A stretch of DNA of 64,000 bases from Nitrospirae bacterium MYbin3 (GTDB lineage: Bacteria; Nitrospirota; Thermodesulfovibrionia; Thermodesulfovibrionales; Dissulfurispiraceae), in assembly GCA_002753335.1 (NCBI GenBank), contig PEAD01000002.1, forward strand, positions 124,001 through 188,000, read 5' to 3'. Numbering within the stretch: position 1 is the stretch's first letter; the number at the start of each line of letters is the position of its first letter. Under the pieces are notes generated by a model. The model saw nothing but the letters and a program-made list of their open reading frames with translations, did no database searches and was not told where the DNA came from. This document shows, one piece after another, positions 1-64,000 of the stretch. The translations under genes were made by a program, and so were the position numbers.

Positions 1-65
1 TCTTTATATATACGGCGTCCAAATTTTTGTCATAATATACCTTCATTTTAGTTGGCTTGCTTTTC

Positions 66-299
66 TTAACAGTTCACAGCAAAATCAAAAACTGGGACTT
101 CAATAACCTTTACAGGTCTAAGCTCAAGTTTCGCAAATTTCAATAATTCCTCAACAACTGCTGGGGCATAAGTTTTTTCTCCGCAATTATTGCAAACTTC
201 GGCCGGGACATGCTCGACAAAAAGATGCTTGTCGCCTTCTTCGTAGCTGAAGGTCACCAATTTTTCAGCTAAATTGCCTCCGCAAAAAACACATTTCAT
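66..299 (-). CDS. YgiT/MqsA-type zinc-finger antitoxin
   Basis: Small protein of 77 residues with two CxxC pairs near the N-terminus (CVFC and CNNC, about 20 residues apart), the zinc knuckle of YgiT/MqsA-type antitoxins. The C-terminal helix-turn-helix of full-length MqsA is absent, so this is the short YgiT-type form. The ATG at 299 is preferred over the in-frame TTG at 305, because the GGAGGT ribosome site at 308-313 lies about 8 bases before the ATG and only 2 before the TTG. It follows the DUF4258-type gene directly, so toxin precedes antitoxin. Inferred role: neutralises the protein encoded just upstream and may repress the pair. Family call is strong; the TA function is inference. Confidence 0.8.
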   Translation of the reverse strand: MKCVFCGGNLAEKLVTFSYEEGDKHLFVEHVPAEVCNNCGEKTYAPAVVEELLKFAKLELRPVKVIEVPVFDFAVNC

Positions 300-305
300 T
301 TTCAA

Positions 306-605
306 TTACCTCCTACTTCTAAAATCAATCCATTCAGCCGAATCAGGCTCGTATACAGTAATAACCACAACTGATGGCGGCAACGAAAGCTGGACATGCA
401 GATGCCTGCCACCGCTTGTTTTTCCATATAATAGACAGCTTGGAGAATATTTGTCATCAGGATACTCTTCAATAATCGTACCAAGCATAACAGCATTTTC
501 GATTTCAGGGCGGTCAATAGACCTCTCAATCATCCTTTTTACTGCATGATCGGAAAATCGATATTGGCCATTTTTTATTTTATCCTGAATCCCGTCTATT
601 GTCAT
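306..605 (-). CDS. DUF4258-family protein, probable toxin partner
   Basis: Protein of 99 residues with the pattern of DUF4258: an N-terminal FSDHAVKRMIER segment (His and Arg conserved in this RNase-like fold), IIEEYPDDKY, then HLHVQLSLPP and VVITVYEP strands. Families of this kind are regularly found one gene before a YgiT zinc-finger protein, as here; the stop is 6 bases before the antitoxin ATG. The likely role is a ribonuclease-type toxin held by the zinc-finger protein. The start is an ATG at 605 without a clear ribosome site. The family is recognised from the sequence; toxicity is inference. Confidence 0.75.
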   Translation of the reverse strand: MTIDGIQDKIKNGQYRFSDHAVKRMIERSIDRPEIENAVMLGTIIEEYPDDKYSPSCLLYGKTSGGRHLHVQLSLPPSVVVITVYEPDSAEWIDFRSRR

Positions 606-639
606 TAATTAAACCCAATAGCTTCTTTATTTGTAAGTC

Positions 640-700
640 AACTAAATAGAACCGTCCCATTTATTTCTTATATTTATCATGTTAAAGAGAACCGTTATTT
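640..700. repeat. Short direct repeat AGAACCGT
   Basis: The 97 bases between the pilin gene and the toxin gene hold no gene. The octamer AGAACCGT occurs at 648-655 and again at 688-695, exactly 40 bases apart, in AT-rich DNA. I see no stem-loop with a T-run that would end the pilin transcript. It may be a fragment of a dispersed intergenic repeat. Confidence 0.35.
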
Positions 701-701
701 T

Positions 702-3700
702 TTACCTATCAATTATTGTGCAACTTGAAGCATTAACGACTGTTAACCCTATACAATTATTCCCGTCAGTATCCAACCCTTTTAGTCCTGCATCAGTATA
801 AGAACAAGATGGAGTATCACTATCGCATCTTGGACTTGTTGAATAAAGTTTAAGGTCCTGTCCATTAGTAATAAGCTCTGTATTTGCAGTAATAGGATTA
901 GGCGCGCAAGCGCCAGTGCCTAATCTGTAATAAGTATTTCCAGGTTGGGTGTTCCAAATACTTATTCGTGTACCAGAACAGTTTGCTGGCAAAAATGTCG
1001 CAATCACTGTACAGTTTGCGGTTATCGCGCTCGTTGTATAGGTGAATGCCGCCGTTCCATTTGCTGGAGATCCTCCGCAGGTGCCGCTCATAGTTGCTGT
1101 GAAAGTAGCATTGGGTGTTACCGTGATGCTTGCGGTTCCATTATAGTTGACTGTTTGGCTTGCTCCGATTGTGCCGCCGGTGCCTACACGTGAAGTAGTA
1201 ACCGTATATTGTCTTGTAGCGCTGCAACTAGCGGTAGTGCCGCCATTAGATCCGGTGCACTGCCATGTGTAAGTTGATGTATTAGGTGTTACTGATGTTG
1301 GGGTGCCTGCAGAGCACAAATTAGTTGGTGTTGAGGTGAACGAACTGCCATTGTCTGTGCCACATGTGCCGTTTACGGAGGTTGCTATGGCTGCTGAGCA
1401 ACTGCCAGTGTCTCCTGTAGAATTTGTTAGGTTTAAAGTATAAGTCCCGGGAGTAACAGCTCCATTGCACGAATAGCTGCCGTCGTTAACACTGGTAGCA
1501 TTGGCGCATGCAGTACCGGATGAAGGCGCTCCGGTAGCTGGCGACCATGATATGGCAACAGGACCGTTATTTGTTGTATAGCTAAATGTGGATGTTCCCC
1601 CCGCGGCTGGAACAGGCGTTCCACTTATTGTGCATGTTGGATTAGGTACAGCAAACGGGACATAATAGACAGTGTCTTTGATTCCTCCATCACTTTGCCC
1701 ACCAATAACATACAGATAACCATTATTCACCACACTTGTATGGTGCTCACGGAGCTGGCTTGTACTTGAATTGTCTTTTATCGATGTAGTTTCTTTCCAG
1801 GTTCCGATAGACCCGTCAGTATTTATAGGAGCATAATAAACTGTATCACGTCGTGGGCTCCATCCACCAATAACATACATATAACCGTTGTTCACTGCGC
1901 TTGTGTGAAGATAACGATTTTGGGTTGTACTTGAGTTGTCTTTTATCGATGTTGTTTCTTTCCAAGTTCCGATAGACCCGTCAGCATTTATAGGGGAGTA
2001 ATAAACCGTATTCAGTGGATTGCCTGCATTATCAGATCCACCAATAACATACATATAACCATTGTTCACTACGCTTGTATGGAGCCAACGAGGCTTACTT
2101 GCAAGCAAATCGTCTTTTATCGATGTTGTTTCTTTCCAAGTTCCGATAGACCCGTCACTATTTATAGGGGCATAAAAGACCTTGTCAGAGGATGTTACGC
2201 CACCCCCAAGCACTGTGCTATTTCCCCCGATAACATACAGATAACCATTGTTCACTACGCTCGCAAGGTGGTAGAGCGGCTGGCTTGTGCTTGAGTTGTC
2301 TTTTATCGATGTTGTTTCTTTCCAAGTTCCGATAGACCCGTCACTATTTATAGGCGCGTAATAAACAGTATTAACGGGGGCAGCTCTATTTCCTCCAATA
2401 ACATACATATAACCTTTGTTCACCACTGTTGCATGGGCATCACGTGGTTTGCTACCCCCTACGTCAATTGGATTTGTCGCGAGCCAAGTTCCGATAGTCC
2501 CATTAGAATTAATAGGGGCATAGTAAACAGTGTCACGACTAGTTGTAGAGGCATCATACCCACCGATTACATACAAATAATTATTATAAGCTACACTTGT
2601 ATGGAGCCTACGTGGCTGGCTTGTACTGCTGACATTTATGGACGATGTTTCTGCCCAAGTCTTCACATGGCCTGTAGGCTGAGTATAAAAGCCTGAGCCA
2701 AAGTTAGAAATTGTGGCCTTGTTTCCTTCAGCTGCGTGTGTAAATCCGAATTTCACATTATCTAAACTGCCGGGCAGGGCAAAACATCTTTTTATAAGCG
2801 GTGTCTGCGTATAATCACTGGTAAGGTCATTGCAATCATTGCAGTCAACCCATGCTCTTAGAAGGGCATAACGACTCGTTGAATTAGGAGTAAATGTGGT
2901 GCAGGTACTGTCGTTGTAGTCATTGCGGATTTCGATGCGTGCAATATGGGTTGATGCGTCTTCAAGCCATGTAGCAGCGCTTGTATAATAGCAGCCTTCA
3001 GACGGGATGGCAAGAGGAAAGGTTGATCCTAAAGCGCATGATGCATTTGAACCTGAATGCGCATTGCTTGCTCCACCTACCGCAGCAATGTGATTGCTGG
3101 ATGGGTCGCTTTTGGATGAGGAATAACGTGTGTCAAATTCAACAGACAGACTATTGGCTCCTATAGGATTAGCTGCAGGCGTCGATCCTGTGTCATATCC
3201 GAGATGTGTCCCTAAATCTCCACAAACAGAGGTGGAGTTTGCGCTTGTCATTAAGGTATATGTGAAGCCGTCCCCGTAGGTTGATGAATCGCCGGTATCA
3301 CTTCCAGAAAACTTAAAAGCGTAATACGCCCGCATGGTTTTCCCTAAAAAGGTTGGGTTGTTGTCAGACCAAATACATCCCGGCGCAGTGCCTGAGCTGT
3401 TTCCCAAGGTAACCGTTGTAGCTGTAGCAGAAACTCCTGACCCTGCCGGAGTTGATGATAAATTGCTTATAAAACCTTGCGCCCCAATAGGGTCTTTAAT
3501 TGGGCCGGAGCTGCCACCGCATGAAGCCTTAATGTTTATGCTTAATGTTTTTTGGATCTTATTGTTATTATCATCGCCTTTTACAAAAAATGTAATAGGA
3601 TATGTTCCGGCAGTGGCGGTAATCGCCGTAATAGCATCAAGCTGAGCGCTTAATGTCGTGCCCCATGTGGCAGTAGCGCATCCGCCTGATGCTACAACAG

Positions 3701-4439
3701 GAATGCCGGATGTTGCAGTTATTCCTGCGGGTAAAGAACCGCTGCTTGTTTCTATGCACCATGAATATTGACCGGTAGAGGATATCCCCCCTGATGCAAA
3801 TACTGAAGCAGAATATGTTTTTGTAGCGCATCCATCGGGAAGCTGGTTGTTCAGGATAGTTAGCCTTCCGCTGGAACAGCCAGCCTTGCTTTTAAGCACT
3901 TCTAGTGGAAGTGTTCGGTAAAGATTGTCATTGTTAGTATTGAAAGATGATGGGGTTTGTATTTCATCAGATAAACTTCCTACAAAAGAATATGATCCGG
4001 ATGTGTTGGGTGGGGCCACCCCCATTGAAGAATCAGGTCCTTTGCTAGTAACTAAAAAAGCCATATAAAGACCACTTACGGTGTCGCGAATGCTTGTGGT
4101 TGTTTTTCCGCATAAACCACCAGTTGCGGTGTTTGTCAAATCACTGTCATACAAGTAAATAAAGTCGTTGCCCCATGGGTCTTTAGTGTCTCTCAATAAG
4201 GTGGGGAAAGTGGTATTATTAGGCAATACCTTGTTGGTTACACCATAGCTTATTACCGCATTGACGGCAGCATCAAGCGAGCCGATTGTTTTTTTAATCT
4301 TTTCTGTTTTTGCTTTTGAACCCCAAATCCAAATAGTTGCGCTTATTGTTGCGGTAATAATTATAAGAATTAATGCCGCCCATATAAGAAGAGAGCCTCT
4401 GTTGTTTCTAATATGTGGCGGAAAGCATCGTATATTCAT
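702..4439 (-). CDS. Giant GspK-like pseudopilin with lectin-like region and Kelch repeats
   Basis: Protein of 1245 residues. Residues 14-40 are a prepilin-type segment: R14-G15 then a 24-residue hydrophobic helix. The residue at mature position 5 is Trp, not Glu, as in GspK-type tip pseudopilins that lack Glu5. Residues 50-120 match the neighbouring pilin (KDPWG, then GGLCGKTTTS). Residues about 315-590 resemble an L-type lectin fold (GDGFTYTL, LSVEFDTR). Residues about 595-930 are six Kelch repeats (YVIGG, DTVYYAPIN, GSIGTWKET). The tail is Thr/Ser/Cys-rich repeat domains with no anchor. It starts 4 bases after the pilin gene stop, so both share an operon. Likely role: a surface-displayed tip adhesin of a type II secretion or type IV pilus-like fibre; ligand unknown. 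Confidence 0.8.
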   Translation of the reverse strand: MNIRCFPPHIRNNRGSLLIWAALILIIITATISATIWIWGSKAKTEKIKKTIGSLDAAVNAVISYGVTNKVLPNNTTFPTLLRDTKDPWGNDFIYLYDSDLTNTATGGLCGKTTTSIRDTVSGLYMAFLVTSKGPDSSMGVAPPNTSGSYSFVGSLSDEIQTPSSFNTNNDNLYRTLPLEVLKSKAGCSSGRLTILNNQLPDGCATKTYSASVFASGGISSTGQYSWCIETSSGSLPAGITATSGIPVVASGGCATATWGTTLSAQLDAITAITATAGTYPITFFVKGDDNNNKIQKTLSINIKASCGGSSGPIKDPIGAQGFISNLSSTPAGSGVSATATTVTLGNSSGTAPGCIWSDNNPTFLGKTMRAYYAFKFSGSDTGDSSTYGDGFTYTLMTSANSTSVCGDLGTHLGYDTGSTPAANPIGANSLSVEFDTRYSSSKSDPSSNHIAAVGGASNAHSGSNASCALGSTFPLAIPSEGCYYTSAATWLEDASTHIARIEIRNDYNDSTCTTFTPNSTSRYALLRAWVDCNDCNDLTSDYTQTPLIKRCFALPGSLDNVKFGFTHAAEGNKATISNFGSGFYTQPTGHVKTWAETSSINVSSTSQPRRLHTSVAYNNYLYVIGGYDASTTSRDTVYYAPINSNGTIGTWLATNPIDVGGSKPRDAHATVVNKGYMYVIGGNRAAPVNTVYYAPINSDGSIGTWKETTSIKDNSSTSQPLYHLASVVNNGYLYVIGGNSTVLGGGVTSSDKVFYAPINSDGSIGTWKETTSIKDDLLASKPRWLHTSVVNNGYMYVIGGSDNAGNPLNTVYYSPINADGSIGTWKETTSIKDNSSTTQNRYLHTSAVNNGYMYVIGGWSPRRDTVYYAPINTDGSIGTWKETTSIKDNSSTSQLREHHTSVVNNGYLYVIGGQSDGGIKDTVYYVPFAVPNPTCTISGTPVPAAGGTSTFSYTTNNGPVAISWSPATGAPSSGTACANATSVNDGSYSCNGAVTPGTYTLNLTNSTGDTGSCSAAIATSVNGTCGTDNGSSFTSTPTNLCSAGTPTSVTPNTSTYTWQCTGSNGGTTASCSATRQYTVTTSRVGTGGTIGASQTVNYNGTASITVTPNATFTATMSGTCGGSPANGTAAFTYTTSAITANCTVIATFLPANCSGTRISIWNTQPGNTYYRLGTGACAPNPITANTELITNGQDLKLYSTSPRCDSDTPSCSYTDAGLKGLDTDGNNCIGLTVVNASSCTIIDR
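1640..2650 (-). repeat. Kelch-encoding tandem DNA repeats
   Basis: A run of near-identical blocks inside the large pilin gene. The box TTTTATCGATG with its flanks begins at about 1771, 1936, 2110 and 2296, giving periods of 165, 174 and 186 bases. About 60 bases around each box are almost invariant, while the segments between boxes differ in length and sequence. Each block encodes one Kelch blade. Two more diverged copies lie at 2400-2650. Confidence 0.85.
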
Positions 4440-4443
4440 ATTG

Positions 4444-5421
4444 TTAAGGGTTTATTGTTATTACAAAAGACTTATTGTCGTTATTATTGTTATTGTCACT
4501 AACCGCGATGCGTATGTTATAGCTGCCGGCAGCAGGTGTTCCTGAGTTATTGTCAAAACTTAGCTGTGTGCAAGGTGAGCCTGAGCCTGACCATGTCTGC
4601 CTAGTTACGGGGTTGGCGCCGCACATTACACGAAGCCATGACATATTACCGCTTATGTTATCCCAGTACCATTGATATCCGCCAGCTGCATAGGGAACAC
4701 CACCTGAAGCAAATACATTTGCACTGTAAGGGGTTGCTGTAGCAGAGCCTGAAGGCATTTCATTATTTATCATTTGAAGCGGCGCACCCTGACAACCGAT
4801 TTGGGTTCTGAGTTCGCTAAGTGTAACCCATTTAACGATATCGTCATAAGGGTCTGCACTGCCGGCAGATCCGTTGACAGTAGTGTTCGGGTTTTCGAGC
4901 GGACTGTAAATAGTAACAGTTTGCGGTGACGCTGCTCTGACATCCTGAGTGCCCCAGCCGGTTGGGGTTCCTGTCTGTATATTGAAATTTGCACCGCTGC
5001 TGAAGATGATAAATGCTACATCCGTAATGGTTCTATTCCCTTTAATGACATCATTTATTTGCAAAGTAACGCTTGTTGTTCTTCTGCCGCAAATGCCTCC
5101 TGATCCTGCAGTTGCTGTATCATTGTCGTATATATAATATAGCGAATTGCCCCAAGGATCGTTGGGGTTTCTTATTAGGGATGTGAATTCGGCACCTGTT
5201 GAAGGTAGCCTTTTAGTGGTCATCCCAAAACTGACTACGGATTCTATTGCGCTATCTATATACCCTTCAGCCTGTTTTACCTTTGCTCCCTTAAGCGTGG
5301 GGCCCAATACACCAAGGCCGAGGCCCAAGATTATACCGATTATTATAAGCACCATAGACAGCTCAATAAGTGTAAAGCCCTTGGTATTTCTGAATTTGGC
5401 AATGATCGAAAAGATATTCAT
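4444..5421 (-). CDS. Prepilin-type N-terminal cleavage/methylation protein
   Basis: Protein of 325 residues with a textbook type IV prepilin start: a short basic leader, then G15|FTLIE with Glu at mature position 5 and a long hydrophobic helix. PilD-type peptidase would cut after G15 and methylate F16. The globular part has NPNDPWGNSLYYIYD, the DPWG motif seen in type II secretion major pseudopilins, and GGICGRRTTS with paired cysteines. The C-terminal 100 residues (TPYSANVFASGG onward) form an Ig-like putative-Ig repeat also found in the downstream gene. It is first in a two-gene operon; a GC-rich GGAG/GGGGGAA purine tract precedes the ATG. Likely the shaft or a minor subunit of the fibre that carries the Kelch protein. 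Confidence 0.85.
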   Translation of the reverse strand: MNIFSIIAKFRNTKGFTLIELSMVLIIIGIILGLGLGVLGPTLKGAKVKQAEGYIDSAIESVVSFGMTTKRLPSTGAEFTSLIRNPNDPWGNSLYYIYDNDTATAGSGGICGRRTTSVTLQINDVIKGNRTITDVAFIIFSSGANFNIQTGTPTGWGTQDVRAASPQTVTIYSPLENPNTTVNGSAGSADPYDDIVKWVTLSELRTQIGCQGAPLQMINNEMPSGSATATPYSANVFASGGVPYAAGGYQWYWDNISGNMSWLRVMCGANPVTRQTWSGSGSPCTQLSFDNNSGTPAAGSYNIRIAVSDNNNNNDNKSFVITINP

Positions 5422-5460
5422 TTTTATTCCCCCGCTCCTCTATGTTACAGACATAGTTAC

Positions 5461-5491
5461 ATTTTATAGCTTTTTATGAGGATAAGCAATG
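5461..5491. repeat. 31-base direct repeat, copy 1
   Basis: Matches 6416-6446 at 28 of 31 positions; core ATTTTATAGCTTTTTAT then GGATA and GCAATG. This copy covers the last codons and stop of hicB. The other copy lies just past the higA stop, so both sit at the 3' edge of a small TA gene on the minus strand. Confidence 0.7.
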
Positions 5492-5644
5492 TGTTGTATC
5501 TAACATAACACTTAAAGCAAGCGCCTCGGCTTGAGCAATAGCATTTTCACGGGTATGTCCATATTTCATCACACCAGGAAGCTCAATAATTTCAGCTATC
5601 CATTTCCCATCTGTTTCTTGTTCGGTTTCAACTGTAAATGTCAT
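5474..5644 (-). CDS. hicB: HicB-like (UPF0150) antitoxin, orphan
   Basis: Small gene of 56 codons. The start is well marked: AGGAGG at about 5650-5655 precedes the ATG at 5644 by 7 bases. The protein begins MTFTVETEQETDGKWIAEI, then the ELPGV and YGHTRENAIAQAEALAL motifs typical of the HicB N-terminal partial RNase H fold. It lacks the C-terminal DNA-binding domain of long HicB proteins. No HicA reading frame is visible on either side (66 bases upstream, 52 downstream), so it is a solitary or relic antitoxin. Its 3' end overlaps the 31-base repeat. Confidence 0.75.
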   Translation of the reverse strand: MTFTVETEQETDGKWIAEIIELPGVMKYGHTRENAIAQAEALALSVMLDTTHCLSS

Positions 5645-5670
5645 AAAAGCCTCCTGCTAAAATTTCGTAG

Positions 5671-5682
5671 TGCATGGCTAAT
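5671..5682. repeat. 12-base repeat TGCATGGCTAAT, copy 1
   Basis: Identical to 6386-6397. This copy lies upstream of hicB on the minus strand. The second covers the start codon of the nucleotidyltransferase gene, so the two genes share the same upstream edge. Confidence 0.5.
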
Positions 5683-5683
5683 G

Positions 5684-5739
5684 ACATAACTAACCGGTGC
5701 GCAGTTTTCTCTAGCGTCCGGTTGAGTGTTTTGTTAGAC
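5684..5739 (-). other. attC-like recombination site (candidate)
   Basis: Read on the minus strand, the site opens with GTCTAAC (5739-5733), a perfect match to the RYYYAAC core box of integron attC sites. Imperfect inverted arms follow (AACCGGACGC at 5723-5714 against GCGCACCGGTT at 5702-5692) around an 11-base loop. It closes near GTTATGT at 5690-5684, one mismatch from GTTRRRY. The 56-base length equals the smallest known attC sites. It overlaps the last codons of the XRE gene, the usual place for attC after a cassette gene. Only one convincing copy is seen and no integrase, so the call is tentative. Confidence 0.4.
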
Positions 5740-6037
5740 CGCCTGCATTTATAGCCTCATTGATCAATCTTAACTCAAGTCGATAGCCGAGGGCCTGAGC
5801 ATATTTCTGCAATGTAGCCAATGACGGCGAGTGCTTTCCCTTTCCGGATTCCAGACGTGCCACGGCAGACTGTGTTGTTCCTATACGTTCGGCGACCTCT
5901 GACTGAGTGATGCCAGCTGAGGTGCGTGCTTTCAAAAACTCGTCAAAGAGTGTGAACTCCTCAGCGAGACGATCATATTCGGCCTTAACATCAGTGCGAG
6001 ATAGAGCACGAGACTTAAGTTCTTTGTGGGTTAGCAT
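5711..6037 (-). CDS. XRE-family antitoxin-like regulator
   Basis: Protein of 108 residues. An N-terminal helical stretch is followed by a helix-turn-helix at about residues 42-75 (ITQSEVAERIGTTQSAVARLESGKG) and SLATLQKYAQALGYRLELRL. This is the layout of HigA/RelB-type XRE antitoxins that normally follow a RelE-family toxin. No such toxin lies next to it; its upstream neighbour, 29 bases away, is a nucleotidyltransferase. The last residues are encoded by the attC-like site. It may repress its own transcript and be a relic of a dismantled pair. Confidence 0.75.
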   Translation of the reverse strand: MLTHKELKSRALSRTDVKAEYDRLAEEFTLFDEFLKARTSAGITQSEVAERIGTTQSAVARLESGKGKHSPSLATLQKYAQALGYRLELRLINEAINAGGLTKHSTGR

Positions 6038-6066
6038 TCTTTACCTCCTTCATACGCCGCCTAGCG

Positions 6067-6390
6067 TCATACTAAAACTCCTTCTCTTTCGATAGCCTCA
6101 TAGAAAGGCGTATGGAAGTTCTTCTCTTTCTCAAAGGCCTTAAGGTCTTTTATCACAGGCGAGAACGATACGCCGCTTTGCATCTCTTCTTCAACAAAAA
6201 TATCGATAACTTTTGCCTCTATTGAGGGGGCTTTGTCTTTTTCGATAACAAGAATATCGAAATCGGACCATTCACCGAAATCACCCCGAACTCTCGACCC
6301 AAAGGCGTAGAGGGATACAAAATTTTGCGGCAGGTAGTCGGTAAGCAGCTGCCTTATTTTCTGCAACGATTCTTTTTCATAAATTTGCAT
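6067..6390 (-). CDS. MNT-type nucleotidyltransferase domain protein
   Basis: Protein of 107 residues with the minimal nucleotidyltransferase signature: the GSRVRG loop at about residue 32 and the SDFDILV carboxylates at about 42. Such proteins are usually the MntA antitoxin that AMPylates a HEPN ribonuclease toxin. The expected HEPN gene is missing; the next gene downstream is the XRE regulator. The 12-base repeat TGCATGGCTAAT spans its start codon, and no strong ribosome site is visible. Probably an orphan half of a HEPN-MNT pair, or a partner for the XRE protein. Confidence 0.8.
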   Translation of the reverse strand: MQIYEKESLQKIRQLLTDYLPQNFVSLYAFGSRVRGDFGEWSDFDILVIEKDKAPSIEAKVIDIFVEEEMQSGVSFSPVIKDLKAFEKEKNFHTPFYEAIEREGVLV

Positions 6391-6397
6391 GGCTAAT
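6386..6397. repeat. 12-base repeat TGCATGGCTAAT, copy 2
   Basis: Second copy of the 5671-5682 sequence, here spanning the ATG of the nucleotidyltransferase gene and lying 18 bases from the second 31-base repeat. Confidence 0.5.
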
Positions 6398-6415
6398 AAT
6401 ATCGTACCTCTTTAA

Positions 6416-6446
6416 ATTTTATAGCTTTTTATTCGGATACGCAATG
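6416..6446. repeat. 31-base direct repeat, copy 2
   Basis: Second copy of the 5461-5491 repeat (28 of 31 identical). It lies between the higA stop (6469) and the nucleotidyltransferase start (6390), the only non-coding stretch between those genes. It could mark a cassette boundary or shared 3' end. Confidence 0.7.
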
Positions 6447-6468
6447 TTATCATATCAGCAACAAAAGA

Positions 6469-6774
6469 CTAAGCGGCAATATTGCTGTATGGCTTAATCT
6501 TAGCAAGCATCCCGGCCATCTTATCTTTCGCTACAGAAAGGTCATAATCAACCTGTAGCCTTTCCCAAAAACCGTCACTCAATCCAAAATATTTTGAAAG
6601 CCTAAGGCCGGTATCTGCTGTTATGGATCTTTTGCCCGAAACGATTTCTCCTATACGACGCTGTGGTACGCCGATTTCCTTTGCCAGTCTGTACTGCGTT
6701 ATTGCCAAGGGCTTTAGAAATTCTTCAAGGAGAATTTCTCCCGGTGTCGGATATTTTATCTCTCTTTTTCTCAT
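6469..6774 (-). CDS. higA: HigA family antitoxin
   Basis: Protein of 101 residues with the HigA pattern: PTPGEILLEEFLKPLAITQYRLAKEIG at residues 9-35, then the recognition helix VPQRRIGEIVSGKRSIT, and GLSDGFWERLQVDYDL. It binds and inhibits HigB and represses the operon. It starts 9 bases after the higB stop, so the toxin-first order of hig loci is kept. An 8-base palindrome in the higBA promoter is a possible operator for it. Confidence 0.92.
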   Translation of the reverse strand: MRKREIKYPTPGEILLEEFLKPLAITQYRLAKEIGVPQRRIGEIVSGKRSITADTGLRLSKYFGLSDGFWERLQVDYDLSVAKDKMAGMLAKIKPYSNIAA

Positions 6775-6783
6775 AGCATCCCC

Positions 6784-7062
6784 CTAATGATAATCGACAA
6801 TTTCTACATCCAAAGCATTGCCATTTTTAAATTTGAAGCAAATACGCGACTGGTCGTTAATGCGTATGCTCCATTGCCCTTTGCGTTTACCTGACAGCGC
6901 CTCAAGCCTGTTGCCCGGGGGAACCCTCAAATCGTCTATTTCCCCTGCAACATTCAGTAAAGCAAGTTTTCTCATTGCAGCTGCCTCGAAACCTGAAAAT
7001 TTGGCGATACGCTTGCCTTTGAACATTTTTTCAGTGTCGTGGCATTTAAAAGATACAATCAT
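6784..7062 (-). CDS. higB: HigB family toxin (RelE/ParE-like mRNA interferase)
   Basis: Protein of 92 residues matching HigB in length and sequence: MIVSFKCHDTEKMF at the start, LRVPPGNRLEALSGKRKGQWSIRI in the middle and QSRICFKF followed by VEIVDYH at the end. The basic patch (R, K, R) and terminal DYH are typical of the ribosome-dependent RNase. It is first of the higBA operon. The best promoter predicts transcription beginning almost at the ATG, so the message may be leaderless. Confidence 0.92.
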   Translation of the reverse strand: MIVSFKCHDTEKMFKGKRIAKFSGFEAAAMRKLALLNVAGEIDDLRVPPGNRLEALSGKRKGQWSIRINDQSRICFKFKNGNALDVEIVDYH

Positions 7063-7067
7063 GCTTA

Positions 7068-7096
7068 ATAATAATGCAACGCGTTACTATTGTCAA
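7068..7096 (-). promoter_or_regulatory. Sigma-70 type promoter of higBA with central palindrome
   Basis: On the minus strand: TTGACA at 7096-7091, a 17-base spacer, then TATTAT at 7073-7068. The spacer holds the perfect 8-base palindrome AACGCGTT at 7078-7085, well placed for autorepression by HigA. The expected start of transcription falls at about 7061, on the higB start codon. Confidence 0.7.
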
Positions 7097-7120
7097 ACAA
7101 TAAGCTGTCATGTTTTTATT

Positions 7121-7129
7121 TGATATAAT
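7121..7129 (+). promoter_or_regulatory. Extended -10 promoter for the CopG-like gene
   Basis: TGATATAAT is a perfect TGnTATAAT extended -10 element, 28 bases before the ATG at 7157. No good -35 box is found at 16-18 bases. It is divergent from the higBA promoter, with about 25 bases between the two elements. Confidence 0.6.
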
Positions 7130-7156
7130 AGTATAAATGACTTAAGGGAAGGCTCA

Positions 7157-7432
7157 ATGAAAACATTATCAAATGAAGAAAAAGATATTGTTGATGCCTA
7201 CGAAAAAGGCAAAATGGCTCTTTCATCTCCAACAAAAAAAGAAATTGAAGCAATCAAAGCAACAGCACGAAAGACGTTAGTAAAAGACAAGCGAATTACC
7301 ATACGTCTCTACGACCATCATTATCAAGGTATTCAAAAAAAAACGATCGAGATGGGGTTGCCTTATCAAACACTTATTTCTGGAATAATTCATAGATATA
7401 TTGAAGGCGACTTGGTTTCAAAAACAGGATAG
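7157..7432 (+). CDS. CopG-like (ribbon-helix-helix) antitoxin
   Basis: Protein of 91 residues. The C-terminal half, KRITIRLYDHHYQGIQKKT then GLPYQTLISGIIHRYIEG, is the ribbon-helix-helix of CopG/BrnA-like antitoxins. The N-terminal half is a charged linker that would wrap the toxin. No toxin gene is adjacent: higBA is divergent upstream, and the L,D-transpeptidase starts 2 bases after its stop. A GGAAGG ribosome site precedes the ATG. It may be an orphan antitoxin reused as a regulator of the cotranscribed transpeptidase gene. Confidence 0.75.
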   Translation: MKTLSNEEKDIVDAYEKGKMALSSPTKKEIEAIKATARKTLVKDKRITIRLYDHHYQGIQKKTIEMGLPYQTLISGIIHRYIEGDLVSKTG

Positions 7433-7434
7433 AA

Positions 7435-8370
7435 ATGCTGACTCTTTCTTACATTGTCCGGCAGGTCGAGTCTAGGCTTTTACAGATAATACCGGCAAAG
7501 ATACTTTCGGTTATTATTGGCTTTCTGCTGTTTTCCTCGACAACCTATGCCGAAAATTTTAGTTATGAGAAATACGATTCTATAATTGGAGCGTTGCAGA
7601 CCCATAAGGTTCAAGACAATGAATCTCTTATAGAGATTGCGAGAAAATTTGATGTGGGTTATAACTCTATAGTAAACGCCAATCCTGAGTTTGATCCTTT
7701 TGTTCCTACTGTGGATGGCGAGGTAAAAGTACCTACCGAATGGACTCTGCCTGAGGTTGACGTTTATGACGGAATTGTTATCAATATTTCCGAAATGAGG
7801 CTGTATCATTTTTTTATGCAAAAAGGGAGAAAACTGGTTCAGACTTTTCCTATAGGCATCGGAAGCGAAGGGAACGATACTCCACTCGGGAATTTCAGGG
7901 TTGTCGAGAAGATTGTTAAACCAAGCTGGCATGTGCCTGATTCAATCAGAGAGGAGCGGCCTGAGCTGCCGCGTGTTGTGCCGCCCGGCCCAGAAAATCC
8001 TCTTGGTTCGCATGCTTTAAGGCTTTCTTCTCACAGCATAATGATTCATGGCACAGACAAGCCGTGGGCGGTAGGAAGGCGCGCTACTCATGGATGTCTG
8101 AGGCTTTATCCCGAAGATATTCCGAAGCTTTTTAAAGCCGTTGCAAATGGCGCCAAGGTTGTTATAACAAGGCAGCCGGTTAAGGCAGGCCTTAAGAGCG
8201 GGAAGGTGTATCTTGAGGTGCACAAAGACGACGAAGAACGCCCCGAAAACTACATGCGGCTTGCTGTCGGCGTGTTGAAGAGAAAGAATCTTTTAAAAGA
8301 TGTAAGCACAGAAAAACTTTATCAGGCTATACGTGACAAGACAGGAATTCCTGTCTTGATTTCTGAATAA
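7435..8370 (+). CDS. L,D-transpeptidase with LysM domain (YkuD/ErfK family)
   Basis: Protein of 311 residues. A hydrophobic signal segment lies at about 20-40 (ending TYAEN), a LysM-like peptidoglycan-binding domain at about 57-100, and a YkuD catalytic domain at about 112-250. The active-site motif is complete: HG at 205-206 and THGC at 218-221, with Cys221 as nucleophile. It makes 3-3 peptidoglycan cross-links or attaches proteins to peptidoglycan in the periplasm. It is cotranscribed with the CopG-like gene (2-base gap). The downstream gene is a coiled-coil lipoprotein in the opposite direction, the kind of protein such enzymes can tether. Confidence 0.92.
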   Translation: MLTLSYIVRQVESRLLQIIPAKILSVIIGFLLFSSTTYAENFSYEKYDSIIGALQTHKVQDNESLIEIARKFDVGYNSIVNANPEFDPFVPTVDGEVKVPTEWTLPEVDVYDGIVINISEMRLYHFFMQKGRKLVQTFPIGIGSEGNDTPLGNFRVVEKIVKPSWHVPDSIREERPELPRVVPPGPENPLGSHALRLSSHSIMIHGTDKPWAVGRRATHGCLRLYPEDIPKLFKAVANGAKVVITRQPVKAGLKSGKVYLEVHKDDEERPENYMRLAVGVLKRKNLLKDVSTEKLYQAIRDKTGIPVLISE

Positions 8371-8373
8371 AAA

Positions 8374-8404
8374 AGAGGCTCAGGATTTGTCATCCTGAGC
8401 CTCT
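8374..8404 (-). terminator. Rho-independent terminator between converging genes
   Basis: Perfect 13-base stem AGAGGCTCAGGAT with loop TTGTC (8387-8391). On the minus strand it is followed by TTTTTT, so it terminates the lipoprotein gene. On the plus strand the T-run is lacking, so its effect on the transpeptidase message is less sure. Confidence 0.85.
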
Positions 8405-8422
8405 GGAATGTCTAAAAACAAA

Positions 8423-8803
8423 TTATTTCTTTTGATGGAGTTCAAAAGCCTTCTGGGCTTTCTTTGAAGACATTTCAGCCTTTGACAAAGCAGCTTCGGC
8501 TCTGTCAGCAGCAGCTTCAGCTCTCTTTGCAGCTGCATCTGATTTTGCAGAAGCGTCCTTAGCCATATTCATGGCATCAGCAGCCAAAGCCTTTGCGTCT
8601 CTTGCATCTTTCTTAGCCTGGTCAATCTCGGCCACTTTGCCCTCGATGGAGCTTACTTTTGATTCGATAGCGGCAACTCTTGCTTCGAGCTTGCTGATTC
8701 TGTCAACAAGCGGGTCTATCTGCTGCTTTACGTATTCCTTTGTTGCACATCCTGCGGATAAAAGAAACATCACTGCTATCGTAAGCAATAAAACTTTTTT
8801 CAT
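8423..8803 (-). CDS. Alanine-rich coiled-coil lipoprotein
   Basis: Protein of 126 residues with a lipoprotein signal: a hydrophobic segment then LSAGC, Cys at position 19. The mature part is one long coiled coil: heptads of KLEARVAAIESKV type at about 35-65, then an Ala-rich stretch (AADAMNMAKDASAKSDAAAKR) to the end. It resembles Lpp-type and alanine-zipper lipoproteins. There is no Lys-Tyr-Arg-Lys end, but the sequence closes in ELHQKK, so peptidoglycan linkage is possible. It shares a terminator with the converging L,D-transpeptidase gene. Likely an abundant periplasmic structural protein. Confidence 0.8.
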   Translation of the reverse strand: MKKVLLLTIAVMFLLSAGCATKEYVKQQIDPLVDRISKLEARVAAIESKVSSIEGKVAEIDQAKKDARDAKALAADAMNMAKDASAKSDAAAKRAEAAADRAEAALSKAEMSSKKAQKAFELHQKK

Positions 8804-8946
8804 CTACGTAACACCTCCTTTCTGGTTTTATTAGTTTATTAAAAAGCATACACCCATCTATGTTTTTTTTCAAGCACAAAAATGGCTCTGAGACAAAAAC
8901 TATTAAACACCGATACTTAGCTTCAAAATCAAAAATCAGGAATCAA

Positions 8947-8976
8947 TTGACAAAAACATTTAGTGTATAGTTAAAT
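8947..8976 (+). promoter_or_regulatory. Promoter of the tRNA cluster (candidate)
   Basis: TTGACA at 8947-8952, 18-base spacer, TTAAAT at 8971-8976, 12 bases before tRNA-Val. The 185 bases between the lipoprotein gene and the tRNA otherwise show nothing. Confidence 0.5.
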
Positions 8977-8988
8977 ATTAATTCTCTT

Positions 8989-9064
8989 GGGCGGATAGCT
9001 CAGCTGGGAGAGCGCTGCCCTTACAAGGCAGATGTCGCAGGTTCGATCCCTGTTCCGCCTACCA
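8989..9064 (+). tRNA. tRNA-Val (anticodon TAC)
   Basis: Complete cloverleaf of 76 bases including encoded CCA. Acceptor GGGCGGA pairs with TCCGCCT (a G-U pair at the end), D-loop AGCTCAGCTGGGAGAGC, anticodon loop CTTACAA with TAC, and T-arm GCAGGTTCGATCCCTGT. Confidence 0.95.
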
Positions 9065-9089
9065 TTTTTTCTCTGTGCGGTGCCCCATT

Positions 9090-9166
9090 GGGGCGGTAGT
9101 TCAGCTGGTTAGAACGCCTGCCTGTCACGCAGGAGGTCGCGGGTTCGAGTCCCGTCCGCCCCGCCA
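9090..9166 (+). tRNA. tRNA-Asp (anticodon GTC)
   Basis: Complete cloverleaf of 77 bases with CCA. Acceptor GGGGCGG pairs with CCGCCCC, anticodon loop CTGTCAC with GTC, T-arm GCGGGTTCGAGTCCCGT. It lies 25 bases after tRNA-Val and is probably on the same transcript. Confidence 0.96.
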
Positions 9167-9251
9167 TAACCCCCAAGAGTTACAACGAAGATTTACCTTC
9201 CACCGATGGTTAAAAGATGTTATAATTTTTGTTCTGAATAGCTGGTTCTTT

Positions 9252-9341
<90 letters not shown>

Positions 9342-9351
9342 GTGCAAGCAA

Positions 9352-10128
9352 CTAGAATTCCACTCCCACTTCAGCAAACGGTCCGCTGAATTTAAATCCG
9401 GCCTTTATGTCTTCCGCATCAATGCTGATATCTTCGTAGCGGTACCCTGCTGCGATAAAGCCTTTTAGTATGCCGGCATTTATAACTCTGCCTTTAATTC
9501 TTCCAACCACATCGTAATAGTGGGCATTGCCAAAGGATATGCCTCTTAAATCTGCCTCAATAGAAACCTTTTCGTGAATTTTTATCTGTGCTCCAAGATA
9601 ACCCATAGGCACAGGAAGGGTAAGGCTTTTTGATATGCTCTGGTTTGTAGCAGGCTGGTCAATTTTTATTTTAAAGTCTATTACTCTAAGATTTAATCCT
9701 GCATCAACATTAAGAGTGTCTTTCGTGGCGGTTTTCACAAATGGAACACCATAATAAAAAGCAAAGTCATAGTGATCGAGCGTAAGTTCTGTTGAATATG
9801 AATTATTAGCCGTAAAATTCTGGTTGTCAAACTGGAAATTTGCGGCCTTGATACCGGTTCCTTTGAATTTCATGGGAGTGGCCATAATGTAAATATTGGG
9901 CAAAAAAAGCGGCAGCTCAGCCTTGACACGAGCATACATCTGGCTTTTGCTGTCATATTTCAGATCACTTGCAAGGCCGAGAGAGTCGCCTTTATACTGA
10001 AGATTGCCGTCAGGGCGCTGGTACCATACACCCAAGGCCACCTCTCCGCCAAGAGCCAGAACTATTTGTGGTATAAAAAAGACAGAAAAGAAAATGAATA
10101 TACCCATCAATTTCGAAAATTTCAACAT
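9352..10128 (-). CDS. Outer-membrane beta-barrel protein (TIGR04219-like)
   Basis: Protein of 258 residues with a Sec signal peptide (residues 1-26, ending VLALGG), then alternating amphipathic strands rich in aromatics, closing with a terminal Phe (FAEVGVEF), the beta-barrel assembly signal. The order VALGVWYQRPDGNLQYKG and the final YRYEDISIDAEDI strand recall the TIGR04219 outer-membrane family. Likely an 8-strand barrel with no assigned transport function. It converges on tRNA-Ser, 10 bases away, and lies 36 bases downstream of the CsgG-like gene, so they may be cotranscribed. Confidence 0.75.
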   Translation of the reverse strand: MLKFSKLMGIFIFFSVFFIPQIVLALGGEVALGVWYQRPDGNLQYKGDSLGLASDLKYDSKSQMYARVKAELPLFLPNIYIMATPMKFKGTGIKAANFQFDNQNFTANNSYSTELTLDHYDFAFYYGVPFVKTATKDTLNVDAGLNLRVIDFKIKIDQPATNQSISKSLTLPVPMGYLGAQIKIHEKVSIEADLRGISFGNAHYYDVVGRIKGRVINAGILKGFIAAGYRYEDISIDAEDIKAGFKFSGPFAEVGVEF

Positions 10129-10164
10129 TATTTATTCCTCCTTTTAGGCAATATTAGACAACTG

Positions 10165-11103
10165 CTATTTTGCTGATGAAACTTTGTCGCCTTCTTTTAT
10201 TGAATCGCATTTTCCGCTTATGCAGACTGCATCTGCCGAAACTTTGTCGCAGCCGATAATCTTCAAATCTGCTATAGGTTCAACTATGCGTCTTATCACT
10301 TGGCCTGTGGTGGGGCTCGTTATTTCTTTTGTAACCTTGATTACGTACATTGTCATGTCTTTTTGGATACCGATGTTTTGTCCGGCGTCTAAAATGAATG
10401 TCTTGTTGCTGCGATCCACATGAGCAATGACGGTATTTAAAAAAGAATCCTTAATTTTAGCTGATTGGTCTTTTAGCTGTTTCACAATGTCAGTAACAGT
10501 TTTTCTTGTTGCATTTCCCAATAAGGCGTCAACTTGGCCTGTATCATCAACAGCCGCATAATCGCCCATTTTAAAGCCGGAGGCAGAATCATCTCCCTTT
10601 CCTTCAACAGCAGTTATTATTTCTGCAGAAGTAGTATCAATCATTCTCGCATTTGCAGCCACCTTTGCAACGCTTGTTTTGGTGCCTATGCCCAATATTC
10701 CGGTACTCGAAAAGCTCAGTCCATACTGTGTAACGCTTCCGACAACAACTGCGCTTACACCCAATATCTTGCCTATTTTAGCCGCCTCAGCAGTATCAAC
10801 AAGCCCACTCATAGAAAACTTTTGTTCATTTAATACTTTTTCGATCTGCCCTCTCTCTATTACTTTAAAAGTCCCGTCTTTAACGAGCTCGGTAATAAGC
10901 ATATCAGTAACAGCACGTCCTATATTGCTTTTGTTTATTTTGACGTTCTGAAGTCTGCCGTCGTCGTCCTTTTTCTGAACCTGTGTGGTTGTGGCTGCAT
11001 CCTCAAAGTCCAATACCGCTATTTTTTTCTCGCCTGCGTGAGATATTCCTGCGATTAAAACAAGAGATAATGCTAAAGCAACCACATTTTTGATAGAAAA
11101 CAT
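10165..11103 (-). CDS. CsgG/HfaB-like lipoprotein-family protein
   Basis: Protein of 312 residues: signal peptide (ending ISHAGEKK), then IAVLDFED at residues 28-35, the usual start of the CsgG domain. TDMLITELVKDGTFKVIERGQIEKVLNEQ follows in two parts, and IGKILGVSAVVVGSVTQYG completes the domain. The C-terminal 120 residues (VIAHVDRSNKTFILDAGQNIG) resemble a FlgT-like or SH3-like domain in which a secretion-associated protein handles surface assembly. There is no lipobox Cys, so it is probably periplasmic. Role unproven; it may assist the adjacent outer-membrane proteins. Confidence 0.8.
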   Translation of the reverse strand: MFSIKNVVALALSLVLIAGISHAGEKKIAVLDFEDAATTTQVQKKDDDGRLQNVKINKSNIGRAVTDMLITELVKDGTFKVIERGQIEKVLNEQKFSMSGLVDTAEAAKIGKILGVSAVVVGSVTQYGLSFSSTGILGIGTKTSVAKVAANARMIDTTSAEIITAVEGKGDDSASGFKMGDYAAVDDTGQVDALLGNATRKTVTDIVKQLKDQSAKIKDSFLNTVIAHVDRSNKTFILDAGQNIGIQKDMTMYVIKVTKEITSPTTGQVIRRIVEPIADLKIIGCDKVSADAVCISGKCDSIKEGDKVSSAK

Positions 11104-11125
11104 TCCGATGACTCCTTAACCTAAA

Positions 11126-11151
11126 CAGGGCCAACAATAGTGTTGGCCCTG
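11126..11151 (-). terminator. Strong intergenic hairpin
   Basis: Perfect inverted repeat CAGGGCCAACA with loop ATAG, between the stop of the outer-membrane gene (11174) and the start of the CsgG-like gene (11103). Only TTTA follows on the minus strand, so termination would be weak. It may be an attenuator or an RNA processing site. Confidence 0.55.
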
Positions 11152-11173
11152 CTCATGGTTTGTAAGCTTTTTT

Positions 11174-12106
11174 TTAAAACAAACTGTAAAATCCGAAGGT
11201 TAGTGACGGTTTCCGTTTTTCGGCATTCACACAGTTATAACTTGTGGATACAGGTATGTTCACTCCCAAGTTCAGCGCACGCTTATCGGTGAAAAAATAC
11301 TTCACCTCAGGAGTAACGTCCACAGTTGAAAGCCTGTCTTGCTGTTCAACTCCTTCTATCTTTGTCCCCTGGGTTACCGAGCCTGACAGTTTAAGTCCTG
11401 TCCAGATTCTCAGCTGTTTTGCAACATTAGCATCTAAAGCGGCCATCCAGGTAAACGAATCACCATAATTTACTTTTTGTCCATATACCTTAGGAGTATT
11501 TATTGGATGTATATACCCACCACTACCTATAAACCTGAATATGTCTATCCTTTTTATAATCCTCTGCGTAAGCCCAACATCATAGGAACCAGAGCCGAGT
11601 CCTGCATCCTGATCGCCCGACGGAAGCTTTCCTGTTATTAAGGTCTGGTATTCTATCTCCTTCTCATCACCGAACCTCTGTTTAAGTGTCAGGCTTATGT
11701 CGCCGATACTGGACGATTTATTCCAGTTGCCGTCTGCCTCCTGATATTTAACGAACATAAAAGGCACGTTTCCTACGATTGCGGTCCTTTCGCTAAAACT
11801 GTGGCTTATCGGAATGTTAAAGACTTTTTTGTTGCTTGACATGGTTGAGTCAATGCCAACCCCTGTTGTCCCAGCAGGAACCGGAGCCGCTGTTGGCGTC
11901 TGGATATCCGTGTTAGTCTGAATGGTTGACTTCACAGAATCATTGCTTATTTTGTCCTGAGGATTGTTCGGAACGACTATCTTTTCTGCTCCCACGGGAG
12001 CAGTTTCTGATCCTCATCAAGCTGCTGCTGCAAAATTAGCAACAGATACGACTAAAACAAAGCCAAGAAGCAATACTACAAAAAACTGGTTTTTTGATAG
12101 ACTCAT
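11174..12106 (-). pseudogene. Outer-membrane protein gene with two in-frame TGA codons
   Basis: From the ATG at 12106 (GGAGGT at 12111-12116) the frame encodes a 29-residue Sec signal peptide ending FAAAA. Two consecutive TGA codons follow (12019-12014). The same frame then stays open for 279 codons: a Thr/Pro-rich linker and a barrel-like domain (FSERTAIVGNVPFMFV, LKQRFGDEKEIEYQTLITGKLPSGD, ending FGFYSLF). The C-terminal Phe and the strand pattern suit an outer-membrane porin or transporter-like barrel. Without readthrough, the mature part could only start at a GTG (11995) with no ribosome site near and no signal peptide. Most likely a recent pseudogene; see findings. Confidence 0.7.
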
Positions 12107-12183
12107 AGATACCTCCTAAAATAATTAGTATTGGCATATAAATTAGCACGATAAAAAAGAATTTTTCAATAATAAGCGTAAAT

Positions 12184-14835
12184 TTAACCTTCTGCAAGAT
12201 TCTTGACTCTTTTTCTAAGCTCGTCAGCAAAATGCTGGTATACATCAGTTTCTCCTGCTTTTCGCCTGATGTCCATTCGGTCAATTTCAAGCGGGCTGCC
12301 GAATGAAACCGTTATTTTGCAGGGCTGTATAAAAGCGGAGCCCTTAGGGAGAGCTTTGAATGCGCCTTCAATATAAGCAGGTATCACCGGGACACCGAGC
12401 TCTACTGCTAGCACACCAATGCCTTTTTTGAAGGGCATAAGCTTACCGTCAAAGGACCGGCCACCTTCAGGGAATATGCAGAGAGAAGACTGTTTTTTAA
12501 CTGCAAAGGCTGACAGTTGCAGTGCCCTATGCAGATAAGTTTCCTGATCTATAGGAATTACGTGGCCCAATTTGGCAAGCCATGATCTGAGTTTGCCAGC
12601 AAAAAAATTCTGCAGTCCCAGAAAATAAAGTTTTTTAAAAACATCAAAAGGCACCGATGCAGCAATAATAAAAGCATCAAGATAACTTGTGTGATTAGGT
12701 GCGATTACGAATGCTCCTTCTGCCGGAATGTTTTCGAGTCCTCTTACTTTTAAGCAAAAAACTGTTTTAAAAATAAACTTCTTGGCAAAGAACAAAAATC
12801 TTACAATTGCTGTTTCAATGATGCTCAAACGGCTTTCGATTCTTTTTAAGTCTTCGGTTGATGGCGACTTAGCAAGTATTGTCCCCCATTCAGATTTTTC
12901 AGAAAATTGTTTTTCACCGGTATCGCTTTTTTGATCTGTCAAACATTCTTTTATAAGGACTACTGCATCTTTTACTGTTTGCACCCTTGAGGTAAAAGCT
13001 TCCGGGATATTTATCAAAAATGTTTCTTCAAGAATTGACACAAATTCTACCCGCTTTAAAGAATCAAAACCGAGATCGAGTTCTATATTCGTGTCCCATT
13101 GTATCGAAGCCTCGTCATCCGCAAGCGAATTAATGCAGCGCACCACCTCGCGCCCAACAGAATCCTCAATCAGTTCTTTATCTATTCCCCTGCGTTTTTT
13201 AGCCTCAACAGACGCTTTCAACGATTCCCCAACCATGAATCTGCGCAGTTTCCCAAGCGGCGTGCGCGGAAGAGGTTCCTGACAGAGAGTAAAGCCTTTT
13301 ATACGCATATATTCCGGCAGCTTCATAGACACTGCACTGATATCCCATTTAAGCGTTTCAGAAATATTGCCGATTTTTATTTTTTTTGCATATTCCAGGT
13401 CAGGCACTATCACCGCTTGAACAGCATGAGCCACTCCTTTATTTTCGATGCCGACCACACAGATCTCTTTTATGAGGGCAATTGATGAATACATTTTCTC
13501 TATGTCTTCAGGATAGATGTTTTTGCCTGAGCTCAATACTATCACTTCTTTCTTTCGAGCCGTAATAAACAGATACTCTTCATCGTCAAGATGTCCAATG
13601 TCTCCTGTAAAAAAACGGCCTTCTTTAAGAACCGCTTCTGTTGCAGCCTGATTCTTGTAGTAGCCTGTCATTACCATAGGCCCTTTTACCGTAATCTCAC
13701 CGTCATCCGATATTTTTATGTCAGCATTTGCCAGCGGTTTCCCCGCCGAGCCCGGTTTTCTTTTTTCGGGCGGGTTAAATGTTATGACAGGCGAGGTTTC
13801 TGTAAGTCCGTATCCTTCAAGCACGGTGAACCCAAGGGCTTCGAGATCGCTCATAACCTCAGGTTCTAGGCGGGCGCCGCCGCTTGCAAAAAACCTGAGT
13901 TTGCCGAAATTTGAGTGGACCGAGCGAAAAAATATTTTTCCGAGATTTAGTCCTGAATTATTTCTCAATATGCCGCAAAAATTCATAAGCTTCAACAGGA
14001 GAATCGAAAACCCTTTGCGTTCCTTTATCCGTGCAACAATACCATTTCTTATCATATCAAGCAGTCTCGGCACACAAACAACAACCGTCACACCGGTGTT
14101 TTTTATGGCCGAAACAATTTCGGCAGATTTTATTCCCGGACTGAAGGTTATTGAGCTGCCCAGAAAAAGCGGAACTATAAATGTGCACATGAAAGGGTAG
14201 GTGTGATGAAGCGGCAAAACAGAAAGTACAGTGTCATCCTTTGTAAGTACGCCCGCAGCTATCACCGCATCGGCATCTGAAGAGAAATTTTTGTGCGTGA
14301 GAACTACGCCTTTAGGTTTGCCTGTTGTGCCGGAAGTGTAGATTATAGATGCAATACAATCAGCCGAAAGAGAATCGCAGGGAGAAGGGTTGAATCCTTC
14401 AGGCACAGGCATCAGCGATTCTTTTTCTATCGGTACAGCTTTCGTGTTCATTGCTTTTGCGGCAGCAAGCGCAACATTTTCCGTTTTCGCACTAAAAAAT
14501 ACGACCTTTGCTTCCGAATCTATTAAAAGATTTTTGACCTCTTCCGCTCCGAGTTGAGCGTCTATCGGAACAGCTATCGCGCCAAGCCTTACAGTCGCCA
14601 TGTACGAGGCGCACCATTCAGGCCTGTTTTCGGAAACTACAGCAACCCTGTCGCCCTTTTTTATACCTGACAAATAAAGTGTGCATTCGAAACACTCTAT
14701 AAGAGAATGGAGTTCCGAATAGGTCATGGTTTCCCATGAGTCTTCATAGTAATTAAACGCAATACTATTCTTGTTGTCTGCAAGTGACAATGAGAACATA
14801 GAAGGAATAGTATTGCTATTTATTGAATCAGCCAT
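12184..14835 (-). CDS. Acyl-AMP ligase - ACP - PlsC acyltransferase fusion
   Basis: Protein of 883 residues with three modules. Residues 1-545 are an AMP-dependent synthetase (YTSGTTGKPKG at 166-176, GYGLTETSP at 341-349, FFTGD at 408-412). Residues about 555-632 are an acyl carrier domain with LGFDSL, Ser592 being the phosphopantetheine site. Residues about 690-883 are a PlsC-type acyltransferase (NHTSYLD at 714-720, FPEGGRS at 788-794). The protein should activate a fatty acid, load it on its own ACP and pass it to a lysophospholipid or similar acceptor, like the Aas salvage enzyme but with a built-in carrier. All catalytic motifs are intact. It stands alone, starting 128 bases from tRNA-Met in the opposite direction. 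Confidence 0.9.
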   Translation of the reverse strand: MADSINSNTIPSMFSLSLADNKNSIAFNYYEDSWETMTYSELHSLIECFECTLYLSGIKKGDRVAVVSENRPEWCASYMATVRLGAIAVPIDAQLGAEEVKNLLIDSEAKVVFFSAKTENVALAAAKAMNTKAVPIEKESLMPVPEGFNPSPCDSLSADCIASIIYTSGTTGKPKGVVLTHKNFSSDADAVIAAGVLTKDDTVLSVLPLHHTYPFMCTFIVPLFLGSSITFSPGIKSAEIVSAIKNTGVTVVVCVPRLLDMIRNGIVARIKERKGFSILLLKLMNFCGILRNNSGLNLGKIFFRSVHSNFGKLRFFASGGARLEPEVMSDLEALGFTVLEGYGLTETSPVITFNPPEKRKPGSAGKPLANADIKISDDGEITVKGPMVMTGYYKNQAATEAVLKEGRFFTGDIGHLDDEEYLFITARKKEVIVLSSGKNIYPEDIEKMYSSIALIKEICVVGIENKGVAHAVQAVIVPDLEYAKKIKIGNISETLKWDISAVSMKLPEYMRIKGFTLCQEPLPRTPLGKLRRFMVGESLKASVEAKKRRGIDKELIEDSVGREVVRCINSLADDEASIQWDTNIELDLGFDSLKRVEFVSILEETFLINIPEAFTSRVQTVKDAVVLIKECLTDQKSDTGEKQFSEKSEWGTILAKSPSTEDLKRIESRLSIIETAIVRFLFFAKKFIFKTVFCLKVRGLENIPAEGAFVIAPNHTSYLDAFIIAASVPFDVFKKLYFLGLQNFFAGKLRSWLAKLGHVIPIDQETYLHRALQLSAFAVKKQSSLCIFPEGGRSFDGKLMPFKKGIGVLAVELGVPVIPAYIEGAFKALPKGSAFIQPCKITVSFGSPLEIDRMDIRRKAGETDVYQHFADELRKRVKNLAEG

Positions 14836-14916
14836 ATGCTAAAAATATAATAACACCATACCCTGTTTTTTAGATTCTTTGCTGCGAGTTGGAGTTTGTT
14901 TTCAACTGAACGCGTA

Positions 14917-14946
14917 TTGCCATGAAAATTAGGCGTCTGTTATACT
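14917..14946 (+). promoter_or_regulatory. Promoter of tRNA-Met (candidate)
   Basis: TTGCCA at 14917-14922, 18-base spacer, TATACT at 14941-14946, 17 bases before the tRNA. Confidence 0.55.
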
Positions 14947-14963
14947 TATATTTCCCTTTGTAA

Positions 14964-15040
14964 GGCGGTGTAGCTCAGACGGTTAGAGCATGCGGCTCAT
15001 ATCCGCAGTGTCCGGGGTTCGATTCCCTGCACCGCCACCA
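14964..15040 (+). tRNA. tRNA-Met (anticodon CAT)
   Basis: Complete cloverleaf of 77 bases with encoded CCA. Acceptor GGCGGTG pairs with CACCGCC, anticodon loop CTCATAT with CAT, T-arm CCGGGGTTCGATTCCCTG. The acceptor is fully paired, so it is not initiator-like: elongator Met, or Ile if the C is lysidinylated. The candidate Tn7-like transposon end begins 6 bases after its CCA. Confidence 0.93.
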
Positions 15041-15046
15041 AGTTTT

Positions 15047-15124
15047 TGTTACCGGGACTAATTGTTGGCCCGTTTGGCCAACTTTAGGTTCCTTTTACTT
15101 TTGGCCAAGCTTTGGTTCCTTTTA
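15047..15124 (+). mobile_element. Candidate Tn7-like transposon end with repeated transposase sites
   Basis: The TGTTACC at 15047 could be the transposon tip. Two 25-base direct repeats follow, 15073-15097 and 15100-15124, both with TTTGGCCAA and GGTTCCTTTTA and differing at 3 positions. Tandem sites of about 20 bases near a 5'-TGT tip are how TnsB-type transposases mark Tn7-like ends. The position right behind a tRNA gene suits TniQ/TnsD-directed homing. No inverted partner end was found in the window. The tip itself is inferred. Confidence 0.6.
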
Positions 15125-15171
15125 AAATATTACCATCTATAATAGACTCTATGACATTACAGAACTAGCTC

Positions 15172-16056
15172 TTAATCACCAAGTCGATATGGTATAGTGT
15201 ACTGCCTTATTGCATCCATTACATGATGTAGTAACCCGCCCATGGATCTTGAATAATATTCCGCTCCTATCTTTTCAATCTCGTAAAGAATATATTCCTT
15301 TTCATTTAAACGTCCTCTATGTTCAGGGTGAGACCAAACAAGGTTAACCAACTTTTTAAGATACTCTATGTTTTCATTTGATTCCATTGTTTCAAAAAGA
15401 GGAAGCAAAAGATTGCAGTCTATGTCCTGCCAGTCAAGAATTTGATTAAACAGCTTCAAGGGAATATCTACTGATTTTATGAAGAAGTGAGCACTTGATT
15501 TCATATACGAATTAATATTTTGATGATATTTTATATCCATCAATTTTTTTTCTACTTCATTCTCATTAAAAAATGCAAAATTGCGCTTTCTCCGCGCCAC
15601 AAAAATATTATTCTCTGTATCTTTTATGGCAAATGCGCATGCCGTGTAGCCATTGCGCTTTTGTCTCCATATACGTCTTGCGTACTCTATCGGTTCATCG
15701 GAAATCCTAAAAAAAATAAAATTAACTTTAAGATTGTGGTTAGCAATAATATTTATGATTTCATAATCAATATCTCGTTTGATATTTTCGGGTAAAATAA
15801 TTTTTATAGGACAAGTCATGTCTGCCTGCCTAAAAGGATTATACGATGTATTGTCTAAATACCCTGGATCCAAATTTAAAAATGGTGCCATCTTTTTCAA
15901 ATAACCCATTGACAGCGAATTTTTCCCACTTTCATATTGCGCTATTGCAGCCTGACTTACTCCTATTGAATCGGCAATATGTGCTTGAGATATACCTTGC
16001 ACCCGCCGTGAAATTAGAAGTAACTTTGAAAATGCAATCATCGGAGGAAAAAACAT
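15172..16056 (-). CDS. XRE-family regulator with long C-terminal domain
   Basis: Protein of 294 residues. A helix-turn-helix lies at about residues 18-55 (ISQAHIADSIGVSQAAIAQYESGKN). The remaining 230 residues are not recognised; they contain IKIILPENIKRDIDYEI and a Tyr/Trp-rich helical end. It is divergent from the tniQ operon across a 164-base AT-rich gap holding a perfect palindrome. It lies between the candidate transposon end and the transposition genes, so it is probably the element's own repressor. A later in-frame ATG at 16041 is also possible as start. Confidence 0.7.
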   Translation of the reverse strand: MFFPPMIAFSKLLLISRRVQGISQAHIADSIGVSQAAIAQYESGKNSLSMGYLKKMAPFLNLDPGYLDNTSYNPFRQADMTCPIKIILPENIKRDIDYEIINIIANHNLKVNFIFFRISDEPIEYARRIWRQKRNGYTACAFAIKDTENNIFVARRKRNFAFFNENEVEKKLMDIKYHQNINSYMKSSAHFFIKSVDIPLKLFNQILDWQDIDCNLLLPLFETMESNENIEYLKKLVNLVWSHPEHRGRLNEKEYILYEIEKIGAEYYSRSMGGLLHHVMDAIRQYTIPYRLGD

Positions 16057-16178
16057 ATGTTACATTATATATTTGATTTTAAAATATTCTACAAATAGTA
16101 TCTATTTGATATTGCAACAATTTTTCTTCAATTTTATTCGTCATAAAAACACATAACTTATTTTATAACATATCTATC

Positions 16179-16207
16179 AATATTTATAACATTTTGTTAT
16201 AAATATT
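16179..16207 (+). promoter_or_regulatory. Perfect 12-base inverted repeat operator upstream of tniQ
   Basis: AATATTTATAAC and GTTATAAATATT separated by ATTTT, ending 13 bases before the ATG of the first tniQ gene. A partial half-site (TTTTATAACA) lies at 16161-16170. Position and symmetry suit a dimeric XRE repressor; the AAGGAAA ribosome site follows. Confidence 0.75.
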
Positions 16208-16220
16208 CAAGGAAACTTCT

Positions 16221-17378
16221 ATGAGAAAAAGCACTAAAGCTATTAAGCAAAGAAACTTAGTTATTGTTGATAACCCATACCAACCACTTGATCTAGAAAT
16301 TCCAGAAATCCCTGAACGCAGAATACTTATAGCTGACCCTATTGGAATCGGTACGTCACTTATAGAGGGTCTCAACAGCTTGATTTCTCGAACAGCGCAA
16401 AAATATAGCATTCCGCTTAATATCCTAATGTACGAATTTTTCCCACAGTTAAAGGAAAAGCTTGTTTTCTACTCTGAAAAAAAGAAAGCACCTTTTATAA
16501 AGCCAGAGTTGTTCAAAGAGATTGAGAGCGCAATTTCCTCAACAATGCCACTTATGAGGAGTTTGAACAACAATATTAATCTTCAAATGCTAACTACGGC
16601 GACATTAGGATTTCACAAAATTAGATTTCAGCATTTAAATGAGCCCATTATCCGCAGATCTCGCGCATGGTGCCCAAATTGCTATCAAGACTGGCATGAT
16701 CGAAAATATCCGGTTTACGACCCCCTTATATGGAGCATATCATGCATTAAGGTCTGCCCTACACATAAAGCTCATTTGCTTTTATCCTGCCCCTACTGTC
16801 TTGCAGAGCCACCAATGATTGCCGACAAATACCGCCCAGGCTATTGCTCCAAGTGCCGAAAATGGCTTGGTAAGAAACAAGATAGAAATAATTACGATAG
16901 TGTTGATTTAAGATGGCACAAATGGCTTTTTAAAAACATAGGTGCGATGATTTCAGAGCAACACAGCAAACATGAGGTCAAATTTGCAAGCAGAAAATAC
17001 CGAATAATGAAAGCGTGTTTTGATGAACTTGGACTACCCCAGCATAATGTTCAATCTGCAACAATTGAAAATTACTTTCCCTCGTTTGAATCATTTCTGA
17101 AATTTATTTATTTGTCAGGCCTTCAATTTTCCAAAATGATGTGCTGCGATGAAGAACTACTCCCAATTAACATTTCTGAGTATGCCAAGGCATCAGAAGA
17201 GCTCAAAAAAAGACATGAAAAATATAGCAATATTTTTTCTCGACCATATAATTTAGCCGATTCGATTGATCATGAGAAAACAAATTATTGTTTCGATGTA
17301 AATATTTTTGATCTCATTCTTGGGTGCAAGAAATTTTACCCCACTCGATTAGGCACTAATAATGATATTAGGACATAG
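16221..17378 (+). CDS. TniQ/TnsD-family target selector 1
   Basis: Protein of 385 residues. The TniQ zinc-binding core is complete: AWCPNC (C151, C154), VCPTH (C179, H182), CPYC (C190, C193) and CSKC (C209, C212), with the typical YPVYDPLIWS and KWLG signatures. The N-terminal SLIEGLNSLISRTAQ helix is the usual TniQ start. The C-terminal 170 residues hold a helix-turn-helix-like segment (FPSFESFLKFIYLSGL), shorter than in TnsD of Tn7. TniQ proteins bind a target DNA or guide complex and recruit TnsC. It overlaps the next gene by 17 bases and is first in the operon, behind the palindrome. Confidence 0.88.
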   Translation: MRKSTKAIKQRNLVIVDNPYQPLDLEIPEIPERRILIADPIGIGTSLIEGLNSLISRTAQKYSIPLNILMYEFFPQLKEKLVFYSEKKKAPFIKPELFKEIESAISSTMPLMRSLNNNINLQMLTTATLGFHKIRFQHLNEPIIRRSRAWCPNCYQDWHDRKYPVYDPLIWSISCIKVCPTHKAHLLLSCPYCLAEPPMIADKYRPGYCSKCRKWLGKKQDRNNYDSVDLRWHKWLFKNIGAMISEQHSKHEVKFASRKYRIMKACFDELGLPQHNVQSATIENYFPSFESFLKFIYLSGLQFSKMMCCDEELLPINISEYAKASEELKKRHEKYSNIFSRPYNLADSIDHEKTNYCFDVNIFDLILGCKKFYPTRLGTNNDIRT

Positions 17379-18696
17379 CTATTTATCAAGCTTAAATCCA
17401 GAAGGACTAGGAACTCCTCTTGCTGAGTCCGTAACTAGTTATATACCTCGTTTATGCAAACTACATTCTATTAGCTTTAGCACGTTTCTATCAGACATTT
17501 TATTTCCGAAAATGGGTACTTTGTCATTAGTAAATAGCATTAAAAGGGGTTGTTCCAGAGTTTATACGCGCCCGTATGCGTTTAACGGCGTCAGCAATTT
17601 TACCGAGAAGATAATCCATACACTTGAGCTTCTCACTCTCCAAAAGAATCTAATTTATATAACATTGCTACCACTAAGAAATATCATTAGCTGTCAAAAC
17701 GTCTTCCGCCATTATCGCGCATGGTGTCCAATATGCCTTGCAGAACGCAAAGATCGTGCACTCACAATATACGAGCCTCTCGTATGGACAATAAAAGCCG
17801 TTAGGAGTTGTTTAGTCCACCACATATCACTACGCACTCAATGCCATAAATGCGGCAATATGCTACCAGTGATAGCAAGACATGTCCAAAACGGGTTTTG
17901 CTCTACATGTGGGCACTGGCTCGGTTTAACAGATACAAACAATAAATATCCTGTGGATCCTATCCCCGATTTCGACTCATGGAAAGATAGAAACATTGGT
18001 GAATTGATATCTATTCTTCCAGAAACTATAAATATAACTCGCAACGAAACATTGCGTACAGTACTAACAGAGCACATTAATTTGCATTATAAGGGTAGTG
18101 CCTCGGCATATGCCAGGTCGGCAAAAATTCCAAAAGCTACTATAAGCAGATGGCAAGCAGGAACAGCTCTGCCTTCCCTAGAAAATCTCTTGAAGATAAG
18201 CTACAGAAGCCAGACACCATTAGCAGACCTTATAACTAAGGGTCGCTTGCAGAAGGATGCTAAAGTCTTTGATTATCAGGATTCGGAATCTCTTTTCCCC
18301 GCTTCTCCAAGGAAGACCAATGATTTTGACTACGCTTATGTCAAGCGACACCTCGAATCTGTCCTTAAAAGCAAATCGGAAAATCCTCTTTCCATGACCA
18401 AAGTGGCTGAGAATTTAGGCTATACGAAAAAAACTTTATACAAACATTTCTATGTTCTTTGTCGGCACATCTCAGCGAAAGCAGCATGTCATAGAAAAGC
18501 CCGCAAAGAGCAAAGACTAGGTCAAGAAAGACTTTTTGTTGAGAAAGTTGCTGAACAACTGCACATCGAAGGCGTGTATCCAAGCTATGACGCTATCGAA
18601 AATGCAGCCCCCAAAAAAGGAATTATGCGCAGCCACGAATCACGAGACGCTTGGAAAAACAAGTTGCGTGAGTTTGGGTTTGAGAATGGAGGCTGA
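17362..18696 (+). CDS. TniQ/TnsD-family target selector 2
   Basis: Protein of 444 residues, a diverged relative of its upstream neighbour. Zinc ligands are present: CPIC (C122, C125), C150, H153 or H154, CHKC (C161, C164) and CSTC (C180, C183), with GHWLG after. At about residues 245-285 is a clear helix-turn-helix (SAKIPKATISRWQAG, then LPSLENLLKIS), and the C-terminal 110 residues carry a second DNA-binding-like region. This longer build is TnsD-like, so this is the better candidate for recognising a fixed attachment site such as the tRNA-Met region. The start overlaps the first tniQ gene by 17 bases. Confidence 0.87.
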   Translation: MILGHSYLSSLNPEGLGTPLAESVTSYIPRLCKLHSISFSTFLSDILFPKMGTLSLVNSIKRGCSRVYTRPYAFNGVSNFTEKIIHTLELLTLQKNLIYITLLPLRNIISCQNVFRHYRAWCPICLAERKDRALTIYEPLVWTIKAVRSCLVHHISLRTQCHKCGNMLPVIARHVQNGFCSTCGHWLGLTDTNNKYPVDPIPDFDSWKDRNIGELISILPETINITRNETLRTVLTEHINLHYKGSASAYARSAKIPKATISRWQAGTALPSLENLLKISYRSQTPLADLITKGRLQKDAKVFDYQDSESLFPASPRKTNDFDYAYVKRHLESVLKSKSENPLSMTKVAENLGYTKKTLYKHFYVLCRHISAKAACHRKARKEQRLGQERLFVEKVAEQLHIEGVYPSYDAIENAAPKKGIMRSHESRDAWKNKLREFGFENGG

Positions 18697-18768
18697 TTCT
18701 TTAAGCGCAAAAAAACAATACCAATAAAAATCGACCAGCATTAATGCGAGGTCAAAAAGGAGGCAGTT

Positions 18769-19950
18769 ATGTTATCTAGTGAAAATTTTGAGGTCTGGTG
18801 CGCAAAGAATAGGGTGTCCGAAAAAGCAAAGGCTTTCATTTCACGCGTCCGGGGTTCACAACCCTCAAGGGCTGTGGGGAACCGGTTGCGAAATGTCAAA
18901 GGTGCTTATCCCAGCAACAAAAATGGCTTCATGGTCCAGTTTGAAAGCCACACAGCTGAACTATGTGGTATTTATACTTACGAGTATGATGCTGACGTGC
19001 TGGAATACTATGATCAGCCCGAATTGATATATGTCAGATACAAAGACAAAAACGGCAGGGCGGGACTTTTTGGATATAGGCCGGATTTCCTGGTAATTAC
19101 AGAATCATGTGCATTCATTGATGAGTGGAAAACTGAAAATCAAATCGCAAAGCTATCTGCTGACTATCCCGACCGGTATTACCGTGATAGTGACGGCACC
19201 TGGCATTATGTGCCTGGGGAGGAATTTGCTGATAGCATTGGTCTTCAATTTAGAGTACGAACAACTGAGGAGATTAATTACACGCTACATCGCAATATTC
19301 AATTTTTAGAAGATTATCTCCGCGCAGATAATTTAACAATACCGGAAGAAAAGATAAACCTTATACTTTCAACTGTTAAAAGCTCTCCCGGAACAACTCT
19401 TTCAAGCCTTATTGATAGTCTCTCACCGCAGGTAAGCGTTGATTTTATATATATAATGATTTCCGATTTTAGAATATATCTTGATCTAGAAACATATCTA
19501 CTTGTAGACCCTGAGCATGCAATCATTTTCCCGGATGAAGAAATCGCAAAAGCCCTTAAAATATTCGATACCCAGCACCCTACGCTTTCTTTCCAGGACC
19601 TGCGACCTGTTTTGGTAGATGTCGGAGGATCATTAGTATGGGACGGCATACCTTTGACGATTGAATTTGTGGGGGCATCATCAATAGTTCTTAAGGGCAG
19701 GGATGATAAAATCATCACGTTAGAAAAAAGTTTATTAAACAAGTTTGTTCGGGAAGGAATCATTACCGGCCTTACTACGGTTACGGGAACTTCACGTGAT
19801 TTTGTATTGGAAATTATCATGAAAGCTAGCAAGGATGCCTTGATTAAGGCAAATCATAGGTACCAAACCATACTGCCTTACCTTACCAGAAATAACCATA
19901 GTGAGAAGTGGTCGGGTTTGTCTGTACAGGCTGAAGCCTATTATAAGTGA
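18769..19950 (+). pseudogene. TnsA-TnsB fusion transposase, truncated by IS3
   Basis: 393 codons remain. Residues about 50-170 are a TnsA-type endonuclease: E59 or E64, YRPDF with D106, and EWK with E119 and K121, replacing the usual QxK. Residues about 175-270 are linker and winged-helix-like. From about 285 the sequence takes on the small-barrel region at the start of TnsB/TniA proteins (SLVWDGIPLTIEFVG, ASKDALIKANHRY). The frame enters the IS3 terminal repeat at 19899 and stops at 19950, before any DDE domain. AAGGAGG precedes the ATG. Such a protein could nick but not join strands, so the element should be immobile unless a complete copy exists elsewhere. Confidence 0.8.
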
Positions 19951-19962
19951 TAAGCTGTTCTA

Positions 19963-20793
19963 TCAGGCTGCCACCTTAATAGATGGCAATGTGCCATAGT
20001 AAACTTCATCCGGTGTTTTGTCGTCAAGTCCTTGATGCCGCCGCCGACCGTTGTAAAACTCAAAATACTCTATAAGTCCTTTCCTTAATTCCGCAATCGA
20101 ATCATAAGACTTCAGATAAATATCTTCATATTTCACGCTTCGCCAAAGTCGCTCTACAAATACGTTATCTTTCCAGCAGCCTTTTCCATCCATGCTGATC
20201 TTAATCCCGTTGTCTTTGAGTATTTCCGTAAATGCCTCCGATGTGAATTGACTACCTTGGTCTGTATTGAAGATCTCTGGTTTGCCGAACCTTGATATCG
20301 CCTCTTCAAGAGCCTCTGTACAAAAAGAGGTATCCAGCGTATTTGATAACCGCCAGGCCAATACTTTTCGGCTGGCCCAATCCATTATCGCTACAAGATA
20401 GCAAAATCCCTTGGCCATAGGTATATAGGTTATGTCAGCCGCATATACCTGATTCGCACGATTGATTTCCATTCCACGCAACAAGTAGGGATAAACCTTA
20501 TGATCAGGATGAGGATTAGATAGCCTTGGCTTTTGGTATAAAGCCACTATGCCCATCTTCAACATCAGCGTCCGTACATGGCCGCGTCCAATCTCATGCC
20601 CTCTGTCCCTTAGCTCATTGCGTATTCTCCTGTTGCCGTAAAAAGGATATTTCATGTGAATTTCATCTATTAGGCGCATCAGCTCCAGGTCTTTTGCGTT
20701 CATAGGAAATGATTCATAATACAAGCTCGATCTCGACATGTTTAGTATTTGACATTGCCTGGTCAGCGGCAATTCATTAGCACGATCTATCAT
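19963..20793 (-). CDS. IS3-family transposase OrfB (DDE integrase core)
   Basis: Protein of 276 residues. HTH_21-like region at about 35-85 (RLIDEIHMKYPFYGNRRI), then the rve core with D120 (YAADITYIP), D178 (FNTDQGSQF) and E214 (VFVERLWRS), and the closing HQGLDDKTPDEVYYG. The catalytic triad is intact. Its start overlaps the end of orfA by ATGA. In this family an OrfAB fusion is usually made by -1 frameshifting; orfB is in the -1 frame here. Confidence 0.95.
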   Translation of the reverse strand: MIDRANELPLTRQCQILNMSRSSLYYESFPMNAKDLELMRLIDEIHMKYPFYGNRRIRNELRDRGHEIGRGHVRTLMLKMGIVALYQKPRLSNPHPDHKVYPYLLRGMEINRANQVYAADITYIPMAKGFCYLVAIMDWASRKVLAWRLSNTLDTSFCTEALEEAISRFGKPEIFNTDQGSQFTSEAFTEILKDNGIKISMDGKGCWKDNVFVERLWRSVKYEDIYLKSYDSIAELRKGLIEYFEFYNGRRRHQGLDDKTPDEVYYGTLPSIKVAA

Positions 20794-21092
20794 CTCTTTG
20801 CGCTCGGCTCGGCTATGCGCCCGAGCGCGACTGATAAAAAATCGTTCTCCATAGTCAATTGCCCTATCTTGGCATGTAGCTCTTTTACTGGAGGACCTTC
20901 TGCCTCTTTCTTATCCTTGCTAAAAACTTCCTCTGCCCTCTCCAACAGTTGCTTCTTCCACTCCGTGATTTGATTCTGATGAACTCCAAATCGCTGCGAC
21001 AGCTCTATCAAAGTCTGCTCCCCTTTGATTGCCTCCAGTGCCACTTTTGCCTTGAACCCTGCCTTGTGATTCCTTCTCGGTCTTTTTGCCAT
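20790..21092 (-). CDS. IS3-family transposase OrfA (HTH protein)
   Basis: Protein of 100 residues: basic start (KRPRRNHKAGFKAKVALEA), HTH_Tnp_1 helices (LSQRFGVHQNQITEWKKQLL) and a leucine-zipper-like tail used to join OrfAB. It recognises the terminal repeats. It lies just inside the right-hand inverted repeat and ends in the ATGA overlap with orfB. Confidence 0.95.
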   Translation of the reverse strand: MAKRPRRNHKAGFKAKVALEAIKGEQTLIELSQRFGVHQNQITEWKKQLLERAEEVFSKDKKEAEGPPVKELHAKIGQLTMENDFLSVALGRIAEPSAKR

Positions 21093-21174
21093 TTCGCTGC
21101 TCCTTTCTCTAATTATTTTAGAGCAGCTTTATCACTTATGTCCTAGTTCAGTTTTTCCAGACCACTTCTCACTA

Positions 21175-21350
21175 CGCCACAGCCTTTCTACATAGACATT
21201 GTCCATCCAGCAACCTTTGCCATCCATGCTTATACTGATGCCGTTGCTGATAAGTATCTCTGTAAAAGCCTCTGATGTAAACTGACTGCCCTGATCTGTA
21301 TTGAATATCTCAGGCTTCCCATACCTTCTTATTGCTTCTTCCAGTGCAGC
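21175..21350 (-). pseudogene. Fragment of a second IS3-family orfB
   Basis: In one minus-strand frame, about 58 codons match the middle of the neighbouring orfB closely: EEAIRRYGKPEIFNTDQGS, SEAFTEIL, SMDGKGCWMDN and VERLWRS, including the second Asp and the Glu of the triad. DNA identity to 20140-20325 is high but clearly below 100%, so it comes from a related, different IS. It ends at the terminal repeat of the intact IS on one side and runs into the glycosyltransferase gene on the other. Confidence 0.85.
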
Positions 21351-22639
21351 TCTCTCGACAATCTACTCACATTTATTAAGCGAAAGACTTTAAATGCTCC
21401 TAATGAGAAACATATTAACAAAATAGGCTCAATACTAAAACGATGCCGTCCCTCAAGATAATAAAAGCTGTGTAATAGCGAGTATGAACTAAAAAGAAGT
21501 AACACAAGTATTATTATAGGGCGTACTTTTTTTACTGTTAATGCCCATATTAGCCCAATAATAGCACCAGTTAATATTACTGTATAATATATTTTATATA
21601 TTATACGATAAGAAGCTGGATAGAGTAATCCAGCTGAGGGGGGAAACCACCAAAAATAATACAGTTTCTTAATAGTACGTTCGATAAATTGACTCGGATG
21701 CTGTCTAATAAAAGTAAGTGCCTCCGCTTTAAACAATTCCATCTGCCCTATCTCATCGAGACTTTTTAGTTTTTTACGTAAATCGTCTGGAATTGAATCT
21801 TCCCATGTTTTCCCTGAATACATCATTGGTGTTCCCCAACTTTGAGGGTTATTCCCAATCCATAGACCAACCCACTGGTTTGTTTGAATAAACACAAATT
21901 GTTTAAAAATAATCGTATTGCGTATAACCCAAGGCGTGACTATAAGAAACAGCGCGACTATACTAGATAGAATGACACTTTTTGCTTTTTTTTTGTCCAT
22001 GGAGTAATGCAAAATCCAGAACCAACCAAGTACATAGAAAGGCAAGAATGTTGCTCGTTCTAAAACACATAGTCCCGTGCAAAAACCTAATAATATATTA
22101 TGGCGCAAACCATGACTTTCAATTGAAACCATCATTAGAAACAAGGAGCTACAGATAAGAAACGAATACAATGACACTGAATGCAACATAGTAGAGGAAT
22201 AAATAATCATGCTAGGATGCAATGCCGAAAGTATCGCAGACAAGTAAGCACACTCAGAATTCAAAAACTTCTCTGTTATAAAAAAGACTATCGCGCAGGT
22301 AGCAGTACTAAGTGCTATCTGCAATAATAAAATCAATATCTGGTTGTGCCCAAAAATAAGATAGATAAAAGCACATAATACTGGAAATACAGGCGCTATA
22401 CCAGCTCTATATTGGTTATCAAGGAATTCAAACATAAATCCATTTCCTTGGATTAAATTGAATGCCACCTTTTCATATTCAAAAGTCCTTATTTCAAGAT
22501 AAACAGTATAATAAAGTAGACAAACAATCCTCACGCCTAATGCTATTAAAAGAATAAAGCACAGTTTAAGGTGTCTTTCTGTAACGTTTTTTATAAATAA
22601 ATCTGTTACCAAAAAAATTATCCTTTTTCCCAATGGCAT
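21329..22639 (-). CDS. GT-C (PMT/ArnT-like) membrane glycosyltransferase, IS-altered C-terminus
   Basis: Protein of 436 residues with about ten hydrophobic helices. The first periplasmic loop has the acidic FEYEKVAFNLIQGNGF motif (residues 53-68) typical of lipid-phosphate-sugar dependent glycosyltransferases (family 39/83-like). It probably moves a sugar from undecaprenyl phosphate to a glycan or lipid in the periplasm. The start overlaps the upstream methyltransferase by 22 bases. The final residues (about LSRELHWKKQ) are encoded by an out-of-frame piece of IS3 orfB, so the natural C-terminus is lost. It is the last gene of the glycan locus in this direction. Confidence 0.75.
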   Translation of the reverse strand: MPLGKRIIFLVTDLFIKNVTERHLKLCFILLIALGVRIVCLLYYTVYLEIRTFEYEKVAFNLIQGNGFMFEFLDNQYRAGIAPVFPVLCAFIYLIFGHNQILILLLQIALSTATCAIVFFITEKFLNSECAYLSAILSALHPSMIIYSSTMLHSVSLYSFLICSSLFLMMVSIESHGLRHNILLGFCTGLCVLERATFLPFYVLGWFWILHYSMDKKKAKSVILSSIVALFLIVTPWVIRNTIIFKQFVFIQTNQWVGLWIGNNPQSWGTPMMYSGKTWEDSIPDDLRKKLKSLDEIGQMELFKAEALTFIRQHPSQFIERTIKKLYYFWWFPPSAGLLYPASYRIIYKIYYTVILTGAIIGLIWALTVKKVRPIIILVLLLFSSYSLLHSFYYLEGRHRFSIEPILLICFSLGAFKVFRLINVSRLSRELHWKKQ

Positions 22640-23262
22640 ACCTCATACAGGCTTCCAAAAGGAAAAACATATATATTTGAGATAGAAACTCTCTTAAAGA
22701 ACACTTCAGAAGCCTCTGATATTTGTTTATGATTCGAAAAATGGTATTCTCTGATATTATATCCTAAATATCGAAAGGCATAATCCATGATCTTTTTATC
22801 TATGGGCACACCATAAATAACCTGTCCGTTTTGTTTTAATACCCTAGATATTTCTAGAAACGCAGAATACAGAAACTCTGGCTTTAAATGTTCCAATATT
22901 GATATAAGCAAAACGCTGTCGAAATAACTGTCCTGATAAGGCATATTTAGGATATCGCCATTACTCAAATATGTCATAACCCCCAATTTTTGGAATCTCT
23001 CTGTAATAGCCTCGACATTTGCTGTTAAGTCAAGCCCATGAATTTCATTATACATATCATTCAAATGTAGAAATGTCACTCCAGAACCAAAACCTACCTC
23101 AAGTACACTATGCCCCCCGGATAACTCTTTTAGACACTTTTCGACCCTTCTTCTAAATAAGTTTCCTATAAAAGGTAGTCTGTAAAATCGTATAGGGTCA
23201 TTTCTATCATTGATACCTGAATACTCGCTCAACTCTATCATCCTTAATAAAGGCTTACCCAT
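22618..23262 (-). CDS. Class I SAM-dependent methyltransferase
   Basis: Protein of 214 residues. Motif I is HSVLEVGFGSG at about residues 51-61, followed by HGLDLTAN (motif II), YQDSYFDSVLLISILEHL (motif IV) and LKQNGQVIYGVP. Methyltransf_11 type. Its place in the glycan operon points to methylation of a sugar or a glycan intermediate; substrate unknown. It lies 1 base after the neighbouring methyltransferase gene stop. Confidence 0.82.
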   Translation of the reverse strand: MGKPLLRMIELSEYSGINDRNDPIRFYRLPFIGNLFRRRVEKCLKELSGGHSVLEVGFGSGVTFLHLNDMYNEIHGLDLTANVEAITERFQKLGVMTYLSNGDILNMPYQDSYFDSVLLISILEHLKPEFLYSAFLEISRVLKQNGQVIYGVPIDKKIMDYAFRYLGYNIREYHFSNHKQISEASEVFFKRVSISNIYVFPFGSLYEVCHWEKG

Positions 23263-23263
23263 T

Positions 23264-24037
23264 TTATCCTTTCTTTACCAGTCTTATTATAAAAAAAGAG
23301 CTGAAAATCCGCGGGAACTCGGTAGCTAAATATCTGTCAAGACCGAATAGCCACTTATACAAAAAAAAAGGTATTGGAATCTTAGTAGATATTCCGCCCG
23401 TTACCATATATGATAATGCTGAATAGTAATTAATACTTGTATTAGAGAAATCATAAATATCTGCAATCTCCTTTTCCCACCCCCTATTCGAAAAAAATAA
23501 CATATATGGAATGGCTATATTGGAAGACGAAAGAGGACCTTCTACCTCTTTAATTTGGGGGTTATCGATATCAAATATAGATGATTCATGGTGGAGATAT
23601 TTATAGATAATATTTGATAGAATTGAAAAATATGGCTCTAACATAATGATGATACCGCTCTTCTTTAATTTAGAATGCATCTTTTTTAAACAGACGATAG
23701 GATCATATAAATGATGCAATACGTTAGTCATGGTAATAATGTCAACGGACCCGTCAGGTATAGAATCATATTTATCTATATGGTGACAATCAAAATTATG
23801 GTCAAGATAGTCCAAATTCATAACATCACTAGTTATCACATAATCATAAAAATATTTCAAAGGCGATATTCCACTGCCTATCTCAATGATAACTTTTCCT
23901 GAAAGTCCCTCAATTCCACTAAATTGAGTGTTATAAAGATTTTCATACCAATAAAGAAGATTTTTGTTTTTAAATAGATTATTCCTGTTTCTCAGAGTCC
24001 TTGACTTATCATCTTCCAATATATCTTCTTTATACAT
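23264..24037 (-). CDS. Class I SAM-dependent methyltransferase
   Basis: About 257 residues. Motif I KVIIEIGSGISPL, then HIDKYDSIPDGSVDIITMTNVLHHL and KKSGIIIMLEPYF. The start is placed at ATG 24037, which has AGGA 7 bases before it; an earlier ATG at 24055 directly follows the upstream stop without a ribosome site. The C-terminal half is rich in aromatics and hydrophobic stretches. Likely modifies a lipid-linked sugar; substrate unknown. Confidence 0.8.
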   Translation of the reverse strand: MYKEDILEDDKSRTLRNRNNLFKNKNLLYWYENLYNTQFSGIEGLSGKVIIEIGSGISPLKYFYDYVITSDVMNLDYLDHNFDCHHIDKYDSIPDGSVDIITMTNVLHHLYDPIVCLKKMHSKLKKSGIIIMLEPYFSILSNIIYKYLHHESSIFDIDNPQIKEVEGPLSSSNIAIPYMLFFSNRGWEKEIADIYDFSNTSINYYSALSYMVTGGISTKIPIPFFLYKWLFGLDRYLATEFPRIFSSFFIIRLVKKG

Positions 24038-24055
24038 ATCGTATCCTAAACACAT

Positions 24056-24802
24056 TTACGATTTACTTGCAGTGATTAATAATGAACCTGAAAATTCTTT
24101 CAAAAATGGTATAGTCTCAATCCTCTCACCAAACTTACTAAAAAAAACAACCCAATTAGATGGAATAATCGGATGCAAAAAATCAAATGGTATTACACTA
24201 ACTTTATTAAAACCAACCTCTTGCAAGATTTTTTTTAAACTCCATCGAAAGAACGCAGTTTCATTTTCTGTATTCTGTAGTATTTTCCCGATGAAACGAA
24301 TATTTTTCTCGATAGCAATTTGAGGATTCATCATATTGGGCTCGAAAAACATTATAATCCCTCCTGGTTTTAAAATCTGCATGCAATATATTAAAGATGA
24401 TCTGATGGGCAAATGATGCAAAATAGAATTACCTATTACAACATCAAATACGCCCAAACTTGATGGCTTCATTGTAATATCACTAACCAAAAACTTAGCA
24501 TTTTTATAACTACTATAGCGTTTGGAAGCAATTCTTATGCATTCAGTGGATATATCGCAAGAGGTTAAATCTAAAGATGGTAATTCGCTCAAAATATATC
24601 TAGAAAACGCGCCGGTTCCACATCCTAATTCAAAAACTTTTGGATTATTAAGATGGGTGAGATTTTGCTTAAGCAGTTTAGCACGCCTTTCCAAGCGTTT
24701 TATTCCCGCTTTAGTGGTACTTCCCCACCAAATTTCGCCTTTTTCACAAGCAAGCGCATTAAAATGTTCACGCTCAATATCCTGATTTAATCTATTGTTC
24801 AC
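24056..24802 (-). CDS. Class I SAM-dependent methyltransferase
   Basis: Protein of 248 residues. Motif I is KVFELGCGTGAFSRY at about 56-70; further motifs are TSCDISTECIRIA, FDVVIGNSILHHL and LKPGGIIMFFEPN. The ending SLLITASKS is typical of UbiE/COQ5-like enzymes. It is third of three methyltransferase genes in a row at the downstream end of the locus, and is placed before the two GT-type genes. Confidence 0.82.
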   Translation of the reverse strand: MNNRLNQDIEREHFNALACEKGEIWWGSTTKAGIKRLERRAKLLKQNLTHLNNPKVFELGCGTGAFSRYILSELPSLDLTSCDISTECIRIASKRYSSYKNAKFLVSDITMKPSSLGVFDVVIGNSILHHLPIRSSLIYCMQILKPGGIIMFFEPNMMNPQIAIEKNIRFIGKILQNTENETAFFRWSLKKILQEVGFNKVSVIPFDFLHPIIPSNWVVFFSKFGERIETIPFLKEFSGSLLITASKS

Positions 24803-24875
24803 CCAAAAGTCTCTTTTTATAGTATTAAAATCTGGAGTATATTTTTATAACCGTTATATTTTATTCGTGATTATA

Positions 24876-26234
24876 CTATACAAACTTTATTTTTTTTGCT
24901 GAATACAACAACATCTTTAATAAAATGTACCCATGTTTCCATCTGCGTATATTTGTCGTTCCATATGAACGCTCCTTGTATACAATAGGGATCTCGACGA
25001 CCTTCAAGCCGAGCCGAAATGCGCCAAATATAAGGTCGAAATCACCAAAAGGATCAAATTCCCCGAAAAAAAATCTATTCTCAGCAATCTTACTGTAGTT
25101 GTCCCTTGATATAACCTTTGTGCCACATAGAGTATCTTTAAATTTTTGGCCAAGCACGTATGAAAACGCTAGTGCAAAGAACTTATTAGCTGTCATGTTC
25201 AAAAAACGCATCGCCTTCTTATCCATAGGATAAACAAGCCTACTCCCATTCAAAAACTCCCCCTTATCGGACACTATCGCAGTATAGAATAAAGGCAGGC
25301 TCTCAGGAGCCACAGACAGATCAGCGTCTAAAATCATAAGTATATCCTTAGACGCAATTTCTAATCCCATTCGTACAGCATCCCCTTTACCTTTTCCAAG
25401 TTGTTTCATTATCTTAATCTGCCTGCTCGCCATATATTTACGCTGCACTTCGACAATTTTATCCCATGTATTATCATTAGAGTCACCCTCCACAAATATC
25501 AGTTCGTCATTCGGTCCCATTTGTGGCAAACGTTTTACAAGATTCTCTATATTATCCGCCTCGTTCTTAGCAGGCACAACAACCGAAACCGACAAAAGAT
25601 GTTTCCGACTTAGCCCTATAGGTCTCGCCATAATTATATTAATCATGCAAAACAGTCGGAAAAAAGGTATGTTGGCGCAATACCGATTAATAAAACTGCT
25701 TACAAAAGGTATATATATTGGACAAAGCATTCTGCTATTAGACAGTACCAGTTCAAAATCTGTAAGTAATAAGAAATTGGAGATGTCTTCATGTGAGATC
25801 CAATTCTGCTCCAAGGTTTTAGCGCGCAATCCAAACAAAGTTGCAAGATATATTAAAGGTTTCCAAACATTACTGTAATATGTCACTATAATTCGTGATT
25901 TAGAAGAACAAAGAGTGTGTAATACCCCAAAAAGTTTCTGAATATCATTTTCGTGTTGGATATTGCCGTTCATTAAAAAATAATCTGGAGGAGTCCCCCG
26001 AACATCCTCCATTGAACATATCCGCTCAGAACTAATAAAATCAACTGCATCCCTATCAATAAACAAAAAGCGTACTTGATTGAGAAACTCGACAGACCGA
26101 TCAGAGGACGGATTTATCTCTACAACAGAATTATTAGGCATGATATAAACAGAAAAATACCTAAAAAGGCATTGATAATAGTATTTTTTAAATTGTTTTT
26201 TTAGACTATCAAAAAACATTATAAATAGAGGCAT
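24876..26234 (-). CDS. GT2 glycosyltransferase with degenerate N-terminal methyltransferase-like domain
   Basis: About 452 residues from ATG 26234, which has GAGAAG just before it and avoids a 68-base overlap given by an earlier ATG at 26312. The first 190 residues look like a Rossmann methyltransferase that has lost motif I (VVEINPSSDRS instead of a Gly-rich loop). Residues about 210-430 are a GT-A domain: VSVVVPAKNEADNI, FVEGDSNDNTWD and LDADLSVAPESLP, of DPM1-like type. It probably loads a sugar onto undecaprenyl phosphate for the GT-C enzymes nearby. Confidence 0.8.
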   Translation of the reverse strand: MPLFIMFFDSLKKQFKKYYYQCLFRYFSVYIMPNNSVVEINPSSDRSVEFLNQVRFLFIDRDAVDFISSERICSMEDVRGTPPDYFLMNGNIQHENDIQKLFGVLHTLCSSKSRIIVTYYSNVWKPLIYLATLFGLRAKTLEQNWISHEDISNFLLLTDFELVLSNSRMLCPIYIPFVSSFINRYCANIPFFRLFCMINIIMARPIGLSRKHLLSVSVVVPAKNEADNIENLVKRLPQMGPNDELIFVEGDSNDNTWDKIVEVQRKYMASRQIKIMKQLGKGKGDAVRMGLEIASKDILMILDADLSVAPESLPLFYTAIVSDKGEFLNGSRLVYPMDKKAMRFLNMTANKFFALAFSYVLGQKFKDTLCGTKVISRDNYSKIAENRFFFGEFDPFGDFDLIFGAFRLGLKVVEIPIVYKERSYGTTNIRRWKHGYILLKMLLYSAKKIKFV

Positions 26235-26244
26235 ACATTTCTTC

Positions 26245-27807
26245 TCAATCCAAGTCACATTTAATATGATAAATCTGATATTCACCAAACTCACGGACAT
26301 GCATCCCCTCAAGCTCTTTTAAAAAATTATCCGGCAAATATCCATTTATAGTAAGCAAATATCTAACACCATAGCGATCAATTATATGACTCATTGGGAT
26401 TAAAAGTCTTGGAAATACAGGTTCAAGAATTTTAAATCCATAACCATGACCACCATAAAGAACAGGTTGTCGAGTTTTATAAGCAACTACATCAAGCCAC
26501 TGCATGGGGAGACACATCACAACACCACGAGTTTTTTGTTTTAAATAATTAAGCGCATTATCAAAATCGCTGTCAATTTTTTTTGTCTTGCTGTTCTTTA
26601 AATGTTTGTAAAATACTACGATGCATAATAAAGATATAAAAACACAAGACATATATTCTATCCAAATAATCTTATCTTTTACACTTACATAAAAAGCAAT
26701 GCCCCATAATAACGCAGCTGGAAACGCAGCATTATAAAGATACAAATATCCCATACCAAGACATCTCATAAAAGGAACTAATACAGTCAACGTAGCCCAT
26801 AAAAGCATGAAAAATAATAAGAGGAATATCCAATAAAACATTGTCAAGTCCATATTTATAATAATATTATGAAACGAAGTGAATGTGCCCCCTGAAAGCC
26901 TTCTTATACCGGTAATAATTTTAATTAAAAATATCATCCAGCCAGCAGGGTTGTATGCAAACAAAAAACATACATGTTTAAGCACTCCGCGTATACCTTT
27001 CTTATGTTGTCTGGTTGTGGATTCATAACTCTCCTGACCGTATATAGGTGATTCCTTTATTGGATGAGCCCCCCTCCACTGCCAGTTTCTATTCCAAAAA
27101 GCAAGGACATCCCAATGAGCTATAGCTACTTTAGTATAAAACCCCCTACTCATAAGAATAGCGACTAAAATAGAAGTTGGAATCAGCAGAAACAATCTCC
27201 AATCCAATGATATAATTCCTGAACATATACACAGGAAGAAGAAAAGCTGTGTAGTCATCTTGTGAGTCAATAGAATGATAGCAGCAATCAATATAACTAT
27301 AGGCCACAACCACATTGAACCATTGCCAAAGTAATGCCAAAGAAGGAGAGCTATTAAGATATCAAGAAATAATGCGGCTAATCCCCGAGGATTTAATTGG
27401 ATGTTATAAGAGATTAATAGAGGTATAGTAGCGTAAATAATTCCAGCTGTATATACTGCTAACATCTGACCATTAGTCAATAAATACGTCAATTTGAGCA
27501 GAAGAGTCAATCTTATTAAGTCAATAAAAACAGCAATAAGATGACTATGCGACTCAAAAAAACTTTTAGGTATATATGCAATAACCAGAGGAAATAATGG
27601 CGGGTACCATTGGTGCACGTCCAGTATATATTGAGGTAAAACAGGTGGGAATTGCCTGTCCTGTTTATATTTTGATATATACGCCTTCCAAAACCAATGG
27701 TCAACTCCAATACCTAATGGCGAAATTATATGAGGGATAAAACGTAATACAAAACAAAAAACAAACAGAATTAGGATCAGTACATATTCAATTAAATACT
27801 CAACCAA
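26245..27807 (-). CDS. Polytopic membrane protein, GT-C-like
   Basis: Protein of 520 residues with about 11-12 hydrophobic helices. An acidic motif is in the first outer loop (GVDHWFW, residues 34-40), and a soluble C-terminal domain starts at about 400 (DNALNYLKQKTRGVV, then LLTINGYLPDNFL). This is the general plan of GT-C glycosyltransferases, though the family is not certain. It sits directly before the GT2 gene (10-base gap), a common donor-transferase pairing. Confidence 0.6.
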   Translation of the reverse strand: MVEYLIEYVLILILFVFCFVLRFIPHIISPLGIGVDHWFWKAYISKYKQDRQFPPVLPQYILDVHQWYPPLFPLVIAYIPKSFFESHSHLIAVFIDLIRLTLLLKLTYLLTNGQMLAVYTAGIIYATIPLLISYNIQLNPRGLAALFLDILIALLLWHYFGNGSMWLWPIVILIAAIILLTHKMTTQLFFFLCICSGIISLDWRLFLLIPTSILVAILMSRGFYTKVAIAHWDVLAFWNRNWQWRGAHPIKESPIYGQESYESTTRQHKKGIRGVLKHVCFLFAYNPAGWMIFLIKIITGIRRLSGGTFTSFHNIIINMDLTMFYWIFLLLFFMLLWATLTVLVPFMRCLGMGYLYLYNAAFPAALLWGIAFYVSVKDKIIWIEYMSCVFISLLCIVVFYKHLKNSKTKKIDSDFDNALNYLKQKTRGVVMCLPMQWLDVVAYKTRQPVLYGGHGYGFKILEPVFPRLLIPMSHIIDRYGVRYLLTINGYLPDNFLKELEGMHVREFGEYQIYHIKCDLD

Positions 27808-27860
27808 ATGAAACCCTCCTCACAAAGAGTAAAATTATTCTTGAGTGAACAACTGTAATT

Positions 27861-29234
27861 CTACTTGATTAGTGTTTCAAAAAACTCTCGGTCTTTTGCT
27901 GTAGTTAAATGAGAGTTGTGCCACAATACACTGAAATTAGCACCAAACTTCAGTGCAATTTCTTTTAGGTTAATCATCAAGTCGAGTGCTTCATCTGTAT
28001 AACCCAATCCAAGATAAAGATCATCAATTACAGAACAATCCATTAGTATCAATGGGCGTTGCCTAATCTTTAAAGGCGCATTTTTTTGCCAACTCCACAT
28101 ATTGAAAGATTTGGATGTTCCGTAGCGAAAGCCTGGCGCATCAGCAAATGAACCAGTAGAGTCATATTCAAAACCTGCTGCATCAATATAATCGGGTGTT
28201 TGTGATGTATCCCACCGCAAATAATGCTGTCGATTGCCTAGCACACTGTCATCCGCATTAGCAGCTTTGCATGCCATAGCTAAGCGTAGGCGTTCCTTTG
28301 CAATTTGTGATGAATTTTTATAAGTATTGTAACTAGCATGCATACCAATTTCGTGTCCTCGCCTAGAAATCTTATGTAGAAGTTTCTGAATATACGGCTC
28401 ATTCAAATCGTAACAGCCATCAATTACACCTGCTGGGTGGTCGGCAATAAAATAAAAAGCCGCCCGACGACTATGCTTTTCACAGATTTCCATGTACCAG
28501 TCAAAAGTATTAAAATGATCTTTAAAATAATTATCACAATCTCTGACAACAAAATTTTTTACTCGTCGGGCGGCGAGGCTAACATCGTACCTATTAAGTA
28601 AATCACTACCAAGCAGACGAGCAAGATTTTTCAAGTCTCTTGTACCACAATCGTAGGGTTGATCAACATCACAGGTCACAAACACATGCCCTTTTTCAGG
28701 CTTTCGCTCTAGTTGAGGCCATAGAAACTTAATGCATGCCCATAAAATTTCCACATATTCATCTACAATTGGCCGATAAAGAAAATTAGCCTCATACGCC
28801 AGAGAAGAAACAGCAGCAAAACGATCGTGATCATCACGCGCAGATTTCACAACCTCTTCATAACGTGAAAGCATATAGAAAGCTGTACCAAAAATGTCCA
28901 CATGGCAACGCACACGGTTTTCTGAAAATTCAATGCTCGGATTGCCAAACAGTACCGGCAAGGGTTCTGTTATTTTTTCAATATCCAATCCAGAGACGTC
29001 AGACAAATTCCATTGAACGAGGGCAAGGGATTCAGGCTTTAGCCAACTGTCTGCCGCACCAGTAAAAAAAACATCCGCCAGATCAATTTTCTTTCCATTC
29101 ATACTAAGGCAATAGCCGGATTCCAAAGATGGAACAGCAACATAATCCAAACCTAAAAAATCGTTAAAAATAATCGAACAAACCCATTGAGCCTCTATTT
29201 GACGATTCTCAGGAAGCCGTATTTGAATCATCAT
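27861..29234 (-). CDS. Polysaccharide deacetylase family protein (DUF7033-type)
   Basis: Protein of 457 residues. The C-terminal two thirds is a carbohydrate esterase 4-like barrel: VFVTCDVDQPYDC for the first metal-binding Asp pair, ISRRGHEIGMHASYNTY for the His region, and GFEYDSTGSFADAPGFRYG. The N-terminal 150 residues match the extra domain found in bacterial proteins of this kind in capsule loci. Expected to remove N-acetyl groups from a sugar. The stop-start junction with the next gene is tight (ends meet at 29234/29235). Confidence 0.82.
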   Translation of the reverse strand: MMIQIRLPENRQIEAQWVCSIIFNDFLGLDYVAVPSLESGYCLSMNGKKIDLADVFFTGAADSWLKPESLALVQWNLSDVSGLDIEKITEPLPVLFGNPSIEFSENRVRCHVDIFGTAFYMLSRYEEVVKSARDDHDRFAAVSSLAYEANFLYRPIVDEYVEILWACIKFLWPQLERKPEKGHVFVTCDVDQPYDCGTRDLKNLARLLGSDLLNRYDVSLAARRVKNFVVRDCDNYFKDHFNTFDWYMEICEKHSRRAAFYFIADHPAGVIDGCYDLNEPYIQKLLHKISRRGHEIGMHASYNTYKNSSQIAKERLRLAMACKAANADDSVLGNRQHYLRWDTSQTPDYIDAAGFEYDSTGSFADAPGFRYGTSKSFNMWSWQKNAPLKIRQRPLILMDCSVIDDLYLGLGYTDEALDLMINLKEIALKFGANFSVLWHNSHLTTAKDREFFETLIK

Positions 29235-30149
29235 TCACCTGCAAGCATTGAGCAAGTCCCTGCTTGCAGACAACACCTTCATCTTTCTACTCATCCTTGT
29301 CACATTAAAATAAGGAACCTGTAGGGCTCCAAATGCCCTGAAAAATCGCTCGACAGACTCAATCATTGAACCTTCAAAATCGAACTTCCGAGTAACAGAC
29401 GCAGCATGTTTAATTGCCTCCCACATGAGAAGGCTTGTAGCTCCGCTATTCCTTAGCTCAGGGGCCCCGCCACCCATTAGATAATAAGCTGAATTCTGAT
29501 CCCAGACCATATAAAGTGCAGCATGCAAACATCCCTTCACATCTTCAGCAAAAAATATTCTCCTTGCATTGCGACTATCGCAGGCAGCATCCAAGCGAAG
29601 ATAGAGATCACGGCTGTGAGGCTGTTTCATTCCCTGTCGCTGAAATGTTAGCGCATTGACCTCAAGAAAGCGATCTATCCCCAAATCGCACCGTACCGCT
29701 ACAACCTTTTGGGCTTTGCGTATGTCTCTGCGTATGTTTTCCTGAAAACCTTTCCATATTCTTTCGGTATCAGACAGGTCATCTATAATATATGTGTATC
29801 GGGTTGTCTGATCAAAGCCTCTCCAGTAGAAGGGAAGCCAATTCGTAACTGAATACTGGAAATTCTGATTGAAGCAATCATAAGGGGGTAGTTTTTCTAT
29901 CAATTCAGTCATCAAGTCCTTCTGCTCAGCATACCGTCTTGCTATTTTTGCTGTAGAGGATCTTATCCATGGGCCAAGGGTCTGCGTCAATGGCGGCATA
30001 TTTAGAAAAGTCAGCCCATAGCGTTTTCGGATAACATACGGAAGTCGGGCTGCAACTTCTTCTCCACGTCTGGCCTCAACAGCCCCCCAAGAGCCTGGAG
30101 CGACAGCATCAAGCCACCATGGTTCCTGAAAAATACAATTAGTGCACAT
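29235..30149 (-). CDS. FemAB/GNAT-like acyl or aminoacyl transferase
   Basis: Protein of 304 residues with the FemAB-related double GNAT plan: FLNMPPLTQTLGPW, WKGFQENIRRDIRKAQK, and ALYMVWDQNSAYYLMGGG followed by ATSLLMWEAIKHA. Such proteins in polysaccharide loci add acyl or aminoacyl groups to amino sugars. It starts inside the upstream stop (TAATG overlap at 30149), so translation is coupled to the methyltransferase. Confidence 0.8.
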   Translation of the reverse strand: MCTNCIFQEPWWLDAVAPGSWGAVEARRGEEVAARLPYVIRKRYGLTFLNMPPLTQTLGPWIRSSTAKIARRYAEQKDLMTELIEKLPPYDCFNQNFQYSVTNWLPFYWRGFDQTTRYTYIIDDLSDTERIWKGFQENIRRDIRKAQKVVAVRCDLGIDRFLEVNALTFQRQGMKQPHSRDLYLRLDAACDSRNARRIFFAEDVKGCLHAALYMVWDQNSAYYLMGGGAPELRNSGATSLLMWEAIKHAASVTRKFDFEGSMIESVERFFRAFGALQVPYFNVTRMSRKMKVLSASRDLLNACR

Positions 30150-30820
30150 TAAATTCTTTTCTTTAATACGATTGAGAATCGGTACGGATGAAATAACGAG
30201 CCGTAAACAATAGCCTCAAACTTATCCTTTTTTAAAGCTATAAAATCCCTCGGATTGTACCAGTTTCCCATACTATCGCTATGCTTAAATCTGGATTTTA
30301 TTATTCCTTTGACAAAATTCAAAATGCCAACCGTAGGCGATACTGAAAGCTCCCCTGAATAAAAGATACCTCGCTGATCCTTCCAAAGGATGTTGGCAAT
30401 CAGCAATATTCCTGAAGACTCAAGCATGTCGAATGAATTCATTAAATATCTTTTTAGCATAACAGTGTCAAAGTACTGGATTACTCCGTTACTGAAAATA
30501 AGAGAATATTTATTGTCGGAACAAAAGCTTGAAGCGTCAGCATTAACCAACTCAATATCAGGATGTCTATCTTTGAATATATTCAGTAAGCTTGTCGATA
30601 TATCAACTCCCATATATTTATCCATAGGAAAAGTAAGGTATTCGAATAAAGCCCCGTTGCCGCAACCAGTTTCCAATACGGCCCCCCCCGAGAATCCAGT
30701 TGATCTGATTATAAGGTTAAGTTCCTCTGCGTAAAGACGGTACCAGAAATCATTATTATACCTGTGCAAGGGTGTAACCTGATGATCCCAAAATGATTTC
30801 CAGCGTTGTAGTGTCCTCAT
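30149..30820 (-). CDS. Class I SAM-dependent methyltransferase
   Basis: Protein of 223 residues. The sequence begins WKSFWDHQVTPLHRYN, followed by motif I VLETGCGNGALFEY, MGVDISTSLLNIF and YSLIFSNGVIQYF. It overlaps the flippase gene by ATGA (30820-30817) and the FemAB gene by one base. Sugar or lipid-linked glycan methylation is the likely role; substrate unknown. Confidence 0.82.
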   Translation of the reverse strand: MRTLQRWKSFWDHQVTPLHRYNNDFWYRLYAEELNLIIRSTGFSGGAVLETGCGNGALFEYLTFPMDKYMGVDISTSLLNIFKDRHPDIELVNADASSFCSDNKYSLIFSNGVIQYFDTVMLKRYLMNSFDMLESSGILLIANILWKDQRGIFYSGELSVSPTVGILNFVKGIIKSRFKHSDSMGNWYNPRDFIALKKDKFEAIVYGSLFHPYRFSIVLKKRI

Positions 30821-32244
30821 GTCGTAAATTTAGCCTTTATCTGTTTAAAAAACAGATAAAAATAATAAGAAATCAATATGATTACACCAAAAATAAACGT
30901 AACAATACGCGGTACAGGAAACATGAGCAAGAAATACAGCACAATAAAAGATGCAGCTATAAGGACTAATAATTTCCTGAACAGCCCATACAATCCGTCC
31001 AGTGAAAAACCGGCTATTTTAAATGTTATTCTAAGCCAGATGGCATTATACAAGAAAGTAACCATGGAAAGGACAAATACACATATAACCGGTGTTACCC
31101 CCATATAAAGAAGCCCCACAGTAAGTAAAATACAGATTACATCAAAACATATCTGTAGTAAAAGCGCAGTGTTCTGACGAAGTGATATTTCGTAAATCCT
31201 GTCAAGCCATGATGTAAATAGAAGGCAAAAAGATGCAGGCGCCAGCGCAGCAGCATATACGCCTGCATCGCTCCACTTGGCTCCAAAAGCAACTTTGAAT
31301 ATATCAGACGACCAGACTACAAAAAAGATAAAAAGGGGGGTAAAAAGTTCTGTGATTCTGATAAGCAGTTTCATGACTATCTGCTCAATCCTATGGGTAT
31401 CCATAGAAAACGAGGCTTCTTGAAAAAATACTTGGCCTATAGCGGATGATAGGAGAGCGATAGGTACGTTAAGTATGCTCCTACTGAAATCTACAAAACC
31501 TGCAACCTGAACAAAACCTATAGCACTTAGAGCAAAAACAATAAACCTGCTTGAAAAAATACCTATTAGACTGTAAGGCATGCTGTATATAGGAAATCTT
31601 TTGTAAATTGTAGCGTTCCGTTTTATACTATCCCATGTGATACTCCTAATTTTTTTTCTGTCATGTTTCCATACATGCCACGCCAAACCCGAATTTGCTA
31701 CACATTGACCTGACAGAGCCCCGACTATAAGTCCACTACTGGATTGTCTGTTTATGCCTATAAAAAGGTTAGTAAAAACCATTACAGCCTTCTGAATGGT
31801 GGAAGTAATAGCCAGTGTTTTATATTGTTTTTTGCGAGTTGTCCAGTAATTTAGTGTCTGGTAAGTTCCCATAAAAAAAACCATGAGCAAAATAAAATAA
31901 AGCCATTTTGAAATTTCTAAGTTGCCATCATACAAAATGATTTGCTCATAGAATATCCATAATAATAAAAACATTGTAATACTAATAACCGTTACAATTA
32001 ATACTGAAAGAATTGCAATACTTAGAGCATCACCCTCACGTTTAGGCAGCATAATAGCAAGCTCATACCTGCCCGTAGATATAATACTTAAAAATGATAC
32101 AATGGCCATACATAAAGCGAAAATTCCAAAATCTTCTGGTGCATAGAGCCTACTTAGAACAGGAGCAAATACAATTGGTATAATTTGAGCTACAGTAGTC
32201 CCGGTTATCAAAACTAAAACATTTTGAACAAAAGTACTTTTCAT
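30817..32244 (-). CDS. wzx: Wzx-type oligosaccharide flippase
   Basis: Protein of 475 residues with 12-14 hydrophobic helices and the polysaccharide-transporter start: VLVLITGTTVAQIIPIVFAP and LSRLYAPEDFGIFALCMAI. It should flip undecaprenyl-pyrophosphate oligosaccharide repeat units across the inner membrane. It is the only flippase in the window and identifies the locus as a Wzx-dependent surface polysaccharide or glycoprotein-glycan cluster. Confidence 0.88.
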   Translation of the reverse strand: MKSTFVQNVLVLITGTTVAQIIPIVFAPVLSRLYAPEDFGIFALCMAIVSFLSIISTGRYELAIMLPKREGDALSIAILSVLIVTVISITMFLLLWIFYEQIILYDGNLEISKWLYFILLMVFFMGTYQTLNYWTTRKKQYKTLAITSTIQKAVMVFTNLFIGINRQSSSGLIVGALSGQCVANSGLAWHVWKHDRKKIRSITWDSIKRNATIYKRFPIYSMPYSLIGIFSSRFIVFALSAIGFVQVAGFVDFSRSILNVPIALLSSAIGQVFFQEASFSMDTHRIEQIVMKLLIRITELFTPLFIFFVVWSSDIFKVAFGAKWSDAGVYAAALAPASFCLLFTSWLDRIYEISLRQNTALLLQICFDVICILLTVGLLYMGVTPVICVFVLSMVTFLYNAIWLRITFKIAGFSLDGLYGLFRKLLVLIAASFIVLYFLLMFPVPRIVTFIFGVIILISYYFYLFFKQIKAKFTT

Positions 32245-32325
32245 TATATATTTAAGAAACCTTCTTGGTTACTCGTACTTGTATGATACCACCATTTCTG
32301 AATTCCATAATCCAAGATAATGTTA

Positions 32326-33474
32326 TCAATTGAAATAACCTTTAATTGCTTCTATCACATAATCCGTATTCTCCCTCGTCTGGAGAGGCCCTATAGGCAG
32401 ATTCAATACGCTTTGCGCAGCCTGTTCGGCGTGTAGGAGTTCTTTATACGCCTTACTGCGGCCAGATTCAAAAACCTTCATCCTATGCAAAGGGAACGGA
32501 TAATAAACCATAGACGAGACACCCTTTGATTTAAGATATTTCTGCAGCTCATCCCGACCACCTTCTATTACTCCGATAGGGTATTGATTGTAAACATGAT
32601 AAGCAGCCGCCAGTATTTCCAGCAGCTTAATGCCCTTAAAATCTTTCAGTCCCTCCGTATAAAGCTCAGCTACTTGCCTTCTCCTTGCATTAAACTCATC
32701 TATAAATCTAAACTTAGCCCCAATTACAGCAGCTTGAAGCGTGTCCATCCTCGCATTGTACCCTATATAATCGACATTGTATTTGTCTTTCCCCCCATGC
32801 TTGAGAAGCATGCGCACAATAGAGGCAACTTCAGAATCATCTGTGGAAACCATACCTGCGTCTCCAAAGCCACCGAGGTTTTTTGAAGGGAAGAAGCTGA
32901 AAGCACCAAGAGTACCGATTGAGCCAAGTTTTTTTCCTTTCCACATTCCGCCAAAGGCTTGGGCCGCATCTTCAACTACAAACAAATTATATTCTCGTGC
33001 AATCTCCAGTATATCGTCCATGTTGCATGACTGCCCATAAAGATGAACAGGAATAATACCTACAGCTTTCGAAGAATTTTCTTTCAAATACGATCTTATC
33101 CTGGATACGTCGATATTATATGTCTTCGGATCGACATCGACAAACACAGGCGTGGCTCCTGACCGTAAAATTGCATCACCTGTTGCAGTAAAAGTAAACG
33201 GTGTCGTAATAATTTCATCGGCCTTATCGAAATAGTCCTGCCCCTTCATCTTTATCGACAACGCCCTGAGCGAAAGGACTAGAGCTTCCGTACCCGACGA
33301 GGTTCCTACAGCGTGCTGCACTCCAAGATATTCCACAAGCTTACTCTCCAACTCACCGACTTCAGGACCCAATATCCACTTCTGATGTGCGAGGCATCGT
33401 TGAATTGCGGCATCAATATCCGGCTTCATGTACGCGTATTCAACGTGCAGATCCAGCATAGGTAAGGATCGCAT
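32326..33474 (-). CDS. wbpE: DegT-family aminotransferase, WbpE/WlbC-like
   Basis: Protein of 382 residues. PLP-lysine motif FSFFPSKNLGGFGDAGM at about 186-202, plus VVEDAAQAFGG and GTSSGTEALVLSLRAL for cofactor binding. This sequence style and its two neighbours match UDP-2-acetamido-3-oxo-glucuronate aminotransferases (WbpE/WlbC), which place the 3-amino group of UDP-GlcNAc(3NH2)A. The start shares a base with the stop of the acetyltransferase gene (33474). Specificity is inferred from the trio. Confidence 0.85.
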   Translation of the reverse strand: MRSLPMLDLHVEYAYMKPDIDAAIQRCLAHQKWILGPEVGELESKLVEYLGVQHAVGTSSGTEALVLSLRALSIKMKGQDYFDKADEIITTPFTFTATGDAILRSGATPVFVDVDPKTYNIDVSRIRSYLKENSSKAVGIIPVHLYGQSCNMDDILEIAREYNLFVVEDAAQAFGGMWKGKKLGSIGTLGAFSFFPSKNLGGFGDAGMVSTDDSEVASIVRMLLKHGGKDKYNVDYIGYNARMDTLQAAVIGAKFRFIDEFNARRRQVAELYTEGLKDFKGIKLLEILAAAYHVYNQYPIGVIEGGRDELQKYLKSKGVSSMVYYPFPLHRMKVFESGRSKAYKELLHAEQAAQSVLNLPIGPLQTRENTDYVIEAIKGYFN

Positions 33475-34064
33475 TAGAGGGACTCTTTAACCACAGTTAT
33501 CGTCTTATCTTTCAACACATATTCATTCCCGCAATCAAGGCAAGACGCTTGTCCCCTCTTGAACCTGAGGGTCAATCCGCACCGGCACGCCCAGCCGATC
33601 TGCTTTGCAGGCACTCCCGCTACTACAGCATACGCAGGTACATCAGATTTTACGACCGCCCCCGCCCCTACAATTGCGTATTTGCCGATAGTCACCCCGC
33701 ATATAACAGTTGCATTTGCGCCAATAGTGGCTCCCTTCTTTACCAAAGTCAGGCTGAACTCATTTTTTCTATCGATAAACGCCCGCGGGTTGTAAACATT
33801 TGTAAACACGCAAGAAGGGCCGCAAAAAACCTCGTCCTCAATCCGCACACCTTTATATATCGAAACATTGTTCTGTATCTTGCATTTATTTCCGATAGTT
33901 ACATCAGGACCAATCATTACGTTCTGACCAATAACACAGTCTTTACCAATGCACGAGTTTTTTAATATGTTAGAAAAGTGCCATATCTTCGAACCATCAC
34001 CTATTGATACGCCCTCATCAATACAGGCAGTCTTATGACTGTAATACAATGAATTGTTTATCAA
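33474..34064 (-). CDS. wbpD: N-acetyltransferase, WbpD/WlbB-like (left-handed beta helix)
   Basis: Protein of 196 residues. Hexapeptide repeats run from about 15 to 155 (IGDGSKIWHFSNI, IGQNVMIGPDVTIG, VGAGAVV), with KNEFSLTLVKKGATIGANAT typical of WbpD/WlbB. The C-terminus has four Cys (CRCG and CLDCG), the rubredoxin-like end of this subfamily. It acetylates the 3-amino group made by the neighbouring aminotransferase. It overlaps the oxidoreductase gene by 4 bases. Confidence 0.87.
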   Translation of the reverse strand: MINNSLYYSHKTACIDEGVSIGDGSKIWHFSNILKNSCIGKDCVIGQNVMIGPDVTIGNKCKIQNNVSIYKGVRIEDEVFCGPSCVFTNVYNPRAFIDRKNEFSLTLVKKGATIGANATVICGVTIGKYAIVGAGAVVKSDVPAYAVVAGVPAKQIGWACRCGLTLRFKRGQASCLDCGNEYVLKDKTITVVKESL

Positions 34065-35035
34065 ATTTTATTACCTATTAGAGCTTTTTGCGCCAAACTC
34101 AGAACTCTCAATACTTTAAGTCCCTCTCCACCATCAGTCATAGGATTACTCCTTTGCTTTACACAATCATAAAAATGCATCAATTCCAACTTCAGAGGCT
34201 CACCCTTGTCAACAGGAACAACAACATAATCAGCCTTCTGGGCTACTGGAATATTACCATCACGCCACTCAATTTTATGCGGATATAGAAACAACTTCTC
34301 CTCGCTTACATCATCGAAAACAGCCATAGCTTTTGAACCAACAACAATCAATTTCTGTTCTTTATACGGATGTAGCCAACTTACAAAAATATGGCTTTTT
34401 ACGCTATTTCTGAACTCCATAGTAGTCAATGTTGTGTCGTATGTGCCTTTGGTTATATAATCTCCTCCAAATGACAATACCGATTCAGGCTCCTCTTCAA
34501 GAAGCATAAGAATAATGGATATATCGTGAGGAGCAAAACTCCAAAGTATGTTTTCTTCTGTTCTCAGTTTGCCTATGTTCAGCCTGTTTGAATATATATA
34601 CTGTATATTTCCAAGTTCTCCTGATAGGATAAGCTCTTTCAACTTTATCACCGCAGGATGGTATTGCAAAATGTGACCTACCATAAGTATTTTTTTCTTT
34701 TCAGCAGCTAAAGCCACAAGTTCCTTCCCTTCTTCCATTGTTAGTGCCAAAGGTTTTTCTACAAAAACATCTTTCCCTGCAAGCAAAGCTTTCTTTGTAA
34801 ATTCATAATGAGTAATTGCCGGAGTAGCAATGGTTACAGCAGATACTTCAGCGTCTGACAGAACATCATCATAAGACAATAAATACTGCACATCAGGAAA
34901 CTGCCTTTGGGTCTCTGTAATTATAGTCTCATCAAAATCACAAGCCGTTCTGAGACATTTCATTCCGATAAGAGCACGTAAAATATATTTACCCCAATAT
35001 CCAAGGCCAATGTGAGCAATATTTTTTTTTCTCAT
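34061..35035 (-). CDS. wbpB: Gfo/Idh/MocA oxidoreductase, WbpB/WlbA-like
   Basis: Protein of 324 residues. N-terminal NAD fold IAHIGLGYWGKYILRAL, then VFVEKPLALT (the EKP motif) and FAPHDISIILML. In the WbpB/D/E pathway this enzyme oxidises C3 of UDP-GlcNAcA before transamination. First of three tightly overlapping genes. The matching UDP-GlcNAc 6-dehydrogenase (WbpA) is not in the window. Confidence 0.85.
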   Translation of the reverse strand: MRKKNIAHIGLGYWGKYILRALIGMKCLRTACDFDETIITETQRQFPDVQYLLSYDDVLSDAEVSAVTIATPAITHYEFTKKALLAGKDVFVEKPLALTMEEGKELVALAAEKKKILMVGHILQYHPAVIKLKELILSGELGNIQYIYSNRLNIGKLRTEENILWSFAPHDISIILMLLEEEPESVLSFGGDYITKGTYDTTLTTMEFRNSVKSHIFVSWLHPYKEQKLIVVGSKAMAVFDDVSEEKLFLYPHKIEWRDGNIPVAQKADYVVVPVDKGEPLKLELMHFYDCVKQRSNPMTDGGEGLKVLRVLSLAQKALIGNKI

Positions 35036-35042
35036 TTAATCC

Positions 35043-35885
35043 TCATTTTCTATATCCAACCGCACACCAATAAGGCCTATTAGTGCTAAATATTATATTT
35101 CCAAGTCCTGATCTTTCCATCATTTTGCGTATCTGTTCTCTTGTAAATCGCTGCTCTAGCTTCGTGCCAAATCGGTCCAAAGCATCATTTCGCAAAACAT
35201 AAAAACTCCTTTTCCTATAATCCGATAGAGGGAAAGAATCCATATTATGGCCAGTAATCCGTTCAAATACTAAGGCAAATCTTGAGAGTGGCCAATAAAC
35301 CATAAGAGCAATAGTCTGGCAAATAAAATATCTTATTTTAAATGGCATTTTCGATATAACATAACGACACATCTCACTTAGTTTCCATAGATAACGATAC
35401 CAAGTAGGCTTGCCGTCAAATGCATGATAAAGGTATATCAAAAAAGGAGCACCTTTTTTTAATTTAGAAACACATGATGAAATACCTGCCTCAGTATCAG
35501 GAACATGATGCAAAACGCCGAGAGAGTAACCGAAATCAATCGAACTATTTTCTAACGGAATATCATCAACACTTGCAACATGGAAAATGCAGTTTTTGTT
35601 ATCTGCTAAATTCTTCTTGGCTACTTCAAGCGCTTCATAGCTAGCATCTATGCAATGAAGTAGCCCGATTCTTGGGGCTAAAAGTTTGGCCCAACGACCT
35701 GTTCCACATCCAAAATCAAGGTTTACCGTGTTTTCAGATAATACATGCCACGGGAAAATTGAAAAATAACTATTAAAAAGTTCATTAAGATCTCGCTCGT
35801 CAAGTCCGGATTGGTCGAAAATGCACCATTCGTCCCCGAAATCTTTTACTACTTGTTTGTCTATATTAGCTTTTTTACTACCCAT
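35043..35885 (-). CDS. Class I SAM-dependent methyltransferase
   Basis: Protein of 280 residues. Motif I is VNLDFGCGTGRWAKLL at about 57-72, then HCIDASYEALEVAKKNL, SSIDFGYSLGVLHHVPDT and LKKGAPFLIYLYH. A mid-protein Tyr-rich helix pair may contact membrane or lipid-linked substrate. It sits 11 bases after the polymerase-like gene and 7 bases before the WbpB gene. Confidence 0.82.
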   Translation of the reverse strand: MGSKKANIDKQVVKDFGDEWCIFDQSGLDERDLNELFNSYFSIFPWHVLSENTVNLDFGCGTGRWAKLLAPRIGLLHCIDASYEALEVAKKNLADNKNCIFHVASVDDIPLENSSIDFGYSLGVLHHVPDTEAGISSCVSKLKKGAPFLIYLYHAFDGKPTWYRYLWKLSEMCRYVISKMPFKIRYFICQTIALMVYWPLSRFALVFERITGHNMDSFPLSDYRKRSFYVLRNDALDRFGTKLEQRFTREQIRKMMERSGLGNIIFSTNRPYWCAVGYRK

Positions 35886-35896
35886 AAAAAAAGGTT

Positions 35897-37192
35897 CTAA
35901 ACTGAGCGCTTTCTTGAAAGGTAGAACAATAAACCTAATAATACCGGCAATATCTGCAATTTATAGCGAGCTGCTACACCCAAATTTGCAGAAGAGACAA
36001 TGCCGTGCACCAATGCCCATATCACTGTAAAAAGCATAGCCCACAATATAAGAGGCTCTTTCAGCTCCATCAAACGTGTCCTCTTTATCGCCAACAAAAA
36101 GAGTAAAATCAGAAATAAACTTTCCAATCCAGCCAGTAATCCAAAAAGGTTCATCACCTCACCCGGCAAAGGCCTAAACAGAGCTGTAAAAGCACCAAAA
36201 GGCAGAAACTTAACAATACTGTCAACACTGTCAAGAGAAACATTTAACTCCTGCTGTGAGCCTGATTCTGTCATTACATAACCTTGATTTACACGATTAG
36301 CAACAGTCAAAATTTCCTGAAAAACTTCTATCTCAAAAGTCTCCATAAAAACTTTAGCACTCATAAAAATAGCAATAATAACAAAAAGCGATACAGCAAT
36401 CTTTGATAGCAAACTAGTCTTTCCCTGAAAAAATAAAATCAACATAGGAAACACCATTATAGGACCTAACCATTGTCTGACTACAGTAGCAACTAAAATA
36501 CCAACGCCACCAACAATAAGATATCTAAACCGTTTCATCTTGTAAAATCCTACAACTCCGTACACATAGAGTGAAATACCTAGAAAAACAATGGGTTCCT
36601 TACCTAAAATTGAAGACCAGAACAAAATGCTGGGAAACAAAGCAAGAAAATAAAAAATATTTTTATCCTCTCTTTCAAAAAATATAACTGCTGCTCTATA
36701 AAAAATAGATATTCCTATAAATCCAAGCATCGCAAAACTGACTTTAGTAGCATGATATGAATCAAAAATCATTTGCTGTATTTTGGACATATATATCATA
36801 ATCGCATTAGAAGTATAACTTTTAAACCCTTCAAAACCACTAAGCGCAGATCCAGCTTCTGTAGAAAGCTCATAATAAACATATGAATCTAGTCCATAAT
36901 GGTTCTCATAAAATAGCATAAAACCCAATGTTACAAAAATCTTCGCTATCCATCCCAATACCAATATTTTTTTATAAAAGGATGCAATAGGCAATAATAA
37001 AATAATAAGTCCTAAAAACAAAGCCCATACGATTCCTAAAATATAATCCAAAACTATGTCATCATTGGGTATTTTATGTCCTAATTCAGTTATAAAAAGA
37101 GAAAAAATTGGAGATGCTATTGCAATAATGACAGATATCACAACCATAAATAAAAATTCTTTACCTATATGGCTAGTTATCAAAATTCTCAT
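35897..37192 (-). CDS. Wzy-like O-antigen polymerase (candidate)
   Basis: About 431 residues from ATG 37192; another ATG at 37225 would add 11 residues and increase overlap with the upstream gene. Around 11 hydrophobic helices with a large outer loop between about 290 and 340 (SGSQQELNVSLDSVDS), the plan of Wzy polymerases and related membrane proteins. The sequence itself is too variable to prove this. It is the only such protein in the locus and is placed near Wzx. Confidence 0.55.
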   Translation of the reverse strand: MRILITSHIGKEFLFMVVISVIIAIASPIFSLFITELGHKIPNDDIVLDYILGIVWALFLGLIILLLPIASFYKKILVLGWIAKIFVTLGFMLFYENHYGLDSYVYYELSTEAGSALSGFEGFKSYTSNAIMIYMSKIQQMIFDSYHATKVSFAMLGFIGISIFYRAAVIFFEREDKNIFYFLALFPSILFWSSILGKEPIVFLGISLYVYGVVGFYKMKRFRYLIVGGVGILVATVVRQWLGPIMVFPMLILFFQGKTSLLSKIAVSLFVIIAIFMSAKVFMETFEIEVFQEILTVANRVNQGYVMTESGSQQELNVSLDSVDSIVKFLPFGAFTALFRPLPGEVMNLFGLLAGLESLFLILLFLLAIKRTRLMELKEPLILWAMLFTVIWALVHGIVSSANLGVAARYKLQILPVLLGLLFYLSRKRSV

Positions 37193-38255
37193 TTTTACAT
37201 ATAACTTTTTCCAACAAAGCGACATATCTTGGCGCCATTATCTGCAATGAGTAATACTTTTCTACCATTTGCCTACCATATCTACCAAATCTCTGTCTCA
37301 AATCAAAGTCATAACGCAAAATATTCAATGCACGTATCCATTCTTCTGTTGTTGTAGCCAAAAAACCATTTTTACCTTCTTTAACAAGCTCACAATTAAC
37401 TCCGACTGGTGATGCTACAACTGGAAGACCACAAGCCATATATTGGATTAACTTAAAACCGCACTTACCTTTCTCCCATAAATCATCATGAAGCGGCATA
37501 ATACCAACATCACAAAGTTGTATATTTCTTATTTCATTATCATCAGACCATTCTATGTTTTGGTAATTTACTCCAGACAAATTTACCTTACCAGCTCCTA
37601 TTAATATAACTTTAGCAAATCCGTCTTTGCAGATTTCGGCTAACGCCGTTTCGATGCCTTCGACATATTTAGACGTAGAGGGAGAACCTATCCATCCAAT
37701 AGTAAACAGTGATGATAAAGTTCTTTCAACCTTTATTTTTTTATATTTATTATTATCTATCACTGTCGGGAACACCTCAACATTGTTATTAAATCTTAGT
37801 GCATAATCAGCAAGGTACTTACTCCCAGTAATTACATATTCTGCTCCTTTTATTATCGCGCTTATTTTATCTCTAAATAACCATCTTACAATGAAAAAAT
37901 GACTATTATCATAGTTGTGGAATATAGCATCATCATAATCAAATATGTACTTTATTTTTCTAAGTATTAGATATTTTTCAAATAAAGAGAAATAAGGAAA
38001 TACTTCGCAGTGAATAACAACCAAATCGTATTTATTTACATGTAATAATGTTTTAAGTCTCCGCATAAATGCCTTCACTACCTCAAAAATATCATTTTTG
38101 CCGGTTTGATATTTTATTTCTAGATAGTTATCATCAAAAAGTGGCGATACTACACATCTAATTCCTGCATGTTCAAAATATGGTATAAACTGTAGAAATC
38201 TATATCTACAACTAGCAGCTTTTTTATAATATTTAGGTAAAAACAAAATATTCAT
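37173..38255 (-). CDS. GT4-like glycosyltransferase
   Basis: About 360 residues from ATG 38255 (MNILFLPKYY), preferred to the ATG at 38306 because this is the usual start of the family. GT-B fold. Motifs are IFDYDDAIFH, SKYLADYALRF, FTIGWIGSPST and LWEKGKCGFKLIQYMACGLPVVASPVG, the donor-binding segment. It probably extends the repeat unit on the cytoplasmic face. Confidence 0.82.
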   Translation of the reverse strand: MNILFLPKYYKKAASCRYRFLQFIPYFEHAGIRCVVSPLFDDNYLEIKYQTGKNDIFEVVKAFMRRLKTLLHVNKYDLVVIHCEVFPYFSLFEKYLILRKIKYIFDYDDAIFHNYDNSHFFIVRWLFRDKISAIIKGAEYVITGSKYLADYALRFNNNVEVFPTVIDNNKYKKIKVERTLSSLFTIGWIGSPSTSKYVEGIETALAEICKDGFAKVILIGAGKVNLSGVNYQNIEWSDDNEIRNIQLCDVGIMPLHDDLWEKGKCGFKLIQYMACGLPVVASPVGVNCELVKEGKNGFLATTTEEWIRALNILRYDFDLRQRFGRYGRQMVEKYYSLQIMAPRYVALLEKVICKNENFDN

Positions 38256-38360
38256 TTGTATTGACTTTGAGGTTTCTGAAAAAGTATTCTTATAATTTTG
38301 TTTCAAATATCTTTCACAGTCAATTTTTTAAAACCCTCTAAGATAATTTTGTTATCAACT

Positions 38361-39539
38361 TTAAGACATTATATGTTTATAAATTTTAAAATACTTTTCA
38401 GCCCCAATTTGCAGTGAAAGATATTTAAGCGCAGTCGCTCTGCATCTTTCCCTCAACACTTCCCCTTCAGACAATAAATTTTTCAATTCATATATAGCCC
38501 TTTTATATTCCTCTTCTGAGAATTCATGAATAACAACACCGACCCTTTCATTTATAATAATTTCATCGCAATCTCCAATCCCGGAATTAACAATAACAGG
38601 CAACCCACAGGCAAGATACTCCCCAAACTTGACGGGTGAAGAATTATATCTCTTGTAAGGGTTAATAAAAAAAATGCCTGCGTCTGCTTCCACAAGCAGT
38701 TCTGAAACCGCGCCTCTTTGCGGCTTTATAACACTTATTCCGGAATCATTAATCCCTTTTTCTCTTGCGGCTTCAAAAAACAAACCGGGCTCATTTTGAG
38801 TCAGAAAGACAAATAATGCATTTGGAATATCCCAGCGCATAACCTTAAAAAAATCGAGCATTTCACTTATCAAGTACCATGTTTCGGATTTACCCAGATA
38901 AACAAGCTTAAAATTACCGCCGTCCTTCTCTTTGTTTTGAACATACCTGAACTTATTCATATCTGTACAACACGGGATAACATCCATCTTGTTTAATAAT
39001 CGTGTTGACGATCTTTTAATGACTTCAGAGTGTCGATGTGTCTCGACGGTAAAGAAATCGCATTTCTCAAGCAATATATTCTCTCCCCAACGCATCATCT
39101 TATAAAGCAAACCATTTTTAGACAGAAGGTCTCCTCCTACATATTTCTCCGCCAGGAGTCCTCTTGTATCAAAGAAAAATTTAATACCCAATAGTTTCAC
39201 AGGAATAAAAGAGATCAATGCGGGAAACAACCCTCTGGCATGCACAGCATGAATTTTATTTTTCATTGAGATTGAAAAAACAGAAATTATACCCAAGATT
39301 ATATTTAAGCAAGTCGCCGGTAACCTCGGTCTGTTCCGGTACATTAAATATTTCCATCTGATATTATGTCCAAACTCGGCAATATATTCCCTAGAAACAG
39401 CAAGAGACTCTCTTGTTTCAAAGGTCAGTAATGAGTATTGGGTACCTTGTTTCCGGGCAATTTCCCTCATATATGAAAAGCCCTGAGATTCCATTAACGG
39501 GTCAGACGCTGCCTGATAAGCTATGAATAAAATATTCAT
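38361..39539 (-). CDS. GT4-family glycosyltransferase
   Basis: Protein of 392 residues, GT-B fold: HAVHARGLFPALISFIPVK, FFDTRGLLAEKYVGGD, KLVYLGKSETW and SPVKFGEYLACGLPVIVNSGIGD (EX7E region). It lies 14 bases downstream of a radical SAM gene. Likely one of the sugar-adding enzymes for the repeat unit; the linkage is unknown. Confidence 0.85.
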   Translation of the reverse strand: MNILFIAYQAASDPLMESQGFSYMREIARKQGTQYSLLTFETRESLAVSREYIAEFGHNIRWKYLMYRNRPRLPATCLNIILGIISVFSISMKNKIHAVHARGLFPALISFIPVKLLGIKFFFDTRGLLAEKYVGGDLLSKNGLLYKMMRWGENILLEKCDFFTVETHRHSEVIKRSSTRLLNKMDVIPCCTDMNKFRYVQNKEKDGGNFKLVYLGKSETWYLISEMLDFFKVMRWDIPNALFVFLTQNEPGLFFEAAREKGINDSGISVIKPQRGAVSELLVEADAGIFFINPYKRYNSSPVKFGEYLACGLPVIVNSGIGDCDEIIINERVGVVIHEFSEEEYKRAIYELKNLLSEGEVLRERCRATALKYLSLQIGAEKYFKIYKHIMS

Positions 39540-39552
39540 GCGTTACTGAAAA

Positions 39553-41019
39553 TTATTTTAATCTCCAGAGTTTCAGGACTTCCCTGAAAGCCCTTCCAAT
39601 AACGCTTTTAAATTGTGTGAAGCTTACATATATCAGTCTTAACGGATTATTTATATTGTCCTTTAAAAAATTTGCGATATTCATAGGCAGTATTACAGTC
39701 AGCCTTGTCTTTAAATAGAGTTTCTGAAAAGTATTGGAAGACATATCAGCATAATTCACCTGCGGCATTTCGATATATGATACATCGTCAATATTCAGAT
39801 AAAGCTTGCCCTCAGATTTTAATTTTTTATATATCTCAGTCCCGGGCAGGGGCATGAACAGATTTAATGACACAGTATTAGGGCGGGCTTTTTTTATAAA
39901 GGACACTGTCTTTTTTAAATCCTCTTCTGTCTCCCCCGGATATCCAACAATAAAATTACCCTGAAACCTCAATCCGCTCTCTTTTGTCATTTGAGCAACC
40001 ACTAAATTCCGTTCTACATTCGTCCTCTTATCCATCAAGTCTAGTACTCTCTGTGAACCTGATTCGAAACCGTATTCCACTTGAGCACAACCAGCATCCT
40101 TCATCATAGATAAAAGTTCTGGTTCAGCTACCTTTGTGCTTATCTGAGCAATCCAAACAATTTTTTTATGCAGATCATGTTGCTTAAAAAGTGTAAGCAT
40201 TTCAACTGCCCTTTTTTTACTGCTCAGAAACATGTCTTCGGCAAAATATATAGCCTCAACACCATATTTGTTAATCAACTCCTCGATCTCCGCAACGACC
40301 CGCTGCGACGAGTGGTATCTGACCTTTCTTCTTCCGATTAATGGGCCTGCGCAATAATGACAGTTATAAGGACAGCCTCTTGAAGTAAAAATATGAGTTG
40401 TTCTTAAAGAAAGATTTCTGCTGATATACCGGCTCGGCCTTGTGTAATATTGCATTTCAAGGATGTCCCTTGCAGGAAATGGCAGAGAATCAACAGATTC
40501 TATGAGTTGTCTGTCATAATTAGAAACAATTGTACCGCCATCTTTTCTGTATGTTATGCCATCAATCCTTTCCATATCAACATTATTGGCTATATCCAAC
40601 ATCGTCATTTCACCTTCTCCGCGAACAACAATATCGATACCTCTGCACATCTCAAGTGTCAGTACGGGCTCTCCGGTGCTGTGAGGGCCTCCTATAACAG
40701 TTTTAATATCAGGAAAAAGCTTTTTAAATTTTTTTGAAAAGGTATTAACATCCGAGATATTTGGAGTCGTAGCACTGAAGCCGACTATATGAGAATTGAA
40801 TTTTGTTATAAGATTCTCAGTATCCCTGTCCACCTTATCAAAATCAAGGTTATTCTTGCGGAGCAATAAATCTCGGTCTATTATCTGAACAGAGTGACCA
40901 TTTTCTCTCAAAACAGCAGCTATGTAAGCCACACCAAGAGGCGGCCAATATTGTTTATTAGGGTCTGACAGAGCCCTTTCTCTTGATAACAGCGGATAAA
41001 CTAAAGATATATTCATCAT
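39553..41019 (-). CDS. B12-binding domain radical SAM protein
   Basis: Protein of 488 residues. A cobalamin-binding Rossmann domain lies at about 1-140 (PLGVAYIAAVLRENGH, VIGGPHSTGEP, VVRGEGE), and a radical SAM barrel at about 190-400 with cluster motif CPYNCHYC (Cx3Cx2C). Further motifs are FAEDMF, VEYGFESGS and VGYPGETEED. BchE/class B type: such enzymes methylate unactivated carbons or rearrange skeletons using B12. In this locus it may C-methylate or deoxygenate a sugar or lipid carrier. Confidence 0.85.
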   Translation of the reverse strand: MMNISLVYPLLSRERALSDPNKQYWPPLGVAYIAAVLRENGHSVQIIDRDLLLRKNNLDFDKVDRDTENLITKFNSHIVGFSATTPNISDVNTFSKKFKKLFPDIKTVIGGPHSTGEPVLTLEMCRGIDIVVRGEGEMTMLDIANNVDMERIDGITYRKDGGTIVSNYDRQLIESVDSLPFPARDILEMQYYTRPSRYISRNLSLRTTHIFTSRGCPYNCHYCAGPLIGRRKVRYHSSQRVVAEIEELINKYGVEAIYFAEDMFLSSKKRAVEMLTLFKQHDLHKKIVWIAQISTKVAEPELLSMMKDAGCAQVEYGFESGSQRVLDLMDKRTNVERNLVVAQMTKESGLRFQGNFIVGYPGETEEDLKKTVSFIKKARPNTVSLNLFMPLPGTEIYKKLKSEGKLYLNIDDVSYIEMPQVNYADMSSNTFQKLYLKTRLTVILPMNIANFLKDNINNPLRLIYVSFTQFKSVIGRAFREVLKLWRLK

Positions 41020-41062
41020 TATCTCCAGACGTTAGAATTTTTCATTATTTGTTTTTTTAGTT

Positions 41063-41220
41063 CTATTTTTTTTGATTTTCTTTCAGATTAGTCATCAGCT
41101 GACTTTTCCATGCCTTATTTACCATTTTCCTATATCTAGGGGGTTGTGCAAAGGTCTCGTCGTGAGAACATAAAACAACGCAGTCAAACTCCACGAGGCA
41201 TTCTGGAAAGACTTTTGTAA
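41063..41220 (-). pseudogene. Possible gene remnant
   Basis: In the 200 bases between the WecE-like and radical SAM genes, one minus-strand frame stays open from within the end of the WecE-like gene to a TAG at 41065-41063. It encodes about 50 residues of protein-like sequence (VFPECLVEFDCVVLCSHDE, then RYRKMVNKAWKSQLM). There is no start codon or ribosome site at a sensible place. It looks like the C-terminal end of a lost gene; I do not recognise the family. Confidence 0.4.
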
Positions 41221-42351
41221 TTAAAAATTGGGTGTTAATTTTGAATCAATATGTTGCACAATCTTAGCATGACTGTTAAGGCCAATCCATAAAGGCAATC
41301 TCAATATACGATTTGCTAATTCATCCGTATTCTTAAGATCACCATGCGTACGCCCATATTTCTTACCGGCAGGGGAACTGTGTAAAGGAACATAATGAAA
41401 AAAAGCATTTATAGAATTGTTCTTAAGGTAATCAATCAAATCTGATCGTATTTTTGCTGAATTAAGTAATATATAATAAATATGTGCATTGTGTTGACAG
41501 TCCTCAGGAACAATTGGACGGCGTAACAATCCTCTATATTCTAAGTGTGCAAGCTTTTCATGATACTGCTGCCATATCTTTAATCGAGACTGTGTAATTA
41601 TATCAGCCTCTTCCATTTGAGCCCAGAGAAAAGCAGAAGTTATTTCACTTGGCAAATATGATGACCCGATATCAAACCAAGTGTATTTGTCAGCCAATCC
41701 TCTCTAAAACTGGGAACGATTAGTGCCTTTTTCCCTTATAATTTCTGCGCGCTCAATAAAATTAGCATCATTAACCAATAAAGCACCGCATTCTCCAGCC
41801 ATAATATTTTTAGTCTCATGAAATGAATAGCAACCAAAATGACCAATCGATCCCAAATGTTTACCTTTATATAATGACATAATACCCTGTGCAGCATCCT
41901 CGATAACTATAAGTTTATGCCTATATGCAATATCCATTATTGAGTCCATTTCGCAAGCAACACCAGCATAGTGTACAGGTACAATTGCTTTTGTACGATT
42001 GGTTATAGCTGATTCAATTTTTTTTTCGTCTATGTTCAATGTATCAGAACGTATATCTACAAAAACAGGAACAGCACCTCTAAGTACAAAAGCATTAGCA
42101 GTAGATACAAATGTGTATGACGGCATAATCACTTCATCAAATGGCTGAATATTAGCTAAAATAGCTGCCATTTCCAATGCTGCTGTACATGAGTTGGTAA
42201 GTAATGCTTTCTTGGAACTCGTTTTTGTCTCAAGCCATTCGTGACACATCTCTGTAAATGGGCCATCGCCAGCAAAAATCTTATTAAAGTAAGCTTTAGC
42301 AATATACCACAGCTCCTTACCAGTCACATATGGTTTATTAAAAGCAATCAT
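41221..42351 (-). pseudogene. wecE: WecE/RffA-like aminotransferase with in-frame amber codon
   Basis: One frame of 377 codons matches dTDP-4-amino-4,6-dideoxygalactose transaminase over its full length, except for TAG at 41706-41704 (codon 216), inside the conserved NRSQF-x-RG...DKYTW segment. Before it: GDGPFTE, SYTFVSTANAFVLRG, EDAAQG and the PLP lysine K181 in FHETKNIMAGE. After it: DIGSSYLPSE, AFLWAQ and FHYVPLHSSPAG. The 3' part could restart at a TTG (41697) preceded by GAGAGG, but neither half would make the active site alone. Probably a recent pseudogene; it would have made dTDP-Fuc4N or a similar 4-amino sugar. Confidence 0.85.
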
Positions 42352-43220
42352 TAACTTACCTTCCTTGCGACAATAAGACGAGATCCACCAATAATAATTG
42401 AAAAACCTAATTTTATTAAACTACGTTCTATACATAAAATTAAATATAATATCTTATTAACAGTTGGACTGATATTTAAATCATCAAATACTTTAATATC
42501 ATGCTTATTGGACCTGTAGTATCTAGATGCAATCATAGCAGGTAACAAAAGAGAAACGAACGAAGTAGATCGAATTATTTTAAATCCAGCATTCTCTATT
42601 TTTTTATGAGCTTCATCAACCGTATAACGGCGAACATGAGACCAATACCTATCTGTTTCACTCCACAACCAAGGATGTTGAGGTATAGTTAGTATTAAAC
42701 CTCCCCCTTTTTTAACAGCTTTAAATATTTCTGAAAGGACAACCTCATCTTCTTGAATATGTTCAAGAACATCAAAAGCTCCAACGACATCAAATTCATC
42801 AACAAAAGGCATATTTCGAACATCCATTTGCATAAAATATGCATTTTTAACGCGACTAGATGCAAATAATAGACTTTCAATAGAAACATCGCATCCCATC
42901 ATCTTTGCATACGGAAAAGCCGACGCAACACCAGACAATACGAAACCAGTTCCACAACCTATTTCCATAAACGACCAAGTACCTGAATAATATTTTTTAA
43001 GCATAAATATTATTAGTTCATTACGTGCACGAAACCAGAAACTGAAATTTTCCAGTTCAAAAAGTTTTACAAAAAATTCAGTCTTATAGAAACTTCCATC
43101 ATTAGATAATTCTATTGCCCACGTGGGAATGCCAGCTATTTGCTCAGGAGTAAAACCGCAATTAAAACATGATAAATCCTCAAAAGAATAAAACCTTTGG
43201 CATTTTTGGCAACAAATCAT
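42351..43220 (-). CDS. Class I SAM methyltransferase with N-terminal zinc ribbon
   Basis: Protein of 289 residues. The first 25 residues hold CCQKC and CFNCG, a zinc-ribbon-like start. The SAM domain follows: FMEIGCGTGFVLSGV, GCDVSIESLLFA, FDVVGAFDVLEHI and VKKGGGLILTIPQHPWLWS. This Methyltransf_23-like type with HPWLWS often accompanies lipid-linked sugar genes. The stop overlaps the WecE-like start by one base. Confidence 0.82.
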   Translation of the reverse strand: MICCQKCQRFYSFEDLSCFNCGFTPEQIAGIPTWAIELSNDGSFYKTEFFVKLFELENFSFWFRARNELIIFMLKKYYSGTWSFMEIGCGTGFVLSGVASAFPYAKMMGCDVSIESLLFASSRVKNAYFMQMDVRNMPFVDEFDVVGAFDVLEHIQEDEVVLSEIFKAVKKGGGLILTIPQHPWLWSETDRYWSHVRRYTVDEAHKKIENAGFKIIRSTSFVSLLLPAMIASRYYRSNKHDIKVFDDLNISPTVNKILYLILCIERSLIKLGFSIIIGGSRLIVARKVS

Positions 43221-43246
43221 TTAAGAAAAATGAACAAGTAACTATA

Positions 43247-44179
43247 TTAAAGTAAAATTTTTCGCACCACGAATTGAGGCCGTTTATTGGCCACTAAGTA
43301 AATACGTCCTATATATTCACCAATAATACCCAAAGCCATTAATATAGCCCCCCCCATAATCAATTGTAAAAGAACTAAAGTTGTCCAACCTTCAACTATA
43401 TTACCTCTAAAATACATTGCGGCATAATATAAGGATAGAATTAGCCCAATGAATGCTACCAATATTCCAAACAATGAAGCAATGCGCAGTGGAACAATAG
43501 AAAATCCTGTAGTATGCCTTAAAAATACTGAAATGGATTTTTTCAGAGTATAATTACTCTTGCTAGCAAAGCGCTTATTATGTTCAACCTCAACTTGAGC
43601 TATAGATCTTGTTGCACTAAAAATCAATCCATCAACATACGGATATGAGCCCTGATAATTTATGATTGAGTTTATAATAACTCTACGAATAACCTTAAAT
43701 GGGGACAGATAAATCTCACTCGGCTTTCCAATTAAAAATTCTGCTTGTTTTGCGTTAATGTAACTTCCAACATTCTTCCACCACGCCTGCTGTTTTTTTC
43801 CATAATATTTTGCATAGCATACATCATATCCACTTTCACATTTTGCCACTAACTTAGAGATATCATAAGGAGAATGCTGTAGATCATCATCCATTATAAC
43901 AATGTATTCACCTCTAGTATTATTTAAACCTGCCATAATAGCATTGTCTTGACCAAAATTACGTGCAAGACATATTCCGATTACTTTATCATACTTTTTA
44001 CTAAGAGAAATTATAACATCCCAACTATTATCAGCACTACCGTCATTTACTAAAATAACTTCATATAACTGGCCAGATAATGCATTACTAATTTGGGCAA
44101 GCAACTCAGGAAGAATAATCTCACTATTATAAACCGGAACTACAATACTAATTTTTATATCATAGGGATATTTTGTCAT
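43247..44179 (-). CDS. GT2 polyprenyl-phosphate glycosyltransferase (GtrB/ArnC-like)
   Basis: Protein of 310 residues. GT-A domain: ISIVVPVYNSEIILPEL, ILVNDGSADNSWD, and IVIMDDDLQHSPYDI (DxD at about 96-98). Two C-terminal hydrophobic helices (about 230-255 and 265-290) end in EYIGRIYLVANKRPQF. This is the build of enzymes that charge undecaprenyl phosphate with a sugar for later use in the periplasm. It directly precedes a GT-C gene in transcription reverse order (30-base gap), a natural donor partner. Confidence 0.88.
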   Translation of the reverse strand: MTKYPYDIKISIVVPVYNSEIILPELLAQISNALSGQLYEVILVNDGSADNSWDVIISLSKKYDKVIGICLARNFGQDNAIMAGLNNTRGEYIVIMDDDLQHSPYDISKLVAKCESGYDVCYAKYYGKKQQAWWKNVGSYINAKQAEFLIGKPSEIYLSPFKVIRRVIINSIINYQGSYPYVDGLIFSATRSIAQVEVEHNKRFASKSNYTLKKSISVFLRHTTGFSIVPLRIASLFGILVAFIGLILSLYYAAMYFRGNIVEGWTTLVLLQLIMGGAILMALGIIGEYIGRIYLVANKRPQFVVRKILL

Positions 44180-44209
44180 TAAATTAAGATAGAATGCAGG
44201 AATTTAATA

Positions 44210-45484
44210 CTAATTATATCCTTCTGGTCTACTTTGGTTACCTCTATATATAATCCATTTCTTTACTATAAAATATGATGAAAAAATAATAATAAATGGC
44301 AAGACTGATGCAGAATATCTTGTTTCTACATGTAATGGCAAAAATATAATAAACACATATATTATAGGTATAGATAGCAAAAAAAATCTTTTGTCATTTT
44401 TATATGAAGCAAATATTCCTAATATTCCTGTAATTATTATAATAGCATTTAACATAAAAAAAACACTTTTATAAAAAAAATATTTATGGGAACCTGATAC
44501 AGCACGCATAGCATAATGATCAGATCTAGTTCCAAACCAAAGTCTTGGGGCTCTAATAATCCAAGTTTTAATTACATCAAGAGGTTCAGATGTAATTTTC
44601 TCAAAACTAAGATTTTTGAAATATTGATCAAATTGATTTCTATGTTCCCAACGATCTCTAATTTCATTTTTTTTATCTTCATTAGTTCCAATTATAAAAA
44701 CATCATCAGGCAGGAGCTTTGAATTGCGCATCCAATCAGGATTTTTTTCCCATGTACCTATCCAAAGACCGGGTCCCAATATACCCTTACTTAAAAATAA
44801 TCCGCCATTCGACAGCTGGAAATTGCGTATTATCCATGGAGAAATTGTAATAATTACGGCAATTAAGTAGATAATCAGGCCTTTTTCACGCTTATTGATA
44901 ATCATAAAAAACATAACCGTAAATATAGGCAAAAGCAAATAGACATCTCTAGACAATATAGTAAAACCCATTAATATCCCTGAGATAATAAATCTAGATT
45001 TTTTTTGAGAAAATACCATTATCAAAAAAGACATTAATAAAAACATAGTAGTTATGTTTTCGCTAAATACTCTACTGTTCATAAGTGCTTCGAATGGAGA
45101 AGAAGCAATTAACAAACTGCTTAGAAACGATATATGTTTACTATGTTCACTCAATAAAAAATATGTAATTATTGCACCCCAAATCGATATTATGCTTTGA
45201 ATAATAAAAAAAGCATTTAAATTATAGCCAAATATAGTATCTATCAAACCAACAAAAGCCGAATAAATAGGCGGTCTATAATATGATGCGGTTACAGGAT
45301 TTCCTTCTCCATGTATCGCAAAATTAAATATATTTCTACCAACCTCCAAATAATATAAACTATCACCCGTAGCAAAAAGACAATTAAAATCAAAAAGTAT
45401 CAGCATAATAATTCTAACAATTATTGCAAACGCTATTATGAAAGTAACCCTATATGATATATTTTGATTTATTATCGATAACAT
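44210..45484 (-). CDS. GT-C (PMT/ArnT-like) membrane glycosyltransferase
   Basis: Protein of 424 residues with 10-11 hydrophobic helices. First outer-loop acidic motif FATGDSLYYLEVGRNI (D41), then ASYYRPPIYSAFV, the GT39/83 signature. It is markedly AT-rich (many Ile and Asn codons as ATA and AAT). It resembles the last gene of the locus in plan, including the LWIGxxxxNP loop. Probably transfers a sugar from the undecaprenyl phosphate donor made by the GT2 enzyme next door. Confidence 0.82.
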   Translation of the reverse strand: MLSIINQNISYRVTFIIAFAIIVRIIMLILFDFNCLFATGDSLYYLEVGRNIFNFAIHGEGNPVTASYYRPPIYSAFVGLIDTIFGYNLNAFFIIQSIISIWGAIITYFLLSEHSKHISFLSSLLIASSPFEALMNSRVFSENITTMFLLMSFLIMVFSQKKSRFIISGILMGFTILSRDVYLLLPIFTVMFFMIINKREKGLIIYLIAVIITISPWIIRNFQLSNGGLFLSKGILGPGLWIGTWEKNPDWMRNSKLLPDDVFIIGTNEDKKNEIRDRWEHRNQFDQYFKNLSFEKITSEPLDVIKTWIIRAPRLWFGTRSDHYAMRAVSGSHKYFFYKSVFFMLNAIIIITGILGIFASYKNDKRFFLLSIPIIYVFIIFLPLHVETRYSASVLPFIIIFSSYFIVKKWIIYRGNQSRPEGYN

Positions 45485-45543
45485 TTATTGATACCTTTAT
45501 ATTCTCCATTATTGTTTTTTGTACTTATCCCGCGTTTTCTACT

Positions 45544-46755
45544 TTAAACAATGTGAACAAAAGGAATTGGAATAATAAACTTAGAATGATAGTTACCAGC
45601 CTCACGTACTTTATTGATTATTTCATCTCTATAATTCCATGCTGTAAGTAGAAAATAATCAGGAGGATTCAACAGACCTTCATCCTCGGGAATTACTTTT
45701 ATATAGGATTGTGGTAAATATTTACCTTGTTTCCCAGGTGTACTGTCAATACATAATGGAATTTCATTGCATGTAAGGCCAACAAAATTAAGAAGGGTAT
45801 TACCTTTAGCAGTAGCTCCATACGTATATATAGTCTTACCAGTGTTCCTAAGATTCTTAATAAGTTTTCCAATTTGTCCCCTAATTTCATATGCTTTGTC
45901 TGCGAAATTTTTTAAAGACTGACGATTTATAAACATCTGCTCACACTCAAGGTATTCATTAACAGATGGGTTTATTATAATACCATCATTCTCCCGTTTA
46001 GCTACGAATACTATAGAGCCTCCATGAATAAGTGAAGTCATAACATCAATAAGTCGCAATCCGTGAATATTCAACAAAGCCATCATCGATCTAATAGAGT
46101 AATAAAACATATGCTCATGATATACCTGATCAAATTCGTTGTTTTCAATTGTGTTCAATAAATATGAGTTCTCAATAACTAAATAACCTGAATCTGAAAG
46201 TAATGTTGTCACTCCTTTCATTAAAACATGCGGATTAGAATTATGTGCAAAACAATGCCTAGCTATAATGATGTCAGGAACCCCATATTGATCTCTTATT
46301 ATTAATGCAGATTCGGAATTAAAGAAATCACAAATTGTATCAACTCCTGCTTCATTAGCAATTTTACAAATATTCTCAGCAGGGTCAATACCAACAACTC
46401 GCGATACTTTATTCCTAATAAACTTGAGAAATAAACCTACATTGCTGCCAACCTCAACGACAAATGACTCCTTTTTAATATATCCGGATGATTCAAGATA
46501 GCCGTATAAATATCTGTAATGTCGAGTAAGCATTGTTGATTCTGGCGTAATATAAAGATATTTTAAATATAGTTCTTCAGAACTAAGACAATCACGAAGT
46601 TGAACGTTGTAACAACTCTCGCATAACTCAAGCACAAGAGGAAACGTTTGTTGCACAGCCAAAGAACTGTCCAGAAGTGAATTCGCAGGAGGAGTTAATC
46701 CGAGATTTAAAACTTCTTCAGTAAAAGAATTACATATACGGCATGCCATAATCAC
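45544..46755 (-). CDS. NDP-hexose C-methyltransferase family protein
   Basis: Protein of 403 residues with the three-part build of sugar C-methyltransferases. A zinc-binding N-terminus (CRIC and CESC, about 35 residues apart; LGLTPPANSLL) comes first. The SAM domain follows (FVVEVGSNVGLFLKF; HNSNPHVLMKGV). The C-terminal domain has YGATAKGNTLLNFVGL and DSTPGKQGKYLP. Related enzymes (NovU, TylC3, CloU types) add a methyl at C3 or C5 of a 4-keto deoxysugar. The start is ATG 46755 or 46749. Confidence 0.87.
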   Translation of the reverse strand: MIMACRICNSFTEEVLNLGLTPPANSLLDSSLAVQQTFPLVLELCESCYNVQLRDCLSSEELYLKYLYITPESTMLTRHYRYLYGYLESSGYIKKESFVVEVGSNVGLFLKFIRNKVSRVVGIDPAENICKIANEAGVDTICDFFNSESALIIRDQYGVPDIIIARHCFAHNSNPHVLMKGVTTLLSDSGYLVIENSYLLNTIENNEFDQVYHEHMFYYSIRSMMALLNIHGLRLIDVMTSLIHGGSIVFVAKRENDGIIINPSVNEYLECEQMFINRQSLKNFADKAYEIRGQIGKLIKNLRNTGKTIYTYGATAKGNTLLNFVGLTCNEIPLCIDSTPGKQGKYLPQSYIKVIPEDEGLLNPPDYFLLTAWNYRDEIINKVREAGNYHSKFIIPIPFVHIV

Positions 46756-46785
46756 CTCAAAGCTATACTTATATCAACTATTTTT

Positions 46786-47724
46786 TTAACAAAGAAACTT
46801 AGATGCAAAAAGAGAGAAAACATGGTCGCTAGTATGGTTCGACAAGATATAACTTTTACATCTATCAAAGAAATCACGTTTCCACATCTTATCTAGTTTT
46901 TCTATTATAACAAAAACTTCAGCTAACTCATTAAATATTAACCGTTCAGCATCCAAAACTTTAGCTAGATTTTCATATGCAGGGGTTCGGCTAACAATCG
47001 GTATTAACCCCACAGCAATGGCTAAAATCATTTTACTATCACCTCTTAATAGAGCCTGAGAGCACCCAGCATGATTTAAAATACAATATCCTATGTCTAG
47101 TTTACAATCTAATGCAGAGTCCACATTCCAATCAATAAAAGTAACCCATGGATATTTTTTTATGTAACTCTTAATTTCAGTTAATTTTGTACACACAATC
47201 AATCTGTATTCATGCCTAAATCGTATAATATTCATGAACTCTTCTATTGAAATAAGATTCCCAGGATGCCCTATCCAAAAAATACCTCTTGAATTTTCAT
47301 TCCTTACAAAGAACAGTTTGTTAATTTTATTTGGATTAACATCTATAACAGTTGGAAAAACAAAAATCTTAGAAAAATCTACATACTTAGTAAGATAATT
47401 TTTTGTAGTTTCTAAAGCTACTAATACTATGTTTGCTATTTTAGTCATTATAACAAAGAAAATAAAATGTCTTTTTCTTGTCGGCATATCATTAACATCA
47501 AAAAATACTCTCTTCCCTAGTAATCTAAAAATTATTGCATGTAGAACAAATCTCGGAGTATAACATCCTTGCAAATGAAGATATTTACAATCAATAGACT
47601 GCCAAATGCTTAAATCTCTAAAAACTTCAAACCCATAATTACTTGCTGAATGAAACAAATAAAAGCTTCGGAGTCTCGCGCTTGCCACTTTAATATCTCC
47701 AACTGTATAAGCAGCAATCTTCAT
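46786..47724 (-). CDS. Probable GT-B glycosyltransferase
   Basis: Protein of 312 residues. Features shared with GT4-like enzymes: VASARLRSFYLF at the start, KRVFFDVNDMPT, FVFPTVIDVNPNK, GIFWIGHPGNLISIEEF and SKMILAIAVGLIPIVSRTPAYENLA near the C-terminus. It is shorter than typical GT4 and the donor-binding Glu is not clear. Weakly related in style to the GT4-like protein at 37173-38255. Probably a repeat-unit glycosyltransferase. Confidence 0.65.
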   Translation of the reverse strand: MKIAAYTVGDIKVASARLRSFYLFHSASNYGFEVFRDLSIWQSIDCKYLHLQGCYTPRFVLHAIIFRLLGKRVFFDVNDMPTRKRHFIFFVIMTKIANIVLVALETTKNYLTKYVDFSKIFVFPTVIDVNPNKINKLFFVRNENSRGIFWIGHPGNLISIEEFMNIIRFRHEYRLIVCTKLTEIKSYIKKYPWVTFIDWNVDSALDCKLDIGYCILNHAGCSQALLRGDSKMILAIAVGLIPIVSRTPAYENLAKVLDAERLIFNELAEVFVIIEKLDKMWKRDFFDRCKSYILSNHTSDHVFSLFASKFLC

Positions 47725-47776
47725 TTAAGCAAATAGAACATTTTTACCACTAAACAAGCCAATAATATTAATATAT

Positions 47777-48769
47777 TTAAACATCATCATAATTTATACT
47801 ATATATTTCCCAGTTACTTAAGCTTAGAGATTTATCCAGTCTATTTTCCTGGGTAAAAATATTAAAATCCAATTGCGAATGCATTGGACCTATTTTAAAT
47901 GGATTTTTAATATAATTATTGTTTACCAACATTTTATCGAAATAATTAGTTTCAAAAGTAATAGCAACTATACCTCTATAATCTCTTTTACATGCTTCTA
48001 TTTCTAAAGCCTTTAACAATAGCTCAAACACTATTTTATCCTCATAAATGGACTCCATATCAACTATGTTTAAAAAACCTGATTTCCCTAAGCTGTATAT
48101 CAAATACCCGTTTATCATGTTGTTTTCATAATGGCAAATTATTTTGTAATTAAATCTTGGGTTTAGCATTCTCCACTTTAAAAAATCCGCTGATTTTTCT
48201 AAACTTATTTTAGTAGAATCATTCCTAAATTGATAATTATCAAATAAACCGTTTATTGAATCATATATTCTTATTGTAGGATTTATTTTATTGTAAAATA
48301 AATTTGAGATTTCTAATAAAATTTTTGGCTTAAAATAATATATTAACTCACCAACATTTAGCCATCCATTTTTCAAAAAAACAGATGTGGCTTTTTTTGA
48401 GCATAAAGTATAACAAAATATAGGATTTAATAATTGGACTTGATCCTTTAAGGATAGGGTTATTAATGTTCCTAATCCTTTTCCTTGATGAGCGGGATGA
48501 ATCATTAAATCAGTACATTTATATACAACTTTTTTTTCTGATAACACATTCACTTTTTCTGGAACCATAGCACCAGAACCAATAAGTTCTTCGTTCAAAA
48601 ATATACCCTTCAATATTGCCTCGCCGGCTGGGTTGTCAAAATATTTCCATTTTATCAATTCAGGCTTTAACTGCTTTTTACATGACAAAAAATATAAATC
48701 AGCCATTTGACTAATATGTTGAATGTTAAGATTTTGGACAATATATTCAGACATTCTCAATTTTCCCAT
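47777..48769 (-). CDS. GNAT-family acetyltransferase
   Basis: Protein of 330 residues. The N-terminal half carries motif A of GNAT enzymes, DLMIHPAHQGKGLGTLIT at about 89-106, preceded by LIGSGAMVPEKV. The C-terminal half has a second GNAT-like part (FLKWRMLNPRFNYKII), a layout seen in sugar N-acyltransferases. It may acylate an amino sugar of the glycan. A later ATG at 48754 is an alternative start. Strongly AT-rich. Confidence 0.78.
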   Translation of the reverse strand: MGKLRMSEYIVQNLNIQHISQMADLYFLSCKKQLKPELIKWKYFDNPAGEAILKGIFLNEELIGSGAMVPEKVNVLSEKKVVYKCTDLMIHPAHQGKGLGTLITLSLKDQVQLLNPIFCYTLCSKKATSVFLKNGWLNVGELIYYFKPKILLEISNLFYNKINPTIRIYDSINGLFDNYQFRNDSTKISLEKSADFLKWRMLNPRFNYKIICHYENNMINGYLIYSLGKSGFLNIVDMESIYEDKIVFELLLKALEIEACKRDYRGIVAITFETNYFDKMLVNNNYIKNPFKIGPMHSQLDFNIFTQENRLDKSLSLSNWEIYSINYDDV

Positions 48770-48780
48770 TATGTTATTAA

Positions 48781-49764
48781 TTAAATAACATGCTTTAAAT
48801 TATTTGCGTAAGGATATTTAAACCCTCCCACCGCCCTAAAAAAACCTTCACGTTTCGAGTTGGCATAAAAACCAAACCGGTTATGAACATCAGTTTGATA
48901 GTTAGAAAAAGAATTATTGACGAGCAATATATGCTTATAGCCAAAATCTTTTGCCATATTAATTTGGGGCTCTCTGAAACTACCGTTTGGGAATGCGTAT
49001 ATATCTACAGGATTTTTTATAAAATTCAAAAAATAGTCTCTGCAATTTACCATATCTCTTTGGAAATATTCATCAGATTCAAATCGCATCGATGCATGAG
49101 AATAAGAGTGTGCACCCAACTCATGCACACCGATAAGTTGTCGTACTTCTTCTAGAGACATCATCGCAGTTGGTACAAAATTATCCATATTTAAAAACTG
49201 TGGCATAAGTTCTTCCTCCAACTCGCGCTGTTCTGACATAGGTCTATTCTTTATAAATGAAGATACATGCAAACCCATCTGGTAGCGGTTGCTATTGAAA
49301 AATCTAATATCAGTACCGCTAATTTTGAGTTGCTTTAGCAAACTACTAGGAGCTCTGCCTATAAAATCTTGTGCAATTACATTAATAGGTGGACATTTTC
49401 GCTCCACACACTCAGGAATTATATTTTGATTTACAGAAATATGGTGTTTTTCAAGTATTGGTACAGCATATTCTATAAAATCCTTATATCCATCATCAAA
49501 TGAAAGAATCAACTTCGGCTTACCAGACACAGCTAAACTGTTTAGATTTTCGAATGTTGTCAGTTCAAAGTTCTTTTTTATAAACAATAGTAATTCGTTG
49601 AAAATTGCTGGAGTTAGAGACTGATACGCGCTACCATCTTTCTCTGAAACACGATGCAAGTTGAGTATTGTAAGCACACCCGCTTTACGAATTACAATTA
49701 TTCTTAACTTCAAAATAATTTGATTAGCAAAACTAAATAACGCAATATTCTTAATTATTTTCAT
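48781..49764 (-). CDS. NodB-type polysaccharide deacetylase
   Basis: About 327 residues. Carbohydrate esterase 4 motifs: LILSFDDGYKDF (motif 1, the SFDDGY Asp pair), ELGAHSYSHASM (motif 2, the HxxxH metal site) and YAFPNGSFREP (motif 3). It removes N- or O-acetyl groups from a sugar, likely on the membrane. The start is set at ATG 49764, just past the upstream stop; an ATG at 49818 gives a 41-base overlap. Confidence 0.85.
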   Translation of the reverse strand: MKIIKNIALFSFANQIILKLRIIVIRKAGVLTILNLHRVSEKDGSAYQSLTPAIFNELLLFIKKNFELTTFENLNSLAVSGKPKLILSFDDGYKDFIEYAVPILEKHHISVNQNIIPECVERKCPPINVIAQDFIGRAPSSLLKQLKISGTDIRFFNSNRYQMGLHVSSFIKNRPMSEQRELEEELMPQFLNMDNFVPTAMMSLEEVRQLIGVHELGAHSYSHASMRFESDEYFQRDMVNCRDYFLNFIKNPVDIYAFPNGSFREPQINMAKDFGYKHILLVNNSFSNYQTDVHNRFGFYANSKREGFFRAVGGFKYPYANNLKHVI

Positions 49765-49777
49765 CAAAACAACCACA

Positions 49778-50905
49778 TCATCTAGCCTCATTTCTACCCA
49801 GTATCTTGCGAATTGCATTGCACTGCTGATCTATTTCTTCATCACTAAGGTTAAATGCACAAGAAAGGTTAATGCCTCGTGACGATATATCGTATGCAAC
49901 TAAGTTTTTGTCCTTATATTTAGCTTCATATTCTGGATATGCGGGGAGAGACGAAAGCGGGTAAAAAAACGGACGCGATGGAAGTCCCATATCCTCTATC
50001 TGACGCATAGCCTGCTTCTTTGTCATGTTGTGTGATTTACCAAACACTAGTGCGGTTGTCCACACACCATTCACACCACCTTCAGGCTCAGTATTGAAAT
50101 ATATATCCTCTATATTTGATAAGCGTTCTTTGTATTTATAGAATAACTCACGTTTCTTATCTACAAGCTCTTCAATCCTTTGGAACTGGGCATATCCAAG
50201 TGCTGCCTGAAGGTTAAAAGGCATATATTTATATGTAACCTCAGAATTGTAATACGGAATACCTGCAACCCTTCCGTGGTCACGTAGAAACATGCAACGC
50301 TCATAAAGATTATCGTCATCTAAGAGAAGCATTCCACCCTCGCCGGTTGTTATAGTTTTTGTTCTATGAAAGCTGAAAACCGAACCGATACCAAATTTTC
50401 CAGCCCTTACTCCTTTATACATAGAACCTACTGCCTCCGCAGCATCTTCAACAAGAGGTATGCCGTGTCTTTCTGATATAGCTATAAGAGCATCCATGTT
50501 GGGCATGTTGCCGTATAGATCGACTGCTATAATAGCCTTGGTTTTTGAAGTAATGCTCCTTTCAACTGATGAGGCATCAATGCACCAATGTATGGAATCT
50601 ATGTCACAAAAAACAGGTTCTGCACGAAGATATGTAATCGGAGCAGCAGTCGCAATCCATGTACATTCAGGGCATATAACCTCATCGCCATTTTTTATTC
50701 CTATTGCAGTAAGCAGCAGATGTATTGATGTAGTGCAATTGGGAGTCATTATGCCGTATTTACGCCCGTGATAAGCAGCAAATTCTTTTTGAAATGTTTC
50801 TACATAATAGTATGCATTCTCATACCATCCGTCGCGCATGGCATCCTCTACTATTTTAATTTCATGATCTGTTATCCATGGTCCTGCCATAAAAAACTTT
50901 CCCAT
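49778..50905 (-). CDS. DegT-family sugar aminotransferase
   Basis: Protein of 375 residues. PLP lysine in SFHRTKTITTGEGGMLL (about residue 180), VEDAAEAVGSMYKG, and NCTTSIHLLLTAIGIKNGDEVICP. This pattern matches perosamine-synthase-like and PglE-like 4-aminotransferases acting on nucleotide 4-keto-6-deoxysugars. The following acetyltransferase (stop-start contact at 50905) is PglD-like, so the two probably make a 4-acylamido sugar together. Confidence 0.87.
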   Translation of the reverse strand: MGKFFMAGPWITDHEIKIVEDAMRDGWYENAYYYVETFQKEFAAYHGRKYGIMTPNCTTSIHLLLTAIGIKNGDEVICPECTWIATAAPITYLRAEPVFCDIDSIHWCIDASSVERSITSKTKAIIAVDLYGNMPNMDALIAISERHGIPLVEDAAEAVGSMYKGVRAGKFGIGSVFSFHRTKTITTGEGGMLLLDDDNLYERCMFLRDHGRVAGIPYYNSEVTYKYMPFNLQAALGYAQFQRIEELVDKKRELFYKYKERLSNIEDIYFNTEPEGGVNGVWTTALVFGKSHNMTKKQAMRQIEDMGLPSRPFFYPLSSLPAYPEYEAKYKDKNLVAYDISSRGINLSCAFNLSDEEIDQQCNAIRKILGRNEAR

Positions 50906-51582
50906 TAATCCAAAACCTCTCGATTGCGTATTATTGATTTTGCTGGCACACCAACTACAGTAATGTTATCAGGCACATCCTTTGTAACCACCGCTCCAGC
51001 GCCAACAATTGCATCTTTACCTATTGTTATTCTAGGCAACACAGTTGCTCCTGCGCATATCCAAGCATTTATTCCAACATGTACAAGTCCGCACAATGTA
51101 GCCCCAGGCGATATGTCAACACCATCATCTAAAACAACTTCGTGGTCAAGGCTTGCATTAGTGTTAATAATGCATTGTCTGCCGATTTTAGTTTCCGAAG
51201 TAACTATAGCACCAGCAAGAATCTGTGAGCCTTCCCCAATTTCAGAATTATCATCAATCCAAGCTGCAGGATGAATAATCGTCACTGGCTTTAACCTTTC
51301 ACTCACAAATCGTTCATGCAATTTTAATCTTTCCCTTCCATAAGGAGGTCCTATTGTAATACTAAAACCTATTTCATCTCGATTTTTCTTGATAAGCCAT
51401 TCCTCTATATAATCTCCTTTAAACAATGGTACATCTTTAAACGGCGGAATTAACCCTTCTGTATCATCAAAAACAGCCAACAACCTTGAACCATAATATT
51501 CTATTATTGGCCTTGTTACCTTTGCCTGACCAGTTCCCCCATAAAAAATTATCAAAGGAGGCAGTTTGAAAATATTCTTCAT
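50905..51582 (-). CDS. NeuD/PglD-family sugar O/N-acyltransferase
   Basis: About 225 residues from ATG 51582; a TTG at 51615 would overlap the upstream gene. An N-terminal small Rossmann domain (IIFYGGTGQAKVTRPII) binds the sugar nucleotide. A left-handed beta helix follows (IDDNSEIGEGSQILAGAIV, CIINTNASLDHEVVLDDGV, IGKDAIVGAGAVV). The His in LDHEV is the conserved catalytic base. With the adjacent aminotransferase this resembles PglE-PglD, which make UDP-diacetamidobacillosamine, or the perosamine acetylation pair. Confidence 0.88.
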   Translation of the reverse strand: MKNIFKLPPLIIFYGGTGQAKVTRPIIEYYGSRLLAVFDDTEGLIPPFKDVPLFKGDYIEEWLIKKNRDEIGFSITIGPPYGRERLKLHERFVSERLKPVTIIHPAAWIDDNSEIGEGSQILAGAIVTSETKIGRQCIINTNASLDHEVVLDDGVDISPGATLCGLVHVGINAWICAGATVLPRITIGKDAIVGAGAVVTKDVPDNITVVGVPAKSIIRNREVLD

Positions 51583-51589
51583 ATAGTTT

Positions 51590-52984
51590 TTAGTAACGAA
51601 TACCGTCTTTTTCAAGAAGATTACTGAACTCTTCCTTTACATGATCACCCTGTCTGAAAATAAGACTTTCAAGATAGTTAGATTCTGATATTGACTTAGA
51701 TGCTTTATCGGTAAGTTCAATATCTATCAAGCTTCTAATCCATTGTTCGTCAATATTGTACTTAATAAAAAATGTACCTAACTTGGATAAATTTTTAATT
51801 CTTCTCTGAGTACAAGAATCAAATTTAATCGCGCCGATTCCACTATAAAGATCATAAGATATATCATCACCATGCAAAGCAATATTATTGTTTTTGCAAT
51901 AATCATATAATATTGTACCTGGGTATACCATAAGAGGAAAAGTTGCTGTAAAGGAGCCGCCAGCCACACGCTGACCAAGTTTTATCGTATCAATTGCATC
52001 TCCGATAGGATCTGCAACAGGTAACCCAATAATAAGTTCTATTTTAACCCTAATATTATACGATTTAAGCCTATCGATAGCATTTTTTATCATCGATTCA
52101 CTCTGATACTGACGATTAAATAATCTTAAAGACTCCGGACGTGATGTCTGAACTCCCATAGCTACAGTAGTTACAAGCCCTGATAGTATCTCTATTGTTT
52201 TATCTGATGCTCTAACAACAGTATTAGGATTGACAAATCCATATATAGGTAAGTTAATTTTTTGTTTCCATGCTGAAGAGAACTCACTTAACCAAGACTC
52301 TATTTGGTCACCATATAACATATCATCATCGCCCAATGTAACTTCCTTGGTTGGAAATTCTAAAAAAATACTGGCCTCTTCAATTAGATTCTTAATAGGT
52401 CGGCGTGTAAGCCAGAATTTCTTATATTCATCAGGAGAGTATGCTTTCTTAACCCGTGAAGTTGAGCAGAAAGAGCAATTATATGGGCAGCCAAAGTGAG
52501 ACATAATAGCTTTACGGTGACGGCTACCAATGCGAGGAATATCTGTGTAATACTCACGCTTAGCAGGCATAATTTGATCAATAGGAATGAGGTTCCCCTT
52601 TACAACCAATCCACTAGATCCCCGGTTATTAATAATATTATCAATTGTTCCGAAAACCGGTCCAACAACAATAATATCAATCTCTTCCAACTCGACCACT
52701 TCTGGCAAAGCTGATACATGTGCTCCACCAAATACTGAACTCACCCCAGGTATAATTTTTTTAATTTTATGAGCTAATTCCCTCGCCGATTTGAAAAATG
52801 TGGTCAAAGGCGAAAAACATATAAAATCAGGTTTGTATTGTATTACATTTTCAAGTACACCATCAAAATCAGCATCAAACCATTTAATCTTATGGCCGCT
52901 TTTCAATATCTCAGCAGCAACAAATTCTAAACCATACATACAATCAGTCCCCATGTGAAAAAGAGCAAATTTTTTTATCGGCAT
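51590..52984 (-). CDS. B12-binding domain radical SAM protein
   Basis: Protein of 464 residues. N-terminal cobalamin-like fold (FGGAHVSALPEV, then DIIVVGPVFGTI), and a radical SAM core with CPYNCSFC (Cx3Cx2C), VTLGDDDM and ELIIGLPVADP. It lacks the usual GEGE loop and has VGPVFG instead. Placed before the PglD/PglE-like pair. Substrate unknown. Confidence 0.83.
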   Translation of the reverse strand: MPIKKFALFHMGTDCMYGLEFVAAEILKSGHKIKWFDADFDGVLENVIQYKPDFICFSPLTTFFKSARELAHKIKKIIPGVSSVFGGAHVSALPEVVELEEIDIIVVGPVFGTIDNIINNRGSSGLVVKGNLIPIDQIMPAKREYYTDIPRIGSRHRKAIMSHFGCPYNCSFCSTSRVKKAYSPDEYKKFWLTRRPIKNLIEEASIFLEFPTKEVTLGDDDMLYGDQIESWLSEFSSAWKQKINLPIYGFVNPNTVVRASDKTIEILSGLVTTVAMGVQTSRPESLRLFNRQYQSESMIKNAIDRLKSYNIRVKIELIIGLPVADPIGDAIDTIKLGQRVAGGSFTATFPLMVYPGTILYDYCKNNNIALHGDDISYDLYSGIGAIKFDSCTQRRIKNLSKLGTFFIKYNIDEQWIRSLIDIELTDKASKSISESNYLESLIFRQGDHVKEEFSNLLEKDGIRY

Positions 52985-53055
52985 ATTAATCCTCCTCAGT
53001 AAATTACCACCGACATTGTAAGTGGCTTTAAACTACAACTCCTGACATTGTTATA

Positions 53056-54279
53056 TTACCCATTCTGCTTTTTTGCAACAATAAACTCAATATCGTTAAT
53101 TACATTAATAAAACGTTTTGATAAAGGAAGTAAGTTATCTTGGTTTCTATATCGTTTTCTAACTACAGTTTGCCTAGCTATTGTACTACACAAGAAAGGC
53201 AATTCTTCTGCATAAAAAGCAGCATCAACATCAAAATTAGTTTTAGCAAAATGCCTATGATATACAATTGAGAATACCGTATGTCCACAAATATATGCTT
53301 CATAAAGTAATGTACTAATAAATCCAATAAATATTTTAGGGGCTCCAGATAACAAATCATCCTTACTACGAGTATCAATACATTGAAGCAAGCCATCAGG
53401 AAGTACATTTGTATCTGATGGATGAGGTCTATATGTGTGATTAATTTTATTTTTTTTCAATAAATTTGATAATTCTTGAAAAATATCCGAAAATGGTGAC
53501 CCTTCGTCAGTACCAACAAGAACAACATCCCTAATACCTTCATCCCTAACATGTGGTATATCCCATGGTGGCCCCATAATGAAAAATTCAGAATTTTTGA
53601 TATATTTAGAGTAATATTTCTTTGAAGTTTCGTTATATAGGACATTAAAGGGGGTTCTCTCTCCAGCTCTTACAACTAAATCGTCATTTACAACAAAATC
53701 AGCATACATGCCGTGCTGAATACATAAAACTCGAAATACAGAATTAAACTGATTAGCCAAGGATGAAAAAAACATATCTTGAGGGTGAGTGTCTGAAGTT
53801 AAGATTAGATAACAAATTTCTTTCTGTAATGAAAATAACCTATAGAACCTATACATCTCACTTTCCAAGCTTTTTGTATTATTTTCGAAATAAGCTTTAT
53901 AAAAAAAATAAACAATGTTGTGAACTAGAATAAATGCAATCCTATTTCTTAACGCATAAATCACATCTGACTTACTTCTTGCAATAATCAATACTTCGTC
54001 GCTTTTTAGACCATTTAAAAGCTGTTTATATCTCAGTCCAACAAAAATAAACTTCTTATTTTTACTCATTATAATACCAAAAGCATTCATAATATTTATA
54101 AAATATCTCTTTATCCAAAATTTTTTGTTGTTCTCAAAATAAAGCTGTGTTTGTAACATAAAACCTTTATTTAATTTGCCTATATAAAAGAGATCTAACT
54201 TCTTCATTACAGCATTATAATCATTTAACATTATTTTGCATATATCATCTATCTCGTATTTTTTTTTGTATTTTTTCAT
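53056..54279 (-). CDS. Putative nonulosonic-acid glycosyltransferase (GT-B-like)
   Basis: Protein of 407 residues, very AT-rich. Recognisable points are VLCIQHGMYADF (about 190-200), FNVLYNETSKKYY, INHTYRPHPSDTN (RPHP, about 290) and FIGFISTLLYEAYICGHTVF. HG and RPHP motifs in this order are typical of GT-B transferases using CMP-sialic-acid-like donors, such as polysialyl- and capsule transferases. It lies directly after the PseI gene, supporting a CMP-nonulosonate transferase. The family is not certain. Confidence 0.55.
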   Translation of the reverse strand: MKKYKKKYEIDDICKIMLNDYNAVMKKLDLFYIGKLNKGFMLQTQLYFENNKKFWIKRYFINIMNAFGIIMSKNKKFIFVGLRYKQLLNGLKSDEVLIIARSKSDVIYALRNRIAFILVHNIVYFFYKAYFENNTKSLESEMYRFYRLFSLQKEICYLILTSDTHPQDMFFSSLANQFNSVFRVLCIQHGMYADFVVNDDLVVRAGERTPFNVLYNETSKKYYSKYIKNSEFFIMGPPWDIPHVRDEGIRDVVLVGTDEGSPFSDIFQELSNLLKKNKINHTYRPHPSDTNVLPDGLLQCIDTRSKDDLLSGAPKIFIGFISTLLYEAYICGHTVFSIVYHRHFAKTNFDVDAAFYAEELPFLCSTIARQTVVRKRYRNQDNLLPLSKRFINVINDIEFIVAKKQNG

Positions 54280-54318
54280 AAATGTTATAAGTTAGTTACA
54301 CCACTTCTCTGTAAGCTT

Positions 54319-55371
54319 TCATCCAATTAATTCCCACTTCAAAGCAGTTCCGCGTCTTATATCCCGATTAACCGTCTTTCCTAATAGTTGTTCAAAATGT
54401 TTCGGTTGCATACCATACCCTGGTCTTATTGCCCTCAAATTTTCATGTGTTAGTTTATCACCGGCCTTAATGTCTTTAACAACATACAATGAGCGTCGAA
54501 ACTTAATTGATATCTTTTCGTCAGCGCTTAATTCATAACTTATTGTGCCGAGAGACTTCCAAGCTCTTGAAGTTTCTTGCACAAAAATCTTCATTTCATC
54601 AGGCTCTATAGAAAAAGCGCTATCCACACCTCCATCAGTGCGACTCAGCGTAAAGTGCTTCTCAATAACGGTTGCACCTAAAGCTACGCTCGCAACAGCA
54701 ACACCTACCCCCATAGTATGGTCTGACAATCCAACTTCACACTTGAACATTTCACGAATATGCGGAATAGTTAAAATATTTGAATTCTCAGGCATTGCAG
54801 GATAGGCGCTGGTGCATTTCAGAAGAATTATATCCTTACATCCAGCTTCACGAGCACATTCAACAGCTTCATGAAGTTCAGCAATGTTTGCCATGCCTGT
54901 TGAAATAATCAATGGCTTGCCTGTATAAGCAACTTTACGAATAAGAGGCAGATGATTATTTTCGAAGGATGCTATTTTATACGCCGGCACATTTAACTCT
55001 TCAAGAAAGTCAACGGCTGTTTCATCAAAAGGAGTACTAAAACAGATTAGCCCAAGTTCCCGGCAGCGATCGAGAATAGGTTTATGCCATTCCCATGGGG
55101 TATACGCTTGCTTATAAAGATTATATAGCGAATTGCCCTTCCATAGGCTATTTGAATCTGAAATATAAAAATCACCTTCTGCAATATCAATAGTAATGGT
55201 ATCAGCAGTATAAGTCTGCAACTTTAGTGCATGAGATCCAGAATGAAATACAGCATCTACTATTGCAAGAGCACGATCCAGAGACTTATTATGATTACCA
55301 GACATTTCTGCAATAATAAATGGTTCCTGATTAAGTCCTATCCTTTTATTGCCTATGGTTAAATTTTTCAT
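54319..55371 (-). CDS. pseI: Pseudaminic acid synthase-like NeuB-family enzyme
   Basis: 350 residues from ATG 55371, which overlaps the PIG-L gene stop (ATGA) and has GGAGA before it; a longer frame from 55443 has no such support. NeuB domain: IIAEMSGNHNKSL, ALKLQTYTADTIT, LYNLYKQAYTPWEWHK (a PseI-type signature), CFSTPFDETAVDFLEEL, HTMGVG and VIEKHFTLSRTDGGVDSAFS. The C-terminal SAF domain starts at about 285 (RRSLYVVKDIKAGD). It condenses a 6-deoxy-hexosamine with PEP to a nonulosonic acid. Confidence 0.9.
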   Translation of the reverse strand: MKNLTIGNKRIGLNQEPFIIAEMSGNHNKSLDRALAIVDAVFHSGSHALKLQTYTADTITIDIAEGDFYISDSNSLWKGNSLYNLYKQAYTPWEWHKPILDRCRELGLICFSTPFDETAVDFLEELNVPAYKIASFENNHLPLIRKVAYTGKPLIISTGMANIAELHEAVECAREAGCKDIILLKCTSAYPAMPENSNILTIPHIREMFKCEVGLSDHTMGVGVAVASVALGATVIEKHFTLSRTDGGVDSAFSIEPDEMKIFVQETSRAWKSLGTISYELSADEKISIKFRRSLYVVKDIKAGDKLTHENLRAIRPGYGMQPKHFEQLLGKTVNRDIRRGTALKWELIG

Positions 55372-56069
55372 TTTTCTCCAATTAGTTTGCGACCTAAATA
55401 AAATGCCTCGGCCGCTTCGACACCTACAAATGCCCCCCTCCATCTGGCCAAATGTTCAACAGCCTTTATAGAACGCGCATGAGGCCAAGGTCTCATTTCA
55501 GACTTATATGACTGAAGCGCATTTAACTTGATGGACAGCGTACTGCTCACATCTTCAAACCAATTCGGAGTAAAGGCCTGTGATAAATCAGGAGCCTGCC
55601 AACCTGTGCTCGAAGAGACTTCAAAAAATAATATTTCTCTTAAATGGTTTTCAGGCTGAGGCCGACAGGCAACCATAACTGCCGAATTTACTATTCTGTG
55701 ATCGATATTTAGGTCTCCAAAATGGTGAGTATAAACAATATCAGGCTTTATATGTTTTAGATGAGCTTCAATTATTTTAACTATCATTAACATATCAACA
55801 GAATCCATCCTATTATCCGGCAGGTCATGGAAGTTAAGAGACTTAACCCCAAGTATTGAATTAGCCTTAGTAGAGGAACCCTTAAGGCGACGCAAGTCAT
55901 CATTTCTCTTTCTTAGGCTGCAATTTTCATCACGGCCTGTTATCCCTTCTGCAAGAATAACTACATGCACCTCATCGCGGTTAATAGAGTGTTTTGCCAT
56001 AGTTGCGCCACAGCCGAGCACTTCATCGTCAGGGTGAGCAGCTACAACCAATATACGCTTGGGTTTCAT
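55368..56069 (-). CDS. PIG-L family (LmbE-like) deacetylase
   Basis: About 233 residues from ATG 56069, which overlaps the methyltransferase stop (ATGA) and has AGGAGG before it. Zinc motif AHPDDEVLGCG near residue 12 and the distal THHFGDLNIDHRIV, the complete PIG-L metal site. It removes N-acetyl from a sugar or sugar nucleotide. Sitting between a methyltransferase and PseI, it may free an amine so that a different acyl group, for example formyl, can be added. Confidence 0.87.
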   Translation of the reverse strand: MKPKRILVVAAHPDDEVLGCGATMAKHSINRDEVHVVILAEGITGRDENCSLRKRNDDLRRLKGSSTKANSILGVKSLNFHDLPDNRMDSVDMLMIVKIIEAHLKHIKPDIVYTHHFGDLNIDHRIVNSAVMVACRPQPENHLREILFFEVSSSTGWQAPDLSQAFTPNWFEDVSSTLSIKLNALQSYKSEMRPWPHARSIKAVEHLARWRGAFVGVEAAEAFYLGRKLIGEK

Positions 56070-56863
56070 AACCTCCTCGCTAAACAAGCCATTATATGTT
56101 TTTCCATCTTAAAGCTACCATGGGTGTTAAAATGGTCCTCGATATCAAGCAATATAGCATTCTCATGTGCAGAAGAGAAAAAAGTTGATGCCTTCCAATA
56201 ATCCATAAGAACCTTAGATGATGGGTAGCTAATCATATTTTTGAATGTTTCAGTATTTATGGATAAATATTGTGATAATATTGGAATAACCTCGTGTTCC
56301 ATAAAGGTAGATGAACTACGTTTTACAATATCCGGAAGAATAAAATGTCTTTCAATTATTTCAAAAAGAGGAGAATTGTTATTGCCATAAGGCCCGACTA
56401 TAAGGATTGTTCCATCATAAGCCAAATTGTCAATCATCTGCTCCAAAGTTTTTTTTGTATCTGTAGAATAATACAGTCCATAAAAACAGGATATAAGATC
56501 AAATTTTTGATTACTAATCTCGTGGTCATCAAACATATCTTCCATAGCAACCTTCTTCAGAATGTATCCAGTAGCCCCTATTGACCGAAGCCTTGAATCT
56601 GCGGCCTGAAGAGATTCCTGAGATATATCCACCCCTATAAGCAAGACATTCCTATTATTTGCTGCGTATTTCAATAATTGGTTTCCTGTGCCGCAACAAA
56701 TATCGAGAATAGATGTAAATTGAATTTTATTTATTAAGCAATCAACCCATCCGTCAAAATCATTAGTCCCATAATTTTTATTAACTTCTGACCTTTGCTT
56801 AAGGTTTGGGGTACTAGTTGCGCTATGCATCAATTCGCTATGAGTATCAGATTTTATGTTCAT
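56066..56863 (-). CDS. Class I SAM-dependent methyltransferase
   Basis: Protein of 265 residues. Motif I ILDICCGTGNQLLKYA at about 51-66, IGVDISQESLQAADSRL, FDLISCFYGLYYST and DGTILIVGPYG. It overlaps the formyltransferase-like gene by 17 bases and the PIG-L gene by 4, so it is part of the coupled nonulosonic-acid operon. Possibly N- or O-methylates the sugar. Confidence 0.83.
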   Translation of the reverse strand: MNIKSDTHSELMHSATSTPNLKQRSEVNKNYGTNDFDGWVDCLINKIQFTSILDICCGTGNQLLKYAANNRNVLLIGVDISQESLQAADSRLRSIGATGYILKKVAMEDMFDDHEISNQKFDLISCFYGLYYSTDTKKTLEQMIDNLAYDGTILIVGPYGNNNSPLFEIIERHFILPDIVKRSSSTFMEHEVIPILSQYLSINTETFKNMISYPSSKVLMDYWKASTFFSSAHENAILLDIEDHFNTHGSFKMEKHIMACLARRL

Positions 56864-57545
56864 GCCCTCTACCTCCTAAAGTCATTTTTTCAATTTTCAA
56901 TAAATATATTTCTCCTTCTATCTCAAAAAAAGCCGGATAACGTTCATTATCAGCTACGCGAAACAAATTAAACTGTTCTTTTATTGTCTTATCAGGATTC
57001 AGCTTACTATCTTTTTTTGAACGTTTTTTGTAAAAAGTTGACTCACCATACTGTTCAACACCTTTTTCAACTATGCCAGGATATTCATTGATAAAGCGAA
57101 TGCACATTCGTATGGTAGTCTCAGCCTGTATCCTTCTAAGTTCACCTGCAAGCTCGGTGCCGTTGAACTTCATTACATCCTTTATATATATCTTACCGCT
57201 GTCAACATATTCCGACGCTTCAAGGAGACACACGGGTATCTCACTTTTTCCTTCAAGTATCTGCCATGTAAGTGGAGCCCAACCTTTTCCACTCGGCAAA
57301 TCGCTTTCATGGATAACGAGATTATGGCGATTTCTCGAAAGAACTTCTCTGGAAACTATTTGACCACAACTTAGAAAAAAAGCAATATCCCCTGGTAATA
57401 TTTCATTTGAATTATGCACTATACTGACACTATGATTATCTTTTACAAGTTTATTTGCAAGTTCTGGAATATATTCGCCAATCCAACTGTCAGAATCAGA
57501 AAGTATCGTTATATGCAAACTTAAATCAGGCATTTTATATTGCAT
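56847..57545 (-). CDS. Formyltransferase-like protein in nonulosonic-acid operon
   Basis: Protein of 232 residues. The central region LVIHESDLPSGKGWAPLTWQ (about 92-111), EIPVCLLEA and DSGKIYIKD follow the 10-formyl-tetrahydrofolate transferase N-terminal fold: the His-Pro-Ser and Asp segments seen in Fmt and sugar formyltransferases appear here in modified form. Proteins of this type are common beside neuB homologues. It may formylate an amino group of the sugar. It overlaps the isomerase gene by 25 bases. Confidence 0.72.
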   Translation of the reverse strand: MQYKMPDLSLHITILSDSDSWIGEYIPELANKLVKDNHSVSIVHNSNEILPGDIAFFLSCGQIVSREVLSRNRHNLVIHESDLPSGKGWAPLTWQILEGKSEIPVCLLEASEYVDSGKIYIKDVMKFNGTELAGELRRIQAETTIRMCIRFINEYPGIVEKGVEQYGESTFYKKRSKKDSKLNPDKTIKEQFNLFRVADNERYPAFFEIEGEIYLLKIEKMTLGGRGHEHKI

Positions 57546-58276
57546 ATATCATCTTCAAAATCATTAAGCCTGTCTTTATAATCCTTAACTGTCTCAACAG
57601 TCACCTTATTTCCATCAGGGATTAATTTCATTATTGCCTTGATATCATAATTACCTTCCCCAATATGATCATGCCTGTCATATGCACTATGATAATCACC
57701 ATCGGTCAGATGAAATATTTCAGGCTTTAGGCAAAAAAATTCATCAATGAATTCCATAGGGTCTTTATTTAAGCCTCTTGCAGCGCAAAAAGCGTGGCCA
57801 ATGTCCAAGCAGCAGCCTATGCTAGCTTCGTTCATCAAAAATCCAATTTCTCCAGCCGTTGCACCGTTACAGATAAGTCCGTCAAATAATGCATAATAAG
57901 GTTTGTTTTCCACCAAAAGCCTGTGGTCATTTATCTCAATTAACTGTCTTGCAGTTTCGTTGATATCGCCTGCTACTCCTGGATGAACAATTATCTTCTC
58001 AACTGACAGACTGTCAGCAAAATGCATCGTTTCTTTGATTAAGTTCATGTTCCGCTCTTTAGACTCGCTCTTGGCGAGGTTTAGTCCTGATTGATAATGA
58101 GGCGCATGTATCACATAAGGTATCCCGAGACTTTTCCAAAGATTAATCACATCACCAGAAGTATCTGGCAAATAATATATTTCAATGTATTGATATACCC
58201 CTTTATCATACATCCGAACGGCGTCTCTAATATAATTCTCATTATTAGACCAAAGCTTGAGCCCAAATTGAAACAT
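57521..58276 (-). CDS. Sugar phosphate isomerase/epimerase-like TIM barrel
   Basis: Protein of 251 residues of the xylose-isomerase-like barrel family: FGLKLWSNNENYI at the start, IHAPHYQSGLNLA, VEKIIVHPGVAG, LLVENKPYYALFDG, GCCLDIGHAFCAA and FHLTDGDYHSAYDRHDHIGEG. The Glu, Asp/His and His metal ligands are all visible. It may epimerise or isomerise a precursor sugar. It follows the class III aminotransferase by 5 bases. Confidence 0.82.
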   Translation of the reverse strand: MFQFGLKLWSNNENYIRDAVRMYDKGVYQYIEIYYLPDTSGDVINLWKSLGIPYVIHAPHYQSGLNLAKSESKERNMNLIKETMHFADSLSVEKIIVHPGVAGDINETARQLIEINDHRLLVENKPYYALFDGLICNGATAGEIGFLMNEASIGCCLDIGHAFCAARGLNKDPMEFIDEFFCLKPEIFHLTDGDYHSAYDRHDHIGEGNYDIKAIMKLIPDGNKVTVETVKDYKDRLNDFEDDICNIKCLI

Positions 58277-58281
58277 TTATT

Positions 58282-59577
58282 TCAACGGATTTTGAAAAGC
58301 GGTTCAAGTGGTTTACACTTGAGCACTATATTCATATTTTTATTTTCTACAGCGTCTTTTATGATATACAAAACATGATTGTAAGCGTCAAGCAATGATG
58401 TAATATCATCATCGTTATGAGAATAGCTCAAATTGTGAGTGCCATATGTAAGCATCCCAGACAAAAACATCTCCTGCAGAAATAAAGTTTTAATCTCCAT
58501 AAGCTTATATGGTGAAGCGTCCTTAATATTCAGAAAAGACCAGTTTGGATGTCCTGAAAGAGAGATATAATGTGACAATCCATATTTTTTGAGCATGCCC
58601 CCTAATGCGGCTAATATCTTCTCTCCTTGAGTTTTCATAGTATCGATAACAGGATATTTCTGCAATTTGGTCATAGTTGCAAGTGCAGCTGCCAGTGATA
58701 ATGTCTCTCCCCCAAATGTAAAAGAAAAGAAAACATCTTCCATTAGCTTCATAATATCGGCCTTCCCAGCAACAACTGAAACTGGATAACCATTGGAAAG
58801 TCCCTTGCCAAATGTAGCAAGGTCAGGAATTACACCAAAATATTCCTGTGCTCCTCCGTTGGCAAACCTGAAGCCTGTTATGGTCTCATCAAAAATAAAT
58901 ACAGCACCGTTTTGCCGGGTCAATTCAGCAGCCTTGTGCAAAAAAGCATCCTCAGGCTCACTCGTATTCATAGGTTCCATTATTACTGCGGCAACCTGAT
59001 TAGGCCATTGCTTGAGTATATTCTGCAAAGATTGTATATCATTGTAAATAAATGTATGGGTCAGTTCTTGCGTTGACTTTGGAACCCCCTTATTTCGTGC
59101 GGTAGAGCCTATGTACCAATCCTGCCACCCATGATAACCGCAAACCGCCACATGGTCACGCTGCGTATATGCTCGGGCAATTCTAATGGCACCTGCCGTG
59201 GCATCTGAACCGTTCTTTCCAAACCTTACCTTCTCAGCGCAGGGAACCATTTCGACTATTTTCTCTGCGACCTGAATCTCAATTGGATGCGGCAAGGAAA
59301 AAATTGTCCCTTCTTCCAATTGCGCCCGTACGGCGGCAGTTACATCAGGGTCATTATAACCTAAAGTAATCGATGCATTCGCATTGATAAAATCAATATA
59401 TTTGTTTCCATCAGCATCCCATACATGGCTCCCTAATCCCCTCGTAATAAAAAATGGAGAAACTCCGAAAGGAAATTGTGTTTTACTTTTACTGAAAGTC
59501 TGTGAACCTAGGGGAATCACTTCTAGTGCCCTTGCCAGCATTTCTTCGGATATATGATATCGTGATGATAATGTCAT
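58282..59577 (-). CDS. Class III aminotransferase (glutamate-1-semialdehyde aminomutase-like)
   Basis: Protein of 431 residues. Motifs: KYIDFINANASITLGYNDP, VRFGKNGSDATAGAIRIAR, FIFDETITGFRFANGGAQEYFGV and the PLP lysine in FGKGLSNGYPVSVVAG (about residue 263). HemL-like in sequence, but it sits in a sugar locus far from haem genes, overlapping the cytidylyltransferase-like gene by 4 bases. Homologues beside spsE/spsF-type genes suggest a sugar or nonulosonate aminotransferase. Substrate inferred from context only. Confidence 0.83.
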   Translation of the reverse strand: MTLSSRYHISEEMLARALEVIPLGSQTFSKSKTQFPFGVSPFFITRGLGSHVWDADGNKYIDFINANASITLGYNDPDVTAAVRAQLEEGTIFSLPHPIEIQVAEKIVEMVPCAEKVRFGKNGSDATAGAIRIARAYTQRDHVAVCGYHGWQDWYIGSTARNKGVPKSTQELTHTFIYNDIQSLQNILKQWPNQVAAVIMEPMNTSEPEDAFLHKAAELTRQNGAVFIFDETITGFRFANGGAQEYFGVIPDLATFGKGLSNGYPVSVVAGKADIMKLMEDVFFSFTFGGETLSLAAALATMTKLQKYPVIDTMKTQGEKILAALGGMLKKYGLSHYISLSGHPNWSFLNIKDASPYKLMEIKTLFLQEMFLSGMLTYGTHNLSYSHNDDDITSLLDAYNHVLYIIKDAVENKNMNIVLKCKPLEPLFKIR

Positions 59578-60443
59578 GTTTTTTTAAGTTCAGGAAAAAA
59601 AACTAAAAGCTTGTCAAGAAAAACCTCTGGCTCAACCATCCTCTTTTGTTCGTCAAGTATTACATATTTTTTTCCTGAAGGTACTATTGTATATACCGGA
59701 TGCTCTGTAAGGTTAGCGCTCAGGACTTCACATCCTTTTATTCCAACATGCATATTCATTTTTGCAATATTAGGGTTGTCATCCAGCCATGTGTATACCT
59801 CATGCAAATCAAGAGGCATTCCCTTATAGAGAGCATTGTAAATCCTACTTATCATATCAATATCTATAAATTCATCTATAGTCAGTCTGTATTCGGGTCG
59901 GCAAAGGTCAATATCAATCTCTATGCCGCGTGTTTTGAATTTTTCCATATTTTCTTTTATGTAAATTGGCACAGCAGCACCACGATAGTAATTATGAGTC
60001 TCCTGAAGCGCCTCATACGAAATAAGCTCTGAAAGCGTACCCTGAATCATAGTCATATTAGATACATAAATAAGATCAAAACATTCTTTTTTGAACTCCT
60101 CTACAAAACGTGATGCGCTTTCAATATCAAATATCGGGGAGTCACATGTGACGCGGATAACGGCATCAGCTTTTTCACGTTCACAGAGTTTTATGTGCCT
60201 GTCAACAATATCCTGCTCTGCCCCTGCATACCATCCGCAGCCGAACTGTTCAGCTTCATCAATTAGTTTTTTATTTTGGGGATCAACTGAAGTAGCTAAA
60301 AAAACTCCGTCAAGCCCCCTCACATGTTTCATACGCTCCACATGATGAGCGAATATAGACTTGCCTGCCATCTTAATCAAGACCTTGCCCGGTAGCCTGG
60401 TTGAAGCCATTCTTGCAGTAATTACGCCTATCACTTTTCTCAT
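59574..60443 (-). CDS. SpsF/CMP-nonulosonate cytidylyltransferase-like protein
   Basis: 289 residues from ATG 60443, which overlaps the upstream stop (GTATGAG); an upstream frame start at 60557 would intrude 118 bases into the oxidoreductase gene. Nucleotidyltransferase fold: VITARMASTRLPGKVLIKMAGK (two parts of the NTP loop), VFLATSVDPQNKKLIDEA and VIRVTCDSPIFD. SpsF-like. In nonulosonic-acid pathways this family activates the sugar with CTP (NeuA/PseF role). The last 60 residues are an extra domain, unassigned. Confidence 0.85.
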   Translation of the reverse strand: MRKVIGVITARMASTRLPGKVLIKMAGKSIFAHHVERMKHVRGLDGVFLATSVDPQNKKLIDEAEQFGCGWYAGAEQDIVDRHIKLCEREKADAVIRVTCDSPIFDIESASRFVEEFKKECFDLIYVSNMTMIQGTLSELISYEALQETHNYYRGAAVPIYIKENMEKFKTRGIEIDIDLCRPEYRLTIDEFIDIDMISRIYNALYKGMPLDLHEVYTWLDDNPNIAKMNMHVGIKGCEVLSANLTEHPVYTIVPSGKKYVILDEQKRMVEPEVFLDKLLVFFPELKKT

Positions 60444-61423
60444 ACAACTTTCTCCCATGCTTTGGTTACTGCAGACCGCTCTGCCGCAAGAGCGAGCTTG
60501 AGCACCAGAATCGAGTGCCCGACAGAGTTGAAGGTTTCCTTGCCGGATTTTATACAATCGAGAAAATATCTCACCTCATCAAGATACATCCCGTTATAAC
60601 AAAGATCGATTTTCATGTCATTCCATGCCCATTCCGGCTCAGAAGTTGTAATTGTCCCTATATCGCCACGCACAAAATCCCAGGCAATAGTACCCTCACT
60701 GCAAACGACCTTGCAGTGTCTCGAGTATCCATGCTGAAGATAGTCCATATGAATTGTACATACGCTGCCTGACGCAAACCTTACAATCATCTCAACATGG
60801 TCTTCCGTATCTATTTCAAGAGAAGATATAATGCCTTTGTCGCATATAACCTCAACCGGTTCTCCAAAAAACCAGGCTGCATAGTCAAGTTCATGAATAC
60901 CGTCAAAAATCAGATTTCCTCCCAAACTTTTGAGGGCTTTATAATGGTTCCTGTAGTCCTTCTTATCAAACGGAAGATAAAAACCTGATTCGAGATTAGC
61001 CCAAAGTGGTCTTGAAAACAAGCTGTTTGTTGACAGAGTTTCATGTATAGCAGCTATGGCAGGGTGAAAACGCATATTGCAACCCACCATAGATATAAGA
61101 CTGTTCTTTTCAATCACCTGCACAAGTTTGTCAACCTCATGCATGTTCAATGAAAGAGGTTTTTCTATGAAAAGATGACAACCTGCCTCAGCACATTTCA
61201 TTGCAGGTCTTATATGGTCATTGCTGTAAGTGCATATAAATGCTGCATCAGAGTCCATAATGAGCGCATCTTCAAGGGAGATAAATACTTCCTTTGCGAA
61301 AGGCTCTATTTTTTTGAGATTATCAGCATTTATATCAACAGCAATAACTTCATTGCCTAGGTCTGCGAGATTCTTTAAATGCCTGCTCCCAATGGAACCT
61401 ACACCAACAACAAGAATCTTCAT
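60440..61423 (-). CDS. Gfo/Idh/MocA family oxidoreductase
   Basis: Protein of 327 residues. NAD fold ILVVGVGSIGSRHLKNL, then LFIEKPLSLN (EKP), GCNMRFHPAI and GNLIFDGIHELDYAAWFFG. It overlaps the radical SAM gene by 4 bases and the cytidylyltransferase-like gene by 4. In SpsF/NeuB-like clusters such dehydrogenases are usual companions; they may oxidise the sugar before transamination by the class III enzyme. Confidence 0.85.
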   Translation of the reverse strand: MKILVVGVGSIGSRHLKNLADLGNEVIAVDINADNLKKIEPFAKEVFISLEDALIMDSDAAFICTYSNDHIRPAMKCAEAGCHLFIEKPLSLNMHEVDKLVQVIEKNSLISMVGCNMRFHPAIAAIHETLSTNSLFSRPLWANLESGFYLPFDKKDYRNHYKALKSLGGNLIFDGIHELDYAAWFFGEPVEVICDKGIISSLEIDTEDHVEMIVRFASGSVCTIHMDYLQHGYSRHCKVVCSEGTIAWDFVRGDIGTITTSEPEWAWNDMKIDLCYNGMYLDEVRYFLDCIKSGKETFNSVGHSILVLKLALAAERSAVTKAWEKVV

Positions 61424-62964
61424 GCTGATTTATCCTTGCCGCCTATTTGTGACAATGGATATGAGCCAGACTTTTCCATGTCCTGTCTCCTCTTGTAAAA
61501 GCTGGTCAAAAAGTTTTTGTAAAAAAACTTATCGAACGGAGTGCCATAAAACATCTGCTTGTTCCTTATCTTAGCCAATGAGATGAATACATTATTTTTA
61601 ATCCTGTCTATACTCCTGTCAATCTGATGATTGCCGAGTCTGACTGCTGATTCCATATTCAGATAATAGGCAGCACTCTCTGAATACTTGCCGTTTACCT
61701 GCCAGGGCCTTATATATTCGGCTGAAGTATACATATCAATAACACATTTATCCGTCCATTCAACAAAACTCGTAGGCTCTTTCAAGTAACCTTCCTTTAA
61801 CAAATTTTCAGTAAGTTCACATTTTGGATAAGGCCTGAAAGTGCCCACCCCGCACGTAAAGTATGGGTATTTTCTCAGCCTGTTTATAAATGAAATTGTC
61901 TGTTTTATATCATCAATTCCCTCTCCTGGAATTTCCAGTATGAATGATGACCTCGCAATTATTCCGTGGTCGTTACACTTTTTCACCGCATTCTCGGCCT
62001 GTTCAGGCGTTATGCCTTTTTTCATCAGCTTTAACGTATGCGGTGAACCAGATTCAATCCCCAGTGTAAGTTGGATCAATCCAGAACGTTTACACAGGGA
62101 AAGTGTCTCATCGTTCAGCATTGTATCATTGAAGTAATCACACCGGCATTCACCGTCCCATGTAATATTGAGCTTTTTATTGATTATGCCTTCACATATT
62201 TCCCTCACCCGTTTAATGTCCACAAAAAAATTGTCGTCAACAATCTTCAGGTGCGTTATATTATATTTCCCCACAATATGTTCTATCTCTGCAATAACCT
62301 TCCCCGCACTTTTTTTACGGTATCGTGTGTTATCTGATACCACATTTATGCAAAAAGTGCAGTGTGACGGACATCCCCTGCTGCTTTCATAAGGAAGCCA
62401 GCGCATCGGCTGCCTGACATATTCAGACAATTTATCCGTAAGATAATTGCCGATAAAACGTTCTATCATCGGGTCTAGGTTATAGTCCGTCAGTGGCAAG
62501 GCTTCGATATCAGCTATTGCCTTGCTATATATTCTTTTATCCGGAAGTTCACCTGCATAAAGCTTTTCTGCAATGTTAACGATATGCTCTTCTCCCTCGC
62601 CAGCCACAACAAAATCCACATATTCAGATGCTGCCATCTGTTCAGGAAATAGTGTGCAATGCCAACCCCCGACAACAACAGGCACTTGGGACTGCTTTTT
62701 TATATGCTTCATAATACGATATGCATCCGGCGCTTCCGATGTAAGCAGGGCGATCCCTGCAAACAAAGCTCCTTTGACTTTATCGCTGATCGTCTGCAAA
62801 TGATCCTTTTCAAAAGCTGTGTTTATTATTTCAACATCATAACCGGCTTTCCTGAGGGCACTGCCAATACTTATGAGGTTTAAAGGCGGATAGTTGTTGT
62901 AATTATAGACATTCTGAGGTCTTATAAGTAATATTTTATTTGAAGAGACCTTTGAATTTTTCAT
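61420..62964 (-). CDS. B12-binding domain radical SAM protein
   Basis: Protein of 514 residues. Cobalamin-binding domain at about 10-150 (PPLNLISIGSALRKAGYDVE, VVVGGWHCTLFPEQ, VVAGEGEEHIV); radical SAM core with CPSHCTFC, DDNFF, LTLGIESGSPHT and SFILEIPGEGIDD. It is first of the coupled run that includes Gfo/Idh, SpsF-like, class III aminotransferase and PseI genes, 128 bases after the PseC gene. Translational overlap with these genes suggests it acts in nonulosonic-acid synthesis or modification. Confidence 0.86.
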   Translation of the reverse strand: MKNSKVSSNKILLIRPQNVYNYNNYPPLNLISIGSALRKAGYDVEIINTAFEKDHLQTISDKVKGALFAGIALLTSEAPDAYRIMKHIKKQSQVPVVVGGWHCTLFPEQMAASEYVDFVVAGEGEEHIVNIAEKLYAGELPDKRIYSKAIADIEALPLTDYNLDPMIERFIGNYLTDKLSEYVRQPMRWLPYESSRGCPSHCTFCINVVSDNTRYRKKSAGKVIAEIEHIVGKYNITHLKIVDDNFFVDIKRVREICEGIINKKLNITWDGECRCDYFNDTMLNDETLSLCKRSGLIQLTLGIESGSPHTLKLMKKGITPEQAENAVKKCNDHGIIARSSFILEIPGEGIDDIKQTISFINRLRKYPYFTCGVGTFRPYPKCELTENLLKEGYLKEPTSFVEWTDKCVIDMYTSAEYIRPWQVNGKYSESAAYYLNMESAVRLGNHQIDRSIDRIKNNVFISLAKIRNKQMFYGTPFDKFFYKNFLTSFYKRRQDMEKSGSYPLSQIGGKDKSA

Positions 62965-63091
62965 ATTTTTTTGTATTTTATTTTTTCCTGTTTATTTTTA
63001 AATCAGTCGTATTTTAAGCAATTAGCTTTTATTCCTTTTTTCAGTTTCATAAATATCCTCAATAATGGGGTGTGAAAGGGTCTCTCCTATT

Positions 63092-64000
63092 CTATTGCAA
63101 GATTCGCTTGATACTATCAATAACAAAATTCTGACTATCATCAGTTAATCCAAAGTATATAGGAATACTTATGGCTTCTTGATAATACCTCTCAGCTTCT
63201 GGAAAATCACCATACTTGAACCCTAAATTACGATAATAAGGATGAATATGCACCGGTATGTAATGTAGATTTACGCCAATCCCGGCACCACGAAGCTCTT
63301 CAAACACCATTCTATGCGTCTTACTAGTTTTGTAAGTCTTAAGACGGATTACGTACAAATGGAGCGCAGAATAAGTATCAGGATTCTGCCACGGCAGCAC
63401 AATGGGCAATTCCTTCAGGCCGTCATTATAACGCCGAGCAATTAGATGACGACGTTTTACGAAATCATCAAGACGACCCATTTGACTTGCCCCTAAGGCA
63501 GCTTGCATATCATTCATCCGGTAATTAAAACCGAGATCTATTTGTTGGTAATACCAGGGACCGTGGGACTCGCCCTGCATCACTTGAGGATTGCGGGTTA
63601 TGCCATGTGAGCGCAAACGTATCAGCTTTTCGTACAAGTCTTCTCTGTTTGTCAGCACAACTCCGCCTTCTCCGGTAGTAATGATCTTAACCGGATGAAA
63701 GCTGAATACCGTCATATCGGAAAATGCGCAATTACCGATTATATGTTCATGATAACGCCCTCCAATTGCATGGGAGGCATCTTCAACAACACTAAAGCCA
63801 TAGCGTTTTGCAAGGTTATGGATTCTCATCATATCGCACGACTGTCCTGCAAAGTGAACAGGGACAACAATCTTTGGAAGCCTTCCTTTTTGCTCCGCGT
63901 CCCTTAGCTTTTGTTCAAGTATATTTGTATCCAGATTATATGTACGCGGATCGATATCAACAAAGTCTATTTTAGCGCCGCAATAAAGCCCGCAATTGGC
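63092..64000 (-). CDS. pseC: PseC-like UDP-4-amino sugar transaminase (partial)
   Basis: The frame is open to the window edge; 302 residues of the C-terminal part are seen, so the start lies beyond 64000. Motifs: DFVDIDPRTYNLD, VVPVHFAGQSCDMMRIHNLAK, VVEDASHAIGGRY, the PLP lysine in FSFHPVKIITTGEGGV, and HYIPVHIHPYYRNLGF. These are close to PseC, which makes UDP-4-amino-4,6-dideoxy-N-acetyl-altrosamine, the second step to pseudaminic acid. PseB would be expected just upstream. Confidence 0.88.
   Translation of the reverse strand, partial: ANCGLYCGAKIDFVDIDPRTYNLDTNILEQKLRDAEQKGRLPKIVVPVHFAGQSCDMMRIHNLAKRYGFSVVEDASHAIGGRYHEHIIGNCAFSDMTVFSFHPVKIITTGEGGVVLTNREDLYEKLIRLRSHGITRNPQVMQGESHGPWYYQQIDLGFNYRMNDMQAALGASQMGRLDDFVKRRHLIARRYNDGLKELPIVLPWQNPDTYSALHLYVIRLKTYKTSKTHRMVFEELRGAGIGVNLHYIPVHIHPYYRNLGFKYGDFPEAERYYQEAISIPIYFGLTDDSQNFVIDSIKRILQ

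Follow-up and report, generated by a model that had tools for sequence, protein, structure and literature searches.

The window, a 64,000-nt stretch of DNA, carries a tRNA-Met gene (anticodon CAT) at positions 14964..15040 of the forward strand, which was called by ARAGORN and matched Rfam RF00005 with 66.7 bits. This gene is presumed to be the attachment site of the element described here, and its 3' end is directed towards the element. Two direct repeats of 25 nt, putative TnsB-binding sites with 88% identity and a spacing of 27 nt, are located on the forward strand at 15073..15097 and 15100..15124. The repeat pattern was found only at this place in the genome, and the reversed control gave 0 matches. 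On the basis of the repeats and a TGT start, the end of the transposon was tentatively placed at 15063 (TGTTGGCC...), 22 nt past the tRNA gene, with the gap at 15041..15062 as the inferred target DNA. The genome G246, which belongs to the same genus, shares 95% identity with the window up to 15041 and carries unrelated DNA past this position.

The transposition operon begins with two tniQ genes on the forward strand. The first, tniQ1 (16221..17378), encodes a protein of 385 aa with a TniQ core (Pfam TniQ, 37.2 bits; cut-off 27), which lacks a C-terminal HTH array and ends in an ScpA-like tail. The second, tniQ2 (17362..18696), encodes a TnsD-like selector of 444 aa with C-terminal HTH domains (55 bits against the same cut-off); its first 17 bp are shared with the end of tniQ1. 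They are followed by the 5' part of a fused tnsAB gene (18769..19903, forward strand), for which the N and C domains of TnsA (PF08721 and PF08722) both scored above the Pfam cut-off. Its frame enters the N-terminal region of TnsB and is collinear with natural TnsAB fusions; residues 2-372 match PDB 9bw1_M with an E value of 1e-78. An XRE-family regulator of 294 aa (HTH_3, 39.5 bits; cut-off 23), the C-terminal domain of which has no name, is encoded on the reverse strand at 15172..16056, divergent from the operon. These results bear out in part the initial annotation, which had read the locus as a Tn7-like element beside tRNA-Met with tandem 25-base repeats, an XRE regulator, two adjacent and overlapping tniQ genes and a TnsA nuclease running into the N-terminal region of TnsB.

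The window holds the 5' 1.1 kb of tnsAB. The coding DNA of the element stops at 19903, and the last ~15 residues of the 393-aa tnsAB ORF are encoded by an insertion sequence of the IS3 family. This IS, defined by its ends (AGAAGTGGTC) and flanks, is 1,266 bp long and occupies 19904..21169 on the reverse strand (NF033516 transpos_IS3, E 1.6e-80). A second IS3-type transposase fragment lies beyond it (21170..21340, reverse strand), which is continuous with contig C61 and not with tnsAB: a target duplication, CAC/CAC, joins this side with the end of C61, and transposase homology crosses the join with a frame shift of one base. Since the target duplications match, the window is chimeric at the IS, and the DNA to the right of the IS is that of another contig. 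The continuation of tnsAB was found on contig C51 (locus L027), where the 3' part of tnsB occupies positions 2-1174 and tnsC positions 1171-2334 (TniB, 37 bits; PDB 8fcu_Q TnsC, E 1.5e-95). About 135 residues of TnsB between the two parts are unassembled. The catalytic D, D and E of TnsB are intact and fall in the invariant columns D18, D87 and E123 of the TnsB alignment. We take PDB 8fcu, 8v32 and 9bw1 to be the type I-B2 CAST known as PmcCAST or Tn7744.

The locus had initially been called a remnant with an apparent end at 19898. This has to be revised, because the 3' part of tnsB and tnsC are present on C51; the element is split by the IS and by the assembly, and its core genes are present. 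Since the IS interrupts tnsAB, the present copy is probably inactive. Profile and homology searches for TniQ, TnsA, TnsB and TnsC all gave matches, and the core proteins of Tn7-like elements, namely the TnsA endonuclease, the TnsB DDE transposase, the AAA+ protein TnsC and TniQ/TnsD, are all there. We concluded that the element belongs to the fused-TnsAB branch of Tn7-like transposons, from which the CAST types I-B2 and I-D also arose. The search elsewhere in the genome recovered tnsC, but the second transposon end was not found on C51 or in the first 20 kb of contig C50: the 24-nt unit of the left-end repeat had no match there within 7 substitutions, and blastn with this repeat returned only short matches at chance level.

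The structures of both TniQ proteins were predicted. The model of TniQ2 has a pLDDT of 89.6 and matches by Foldseek 8v32_J (E 6.5e-29), the TnsD that the protein also matches in sequence over its full length (residues 6-439, E 1e-63). TniQ2 has the layout of TnsD, a TniQ core followed by a C-terminal multi-HTH extension recognised by HTH matches, and probably homes to tRNA-Met. TniQ1 matches the same TnsD over residues 18-245 only (E 1e-31). It is nearer to TnsD than to the Cascade-binding TniQ (E 5e-21), and its zinc-ligand Cys and His residues are invariant. Apart from these two proteins, no TniQ match occurs in the host genome of 2.93 Mb.

The unusual part of TniQ1 is its tail, in which residues 319-372 (17175..17336, forward strand) form a segment resembling the middle region of the kleisin ScpA. 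The motifs NIFSRP and FDVNIFDL within it are identical in the tail and in ScpA. In blind searches the tail was recognised as ScpA in NCBIfam (8.8e-4 with the whole protein, 5.7e-5 with the fragment) and in PDB (3w6j_A, 0.0088); the Pfam scan of the tail reported no ScpA. Aligned with the ScpA of the host, the tail scored 87, compared with 29.2 +/- 4.5 and a maximum of 57 for 2000 shuffles, and the alignment spans residues 118-169 of the host protein, which belong to the middle region only. An HMM built from 21 Nitrospirota ScpAs gave TniQ1 31.1 bits and the next TniQ 4.4 bits, and TniQ1 was its sole match among 5,787 ORFs. When TniQ1 was used as the query against 396 genomes, ScpA was matched at residues 316-375 in 17 genomes, with identity up to 48%. 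The identities between the tail and the nearest ScpA at codon positions 1, 2 and 3 are 0.65, 0.61 and 0.43, a pattern which fits constraint on the tail at the protein level, constraint on the ScpA side being included in it.

At the level of sequence, residues 319-372 of TniQ1 are thereby shown to be homologous to the middle of ScpA, which in bacteria is the ScpB-binding region (PMC7055376). From this homology and the published role of the segment, the tail would be expected to bind ScpB. The N-terminal SMC-neck-binding helical domain and the C-terminal winged helix of ScpA are both absent from TniQ1. The tail is weakly modelled, with block means of 31-68 in residues 311-385; such a model would be expected for a rope-like segment and lends no support to the tail reading. 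No ScpB was recognised by signature in the neighbourhood of the host scpA, to which this search was limited. Nothing relevant on TniQ with ScpA or condensin was found in the literature, in which coverage of cyanobacterial Tn7 was incomplete.

The initial annotation had remarked that the second TniQ has no obvious guide. That no cas genes are in view still holds for the recovered parts of the element, but a candidate partner can now be read from the ScpA segment of TniQ1. The homology suggests that the transposon may find sites by docking on condensin instead of by a CRISPR guide. In the homing route, the C-terminal HTH domains of TniQ2 would read the tRNA-Met region and TniQ2 would bring TnsC and TnsAB to it. 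TniQ1 would be a second adaptor, in which the TnsC-facing TniQ core was kept and a captured kleisin segment replaced the DNA-reading HTH domains; its most likely role would be to dock on ScpB of the host SMC-ScpAB condensin. Insertion by TnsC and TnsAB would then take place close to DNA loaded with condensin, as a second route that is guided by protein and uses no guide RNA, and a choice between the two routes would be made. On balance we favour, by a little, this assignment of TniQ1 as the second target selector docking on ScpB/SMC-condensin and TniQ2 as the selector homing to tRNA-Met. The further proposal, that the ScpB-binding part of ScpA was captured by fusion to TniQ and that condensin serves as a targeting cue distinct from attachment-site binding, RNA guidance and TnsE-like targeting, is put forward more tentatively, at somewhat under an even chance.

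Compared with known systems, the element resembles PmcCAST/Tn7744 in its fused TnsAB, TnsC, TnsD and TniQ core, with matches of E 1e-31 to 1e-95, but differs from it in the order tniQ-tniQ-tnsAB-tnsC, in the ScpA segment that ends TniQ1 and in that no Cascade was seen here. In PmcCAST/Tn7744 a tRNA gene is the homing target of TnsD (PMC11406308). The type I-D systems CyCAST and McCAST likewise have a fused TnsAB, a larger TnsD that homes 30-33 nt past a tRNA gene (~30-33 nt in CyCAST) and a smaller TniQ that serves the second route (PMC10293859), whereas neither Cas10d nor Cascade was seen here and a host protein complex would guide the second route. TnsE of Tn7 and TnsF of Tn6022 also provide a protein-based second target route, which accompanies or replaces that of TnsD; they are separate proteins, while the locator here would be a piece of a host kleisin fused to TniQ.

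A review describes this branch of transposons as home to various non-CRISPR targeting systems that have not been studied (PMC11406308). In many elements with two TniQ proteins the second has no known partner, and here the tail predicts one, ScpB/SMC-condensin. If this is true, it would be a new kind of transposon targeting and an instance of how domain capture supplies a TniQ adaptor with a new locator; insertion could be directed by a protein tag in place of a guide RNA, and condensin biologists would have a natural ScpB-binding peptide. In other TniQ proteins, the C-terminal extensions are a place to look for captured segments of host proteins.

A less probable explanation, to which we give roughly one chance in four, is that a fragment of scpA was fused in frame by accident to a tniQ/tnsD gene stripped of its HTH domains, the tail being idle and TniQ2 the sole selector. 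TniQ1 is the single known example of an ScpA-tailed TniQ, the tail being present in 0 of 74 other TniQ proteins tested and also absent from the sister element in G198. TniQ1, to which the tree gave no firm position, evolves fast: it sits on a long branch (2.63), because of which it may be decaying; the tnsAB of the element, moreover, carries an IS. Against an idle tail, the tniQ1 frame is open over 385 codons, its overlap with tniQ2 is of the kind seen in working operons, the zinc-finger ligands are retained, both anchor motifs are unchanged, and the tail is conserved at first and second codon positions, while its third positions have diverged nearly as far as those of ScpAs from different genera.

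We think it rather unlikely that the tail acts on the host, by competing for ScpB and disturbing condensin or by tying transposition to the timing of replication or segregation. A competitor would look alike, as the segment is the ScpB-binding region, but here it is fused to the core of a target selector, which is known to link a locator with TnsC (PMC10293859).

Very improbable is a CAST in which TniQ1 acts as the RNA-guided adaptor and Cascade is encoded at another place in the genome or in a stretch of the element that was not recovered. The nearest solved structures are type I-B CAST proteins, the PADLOC model TniQ_IB matches both TniQ1 and TniQ2, and with the second end missing the cargo is known only in part. 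However, no cas genes were recognised in the window part of the element or among the scanned ORFs of C51, neither the window and C51 nor the first 20 kb of C50 showed a CRISPR array or array-like repeats, and the closer resemblance of TniQ1 to TnsD given above points away from Cascade; most of 998 dual TniQ-TnsD loci, too, have no assigned CRISPR partner (PMC10293859).

That the locus is a fixed chromosomal one and no transposon is hardly credible: neither a second end nor the expected 5-bp target duplication of the element was found, but it has terminal repeats, its distribution is patchy (5 of 296 Nitrospirota genomes have TnsAB, and 5 of the 176 from the order have TniQ2), its genes are absent at the same tRNA-Met in G246, and its relatives sit at many tRNAs and also on plasmids. 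A clean empty site could not be derived from the continuity of the tRNA-Met and tRNA-Lys flanks, because G246 diverges at both tRNAs; its DNA adjoining tRNA-Met, used as a query, had no match in the host genome. In another genome, G205, the ligase and the gene on the tRNA-Lys side are 10 kb apart, but their orientation differs, and it was rejected as an empty site.

The gene order tniQ-tniQ-tnsAB-tnsC, which had been noted as unusual, is indeed rare: among 88 related loci compared, both tniQ genes precede tnsA, tnsB and tnsC in only one (L015, in G198). Its TniQ2 is 39% identical to the one described here and its sister in the tree (100/100), but TnsA and TnsB are separate there and an extra ORF of 156 aa is present. 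The remaining loci have the order tnsAB-tnsC-tniQ(-tniQ) or tniQ-tnsAB-tnsC-tniQ, or fewer tniQ genes. Viral contigs searched with TnsAB, TniQ1 and the TnsB alignment held nothing near this element. In the dual-TniQ relatives L080, L090, L092, L148 and L154 the 3' end of the tRNA is directed towards the tniQ-proximal end, and in a Poribacteria relative with a single tniQ (L130) two 27-nt repeats, spaced by 28 nt, adjoin a tRNA-CAT. The XRE protein would probably be a repressor of the transposition operon; an XRE protein of 245 aa, encoded beside tnsAB in G005 (L016), aligns with it over residues 11-184, that is, past the HTH.

In the window, the tRNA-Met gene (14964-15040) is followed by two 25-nt repeats, 27 nt apart, the first of which begins 33 bases past the tRNA, as the initial annotation had reported. 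A pattern search of the whole genome showed that the repeat pair is unique to this site, and a TGT-type transposon end could lie at 15063. An XRE gene (15172-16056) is on the strand opposite to tniQ1 (16221-17378), tniQ2 (17362-18696, overlapping tniQ1 by 17 bp) and tnsAB (starting at 18769), which all run rightward. The profile matches of these four genes were above the curated cut-offs. The XRE gene, the two overlapping tniQ genes and the TnsA-TnsB fusion described at first were all borne out. The 2.93 Mb genome gave no TniQ matches beyond TniQ1 and TniQ2. Natural TnsAB fusions encoded on cyanobacterial plasmids and in other phyla, about 900-950 aa long, align with the TnsAB frame end to end, as does PDB 9bw1, so the frame is a true fusion.

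The locus had been taken for a remnant whose tnsAB stops in the N-terminal region of TnsB; this reading did not hold. At 19904 an IS3-family insertion sequence (IS) of 1,266 bp begins (19904-21169, ends AGAAGTGGTC), and its flanks in the window, GTG on the left and CAC on the right, do not pair as a 3-bp duplication. Other contigs of the same genome terminate in this IS with flanks that pair: contig C51 (CAAAC before the IS) with contig C50 (AACAGC after it; duplication AAC), and contig C61 (TTCCAC before the IS) with the window DNA right of the IS (CACTACG; duplication CAC). At the C61-window join, IS3-type transposase homology extends from one side to the other, with the reading frame shifted by one base. 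We therefore concluded that the assembler fused two separate genomic places at the shared IS, and that the window DNA right of 21169, with its polysaccharide-type genes, is not adjacent to the transposon. Linkage should not be assumed for any window finding spanning 19904-21170.

The rest of tnsB is on C51 (12,036 bp), which begins inside the TnsB catalytic domain, continues with tnsC at 1171-2334 and is the one place in the genome with a match to the Mu-transposase C-terminal profile (PF09299). By gene logic rather than by reading across the gap, C51 is the true continuation of the transposon; the two pieces are separated by about 135 unassembled TnsB residues. Of the missing parts to be sought elsewhere in the genome, tnsC was thus found, and a second transposon end was not found on C51 or the first 20 kb of C50. 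Past tnsC, C51 contains an IS21-type element, a NERD-domain gene, a small XRE gene and a filamentous-phage-like prophage (C51 6138-11955 and C50 134-3756), which terminates beside tRNA-Lys on C50. This prophage encodes a G2P-type replication protein and a Zot/pI-like morphogenesis protein, and is interrupted where a further copy of this IS, flanked by the AAC duplication, has inserted.

TnsC matched TnsC of type I-B CAST structures (8fcu, E 1.5e-95), and TniQ2 matched TnsD of 8v32 across its whole length (E 1e-63; predicted model with pLDDT 89.6, Foldseek E 6.5e-29). Together with the match of TnsAB to 9bw1, these results place the core in the fused-TnsAB branch that is also the source of CAST I-B2 and I-D. 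The TnsD proteins of CAST I-B2 and I-D home to tRNA genes (PMC11406308, PMC10293859), and the I-D CAST lands 30-33 nt past the tRNA (PMC10293859); here the first repeat begins 33 nt past it. In five two-TniQ relatives (L080, L090, L092, L148 and L154) the tRNA 3' end points to the tniQ-proximal end, and in a Poribacteria relative (L130) two 27-nt repeats, 28 nt apart, come after a tRNA-CAT. In genome G246, of the same genus, tRNA-Met and the acyl-CoA ligase gene next to it are present and homology ends at the tRNA end, so the element is not fixed at this locus. Of 296 genomes sampled from Nitrospirota, the host phylum, 5 have TnsAB; of 176 genomes from the order, 5 have TniQ2.

The placing of both tniQ genes before tnsAB is indeed unusual: among 88 compared loci, the order tniQ-tniQ-tnsA-tnsB-tnsC is shared only by genome G198 of the same order, whose TniQ is the sister of TniQ2 in the tree (100/100). 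In the G198 element tniQ and tnsA are separated by a 156-aa ORF (L015 10609-11079, minus strand) with no Pfam match, which by eye resembles a degenerate TnsB catalytic fragment (NIDHLQLDLE...). In agreement with the initial annotation, no cas genes were recognised in the parts scanned (the window element and the C51 ORFs), and no CRISPR array was seen in the window, C51 or the first 20 kb of C50. The unnamed C-terminal domain of the window XRE protein is found in part in an XRE protein encoded beside tnsAB of genome G005 (L016 10726-11433); XRE proteins with this domain probably recur as regulators in this branch of transposons.

The sequence match of TniQ1 to TnsD/TniQ structures was limited to the core (residues 18-245), and its C-terminus gave no HTH match in Pfam. 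A blind scan of TniQ1 returned ScpA in NCBIfam (E 8.8e-4 for the whole protein, 5.7e-5 for the fragment) and, in the PDB, the ScpA subunit of 3w6j, an ScpAB complex. In independent tests of this match, the host ScpA (contig C64) aligned to TniQ1 residues 321-371 with a score of 87, compared with 29.2 +/- 4.5 (maximum 57) for 2000 shuffles of the tail and 55 for the next best TniQ protein. With an HMM of 21 Nitrospirota ScpA proteins TniQ1 scored 31.1 bits (best other TniQ, 4.4) and was the sole match among the 5,787 ORFs of all loci. A TniQ1 search of 396 Nitrospirota genomes found ScpA genes in 17, aligned to TniQ1 residues 316-375 and with at most 48% identity. The motifs NIFSRP and FDVNIFDL are identical to those in relatives' ScpA, with a diverged loop between them. 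Identities to the nearest ScpA at codon positions 1, 2 and 3 were 0.65, 0.61 and 0.43, the last being close to what ScpA genes from different genera show against one another. Taken together, these tests indicate that the homology of the tail to ScpA is firm and old, and the pattern is consistent with constraint at the protein level. A misassembled host scpA is ruled out, because the tail is only 37% identical to it.

In bacteria the ScpB dimer is bound by the middle region of ScpA, a rope-like segment, and archaeal ScpA proteins lacking this region did not bind ScpB (PMC7055376). TniQ proteins connect a locator with TnsC, and a small TniQ that lacks a large C-terminal extension is regarded as characteristic of elements with an additional selector (PMC10293859). 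From these ScpB-binding and bridging roles we propose that TniQ2 would home to tRNA-Met, and we infer that TniQ1 may dock on ScpB within SMC-ScpAB and so would bring TnsC/TnsAB to condensin-loaded DNA. The main rival is that the tail is an accidental fusion. Against docking, this is the single known ScpA-tailed TniQ, TniQ1 is fast-evolving, the host ScpB was not located near scpA, and the element is interrupted by the IS.

The transposon adds a member to a known branch, and the ScpA-tailed TniQ is a new variant. Among the open-licence literature, a scope outside which the main cyanobacterial Tn7 paper falls, no paper linking TniQ with ScpA was found, and the one naming both TniQ and condensin was unrelated. 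Other arrangements were also seen. An IMG/VR viral contig (L077 8441-12507) carries tnsAB-tnsC without tniQ alongside terminase, head protease and integrase genes, and may be a phage- or prophage-borne Tn7-like element. On the Allocoleopsis franciscana plasmid pMIC7113.03 (L160), tnsAB-tnsC-tniQ adjoins a type III (Cas10/Cmr/Csx10) locus, which may be cargo or may be functionally coupled to the element. Two Bacillales loci (L137 and L138) have the order tniQ-tnsAB-tnsC-tniQ with an extra 336-aa TnsB-like ORF between tnsAB and tnsC, which is absent from L139. Elsewhere in the window, a 165-bp tandem repeat of 4.2 copies (1699-2423) lies within a 1,245-aa ORF (702-4439, minus strand).
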